Origin: Armatimonadaceae bacterium
GTDB lineage: Bacteria > Armatimonadota > Armatimonadia > Armatimonadales > Armatimonadaceae
DNA length: 17,520 bases
Assembly (NCBI GenBank): GCA_030446525.1
Contig: JAUJNC010000093.1
Coordinates: forward strand, 1 to 17,520
Direction of reading: 5' to 3'
Numbering within the stretch: the stretch's first letter is position 1; the number at the start of each line of letters is the position of its first letter. Shown piece by piece: positions 1 through 17,520 of the stretch. Both the position numbers and the translations under genes were made by a program. Under the pieces are notes generated by a model. That model ran no database searches. It was given only the letters and a program-made list of their open reading frames with translations, and was not told where the DNA came from.

Positions 1-138
1 GGCAAGCGCGTCAGCCACACCGGTATCTACCTGGGCAACGGCTACTTTATCCATGCCTCCTCGAACCAGAAAAAAGTCGGTGTTGATTCCCTCCTGAAGC
101 CCAACTACTACCGGTCGCTGGTCGGTGCGCGCCGTTAA
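1..138 (+). CDS. NlpC/P60-family peptidase, C-terminal fragment
   Basis: This is the last 45 codons of a gene that begins before the window, read in frame 1 and ending at TAA 136-138. The segment SHTGIYLGNGYFIHASS matches the second half of an NlpC/P60 (CHAP-like papain fold) domain. The His of HTGIYLG is the usual catalytic His, and the His of FIHAS is the usual third, polar catalytic residue; the catalytic Cys would lie upstream of the window. Members of the family cleave peptide bonds in peptidoglycan stem peptides, normally outside the membrane. The domain ends close to the stop, so the catalytic domain is C-terminal, as is common for cell-wall hydrolases with N-terminal SH3 or LysM domains, none of which can be seen here. 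An intrinsic terminator follows at once, so this is the end of its transcription unit. Confidence 0.85.
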   Translation, partial: GKRVSHTGIYLGNGYFIHASSNQKKVGVDSLLKPNYYRSLVGARR

Positions 139-161
139 GCCTTTCTCTTTCTGCTCTCGCA

Positions 162-198
162 AAAGCGCCCTGCCACGCGGCAGGGCGCTTTGTTTTTT
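162..198 (+). terminator. Intrinsic terminator after the NlpC/P60 gene
   Basis: A perfect 10-bp stem (GCGCCCTGCC at 165-174, GGCAGGGCGC at 179-188) with a 4-nt loop ACGC is followed by a T-rich tract at 189-198. The three A residues before the stem can pair with the first three Ts. It lies 26 bp past the stop codon at 138. The rest of 139-275 holds only the weak candidate promoter listed separately. Confidence 0.88.
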
Positions 199-222
199 GC
201 CACAAAACGCTTCCCGCCGCCG

Positions 223-228
223 TATAAA
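223..228 (+). promoter_or_regulatory. Candidate -10 box upstream of the GH26-like gene
   Basis: TATAAA at 223-228 lies between the terminator at 162-198 and the gene starting near 276. A TTGCCA at 197-202 would be a possible -35, but the 20-bp spacer is too long for a good sigma70 promoter. The short inverted repeat ACCGT...ACGGT at 228-245 overlaps the start region. This is weak evidence, supported mainly by position. Confidence 0.3.
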
Positions 229-275
229 CCGTAGTTACCCACGGTAAAAAACTGAGAAACCGGAGACACGTTTTC

Positions 276-1685
276 TTGCAATCCGCCTTTGTCTGGCGTC
301 GCCGCGCCGAGCAGTATGTAAAGCAAGGCCGCTACGCCGAGGCCGCCGATGCCTACCGGCGCGAAGCCGCTATCCGCCGCCGGGAAGGGGACTTGAACGG
401 CGCGAAGGTCGAAGAGGGGAAGGCGGATCGATGGTCGTCGGAAATCCGCCTTTTCGCCCATCTTCCCGGCTCCTCGCCCACCGCTGCCCCTGCCCGCCTT
501 GCCTGGTGGGAGCCGCCGCATGGCTGCTACCTGGGCGCGTTCCTCGACCGGGACGAGCGGCTGGGGGAACCGTTCCGGGACGAGAACGGGCAGAGCCACC
601 GCGATCCGGCGGCCTTCGCGCGCCTGACCGGCAAGAAGCTCGCTTCGGTCTTCTGCTACCTCGCCTACGGCCGGCGTTTCCCGTCGCGGTGGGTGGCGCG
701 GCTGAGGGCGCAGGGCGTCGCGCCCTACATCGCGTGGGAGCCGAACCGGGGGCTGGACGCCGTCCAGGACGACGCGTACCTGCGGGGCTTCGCCGACGAT
801 GCCGCCCGCGCCGGCTGCCCCGTCTTGCGCTTCGCTTCCGAGATGAACGGCGACTGGACACGCTATGGCGGCGACCCGCTGCGCTACAAGACCAAGTGGG
901 CATCGTCCGGGGCGTGATGGCGCGGCGCGCGCCGAACGTGGCGATGGTCTGGTGTGCGAACGCCATCCCCCGGAAGCCCATCCCCCCTTCTACCCTGGGA
1001 CGCCTGGGTGGACTGGGTCGGCGTCAACTTCTACAGCGTCCCCGTTCTACGACAACAACCCGTCTCGAGCGGGGAGTGGGCCAACCCTGCCGACATGCTC
1101 GCCACGTCTACGACCTGTACGCCGCGCGCAAACCCCTGATGATCTGCGAATGGGGCGCGTCGCACCGGGCCGCCGCGGACGGGCGCGACCGCTCGAGTGG
1201 GCGGCCCTCAACCGCGCAAACCTGCAGCCGCCGCCCTGCCGCGCCTGTACCCGCGCGTCAAGCTGGTTGACATCTTCGACAACGACAACGTACAATACGC
1301 ACAGCCCGGGCGCCAGCTCAACAACTATTCGGTGACCGACTCCGCGCGGGTGCGCGACGCCTACGCCCACGCGGTCGCGCCGGACTATTTCCTGTCCGAC
1401 ATCCCCCCGCGCGATGTGCCGCCCACGCCCATCCGTCCCCTGGCGGATGGCCTGGTGACAGGGCGGGGTATAGTGAAGGTGTCCGCGTGGGCGCGGTGCT
1501 ACGTGGCGCGCCCGACCGTGAGCTACGCGCTCGACGGCCGCGAGGTGTTCCGGTCGGGCACGCCCGGCCCGTACGCCGCCGACCTGGATCTGGGCCGACC
1601 GGGCGCGCACCGGCTCGTCGCCACCGTGCGCGACGACAGGGGGCGCGTGGCCGCCCGTCAAGAGCGGCGAATCATCGTGCGGTGA
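276..1685 (+). pseudogene. Frameshifted GH26-like glycoside hydrolase with helical N-terminus and Ig-like C-terminus
   Basis: The gene opens at TTG 276 with GGAG at 262-265 upstream; no ATG is available before the in-frame TAA at 225. The first 60 residues look like a charged helical, TPR-like segment. The catalytic region follows. ASEMNGDWTRYGGDP (about 837-880) carries the expected acid/base Glu, and ICEWGASH (about 1141-1164) the expected nucleophile Glu of a GH26 (mannanase-like) TIM barrel. The last 80 residues, ending at TGA 1683-1685, resemble a bacterial Ig-like beta domain. The parts are in different frames. I place shifts near 900, 982-990, 1042, 1080, 1104, 1188 and 1233, several at G or C runs. 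The rest of the reading is coherent, so a full gene existed recently or the consensus is faulty here. No signal peptide is visible, which is unusual for a mannanase-like enzyme. The exact family is inferred from motifs. Confidence 0.65.
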
Positions 1686-1721
1686 AACCGAGCACAGCCG
1701 CCGCGAAAGGAACGAGAAACG

Positions 1722-2258
1722 ATGCCCTCAGGCTTTGGAGGCCAGTCCCAGTCGCGCTGGGGTGACAACACGCTGAACGCGCAGGAATACATGCGCGACC
1801 TGCTGCTGACCGACACCCAGGGCACGCCGTGCTCCACGGCGCAGGCGCGCAAGGCCGGGATGCTCGTCCTGGCGTTCTTTAAAACCACCTGCCCCACCTG
1901 CCAACTCGCCTTCCCCTACCTGCAGAAGCTCGCCGCCGCCTACTCCGACGGGGGCAAGGTGACCGTCTGGGGCGTTTCCCAGGACGACACCGATCCCACG
2001 CAGGCCTTCGCCGAGAAGTTCGGGATCACCTTCCCGCTGCTCCTGGACCGCGAGCTGTGGCACTCCATGATCTACGGCGTCGTCAGCGTCCCGACCCTCT
2101 ACCTCGCCGACGACAGCGGGCTGGTCCTCAAAAAGGTCGTCGGCTGGGACCGCCGGGCCATGAACGAGATCTCCGAGCGCATCGCCGCCTTCCTGGAGCG
2201 CGCCCCGGTTACGATCGTCGACGAGAACGACCCGGCCCCCGCCACCAAGCCCGGCTGA
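1722..2258 (+). CDS. TlpA/AhpC-like thiol-disulfide (redoxin) protein
   Basis: This 178-residue protein starts at ATG 1722 with AAAGGA at 1706-1711. It has a thioredoxin fold of the TlpA / AhpC-TSA kind: a strand (LVLAFFKTTC) leads into a CPTC motif with Cys57 and Cys60. The middle carries WGVSQDDTDPTQAFAEKFGITFPLLLD, cut here as WGVSQDDTD and FGITFPLLLD, a typical redoxin insertion. VVSVPTLYLAD supplies the cis-Pro at residue 124. Such proteins reduce or exchange disulfides using the CxxC pair. No signal peptide or lipobox is visible, so it may be cytoplasmic, unlike many TlpA proteins. It sits 36 bp after the GH26-like gene and 44 bp before the sulfatase on the same strand, so the three are probably co-transcribed. 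The substrate cannot be read from sequence. Confidence 0.85.
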   Translation: MPSGFGGQSQSRWGDNTLNAQEYMRDLLLTDTQGTPCSTAQARKAGMLVLAFFKTTCPTCQLAFPYLQKLAAAYSDGGKVTVWGVSQDDTDPTQAFAEKFGITFPLLLDRELWHSMIYGVVSVPTLYLADDSGLVLKKVVGWDRRAMNEISERIAAFLERAPVTIVDENDPAPATKPG

Positions 2259-2302
2259 GGCTCCAAGCGCCCGGCGTAGTTTGCGCCGGAAAGGCTGCAC
2301 GG

Positions 2303-3796
2303 ATGAATCGTCGTGGGTTTCTCGAAATTTCCGCCGCGGGCATGATGGCCCTTCCGGAAATAGCAAAGAGCATCCAGAGCATGGACACCAGGCCCAACAT
2401 CGTCTATATTCTGGCCGATGACCTCGGCTACGGCGACCTCGGCTGCTGCAACCCGGATTCCAAGATCCCCACGCCCCGCATCGACTCGCTGGCGGCGGCG
2501 GGCGTGCGCTTCACGGACGCCCACAGCAACTCCGCCGTCTGCACGCCCACGCGCTACGGCATCCTGACCGGCCGGTATTGCTGGCGGAGCTCCCTGAGGA
2601 GGGGCGTGCTCTTCGGCTACGACGAGCCGCTGATCGAGGCCGGCCGGATGACCGTCGCGTCGTTCCTGCGGCAGCAGGGCTACGCCACCGCCTGCGTCGG
2701 CAAGTGGCACCTGGGCCTGGGCTGGCAGCGCAAGAACGCCGGCCCCGGAGCCGAGAAGCCTGCCGAGTCGAGCGTCGATTTCGCGAAGCCGCTCGCCGGC
2801 GGGCCGCACACGGCCGGCTTCGATTACTCGTACACCGTCCCCGCCTCGCTCGATATGGATCCCTATGTCTACATCGAGAACGGCAGGGTGGCCGAGCTGC
2901 CGACGGCGCGGGCCGAGGACTCGCCGCGCCCGGCCTACTGGCGCGGCGGGCTGCGCGCGCCGGGCTTCCGGCACGAGACCTGCCTGCGGGAGCTTACCGA
3001 CAAGGCCGAGGCCTACCTCGACCGGCGGGGCAAGGACAAGGGGCAGCCGTTCTTCCTTTACTTCCCGCTGACGTCGCCGCACACGCCGCACGTGCCGCGC
3101 GAGGAGTTCCGCGGCAAGAGCCGGGCGGGCGTCTACGGCGACTTCGTGGTCGAGACCGATTGGAGCGTCGGGCGGATCCTGGACGCCCTGGAGCGCAACG
3201 GCCTGGCGGAGAACACGCTGGTGATCCTGACCAGCGACAACGGCTGCCACAGCGAGCCGCTCGGGCTGGAGGAACGCTACGGCCACCGGGGCAACCACAT
3301 CTACCGCGGGCAGAAGTCCGACGCCTGGGACGGCGGCCACCGCATCCCCTTCCTCGCCCGCTGGCCCGGGAAGATCAGGGCCGGCAGCGCCTGCGATCAG
3401 ACCATCTGCCTGACCGACCTGCTGGCCACCTGCGCCGCGATCCTGGGCAAGCGTCTGCCCGACACCGCCGGCGAGGACAGTTATGACATCCTGCCGCTGC
3501 TGCGGGGCGCCACGAAGGAGCCCGTCCGCGAGGCGACGGTGCACCACTCGATGACCGGCGAGTTCGCCATCCGCCAGGGGCCGTGGAAGCTGGTGCTGTG
3601 CCGCGGCTCGGGCGGGTGGAGCCTCAAGGAAAAGGACGTGCCCGCCGACGCCCCGCCCGCGCAGCTCTACCACATGGGCGACGACCCGGGCGAGCGGAAG
3701 AACCTCCACGACGCGCACCCGGACGTCGTGGCCCGGCTAAAGAGTCTGCTCGAAAAGTACCAGCGCGAAGGCCGGAGCGCTCCGCCCGATCCGTAA
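2303..3796 (+). CDS. Formylglycine-dependent sulfatase (arylsulfatase A family), Tat-type start
   Basis: This 497-residue protein starts at ATG 2303 behind GGAAAGG (2288-2294). It begins MNRRGFLEIS, a twin-arginine motif, but the following hydrophobic stretch is short. The catalytic signature CTPTRYGILTG starts at Cys80, the residue converted to formylglycine, with Arg84 in place. Metal ligands are visible as ILADDLGYGD (Asp39, Asp40) and LTSDNG further on. The substrate-binding VGKWHLG (Lys134, His136) and SPHTPHVP are also present, so the enzyme looks complete and active. It hydrolyses sulfate esters, probably on a sulfated glycan given the adjacent GH26-like gene. The maturation enzyme (formylglycine-generating enzyme) is not in the window. 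Length is normal for the family. The nearby minus-strand long frames are shadows of this GC-rich gene. Confidence 0.93.
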   Translation: MNRRGFLEISAAGMMALPEIAKSIQSMDTRPNIVYILADDLGYGDLGCCNPDSKIPTPRIDSLAAAGVRFTDAHSNSAVCTPTRYGILTGRYCWRSSLRRGVLFGYDEPLIEAGRMTVASFLRQQGYATACVGKWHLGLGWQRKNAGPGAEKPAESSVDFAKPLAGGPHTAGFDYSYTVPASLDMDPYVYIENGRVAELPTARAEDSPRPAYWRGGLRAPGFRHETCLRELTDKAEAYLDRRGKDKGQPFFLYFPLTSPHTPHVPREEFRGKSRAGVYGDFVVETDWSVGRILDALERNGLAENTLVILTSDNGCHSEPLGLEERYGHRGNHIYRGQKSDAWDGGHRIPFLARWPGKIRAGSACDQTICLTDLLATCAAILGKRLPDTAGEDSYDILPLLRGATKEPVREATVHHSMTGEFAIRQGPWKLVLCRGSGGWSLKEKDVPADAPPAQLYHMGDDPGERKNLHDAHPDVVARLKSLLEKYQREGRSAPPDP

Positions 3797-3821
3797 GGAA
3801 CGCGGCGCAGCCCGCCCCTAC
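3797..3821 (-). repeat. GTAGGGGC-type palindromic repeat, copy A
   Basis: Read on the minus strand, this begins GTAGGGGCGGG (3821-3811) and continues into the GC-rich half-palindrome GCTGCGCCGCG. It lies in the 73-bp gap between the convergent sulfatase and O-methyltransferase genes. It shares its first 11 bases, with one variable position, with copies at 7180-7205 and 12337-12364. In this location it could form a hairpin acting on both transcripts; no U-tract terminator is seen in the gap. Confidence 0.5.
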
Positions 3822-3869
3822 TCCGCAGAGCCGGGGCGCCCTCGACCTTCTGCGCGAAGAACTTGTTGA

Positions 3870-4457
3870 TCATCGGCGGCAGGAGATTTCCAGACCCAGG
3901 CCGGTAGGTACGGTGACGGAGTCGTAGCGCCCATCGGCCCGAACCGTCTCGATATAGGTTCCCAGGTCGCCGGCGTGGGAAACGACGTTGTCGGCGACCA
4001 CCAGGCCGCCGGGGCGGACGTTGTCCTTGAACCGCTCCCAGGCCGCGAGGTAGATCTCCTTTTCCGGGTCGAGGAAGACCAGGTCCCACGGGCCGGGGAG
4101 GGTGGGCAGTAGCTCCAGCGCGTCGCCGAGATGCTGCGTCACAACGTCCGTCAGGCCGCCGCGCGCCAGATTCGCCGCCGCCGCCTCGTACTTGGCCGGC
4201 AGAAGCTCCACGGTCGTGACGTGCCCGCCGGTCTCCCGCGCCGCGAGCGCCAGATGCACGGTCGAGTAGCCGACGGACGTGCCGATCTCCAGGATGCGCC
4301 GGGCGCCTGCGGCCTTGGCGAGCAGGTGCAGCAGGCGCGCCGAGTCCTTGTGCAGCGAGCGGGGCCGCAGCCACTTGTCGTCCACCTCTTGCCTCGCCCG
4401 CGCGTCGTTCGCCTCCATGTCGGCCAGCAACGTGGCGGCAATCTCGTCCATTCTCAT
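3870..4457 (-). CDS. SAM-dependent O-methyltransferase (catechol/caffeoyl-CoA OMT type)
   Basis: This 195-residue protein starts at ATG 4457 and ends at TGA 3872-3870. The AdoMet motif I is ILEIGTSVGYS (residues 55-65), with acidic Glu84 at the end of strand 2. LVFLDPEK (Asp130) and VVADNVVSHAG (Asp156, Asn157) match the divalent-metal ligands of the family. Enzymes of this type methylate a hydroxyl on small catechol-like or other acceptors using Mg2+. Length is normal. Its Shine-Dalgarno (AAAGGAAA on the minus strand, 4474-4467) overlaps the stop codon of the upstream dehydrogenase (4475-4473), so the two are translationally linked and this is the last gene of the minus-strand operon. The substrate is unknown. 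Confidence 0.9.
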   Translation of the reverse strand: MRMDEIAATLLADMEANDARARQEVDDKWLRPRSLHKDSARLLHLLAKAAGARRILEIGTSVGYSTVHLALAARETGGHVTTVELLPAKYEAAAANLARGGLTDVVTQHLGDALELLPTLPGPWDLVFLDPEKEIYLAAWERFKDNVRPGGLVVADNVVSHAGDLGTYIETVRADGRYDSVTVPTGLGLEISCRR

Positions 4458-4472
4458 GATTCGTGGTTTCCT

Positions 4473-5429
4473 TTAGCCGACCACGTTCTGCGGCTTGCCG
4501 GCGAGGAAGGCTTGTAGGTTCGCGACGCTGGCGTCCAGGAGGCGTTGGCGCGATTCGCGGGACGCCCACGCCAGGTGCGGGGTGAGGAGGCAGTGGGGGG
4601 CCTGGAGCAGGGGGTTGTCCGCGCCCGGCGGCTCGGCGCTGAGCACGTCGGCGGCGTACCCGGCGATGCGCCCGTCCCCCAGCGCCGAAGCGAGCGCCGC
4701 CTCGTCCACGAGGGGCCCGCGCGCGGTGTTGACGAGAAAGGCGGTCGGTTTCATGCGCGCGAGTCGCTCGGCGTTTATCATGCCGCGTGTCTGCGGCGTG
4801 AGCGGGCAGTGCAGGCTGATGACGTCCGCCACCCCGAAGGCATCCTCGAAGGGGACGGGTTCGTAGGGGCCGGAGCCGGAGACGGGGCTGCCCGGCGGCT
4901 CGGCGGCCAGCACGCGCATCCCCAGCGCCCCACCGATCTCGGCCACCTTGCCGCCGATCGCGCCCGGCCCGACGATGACCAGGGTCTTCTGGGCGAGCTC
5001 GACCAGCGGGTGGTTCCAGAAGCTCCAGATGCCGGCCCGGGTCCACGCGCCCGCGCGCACCGCGGCCGAGTGCTCGCCGACGTGGTGGGTCAGCTCCAGC
5101 AGGAGGGCGATGGTCGTCTGCGCGGCGGACGGGGCGGCGTAGCCGGGGACGTTGCAGACCGTGACACCCCGCTCGCGGGCGGCGTCGAGATCGATGATGT
5201 CGTAGCCCGTGGCGAGCACGCTGACGAGCCGCAGATGCGGCGCGGCCGTGAAGGCGTCGCGGCCCAGGCGCACCTTGTTCGTGTAGACCACCTCGGCATC
5301 GGCGATGCGGCTGCCCACCTCCTCGGGCGCGGTGGACTCCTGCAGGGTCAGCTCGCCCTGGGCAGCGAGCGGTCCCCAGTCGAGATCGCCCGGGTTCAAC
5401 GGCACACTGTCGAGGACGACGATCTTCAT
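4473..5429 (-). CDS. D-2-hydroxyacid dehydrogenase (glycerate/hydroxypyruvate reductase type)
   Basis: This 318-residue protein starts at ATG 5429, preceded by a GGAAGGTGGAGC-like Shine-Dalgarno at about 5431-5441. The NAD-binding loop is GPGAIG (154-159), with Glu177 at the end of the next strand, which favours NADH over NADPH. The three catalytic residues are present: Arg237 in NTARGPLVDE, Glu266 in DVLSAEPP and His285 in LTPHLAWAS. GIWSFWNHPLVELAQKTL (133-150) resembles glycerate dehydrogenases. It should interconvert a 2-oxoacid such as hydroxypyruvate with the D-2-hydroxyacid. It lies 15 bp downstream of the VapC-like toxin gene and runs directly into the methyltransferase gene. All motifs look functional, in contrast to the isocitrate-type dehydrogenase in the same operon. 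Confidence 0.92.
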   Translation of the reverse strand: MKIVVLDSVPLNPGDLDWGPLAAQGELTLQESTAPEEVGSRIADAEVVYTNKVRLGRDAFTAAPHLRLVSVLATGYDIIDLDAARERGVTVCNVPGYAAPSAAQTTIALLLELTHHVGEHSAAVRAGAWTRAGIWSFWNHPLVELAQKTLVIVGPGAIGGKVAEIGGALGMRVLAAEPPGSPVSGSGPYEPVPFEDAFGVADVISLHCPLTPQTRGMINAERLARMKPTAFLVNTARGPLVDEAALASALGDGRIAGYAADVLSAEPPGADNPLLQAPHCLLTPHLAWASRESRQRLLDASVANLQAFLAGKPQNVVG

Positions 5430-5444
5430 CGCTCCACCTTCCGA

Positions 5445-5840
5445 TCATGAGTTCAAGAGCCGTCGGAAACCTTCTTGCTCGAAGTGGCGGTCGGTTGTCA
5501 GAGCGTCCGCCATGCCGCGTTCGCGCATAAGCACAAAGCTGACCGCGTCGCAAAGCGAGTAAGCCTTGTCAAGGCGGCTTTGCAAAAGGGTTAAGGCATC
5601 TCGGTGAAGTTGCCTGTCCACCCAAATGATCGTAAGATCCGGATCGTCCAGCAATGCCGCGGAGAAGCCCAGCGCCAGAGGACGGGGCAAGTCACGCGCG
5701 TGCGCGAGCGCCACCAGCTCGTCCAGGACATAGCTGTGCGTTAGCCTGCGAGTGGAAGCTTCGAAGAAGGTGACGGCATGTTCGTGCCGGCTGTCACTGT
5801 CGTCAAGGCAACAGAACAAACCCGACGTGTCGAGCAGCAC
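5445..5840 (-). CDS. vapC: VapC-like PIN-domain toxin
   Basis: This 131-residue protein starts at GTG 5840, the only start before an in-frame TGA. The four acidic residues of the PIN active site are in place: Asp4 (MLLDTSGL), Glu41 (YVLDELVAL), Asp98 (LCDAVSF) and Asp117 (TTDRHF). VapC proteins are Mg2+-dependent RNases, commonly cutting tRNA or rRNA. The G of the GTG is also the last base of the antitoxin stop TAG (5842-5840), a one-base overlap typical of toxin-antitoxin pairs. A GAGGAAC at 5854-5848, inside the antitoxin gene, serves as the Shine-Dalgarno. The module is flanked closely by dehydrogenase genes on the same strand. The symbol names the family, not a proven orthologue. Confidence 0.88.
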   Translation of the reverse strand: MLLDTSGLFCCLDDSDSRHEHAVTFFEASTRRLTHSYVLDELVALAHARDLPRPLALGFSAALLDDPDLTIIWVDRQLHRDALTLLQSRLDKAYSLCDAVSFVLMRERGMADALTTDRHFEQEGFRRLLNS

Positions 5841-6142
5841 TATGACTGTTCCTCATGGGTACTGCCGTACTCCCGTGCAAGGTCTGCATCAATGCGTTCG
5901 TTGTCGGCGGAATTCGGGTTGCCACTGTGGAAGCTGCCGAAAAAGCTGCGTACCCGCTCTCGTGCCGCCTGCTTCTCGTCCTCGGTTATCTCGGACTTCG
6001 GCTTCGTGCGCGGCGCGATCGTTTGTCCGTTGCTCACGCCAAAGCGCTGGCGAAGCAGGTCCACCACGGTGGTCCCGCTTGCGTCAGCAGCTTGCTTCAC
6101 CGCGTTGTAAACCTCGTCCGGTAGTTCCAACATCTGGCTCAT
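5840..6142 (-). CDS. VapB-like antitoxin (ribbon-helix-helix type N-terminus)
   Basis: This 100-residue protein starts at ATG 6142. The first 35 residues (MSQMLELPDEVYNAVKQAAD...VDLLRQRF) read as a short strand and two helices, the layout of an RHH/CopG-type DNA-binding dimer. The rest is charged, with TEDEKQAARERVRSFFG forming a likely helix and an acidic, flexible tail, as expected for the part that blocks the PIN active site. It overlaps the toxin by one base. Its start is 3 bp after the stop of the isocitrate-type dehydrogenase (6148-6146), and its Shine-Dalgarno (AGAGG) lies inside that gene, so it is translated by coupling to a metabolic gene. No separate promoter is obvious. The antitoxin role rests mainly on position and fold. 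Confidence 0.78.
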   Translation of the reverse strand: MSQMLELPDEVYNAVKQAADASGTTVVDLLRQRFGVSNGQTIAPRTKPKSEITEDEKQAARERVRSFFGSFHSGNPNSADNERIDADLAREYGSTHEEQS

Positions 6143-6145
6143 TGT

Positions 6146-7153
6146 TCATGCCTCTATGGCCCCGATGACGGCCTGGACGAACTCGTCCGTCGTGGCCGTG
6201 CCTCCCAGGTCGCGGGTGACGTGTTTGCCTTCACCGAAGACCGAGAAGATGGCTTTTTCCACGCGGTCGGCGGCGTCCGGCTCACCCAGATGGCGCAGCA
6301 TCATGATGGCCGACATCAGCACGGCGGTCGGGTTGGCCAGGCCCTTGCCCGCGATGTCCGGCGCGCTGCCGTGCACGGCCTCGTAGACCACGGCGTCCGC
6401 GCCGACGTTGGCCGAGCCGGTGACGCCCAGGCCGCCGACCAGGCCCGAGACCAGGTCGGAGATGATGTCGCCGTACAGGTTCTCCATCACCATGACCTCG
6501 AAGCGATGCGGCCGGGTGACGAGCTGCATGCAGGTGTTGTCGACGATCATCTCCTCGTACTCGATCTCCTGGAACTCGCGCGCGACGCGCCTGCAGCAGT
6601 CCAGGAACAGGCCGTCTGACAGCTTCATGATGGTGGCCGTGGGGACCGCCGTCACTTTTGTGCGGTCGTGCGCGCGCGCGTACTCGAAGGCGTAGCGCGC
6701 GATCCGCAGGGACGCCGTCTCGGTGATGACCTTGAGCGACTCGACCACGCCGGGCACGACCACGTGCTCGATGCCCGAGTACAGGTCCTCCGAGTTTTCG
6801 CGGACGACAACGATGTCGACGTTCGGGAACGGGGTCTTGATCCCCGGCAGGGAGCGGGCGGGGCGCACGTTGGCGTACAAACCCAGGCGCTTGCGCAGGG
6901 TGACGTTGGGCGAGGTGAAGCCGGCGCCGACCGGCGTGGTGATCGGCCCCTTGAGCCCGACCCGGTTCTTGATGACGGAGTTCAGCACCTCGTCGGGCAG
7001 CGTCGTGCCGTACTTGGTCATCACCTCGGCGCCGGCGTCCCGTGTCTCCCAGACGAACGAGAGGCCCGTGGCCTCCAGCACCTTGACGGCGGCGTCGATC
7101 ACCTCCGGCCCGATGCCGTCGCCGGGGATGAGGGTAATGGTATAGGCGGTCAC
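6146..7153 (-). CDS. Isocitrate/isopropylmalate-type dehydrogenase with the catalytic Lys replaced
   Basis: This 335-residue protein starts at GTG 7153 with GAGGTG (7169-7164) seven bases upstream. It has the full family layout: IPGDGIGPEV near the N-terminus, TSPNVTLRKRLGLYANVRP for substrate binding, VRENSEDLYSGIEH, metal ligands Asp205, Asp229 and Asp233, and HGSAPDIAGKGLANP for NAD. It is closest to NAD-dependent isocitrate dehydrogenases, which oxidise isocitrate to 2-oxoglutarate and CO2; homoisocitrate or isopropylmalate are alternatives. The odd point is residues 171-177, PTATIMK, where the family has HKANIMK or HKATIMK. The catalytic Lys (Lys230 in E. coli Icd) is Thr172, and the His before it is Pro171. 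The protein may be inactive, regulatory or misread. It is the first gene of the operon. Confidence 0.88.
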   Translation of the reverse strand: MTAYTITLIPGDGIGPEVIDAAVKVLEATGLSFVWETRDAGAEVMTKYGTTLPDEVLNSVIKNRVGLKGPITTPVGAGFTSPNVTLRKRLGLYANVRPARSLPGIKTPFPNVDIVVVRENSEDLYSGIEHVVVPGVVESLKVITETASLRIARYAFEYARAHDRTKVTAVPTATIMKLSDGLFLDCCRRVAREFQEIEYEEMIVDNTCMQLVTRPHRFEVMVMENLYGDIISDLVSGLVGGLGVTGSANVGADAVVYEAVHGSAPDIAGKGLANPTAVLMSAIMMLRHLGEPDAADRVEKAIFSVFGEGKHVTRDLGGTATTDEFVQAVIGAIEA

Positions 7154-7179
7154 GCGAAAACACCTCGGAAAACGATCTT

Positions 7180-7205
7180 GTAGGGGCAGGATCTGCCCTG
7201 CCCGG
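7180..7205 (+). repeat. GTAGGGGC-type palindromic repeat, copy B
   Basis: GTAGGGGCAGG (7180-7190) is followed by ATCTGCCCTGCCC, so the element folds as GGGCAG / CTGCCC. It lies between the operon promoter (7253-7225) and the GTG start at 7153, so it would be transcribed as a hairpin in the 5' leader of the dehydrogenase operon. Related copies are at 3797-3821 and 12337-12364. Confidence 0.55.
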
Positions 7206-7224
7206 CAAAGGAAATACCAGGGGT

Positions 7225-7253
7225 ATTGTAGCCGAAACGGGGCGAGGGGTCAA
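7225..7253 (-). promoter_or_regulatory. Sigma70-like promoter of the dehydrogenase-VapBC-methyltransferase operon
   Basis: On the minus strand, TTGACC (7253-7248) and TACAAT (7230-7225) are separated by exactly 17 bp. Each hexamer matches the consensus at five of six positions. The start point would be near 7218, leaving a leader of about 65 nt that includes repeat copy B. Confidence 0.65.
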
Positions 7254-7260
7254 GTTGACC
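7248..7260. promoter_or_regulatory. Perfect 13-bp palindrome over the -35 box, candidate operator
   Basis: GGTCAA-G-TTGACC is a perfect inverted repeat with a one-base centre. Its left arm is the -35 hexamer of the minus-strand promoter, so a dimeric regulator bound here would block that promoter. The site lies 39 bp before the plus-strand start at 7299. The VapB-like antitoxin is one candidate ligand, which is only inference. Confidence 0.45.
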
Positions 7261-7298
7261 GCGGGCGCAGCGGCCGCACAGAGGAGGTTCCGAGGCGG

Positions 7299-9391
7299 TT
7301 GTGGAACAAGGGCGTCAGGCAAAACCTGTTGGAGGACGCACGTTTGGACTTCCCTGTATTCCCGATGCGCCAGGTGCACCTGGATTTTCATACCTCACCC
7401 GACATCCCCGACGTGGGCGCGGACTGGGATGCGGAGCATTTCGTCCGCACGCTGAAGGAGGCGCGCGTGAACTCGATCACCGTGTTCGCCAAGTGCCACC
7501 ACGGGATGAACTATTACCCGACCAAGATCGGGCCCGTCCACCCGTCCCTCAAGTTCGACCTGCTGGGCGAGCAGATCGAGGCGTGCCACCGCGCGGGGGG
7601 ATCCGCTGCCCGATCTACCTGACCGTCGTCTGGGACGTGTCGGCGGCCGAGCGGCATCCGGAGTGGCGGCAGGTGGGCAAGGACGGCAAGCAGATCGGGC
7701 CCGGCCCCCTCGAGCCGGGCTGGCCCTGGATGTGCGTCATACGGCCCTGCGACGGTACTGATCGCGCAGACCGAGGACCTGATGGGCTCTACGACTGCGA
7801 CGGCTTCTTCTACGACATCCTGATGTATCACGGCGACGGCTGCTGCACCAACTGCCTGCCCCAGATCCGCCGGGCGAGGATGGACCCCGAGAACCCGCTG
7901 CACCGCCGGGGCACAACAACGCCGTCGCCCGCCGCTTCATGGAGTGCGTGCCGGAGGTGGTCCGCGCGAAGCTGCTCAACGCCGGCATCTTCTACAACTC
8001 GCGCTGGGGGCTGCACTTCGCGGGACGAGGCCCGGTACTACTCGCAGGTCGAGATCGAGTCGCTGCCGACCAGGGGCTGGGGCTACGGCTTTTACCCGCT
8101 CTGGTCGCGCTACGGGCGCACGTTCGGGCTGCCGATGCTCGGGATGACGGGGCCGCTTCCACCGTTCCTGGGGCCGACTGGGGGGCCTCGGGCACCCCGA
8201 CGCCCTGCGCTGGGAGTGCGGCGGCATCCTGGCGACGGGCGGCGCCGTCTCGGTCGGCGACCACTCGCAACCCGCGCGGCCGGCTGAACGAGGCCGTCTA
8301 CGACGTGATCGGCGAGGCCTTCCGCGACGTCGAAGCGGTCGAGGATACTGCACCGGGGCCCGGGCCGTCCTGGTCGGGCTGCTCGTCCCCGGAACCCCGA
8401 CGCCGACAAGGCCAACGCGGACGCCAAGGCCGGCAACGTCGAGGGCGCGGCCAAGATGCTCCTCAGCCTGCACCACCAGTTCGACGTCCTCACCGACAGA
8501 AACCTGCCCGACTTCCGCCGGTACGAGGTGCTGGTCCTCGCCGACCGCGCCGTCGCCACGCCGGAGACCGCCCGGCGGCTGCGCGAATACGTCGCCGGCG
8601 GGGGCAAGCTGCTCCTCTCCCACGAGGCGCTGTCGGCGAGGACGGCAGCTTCCTGCTCGCCGACGAGATGGGCGTCGACTACGCCGGGCCGGCCGCCTGC
8701 GTCCCCGACTATTTCCAGATAACCGGCTCGGCCCTCCACACCACGGTCACGCGCCCCGGCTTCGCCTACTCGCTCTACGAGGGCCCTCGCCGCGCGCGTC
8801 GCCCCGCGCGCGGGCACCGAGGTCCTCGCCGACGCGTACGAGACCTACTTCAACCGCACCGGCGAGCACTTCTCTTCCCACGGGTTCACGCCCGTCAAGG
8901 ACAAGGCCGCCTACCCGGCCGTCACGCGCCGCGGCGACGTCATCTACCTCTACGGCCTGTCTTCGCCGCCTACCAGAAGTACGGCAACCTCACCTTCCGC
9001 GCGCTCGTCGGCCGCTGCCTCGACCTGCTGCTGCCCGAACCGCTCGTCGAGACCGACGCCCCCGCCACCTGTGAGGTGTCGGTGATGCGGCAGGGGATCC
9101 GCAGTCGGCGTCCGACCCGCAGTCGGCGTCCGACCGTCGAGATCGTCCACTTCGTCGCACCACGCGCCGGGCGGCGCGCGCCGGGCCACGTCGAGGTGCT
9201 GAGACGCCCGTGCCGCTGCGCGACGTGACCCTGCGCCTGCGCCGGCCCTGGGGCGCGACAAGGTGTATCTGGCCCGCGCCGGCGATTCGTTGCCGTTCAC
9301 CGTCGAGGCGGGCGTCGTCTCGGTCACCATCCCGCGCATCGACACGCACGAGGCAGTCATCTTCGAGGGCGGCGACGCGGATAACAGATGA
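7299..9391 (+). pseudogene. Frameshifted putative glycoside hydrolase (GHL6 / beta-galactosidase-trimerisation-like)
   Basis: The gene starts at TTG 7299 with a strong GAGGAGGT at 7281-7288 and ends at TGA 9389-9391, giving about 695 codons when the frames are joined. The N-terminal half is TIM-barrel-like: FPMRQVHLDFHTSPDIPDVG, ARVNSITVFAKCHHGMNYYP and YDCDGFFYDILMYHGDG resemble the hypothetical glycosyl hydrolase 6 group related to alpha-fucosidase and alpha-amylase folds. The segment at about 8450-8640 (FDVLTDRNLPDFRRYEVLVL, LREYVAGGGKLLLSHEA) is typical of the GH42 trimerisation domain, and the C-terminus is beta-rich. I place frame changes near 7595 (a G6 run), 7755-7790, 7912, 8025, 8147, 8270, 8346, 8390, 8638, 8782, 8960, 9200 and 9255. 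The substrate is unknown. The catalytic residues cannot be fixed from sequence alone. Confidence 0.65.
9100..9135 (+). repeat. Twin 18-bp tandem repeat carrying hairpins, locus 1
   Basis: CGCAGTCGGCGTCCGACC occurs twice in tandem at 9100-9117 and 9118-9135 without mismatch. Each unit contains the inverted repeat GTCGG-CGT-CCGAC. It lies within the C-terminal part of the damaged glycoside hydrolase gene and adds SRRPTR units in the local frame. The architecture matches the pair at 11944-11976. Confidence 0.8.
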
Positions 9392-9404
9392 AAGGAGCGC
9401 CACG

Positions 9405-9773
9405 ATGACACCGGAGATAGACAGGCCCCACGTGACCACGTTCGTCGGTCAGGTCTGCGTGGAGGCGGAGACCCAGGCGGAGGCCGAGGAGACGGCGGTG
9501 AGCTGGGCCATGCGCAAGCTCACCGAGTCGGTGATTGTGACCCCCGACACGGCGGTCGTGCACCCCTGCGAGCGCGGGCAGTTCGCGGTCCCGCTCACCG
9601 GGACCATCAACTTCATCGGCCCGTCCCAGGCGGCGGTGGACGAGAAGGTGCGGACCCTGCTGGAGACCGTCCGAGACGAAGGGCCGAGCCTGGGGGTGAC
9701 CATGGGCCCATTCCGCATCCTCCCGCACACCGACGCGGACGAGCCGAAATCCCCCGAAGAGTGGCTGGTGTGA
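9405..9773 (+). CDS. Hypothetical protein, 122 aa, apparent internal duplication
   Basis: The protein starts at ATG 9405 with AAAGGAG at 9391-9397, overlapping the stop region of the preceding gene, and ends at TGA 9771-9773. I do not recognise the family. The sequence reads as two similar beta-alpha-beta halves: TTFVGQVCVEAETQAEAEET (residues 11-30) followed by a helix and a strand, and PLTGTINFIGPSQAAVDEKV (about 68-87) followed by a helix and a strand. The pairs GQVCVEA / GTINFIG and the helices after them align by eye, suggesting a duplicated small alpha/beta fold, perhaps ferredoxin-like. There is no signal peptide or membrane segment. Its stop overlaps the start of RNase D by one base (TGATG), so the two are translationally coupled, which suggests a shared RNA-related role, but that is inference. 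Confidence 0.8.
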   Translation: MTPEIDRPHVTTFVGQVCVEAETQAEAEETAVSWAMRKLTESVIVTPDTAVVHPCERGQFAVPLTGTINFIGPSQAAVDEKVRTLLETVRDEGPSLGVTMGPFRILPHTDADEPKSPEEWLV

Positions 9774-10957
9774 TGTACGTCGCCGACAGAAACGGGCTCG
9801 ACCGCCTGGCCGGGCGGCTGCGCGAAGAGCTCGCCCGCGACGCGCGCCTCGCCCTGGACACCGAGTTCATCCGCGAGCGCACCTATACGCCGGTCCTGGA
9901 GATCGTGCAGGTGGCCGCCGCGGGCGGCGAGTTCGTGGCCCTCGTGGACGTGCCCGCCGTTGGGGATGGCCTCGGCCCCCTCGGCGAGCTTCTGCTCGAT
10001 CCGTCGATCCTTAAGATAGTTCATTCCGGCGCGCAGGACATGGAGATCCTCCATGCGCGGCTCGGCGCGGCCCCCGCGCCGGTGTATGACACACAGGTGG
10101 CGGCGTCGTTCGCGGGATTCGGGACGCAGGTCGGTTACGGGGCGCTGGTGCAGGCGCTCCTGGGCTTCTCGCTTTCCAAGGAGGAGGGCTTCGCCGACTG
10201 GTCCCGCCGCCCGCTCACGCCGGCCATGATCGCCTCTGCCGAGAACGACGTCCGCTACCTCCCTGCCCTCCACGCCCGGCTGACGGACCTGCTGGCGGAG
10301 CGCGGCCGCACCGCCTGGGCGGAGGAGCAGATGCGGCGCATCCTGGGCGCCGCCCTGGAAGAGATCGCCCCCCGCGACCTTTGGCGGCGCGTCGGCGGGC
10401 GCTCCCCGCTCGACCCCAAAGCGCTGGCGATCCTGCGGGAGCTGGCCTTGTGGCGCGACGAGGAGGCGCGGCGGCGTGACAAGCCCCGGCGCACCGTCCT
10501 CAAGGACGAGGCCCTCGTGGAGATCGCCCGCCGCGCCCCCAAGACCGTGACCGCCGTGCTCGCGCTCCGGGGCGTCCCCCAGAGCCTGACCCCGGCGACC
10601 GCCGAGGCGCTGGCCGAGCGGGTGCGCCGGGGGCTCGCCGTCCCCCCGGAGGAGCGCCCGCGCGTGGAATCCCCCCCGCCGCTCGACGACCAGGGCGCGG
10701 CCCTGGTGGAGCTGCTTTCCGCCGTGGTGCGCGCCCGCGCCGCCGAGGAGAGCCTGCCCCCGTCACTGCTCGCCACGCAGGACGACCTGCGCGCCCTGGC
10801 CGCGAGCCGCGACCGCCTGGATTTCAGCACGCCGCTCTTCTCCGGCTGGCGCGGCGAGCTGATCGGGGGCGCCCTGCGCGACGTGCTCGCCGGCCGCCTC
10901 GCCATCGCCTGGGATATCGAACAAGACCGGCTCGCCTTAACAAATCCGCAGGCATGA
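9773..10957 (+). CDS. rnd: Ribonuclease D (DEDD exonuclease plus HRDC), with the catalytic Tyr replaced
   Basis: This 394-residue protein starts at ATG 9773, overlapping the upstream TGA by one base; a GTG at 9761 is a longer but less likely start. The exonuclease motifs are LALDTEFIRERTYTP (Asp29, Glu31), IVHSGAQDMEIL (Asp89) and ENDVRYLPAL (Asp159). An HRDC domain follows at about 205-285 (LDPKALAILRELALWRDEEA, DKPRRTVLKDEALVEIA). RNase D trims the 3' ends of tRNA and other stable RNAs. In the DEDDy subfamily the last motif is YxxxD. Here the position four before Asp159 is Ser155 (IASAENDV, codon TCT at 10235-10237) where YAENDV or similar is expected. That Tyr positions the attacking water, so activity may be lost or reduced. 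Everything else looks intact. Confidence 0.92.
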   Translation: MYVADRNGLDRLAGRLREELARDARLALDTEFIRERTYTPVLEIVQVAAAGGEFVALVDVPAVGDGLGPLGELLLDPSILKIVHSGAQDMEILHARLGAAPAPVYDTQVAASFAGFGTQVGYGALVQALLGFSLSKEEGFADWSRRPLTPAMIASAENDVRYLPALHARLTDLLAERGRTAWAEEQMRRILGAALEEIAPRDLWRRVGGRSPLDPKALAILRELALWRDEEARRRDKPRRTVLKDEALVEIARRAPKTVTAVLALRGVPQSLTPATAEALAERVRRGLAVPPEERPRVESPPPLDDQGAALVELLSAVVRARAAEESLPPSLLATQDDLRALAASRDRLDFSTPLFSGWRGELIGGALRDVLAGRLAIAWDIEQDRLALTNPQA

Positions 10958-10963
10958 TCCGTT

Positions 10964-10993
10964 TTTACTGCTCAGGAAAGCAAGCGTTATAAT
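10964..10993 (+). promoter_or_regulatory. Candidate sigma70 promoter between RNase D and the GAF gene
   Basis: TTTACT (10964-10969) and a perfect TATAAT (10988-10993) are separated by 18 bp, just past the RNase D stop. The start point would be near 11000, giving a leader of about 100 nt for the GAF gene. No terminator was seen between RNase D and this site. Confidence 0.5.
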
Positions 10994-11088
10994 GGAACGG
11001 TTGAGCCTAGCAGGCCGTGAACCGCAGCGGTTATCTGTTCCGACAGGAATCCGGTTCCGCGTCGTCCGGTAGCCGACTCCGGTGCGGG

Positions 11089-11094
11089 TATAAT
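11089..11094 (+). promoter_or_regulatory. Second -10 box placed for a leaderless transcript
   Basis: GGGTATAAT contains a perfect TATAAT at 11089-11094, only six bases before the ATG at 11101. Transcription from it would begin at or beside the ATG. No convincing -35 lies 17 bp upstream. The same GCGGGTATAATG string occurs at 16529-16540 before the NTPase gene. Confidence 0.45.
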
Positions 11095-11100
11095 GAGGCC

Positions 11101-11580
11101 ATGGTCACGGAGGAACAGGCGCGCGCCCTGCTCGCGGAGATGGACGCGGCGCTCGCCGCGGCGAAGGATCGGGATGCCGCCGTCGCGGCGGCGATGCGCC
11201 TGATTGCCGAACGGCTGCCCCACTACCAATGGGTCGGCGTATACGTGCTGGACGGCGGCATGCTCAACCTGGGCCCGTATGTGGGCGCCCACACCGAGCA
11301 CACGCTCATCCCCGTGGGCCGGGGCGTGTGCGGCACGGCGGTGGCCGAAAAGCGTAACCAGATCGTCGAGGACGTGCGGACGCTCGATAATTACCTCGCC
11401 TGCTCGGTCGAAACCCGCTCGGAGATCGTGGTGCTGATCCGCGACGGGCAGACGGGTCAGATATTGGCGCAGATCGATGCCGACGGTCACGAGGTCGGCG
11501 CCTTCGACGCCTCGGATGAGGCGCTTCTGGAGCAGGTCGCAATCCGGATCGCGCCGCTTTTGACGGAAGAGGCCACATGA
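11101..11580 (+). CDS. GAF-domain protein, free methionine-R-sulfoxide reductase-like
   Basis: This 159-residue single GAF-domain protein starts at ATG 11101 and ends at TGA 11578-11580. GVCGTAVA (Cys77) and YLACSVETRSEIVV (Cys101) match two of the three cysteines of free methionine-R-sulfoxide reductase, with the 24-residue spacing seen between Cys94 and Cys118 of the E. coli enzyme. The third (Cys84 in E. coli) is His67 here (HTLIPVGRGVC), as in many GAF-only relatives. It would reduce free Met-R-sulfoxide with electrons from thioredoxin, or act as a ligand-sensing GAF protein. No good Shine-Dalgarno precedes the ATG, which fits leaderless expression from the -10 box at 11089. It overlaps the MOSC gene by four bases (ATGA). 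Confidence 0.83.
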   Translation: MVTEEQARALLAEMDAALAAAKDRDAAVAAAMRLIAERLPHYQWVGVYVLDGGMLNLGPYVGAHTEHTLIPVGRGVCGTAVAEKRNQIVEDVRTLDNYLACSVETRSEIVVLIRDGQTGQILAQIDADGHEVGAFDASDEALLEQVAIRIAPLLTEEAT

Positions 11581-12191
11581 GCCGCCGCGACGGCGAAACA
11601 GTGATCGGGCGCATCGTGTCGCTGCAGGTCGGCACGCCGCGCGTCGCGACGACGAAGACGGGCCGCGTGTGGGAGAGCGCCATCGTGAAGGGGGAGGTCG
11701 GGGGCCGCGTCGCGCTGTCCCGCACGAACCTCGCCGGCGATGAGCAGGCGGACAAGCGGCACCACGGCGGCCCCGACAAGGCGGTCTGCTGCTACGCGGC
11801 CGAGCATTATCCCGACTGGCGGGATCTGCTCGGGATGCCGATGCCCCACGGCGCGTTCGGCGAGAACTTCACGCTGGAAGGCTTGACTGAGGACGTCGTC
11901 TGCATCGGCGACGTCTTCGCGATCGAGCCCTCCCCGGACGGGTGGTCCGCCCCGGACCGGGGGTCCGCCCCGGACCCAGGGCGAGTAATGCCCTCGTTCA
12001 GGTCAGCCAGGCCCATGGCCCTGCGCCTGCTTGTTTCCCTGCTACAGGACCGCCCCGGCCTGCCGCCGGATTGGAAGGCGGGCCGCACCATTTCATGCCT
12101 GCGCGTGCTGCAGGAGGCAGTCGGCGCCGGCGACGCCCTGACCCTCTGGGGACGCCACCAGCTGGATTCCTGCTGCGCGCCAACGCCGTGA
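11577..12191 (+). CDS. MOSC-domain protein (YiiM-like), damaged in its C-terminal half
   Basis: The ATG at 11577 overlaps the GAF gene stop (ATGA), with GGAAGAGG just upstream. The first 120 residues are a good MOSC domain of the YiiM kind: HHGGPDKAVCCYAAEHYPDW, PHGAFGENFTLEGLTEDVVC and IGDVFAIEP. MOSC proteins act on molybdenum-cofactor-linked or sulfur-transfer chemistry; YiiM-type proteins reduce N-hydroxylated compounds. After residue 122 the frame carries a twin hairpin repeat (11944-11976) in place of normal sequence. The expected ALVQVSQ motif is in another frame (about 11985-12010), and the reading returns with GRTISCLRVLQEAVGAGDAL in the original frame. The natural C-terminus (RANAVMATT, then KHILRRRL) lies past the stop in frame 2, to about 12310. 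The conserved Cys region is disrupted, so function is doubtful. Confidence 0.72.
   Translation: MSRRDGETVIGRIVSLQVGTPRVATTKTGRVWESAIVKGEVGGRVALSRTNLAGDEQADKRHHGGPDKAVCCYAAEHYPDWRDLLGMPMPHGAFGENFTLEGLTEDVVCIGDVFAIEPSPDGWSAPDRGSAPDPGRVMPSFRSARPMALRLLVSLLQDRPGLPPDWKAGRTISCLRVLQEAVGAGDALTLWGRHQLDSCCAPTP
11944..11976 (+). repeat. Twin hairpin repeat with 18-bp period, locus 2
   Basis: GGTCCGCCCCGGACC occurs at 11944-11958 and again at 11962-11976. Each unit is a perfect inverted repeat GGTCCG-CCC-CGGACC. The unit length (15), spacer (3) and period (18) are identical to the pair at 9103-9135, whose unit is AGTCGGCGTCCGACC; the joint consensus is RGTCSGCSYCSGACC. It lies inside the MOSC gene. Confidence 0.8.
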
Positions 12192-12336
12192 TGGCGACGA
12201 CCGGGACCGGGACGGGGACCACAGGCTCGCCTGACCTCACTCGCCCTGTCAGCCGAATGAAGCACATCCTGCGCCGCAGGCTTCAAGTGAAGGGGCGCCG
12301 CGACCCTATGGTGTCTCCAAGATCCCCCCGGGAACC
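12192..12336 (+). pseudogene. Out-of-frame C-terminal remnant of the MOSC gene
   Basis: In frame 2 the sequence just before and after 12191 reads LLRANAVMATTGTGTGTTG and later RMKHILRRRLQVKGRR, which resemble the usual C-terminal end of YiiM-like proteins (ARANxVM and a final basic helix). Between them lies a hexamer microrepeat, GGGACC / GGGACG / GGGACC at about 12201-12218, coding for the run of Gly-Thr. No other gene is seen in this interval. Confidence 0.4.
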
Positions 12337-12364
12337 GACCCCTGCCGGCGATCCCCGCCCCTAC
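12337..12364 (-). repeat. GTAGGGGC-type palindromic repeat, copy C
   Basis: On the minus strand this reads GTAGGGGCGGGGATCG (from 12364) and continues CCGGCAGGGGTCGG. It shares GTAGGGGCRGG with copies at 3797-3821 and 7180-7205 and is again intergenic, between the MOSC gene remnant and the phosphoribosyltransferase-like gene. Confidence 0.5.
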
Positions 12365-12401
12365 AGTGTCGAGAGGAGACGGGGCACTCGTAACGCGCGC
12401 C

Positions 12402-12770
12402 ATGATCGTTTATGGGGACGCCTGTTATGAAGAGGCCCTGGGCGCGCTGCTGGCGCAGACTCCCGGGAGCGCCTCGCCGCGTGCCGGCGGGCCGCGGGAC
12501 CGCGGGCCCGGCCCTGGACGACCTGCGCACCCTCCTGATCCCGGCGGTCAGCTGGAGCGAGCGGCACAAGACGATCCGCCGGGCCGCCTGCCGACGAACG
12601 AGGGCGGCCGGCTCCGAACGTCACGGATCACGCCGCCACGCCGCCTTCTACGCCCGTTGGTCGTAGGGCTGGCGGGTATTCCCGCCCCCGCCGCGGAGGC
12701 GCCAGGCGCCCTCGCCCTCATGGCGCGCGCCCTGGACGGCGTCCAGGGCACATGAAGGCGCGGCTCACCG
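12402..12770 (+). pseudogene. Frameshifted N-terminal part of the PRTase-like/kinase-like fusion gene
   Basis: ATG 12402 opens MIVYGDACYEEALGALLAQT in frame 3. The coherent reading then passes to PALDDLRTLLIPA in frame 1 (about 12508-12545), GQLERAAQDDP in frame 3, VTDHAA in frame 2 and AAFYARWS in frame 1 (to a TAG near 12664). ALALMARALDGVQG in frame 3 and MKARLTGE in frame 2 follow, which joins directly onto KLPEGFAFYALYPEQY at 12774. The pieces follow one another in protein order and end where the next open frame begins, so they look like the first 120 or so residues of the downstream protein. AGGAG at 12374-12378 is the nearest Shine-Dalgarno but is far from 12402. A GC-rich near-palindrome at about 12487-12512 (CCGCGG-GA-CCGCGG core) marks one break. 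I do not recognise this domain. Confidence 0.55.
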
Positions 12771-14246
12771 GTGAAGCTGCCCGAGGGCTTCGCCTTTTAC
12801 GCCCTGTATCCCGAGCAGTACGTCGCCGCGGCCCTGCGCTGGATGGCGGACCACCGGGCGGCGTCCCGCCGCGTCGTCGTCGTGGGCATCCGCAGCATCG
12901 GGACGACGCTGTTGGCCGTCGTGGCTGCGGCCCTGCGGGCGGGCGGCTGGGAGGCGCACCGCCGGACGGTGCGCCCGTCGGGCCACCCCTTCGCGCGGCA
13001 GGCGGACATCCGCGCCGAAGCGCTGGAAGGGGCGACCTGGGGGCTGGTGGTGGACGAAGGGCCCGGGCTTTCCGGGTCGTCCCTGGCGGCGGCGGCCGAG
13101 GCGCTCGCCGCCGCCGGGCTGGACCCCGCCCGCATCAGCTTCCTGCCGGGTCATGCCGGTGAGCCGGGCGGCGCCGCGTCCGGGGGCGTGCGCGCCTGGT
13201 GGTCCCGGGCGCCCCGCTACGTGACCCCGTCCGGCGACCTCCGCTGGGAGGGGCGCTCGCTCCCCGAGAACCTGGCCGCGCGGACACTCGATCTGTGGGG
13301 CGTCCCCGGCCCGGTTCCACAGATCGAAGACCTGGGCGGCGGGCTCTGGCGCAACCTTGTCTACCCTCACCCCGCCCGGTGGCCGGCCGTCTGCGCGCCG
13401 TTCGAGCGGCCCAAGTACCGTTGCGCCGGGCCGGGCGGGGCAGCCGTCCTTTGGAAGTTTGCCGGACTGGCCGGCGCGCCGGGCGGCGCGGGTAGTCTGG
13501 CCGAGGCGGCCCGGGCGCGGCTGGCGGAGCGGGCCCAGGCCGGGTGGACGCCGGCCCCCCTCGGCGTCGCCCTTGGTTTCGTCGCCACGCCCTGGGCCGA
13601 GGGCGCCCCGCTGACCTGCAACGGGGCCGACCCGGCCGTGCTGGCGCACATCGGGCGCTACCTGGTTGCCGTGGCCGGCCCGCCCCTGCCTGCCGGGGAG
13701 CAGGACGCGGCCCTGGGGCGCCTGCGGGAGATGCTCTATTGGAACACCTGGGAAGCCTTGGGAGAGGCCGCGGCGGCGCGCACGCGGCCCTGGGGCGAGG
13801 CGGCCGCGCACTCGGGCCAGGAGGGGGCGCCGCGCACCTACGGCGACGGGCGTCTGGCCCCGCACGAATGGCTGCGCACCCGGTCCGGGCAGCTTCTGAA
13901 GGTCGACGCCGCCGGGCACGACGCCGATCACACGATCATCGGGCGGCAGCCGCTGGCCTGGGACGTCGCGGGGGCGCTGGTCGAGTGGGGTCTGGACGAG
14001 GGGGCCGCGGCCCCCTTGCTGGCCGCCTACCAGGCGGCAGGGGGCCCGGCCCTCCGCCCCGCCCCGCTGCGCTTTTATCGCATGGCATACGCCGCTTTCC
14101 GCACAGGGCAATGCGCGCTTTGCGCCGACATGCTCGCCCACGATCCGGACGAACAGGCCCGGCTCCGGCGCGCCTGGGCGCGGTACCGGAATGAACTGGC
14201 GGGGCTGCTGGAAGATGATGACAGGTCGGCTGCCCGCATGGGTTAG
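12771..14246 (+). CDS. Phosphoribosyltransferase-like plus kinase-like fusion protein, function unknown
   Basis: The open frame gives 491 residues from GTG 12771, but this is probably not the true start (see the broken N-terminal part at 12402-12770). Residues 1-130 look like a type I phosphoribosyltransferase fold: RRVVVVGIRSIGTTLLAVVA, a GHPF motif, and GLVVDEGPGLSGSSLAAAAE (91-110), whose VVDEGPGLSGSS resembles the PRPP-binding loop. Residues of about 140-491 include VYPHPARWPAVCAPFERPKY, APHEWLRTRSGQLLKVDA and the end motif PLAWDVAGALVEWGL, which recalls the C-lobe of aminoglycoside-phosphotransferase-like kinases (Asp in the metal loop and an AWDLA segment). Reaction and substrate are unknown. 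The gene follows the GAF-MOSC pair on the same strand and is convergent with the Gly-rich gene. The domain reading is by eye and needs profile confirmation. Confidence 0.7.
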   Translation: MKLPEGFAFYALYPEQYVAAALRWMADHRAASRRVVVVGIRSIGTTLLAVVAAALRAGGWEAHRRTVRPSGHPFARQADIRAEALEGATWGLVVDEGPGLSGSSLAAAAEALAAAGLDPARISFLPGHAGEPGGAASGGVRAWWSRAPRYVTPSGDLRWEGRSLPENLAARTLDLWGVPGPVPQIEDLGGGLWRNLVYPHPARWPAVCAPFERPKYRCAGPGGAAVLWKFAGLAGAPGGAGSLAEAARARLAERAQAGWTPAPLGVALGFVATPWAEGAPLTCNGADPAVLAHIGRYLVAVAGPPLPAGEQDAALGRLREMLYWNTWEALGEAAAARTRPWGEAAAHSGQEGAPRTYGDGRLAPHEWLRTRSGQLLKVDAAGHDADHTIIGRQPLAWDVAGALVEWGLDEGAAAPLLAAYQAAGGPALRPAPLRFYRMAYAAFRTGQCALCADMLAHDPDEQARLRRAWARYRNELAGLLEDDDRSAARMG

Positions 14247-14317
14247 GCCGTGCTTTCGATTGAGGCCCTGTCACTCTGCCGCCATCTTACGTTCCGCGAC
14301 ATCCAGCCCGGACCGGT

Positions 14318-14917
14318 TCAGGCCGGATCGCTTATCGAACCGGCCCCGGTGGACGCCGTTCCTCCGACCGTCCCGCCGCCGCTGGCGCCGCCGCTCGTGG
14401 CCGCACCACCGGAACCGGTTGCGGCGCCGCCGGCCGGGCTCGTGCCGCCGAAACTGCCCTGTTCGCCTGCCGCGCCGCCGGTTGCCGATCCGGCCCCGAC
14501 GCCGGCGCCGCCGACCGGGTCGGTGGTGGCGTCCGTGCCGCCCACCGTTCCGGCGCCGGTGACGCCGCTCGCGCCGGCCGTGGTACCGGTCTCGCCCGGG
14601 GCGCCGCCGCTGCCGATGGCGCCGGTGCCCGCGATGCCGCCCGCGCCCATCACGCTGGAGGCGCCCGTGCCGACGCTGCCGGGGTTGACGAAGCCGCGCG
14701 GCACGTCCTGGGGGCCACCCGTCGCTATGCCGGCGTCGCCCGCGCCGAGGTCGCCGACGCCCGGGTTGTTCGCGCCGGGGTTGCCCGAGGCGCTGGGGTC
14801 GATGCTGCCGGCGGCGCCCGCGTTGAGGACGCTCTGGTTGGCCGGGACCGTCACGTCGTCCGGGTTGTTGTCGGCGTCATTGGGGTTGAAATCTGTTACT
14901 GGTCCGTCTGCTGCCAT
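14318..14917 (-). CDS. Gly/Ala/Thr-rich low-complexity protein
   Basis: This 199-residue protein starts at ATG 14917 with AAAGGA about 10 bases upstream and ends at TGA 14320-14318. The first 30 residues are polar and Asn/Asp-rich (MAADGPVTDFNPNDADNNPD). From about residue 33 it is almost only Gly, Ala, Ser, Thr, Val and Pro in irregular GG-x and G-x-G patterns (VTGAGTVGGTDATTDPVGGA). There is no Cys and there are only three Phe as aromatics. There is no signal peptide or membrane helix. Such composition suggests a flexible or structural protein, such as a surface, spore-coat-like or matrix component, but no family is recognised. The minus strand is preferred because it has a Shine-Dalgarno, a plausible N-terminus and GC-rich third positions. 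The plus strand reads as an Ala/Pro-rich frame with no ribosome site. Confidence 0.7.
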   Translation of the reverse strand: MAADGPVTDFNPNDADNNPDDVTVPANQSVLNAGAAGSIDPSASGNPGANNPGVGDLGAGDAGIATGGPQDVPRGFVNPGSVGTGASSVMGAGGIAGTGAIGSGGAPGETGTTAGASGVTGAGTVGGTDATTDPVGGAGVGAGSATGGAAGEQGSFGGTSPAGGAATGSGGAATSGGASGGGTVGGTASTGAGSISDPA

Positions 14918-15084
14918 GATGCGGGTTGTCCTTTCGCCTGTCAGGGGCATCGTACCCGGGCGCGGTGAAGCCGAAACGAGACGGACACGAGTCAGCCGGC
15001 GTTCCGGGCGGCGGGTTTCCGAGGGGGGCGATTCTGGGTACCTGTGCCACGCTGCGACCCCCACGCAGGAGGAGATTTTCGCGC

Positions 15085-16482
15085 GTGCCAACCCTTTCCC
15101 CGATCCGGGTCGCCCCCGGTGGGCGTTACTTCGAGACGTTCGACGGCGACCCTTTTTTGTTCATCGGACCCAACGACGCCGTCACGTGGTCCGGTCTTGC
15201 CGGCCTGTACCGCCGCCGCGATCTTGAGGGCGTCGACCGGTACCTCGAAAGCCTGGCGGCAAGCGGCGTCACCATCGTGCGCCTGATGCTCGAATACGCG
15301 CACCAGGAGCACCGGTACTTCGAGCGCCCCGTCGGGCGCTTCAACCCCGCCATGGTGCGGCTGTGGGACGACCTCTTCGCGCGTTGCGAGCGGTGGGGTT
15401 TGCGCGTGCTGCTGGCGCCCTGGGACAACTTCTGGATGGCGCGGCGCTGGCATCGCCATCCCTACAACGAGCGGAACGGCGGCCCGGCCACAGAGCCCGG
15501 GTCGTTTTTCACGGACGAGGCGGTCATCCAGGCGACGATGGCGCGCCTGCGCTTCGTTGTGCAGCAGTGGGGCGGGAGCGGCGTCCTGGCGGCGTGGGAC
15601 CTGTTCAACGAGATACACCCTTATTGGGGCGGCACGCCCGGCGAGCAGGGTTCGGTGATCACGCGCCTTTCGGAGGCGGTGCGGTCGGCCGAGCAGAAGG
15701 CGTGGGGCTTCACGCGCCCGCAGACGGTCTCGGTATTCGGGCCGGACCCGGGCGCCAGCTACGAGGACCTCATCTTCCGCCATCCCTGCCTGGATTTCGC
15801 GACCACACACATCTATCAGGGCGCCATCGATCACCCGCAGGACACCGTCGCGCCCGCCGTCGCCATGGCGCGCTGGGTGCGGCACGCCCTGGATCGGGTG
15901 CCGCCCGGGCGGCCCTTCACCGACACGGAGCATGGTCCGATCCACCTGTTCAACGACCGCCGCCGGGTGCTCCCCGACCCTTTCGATGACGAGTACGAGC
16001 GGCACCTGATGTGGGCGCACCTTGCCTCGGGCGGCGCGGGGAGCGGGATGCGCTGGCCGGCGCGCCGCCCGCACGTGCTCACGGCCGGGATGAATCGGGC
16101 TCTGGCCGGCTTGGCGGCCTTCACCAAGCTGCTGTCCTGGCGTCACTTCGCCCCGCGCGATGCGGCGGCAGACGTGCGGGTCGGCGCCCCCGGCGTTCTC
16201 GCCTTCGCCTGCCGGGATGACCGGCAGGCGATCGTCTGGCTGCTGCGCGACAAACCGGAGCCGGGCCACACCGGTCCGCTGCCGCAGCGCGCGCCGCTGC
16301 AGAACGTTGCGCTCACCCTGGGCGGCCTTGCACCCGGCAGCTGCTGCGTCCAGCCGTGGGATACGCGGGAAGGCCGTGCGCGGGAGTGCGTGCACACGGA
16401 GGTGACGGAAGACGGCCTGCTGCGGACCACCTTGCCGGAGCTGACGAACGACCTGGCACTGGCGGTGCGTATCAACCCCTGA
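15085..16482 (+). CDS. Clan-A-like glycoside hydrolase (GH5-type), intact
   Basis: This 465-residue protein starts at GTG 15085 with AGGAGGAG at 15067-15074; the frame is open further upstream but without a ribosome site. It reads as a TIM barrel: GVTIVRLMLEYA (61-72), GLRVLLAPWDNFW (105-117), GVLAAWDLFNEIHP (166-179) with the acid/base Glu176 in an NE motif, DFATTHIYQ (237-245), and RPFTDTEHGPIH (276-287) with the likely nucleophile Glu282. A beta-rich C-terminal domain fills about 380-465. It should hydrolyse a beta-linked polysaccharide or oligosaccharide; the substrate is not readable. No signal peptide is seen, so it may be cytoplasmic. In contrast to the two other hydrolase genes in the window it has no frame damage. 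It is divergent from the Gly-rich gene across 167 bp (14918-15084), where I see no strong promoter. Confidence 0.85.
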   Translation: MPTLSPIRVAPGGRYFETFDGDPFLFIGPNDAVTWSGLAGLYRRRDLEGVDRYLESLAASGVTIVRLMLEYAHQEHRYFERPVGRFNPAMVRLWDDLFARCERWGLRVLLAPWDNFWMARRWHRHPYNERNGGPATEPGSFFTDEAVIQATMARLRFVVQQWGGSGVLAAWDLFNEIHPYWGGTPGEQGSVITRLSEAVRSAEQKAWGFTRPQTVSVFGPDPGASYEDLIFRHPCLDFATTHIYQGAIDHPQDTVAPAVAMARWVRHALDRVPPGRPFTDTEHGPIHLFNDRRRVLPDPFDDEYERHLMWAHLASGGAGSGMRWPARRPHVLTAGMNRALAGLAAFTKLLSWRHFAPRDAAADVRVGAPGVLAFACRDDRQAIVWLLRDKPEPGHTGPLPQRAPLQNVALTLGGLAPGSCCVQPWDTREGRARECVHTEVTEDGLLRTTLPELTNDLALAVRINP

Positions 16483-16485
16483 GGC

Positions 16486-16502
16486 CGGTTCCACCGGAAC
16501 CG
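16486..16502 (+). terminator. Hairpin after the intact glycoside hydrolase, possible terminator
   Basis: A perfect 7-bp stem, CGGTTCC (16486-16492) with GGAACCG (16496-16502) and a 3-nt loop ACC, starts four bases after the stop codon. No T tract follows, so termination is uncertain. It separates the hydrolase from the promoter-like box at 16534. Confidence 0.4.
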
Positions 16503-16510
16503 CTCGCGCC

Positions 16511-16539
16511 CTGAAACCCCGGGGGCTTGCGGGTATAAT
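16511..16539 (+). promoter_or_regulatory. Candidate promoter of the P-loop NTPase gene
   Basis: A perfect TATAAT at 16534-16539, preceded by GCGGG, lies 17 bp after CTGAAA (16511-16516), a four-of-six match to the -35 consensus. The start point would be near 16546, giving a leader of about 32 nt with AAGAAGGA at 16557-16564 before ATG 16578. Confidence 0.5.
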
Positions 16540-16577
16540 GGCGGTGCAGTTCATGCGAAGAAGGATGACACCCCGCC

Positions 16578-17520
16578 ATGAGTATCGCAAACCGCCTGAG
16601 CGCGGCGCGTCATCGCCAACTGGTCGGCCGGGCCGCGGAGCTCGCCCTGTTCCGGTCCGCGGTCGATGCGTCGGAGCTGCCGTTCTACGTGCTGTACGTC
16701 TTCGGCCCGGGCGGCGTGGGGACGACGACGCTGCTGCGCGCGTTCGCCGCGCACGGCGGCGAGAACGGGATGGCGGTGATCTCCGTCGACGGCCGCGCGG
16801 TCGAACCGACGCCCGAGGCTTTCCTGAACGCGCTCCGGCAGGCCATGGGCCTCGGCCCCTCGGAAGCCCCGCTCCAAACCCTCGCCGCGGGCGGCCCCCG
16901 GCGCGTCCTCCTGATAGACACCTATGAGGTGCTGGAGCCGCTCGACGGGTGGCTGCGCGACGTCTTCGTGCCGCAGCTCGCCGAAGACACCCTGGTCGTC
17001 CTGGCGGGCCGCCAGCCGCCTTCGCCCGGCTGGCGCGCCGACCCCGGGCTGCAGGCGATGACGCGCGTGCTGTCCCTGCGCAACTTCAGCCCCGACGAGA
17101 GCCGGGCGTACCTGCACAACCGGGCGGTGCCCGCCGCGCAGCATCCGGCGGTGCTGGACTTCACGCACGGCCACCCGCTCGCCCTTTCCCTTGTCGCGGA
17201 CGTGTTCGCCCAGCGGGGCGACGCCCGTTTCGAGCCCGAGGAGGCGCCGGACGTGATCGAGGCGCTGCTGGAGCGCTTCGTGCAGCAGGTGCCGGGCCCG
17301 GCCCACCGCGCGGCCCTGGAAACCTGCGCCGTGGTCCGCCTGACCACCGAGCCCCTGCTGGCGCACCTGCTGGACATCCCGGAGGGCCGGGGGGACGCGC
17401 GCGACCTGTTCGAATGGCTGCGCGGGCTGTCCTTTATCGAGACGGCGCGCCGGGGCGTGTTCCCGCACGACCTGGCGCGCGAAGCCCTGCTCGCCGACTT
17501 GCGCTGGCGCAACCCCGACC
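16578..17520 (+). CDS. Large P-loop NTPase of the regulator type (partial), Walker A Lys replaced
   Basis: ATG 16578 opens a frame that runs off the window end (314 codons seen). The start is supported by AAGGA at 16561-16565 and by the typical opening RHRQLVGRAAELALFRSAV. The P-loop is FGPGGVGTTTLL (residues 42-53), where GPGGVGKTTLL is expected: codon 49 (16722-16724) is ACG, giving Thr in place of the ATP-binding Lys. Walker B is RRVLLIDTYEVLEPLDGW. SLRNFSPDESRAYL and DFTHGHPLALSLVADVFAQR are the sensor and winged-helix segments of STAND-like NTPases, followed by a helical region (LFEWLRGLSFIETARRGVFPHDLAREALL). Relatives are ATP-binding regulators that often end in an HTH or GAF domain, which would lie beyond the window. 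With Thr at position 49, ATP binding should be impaired. Confidence 0.85.
   Translation, partial: MSIANRLSAARHRQLVGRAAELALFRSAVDASELPFYVLYVFGPGGVGTTTLLRAFAAHGGENGMAVISVDGRAVEPTPEAFLNALRQAMGLGPSEAPLQTLAAGGPRRVLLIDTYEVLEPLDGWLRDVFVPQLAEDTLVVLAGRQPPSPGWRADPGLQAMTRVLSLRNFSPDESRAYLHNRAVPAAQHPAVLDFTHGHPLALSLVADVFAQRGDARFEPEEAPDVIEALLERFVQQVPGPAHRAALETCAVVRLTTEPLLAHLLDIPEGRGDARDLFEWLRGLSFIETARRGVFPHDLAREALLADLRWRNPD

What the first reader, a model, noticed from the sequence alone, without database searches (positions are those of the whole stretch)
9100..11976. Twin hairpin repeats with the same 15+3 architecture in two unrelated genes
AGTCGGCGTCCGACC (9103-9117 and 9121-9135) and GGTCCGCCCCGGACC (11944-11958 and 11962-11976) are both 15-bp inverted repeats, both present as exactly two copies with an 18-bp period, and both align to RGTCSGCSYCSGACC. 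They lie in different genes with unrelated proteins, and 18 bp keeps the frame. This suggests a small repeat family that spreads or expands by duplication within coding sequence, perhaps a substrate for a REP-type transposase or replication slippage. I do not know a described element of this form.
Basis: seen in the sequence. Interest (0 to 1): 0.72.

Follow-up and report, generated by a model that had tools for sequence, protein, structure and literature searches.

The report
Tiny DNA hairpins spreading through genes
Two genes in this bacterial DNA carry inserted 18-letter hairpin repeats, and related bacteria carry repeats of the same shape but different sequence inside their own genes, which points to an extremely small repeat that spreads and multiplies within genes.

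Summary
The twin hairpins are real (9099-9135, 11932-11976; period 18; none in 200 block shuffles). The window is one contig from an Armatimonadota-like bacterium; its genome is not held. In the glycosidase gene the repeat is an insertion: 38 of 38 homologues have 4-10 residues where the window has 16, +12 against the commonest length, i.e. two units. In the MOSC gene the frame is lost and the exact insert is unclear. Relatives carry the same architecture (5-3-5 hairpin plus 5 nt, period 18) with other sequences. G002 has 79 near-copies of its unit (control 5) and exact whole-unit in-frame insertions of 36 and 18 bp in two genes. Arrays in G195, G198 and G199 lie in cinA, scpA, scpB, flhA and flhB. 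Arm pairs left free by the pattern are complementary in 95 of 96 against 68 of 132 elsewhere. Both strands and three frames are used, so it is kept as DNA, not peptide. REP/RAYT is not supported. Proposed: slippage amplifies units; template switching (inferred) disperses them and keeps arms matched. New variant of a known kind.

The parts
9099..9135 (+). Two head-to-tail 18-bp units CCGCAGTCGGCGTCCGAC (+1 nt), each with the hairpin GTCGG-CGT-CCGAC; inserted in a glycosidase gene whose homologues carry PF14871/PF08532
   Evidence: 16 aa between MRQ and IVH in the window against 4 (24), 6 (12), 8 (1) or 10 (1) in 38 homologues; relatives
9103..9117 (+). First hairpin copy, AGTCGGCGTCCGACC
9121..9135 (+). 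Second hairpin copy, identical
   Evidence: as single-stranded DNA the two copies are predicted to fold into one joined hairpin
11932..11976 (+). 2.5 units of an 18-bp repeat (CCCCGGACCGGGGGTCCG), first unit imperfect, inside a MOSC-domain (YiiM-like) gene
   Evidence: spacer GDVF..VQVSQP 77 nt in the window against 6 aa in 97 of 106 matched homologues
11944..11958 (+). Hairpin copy GGTCCG-CCC-CGGACC
   Evidence: predicted to fold as its own hairpin
11962..11976 (+). Second hairpin copy, identical
7939..9228 (+). Open frame holding the first array; only its 3' part matches the glycosidase homologues
11577..12191 (+). MOSC-domain gene with the second array; the half after the array is out of frame or altered

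Best explanation
The two sites are insertions of an 18-bp hairpin repeat: a hairpin with arms of 5-6 bp and a 3-nt loop plus a linker, 18 bp in all, present as two or more head-to-tail units. Related Armatimonadota carry families of the same architecture, with different sequences in different genomes. Step 1 (products shown, route inferred): a unit, or a few, is copied into a new place, often next to a few bases that match the unit, and adds a whole multiple of 18 bp, so it can sit in a gene without breaking it. Step 2 (unit-number differences and shared variants shown; slippage itself inferred): the array then grows or shrinks by whole units. Step 3 (inferred): the two arms are kept complementary because a nascent strand folds back and copies one arm from the other, so arms change together while the hairpin and the 18-bp period stay. 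The likeliest driver is replication-fork template switching and slippage at hairpins, not a dedicated transposase.
For: Insertion: glycosidase +12 aa against the commonest homologue length; in G002 a DUF1800-like gene +12 aa against 9 of 9 aligned homologues and a GlgB-like gene +6 aa against 11 of 11 aligned. Dispersal: G002 unit 79 matches (<=2 mismatches) against 5 control, as exact tandem pairs in 1 of 291 genomes of the phylum; G026 unit 26 against 5. Period: in 1.45 Mb of G002, low-complexity units left out, 16 exact period-18 runs and no more than 3 at any other period except the multiples 36 (7) and 54 (4); 12 of the 16 have arms >=5 bp against 1 of the 24 printed runs of other periods below 40, 36 left out. 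Unit-number change: copies of one intergenic element in G002 carry 1 unit (L028) or 2 (L078, L082); five adjacent units on C110 share one variant. Structure kept: free arm pairs complementary in 95 of 96 (G002, G195, G198, G199) against 68 of 132 in the other genomes with hits, with G-C and C-G at the same pair in three genomes. DNA level: GEARLP in FlhB and FlhA, ASFARQ in CinA, GSRASA in ScpA and ScpB, i.e. three frames over both strands. Flanks: 12 of 17 G002 array edges continue >=4 nt into unit-like sequence on the left, against about 2% of random positions.
Against: Copying the same unit to dozens of unlinked places needs a template in trans, and no data here show how. Spread of one sequence within one genome is what a transposase would give. 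Flank matches may be partial unit copies: of the 12 edges, three (L041, L085, L119) abut further or partial units and three others are copies of one intergenic element. The variant shared by three units on C112 also occurs 1.9 kb away, so such variants are not always private. Most unit families other than the main G002 one were found by hairpin patterns, which favours hairpins, and the grouping was made after seeing the hits. Several genomes are fragmented drafts. The window's own genome was not available, so spread within it rests on two arrays with different units. Samples of G005, G003 and G014 (0.18-0.20 Mb each) show no such family. Predicted folding energy is not unusual for a long G002 array or for the glgB unit.
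Confidence: 0.55

Rival explanations
1. A mobile mini-hairpin moved in trans by an HUH (Y1, IS200/IS605- or RAYT-like) transposase: single-stranded hairpins are recognised, excised and inserted 3' of a short target, and twin units serve as left and right ends.
For: Hairpins in the units, whole-unit insertion, short matching bases at junctions, Y1_Tnp genes in 15 of 19 genomes of the class including 4 in G002.
Against: The main G002 unit (<=4 mismatches) is not within about 670-700 bp of any of the 4 Y1 genes of G002; 18 bp is below any HUH substrate I recall; G003 and G014, in whose 0.2-Mb samples no family was seen, hold more Y1 genes than G002 (7 and 5).
Confidence: 0.2
2. Ordinary local minisatellites: chance 18-bp duplications in GC-rich genes, palindromic by chance or because hairpins promote slippage, without any dispersal.
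For: Slippage explains tandem growth; hairpins are known (recalled) to promote slippage; period 18 keeps the frame; 4 of 16 period-18 runs in G002 have arms below 5 bp.
Against: The same unit recurs at dozens of places on many contigs of G002, and a single-unit insertion exists (GlgB-like gene). Shuffled units reach 5-bp arms in 7-26% of cases, yet all five units tested there do, four of which, however, came to notice as hairpins.
Confidence: 0.15
3. Protein-level repeats: a hexapeptide is selected in linkers and the DNA palindrome is a by-product.
For: Many arrays lie in loops, linkers or just outside conserved domains; 18 bp is six codons.
Against: Different frames and both strands encode different peptides; some arrays lie in an intergenic-looking element; compensatory arm changes keep base pairing.
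Confidence: 0.04
4. Assembly or sequencing artefact.
For: The window has several frameshifted genes; G002 shows exact 54-55-bp tandem duplications that may be an assembler's k-mer artefact.
Against: Same architecture in five held genomes, as a single pair in a sixth (G011), and in the window; 18 bp is not a usual k-mer length; units differ by base changes within arrays; homologue-based insert lengths in G002 are exact multiples.
Confidence: 0.05

Closest known systems
REP sequences / REPINs with RAYT transposases (PMC3116915, passages read)
   Same: About 20-bp palindromes dispersed in one genome; different sequence classes; hairpins; tandem clusters occur.
   Different: REPs are extragenic, mostly paired as inverted doublets and found beside RAYT genes; here units are direct copies at a fixed 18-bp period, often within genes, and the main G002 unit is not beside Y1 genes of G002.
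Rickettsia palindromic elements (PMC10969869, passages read)
   Same: Palindromic repeats inserted in frame into unrelated protein genes.
   Different: About 150 bp with a conserved peptide; here 18 bp, tandem, several reading frames.
BrickBuilt of Porphyromonas gingivalis, a minisatellite within a MITE (PMC4596501, passages read)
   Same: A tandem unit (23 nt) dispersed at many loci with varying unit number.
   Different: Always intergenic, with leader, tail and terminal inverted repeats; here naked units, often in genes, though G002 also has units within a repeated element (L028, L078, L082).
Yeast mitochondrial GC clusters (PMC4478555, passages read) and Allomyces double-hairpin elements (named in PMC7218506, passages read; original paper not seen)
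   Same: Very small mobile hairpins; rapid sequence change with the stem more conserved (GC42).
   Different: Organellar; GC42 is 42 nt with AG or ACT flanks; no 18-bp tandem rule seen in the passages.
PARCEL palindromic repeat coding sequence (PMC2996958, title and start of abstract in search listings only)
   Same: By its title a palindromic repeat coding sequence in diverse microbes; the abstract speaks of intragenic tandem repeats.
   Different: By its title defined by an amphipathic coded repeat; here the peptide differs between frames.

Membership tests
REP/REPIN with RAYT | Short imperfect palindrome, many copies in one genome | tested here: met
   G002 79 against 5 control; hairpins. 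Not testable in the window's own genome.
REP/REPIN with RAYT | Extragenic location | tested here: not met
   Arrays inside MOSC, glycosidase, DUF1800-like, GlgB-like, flhA, flhB and cinA genes and at the domain edge of scpA and scpB.
REP/REPIN with RAYT | Doublets as inverted repeats | tested here: not met
   Neighbouring units listed are direct copies 18 bp apart.
REP/REPIN with RAYT | Copies beside the RAYT gene | tested here: not met
   0 of 4 Y1_Tnp genes of G002 have the main unit within about 670-700 bp; not tested for other units or genomes.
Rickettsia palindromic element | About 150-bp palindrome fused in frame with a conserved peptide | tested here: not met
   18-bp unit; several frames.
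BrickBuilt-type MITE minisatellite | Leader, tail and terminal inverted repeats around the array | tested here: not met
   In the 24 nt printed on each side of 17 G002 arrays only three copies of one element share flanks; longer flanks were not compared systematically.
Intragenic minisatellite | Head-to-tail units with unit-number variation | tested here: met
   Up to 6 units of the main family (<=3 mismatches); 1 against 2 units in copies of one element.
Known Rfam RNA element | Match at the gathering score | tested here: not met
   0 matches in the window.

The most novel reading that the evidence does not exclude
An 18-bp DNA hairpin, defined by its shape (5-3-5 hairpin plus 5 nt) rather than by its sequence, is the smallest self-spreading repeat yet seen in bacteria. 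Different genomes carry their own versions; it invades conserved genes in frame in exact multiples of six codons, and a dedicated but unidentified single-strand or fork-associated activity copies it and keeps its arms matched.
Probability: 0.3. Interest if true: 0.85.

Novelty: new variant of a known kind. Interest (0 to 1): 0.64.

Why it matters
If dispersal is confirmed, bacteria have a repeat as small as 18 bp that spreads through genes without breaking them, because the unit length and whole-unit insertion keep reading frames open. It would give a natural system for measuring hairpin-driven template switching, and a source of six-residue insertions at loops and domain edges of conserved proteins. 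It would also show that one architecture can persist while its sequence turns over.

Tried and rejected
Searching the window's own genome (none held). The single motif GTCSGNNNCSGAC as a genome-wide family: not consistently enriched (G001 36 against 17 control per strand, G002 37 against 77), so sequence alone does not define it. Twin GTCSG pattern across the phylum: 2 of 291 genomes. Three exact twin patterns in viral contigs: 0 hits each. RAYT association: not supported for the main unit of G002. Rfam: none. Hairpin energy as a criterion: z -3.2 and -2.1 for the two window arrays, but 0.3 for a long G002 array and -0.3 for the single unit in the GlgB-like gene, so folding energy alone does not mark the family; the first window array folds as one joined hairpin, not as two. 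A regular-expression count of glycosidase homologues failed on 18 of 38 proteins and was replaced by an alignment.

Rows left out: 2 of 11 DUF1800 hits outside G002 (their matches start at query residues 31 and 33, at the end of the insert) and 3 of 14 GlgB hits outside G002 (two partial, one weak and without a locus), 13 of 119 MOSC homologues did not match the motif; one search used the 57 plus-strand hits printed, whose listing is truncated, and its grouping was chosen after seeing them (G011, with one clean pair, was counted among the others). Low-complexity units were filtered out. An earlier count said 13 of 16 runs have arms of 5 bp or more; the table gives 12 of 16. An earlier count said 4 control hits; the table shows 3 (G017, G198, G215). 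The exact insert length in the MOSC gene, and in cinA, scpA, scpB, flhA and flhB, was not fixed.

Literature: among the papers listed by the searches (20 of 110; 5 of 5; 9 of 9; 20 of 90; 10 of 45,731; 7 of 7; 10 of 40; 12 of 147; 10 of 458), no title or abstract start describes an 18-bp hairpin tandem family in bacteria or a repeat family of Armatimonadota. Most subscription papers are not held, so this is weak evidence of absence.
Full report
Observation. The window holds two head-to-tail pairs of short hairpins at an 18-bp period. The first, 9099-9135, is two exact units of CCGCAGTCGGCGTCCGAC plus one base; its hairpin has 5-bp arms and a 3-nt loop. The second, 11932-11976, is 2.5 units, with two exact 15-bp hairpins (6-bp arms, 3-nt loop) at 11944 and 11962. 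Exact twin 5-3-5 hairpins occur twice at period 18, at no other period from 13 to 59, and at period 18 never in 200 block shuffles.

What the window is. It is a contig of 17,520 bases (length also seen), 70% G+C, and no whole genome is held for it. Its RNase D-like gene (PF01612 and HRDC) has relatives in Armatimonadota: L001 61%, L002 68% and, among genomes of the same class, G005 70%. The glycosidase and RNase D genes lie close together in G002 and G005 as in the window.

The first repeat is an insertion. The glycosidase homologues (PF14871 and PF08532 listed for many) read MRQ-(few residues)-VVH or similar. In the alignment the window has 16 residues between these points; of 38 homologues 24 have 4, 12 have 6, one 8 and one 10. 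The excess over the commonest length is 12 residues, that is 36 bp, two units. The gene otherwise appears broken by frameshifts.

The second repeat lies in a MOSC-domain gene (PF03473). Between GDVF and VQVSQP the window has 77 nt; 97 of 106 matched homologues have 6 residues, 9 have 7 to 12, and 13 of 119 did not match the motif. The frame is lost (77 is not divisible by 3) and the part after the array is altered, so the exact insert cannot be fixed.

The same thing in a relative: G002 (L002, Armatimonadaceae bacterium YX3bin16). In 1.45 Mb sampled from this genome, period 18 stands out among exact tandem runs after low-complexity units are left out: 16 runs, at most 3 at any other period except the multiples 36 (7) and 54 (4); 12 of the 16 contain a hairpin with arms of 5 bp or more, against 1 of the 24 printed runs at other periods below 40 (36 left out). 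Three of the 16 runs belong to one array. Most are one unit, CGTCGCCTGCGGGGCGAG, which (first 17 bases, up to 2 mismatches) has 79 matches in the genome against 5 for the reversed control and heads the 13-mer count of the sample after a low-complexity filter. As an exact tandem pair it occurs in 1 of 291 genomes of the phylum. A second G002 unit, AGTCGGCCTCCGACCGGG, close to the window's first unit, sits twice in the 3' part of a gene that reads like riboflavin synthase (the name is recalled).

Whole-unit insertion in G002. In a DUF1800-like gene (family name recalled) G002 has exactly 12 extra residues, while 9 of 9 aligned homologues read RPGD directly after (F/Y)G(P/A); in a GlgB-like gene (name recalled) exactly 6 extra residues against 11 of 11 aligned homologues, two of which have a further 3-residue gap nearby. 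These are two units and one unit. Copies of one intergenic-looking element carry one unit (L028) or two (L078, L082), and five adjacent units on C110 share one variant, which points to local growth by whole units. Three units on C112 also share a variant, but a fourth copy of it lies 1.9 kb away.

Other genomes. G026 has GTCGGCGTCCGAC, the window's own core, with another linker: 26 matches against 5 control (up to 2 mismatches), with 2 and 3 tandem units at two places. A looser pattern, SSCGANNNTCGSS twice at 18 bp, hits 36 of 291 genomes; 31 have one hit, but G002 has 29, G199 8, G198 7, G195 4 and G011 2, one of these a clean pair (reversed control: one hit each in G017, G198 and G215; its letters differ, so it is a rough control). 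Arrays in G195, G198 and G199 lie in genes identified by comparison with solved structures: CinA in G195, ScpA in G198, where the array directly precedes the matched domain, FlhA in G199, FlhB in G199, where 23 query residues, partly array, lie between two segments that are adjacent in the structure's chain, and ScpB in G195, directly before the matched domain. In these genes the exact insert length was not measured. The clean pair in G011 is in an open frame I did not identify.

Shape is conserved, sequence is not. The looser pattern leaves two arm pairs free to be complementary or not. In the printed hits of G002, G195, G198 and G199, 95 of 96 such pairs are complementary; in the other genomes 68 of 132, as expected by chance (Fisher p 4e-18, inflated by relatedness and by a grouping made after seeing the hits). 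In G195, G198 and G199 the second pair is G-C in some units and C-G in others. Over the families the arms are GGCGA/TCGCC, GCCGA/TCGGC, GTCGG/CCGAC and GTCCG/CGGAC, with a 3-nt loop and an 18-bp period. The search patterns favour such hairpins; the main G002 family, however, also appears in tandem-repeat censuses that did not ask for hairpins.

DNA, not peptide. In genes confirmed by structure matches the related units are read as GEARLP (FlhB, FlhA), ASFARQ (CinA) and GSRASA (ScpA, ScpB), that is in three frames over both strands. Further readings are AEARLA and GRRASP in genes I name only from recall. So the repeat is kept as DNA.

Junctions. Of 17 G002 array edges, 12 continue at least 4 nt into unit-like sequence on the left, against about 2% of random positions. 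Three of the 12 (L041, L085, L119) abut further or partial units, and three others are copies of one element. In the GlgB-like and DUF1800-like genes the homologues show that part of the match is native sequence (RG, RPGD). This is compatible with insertion at short matches, but not proof.

Mechanism. Shown: insertion in whole units (two genes in G002, and the window's glycosidase against the commonest homologue length), dispersal within G002, unit-number differences, complementary arms. Inferred: that template switching and slippage at hairpins drive it. Fold-back copying of one arm from the other would give compensatory changes without selection (quasi-palindrome correction, recalled). A Y1/HUH transposase is the main rival; Y1_Tnp genes occur in 15 of 19 genomes of the class, but none of the four in G002 has the main unit within about 670-700 bp.

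Known relatives. REPINs (PMC3116915), Rickettsia palindromic elements (PMC10969869), BrickBuilt (PMC4596501) and mitochondrial GC clusters (PMC4478555), of which I read passages, each share features; the first three fail features tested here, and GC clusters were compared only in description. The combination of an 18-bp hairpin unit, direct tandem copies, whole-unit insertion in genes and differing sequence between genomes did not appear among the papers listed by my searches. I file it as a new variant of small interspersed palindromic repeats.

Limits. One contig for the window; fragmented drafts for several relatives; G002 also shows exact 54-55-bp tandem duplications, perhaps assembly artefacts. 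Samples of G005, G003 and G014 (0.18-0.20 Mb each) show no such family, so the distribution looks patchy. Predicted folding energy is unusual for the two window arrays but not for a long G002 array or the GlgB-like unit.

Noticed in passing
window 276-1700 and 7301-9395: Two glycosidase-like genes (first one by recall only) appear split over several frames, while the RNase D-like and sulfatase genes and the open frames 6146-7153 and 12771-14246 are uninterrupted; pseudogenes or sequencing errors.
   Followed up: partly
L002 10473-10583; L038 18870-18978; L039 14816-14926; L053 12117-12224: Exact tandem duplications of 54-55 bp in the G002 assembly; the one in L002 lies in the RNase D gene, which is split there. 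They may be assembler k-mer artefacts.
   Followed up: no
L028 4214, L078 15159, L082 14602: A repeated element (CCCCCGCCCCCAATAATGGG...GGGGGGTGCC) in G002 carries one or two of the 18-bp units; it may be a source or a frequent target.
   Followed up: partly
L117 17186-17202: A unit array lies inside a CCCTCTCCC...GGGAGAGGG inverted repeat in G002.
   Followed up: no
G002 sample: Other frequent words, CCGTTCCTTTAGGGACGGGG and AAGGAACGGGCTGTT, stand out in the 13-mer count.
   Followed up: no
L224 (G198): About eight tandem units in one open frame (ASFARK/ASFARQ and the like); the first three carry a C-to-T change in one arm.
   Followed up: no
L222 (G195) and L227 (G199); L225 (G198) and L231 (G199): What look like the same genes (ScpB; FlhA C-terminal part) carry arrays at similar positions in two genomes, with differing unit numbers.
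   Followed up: no
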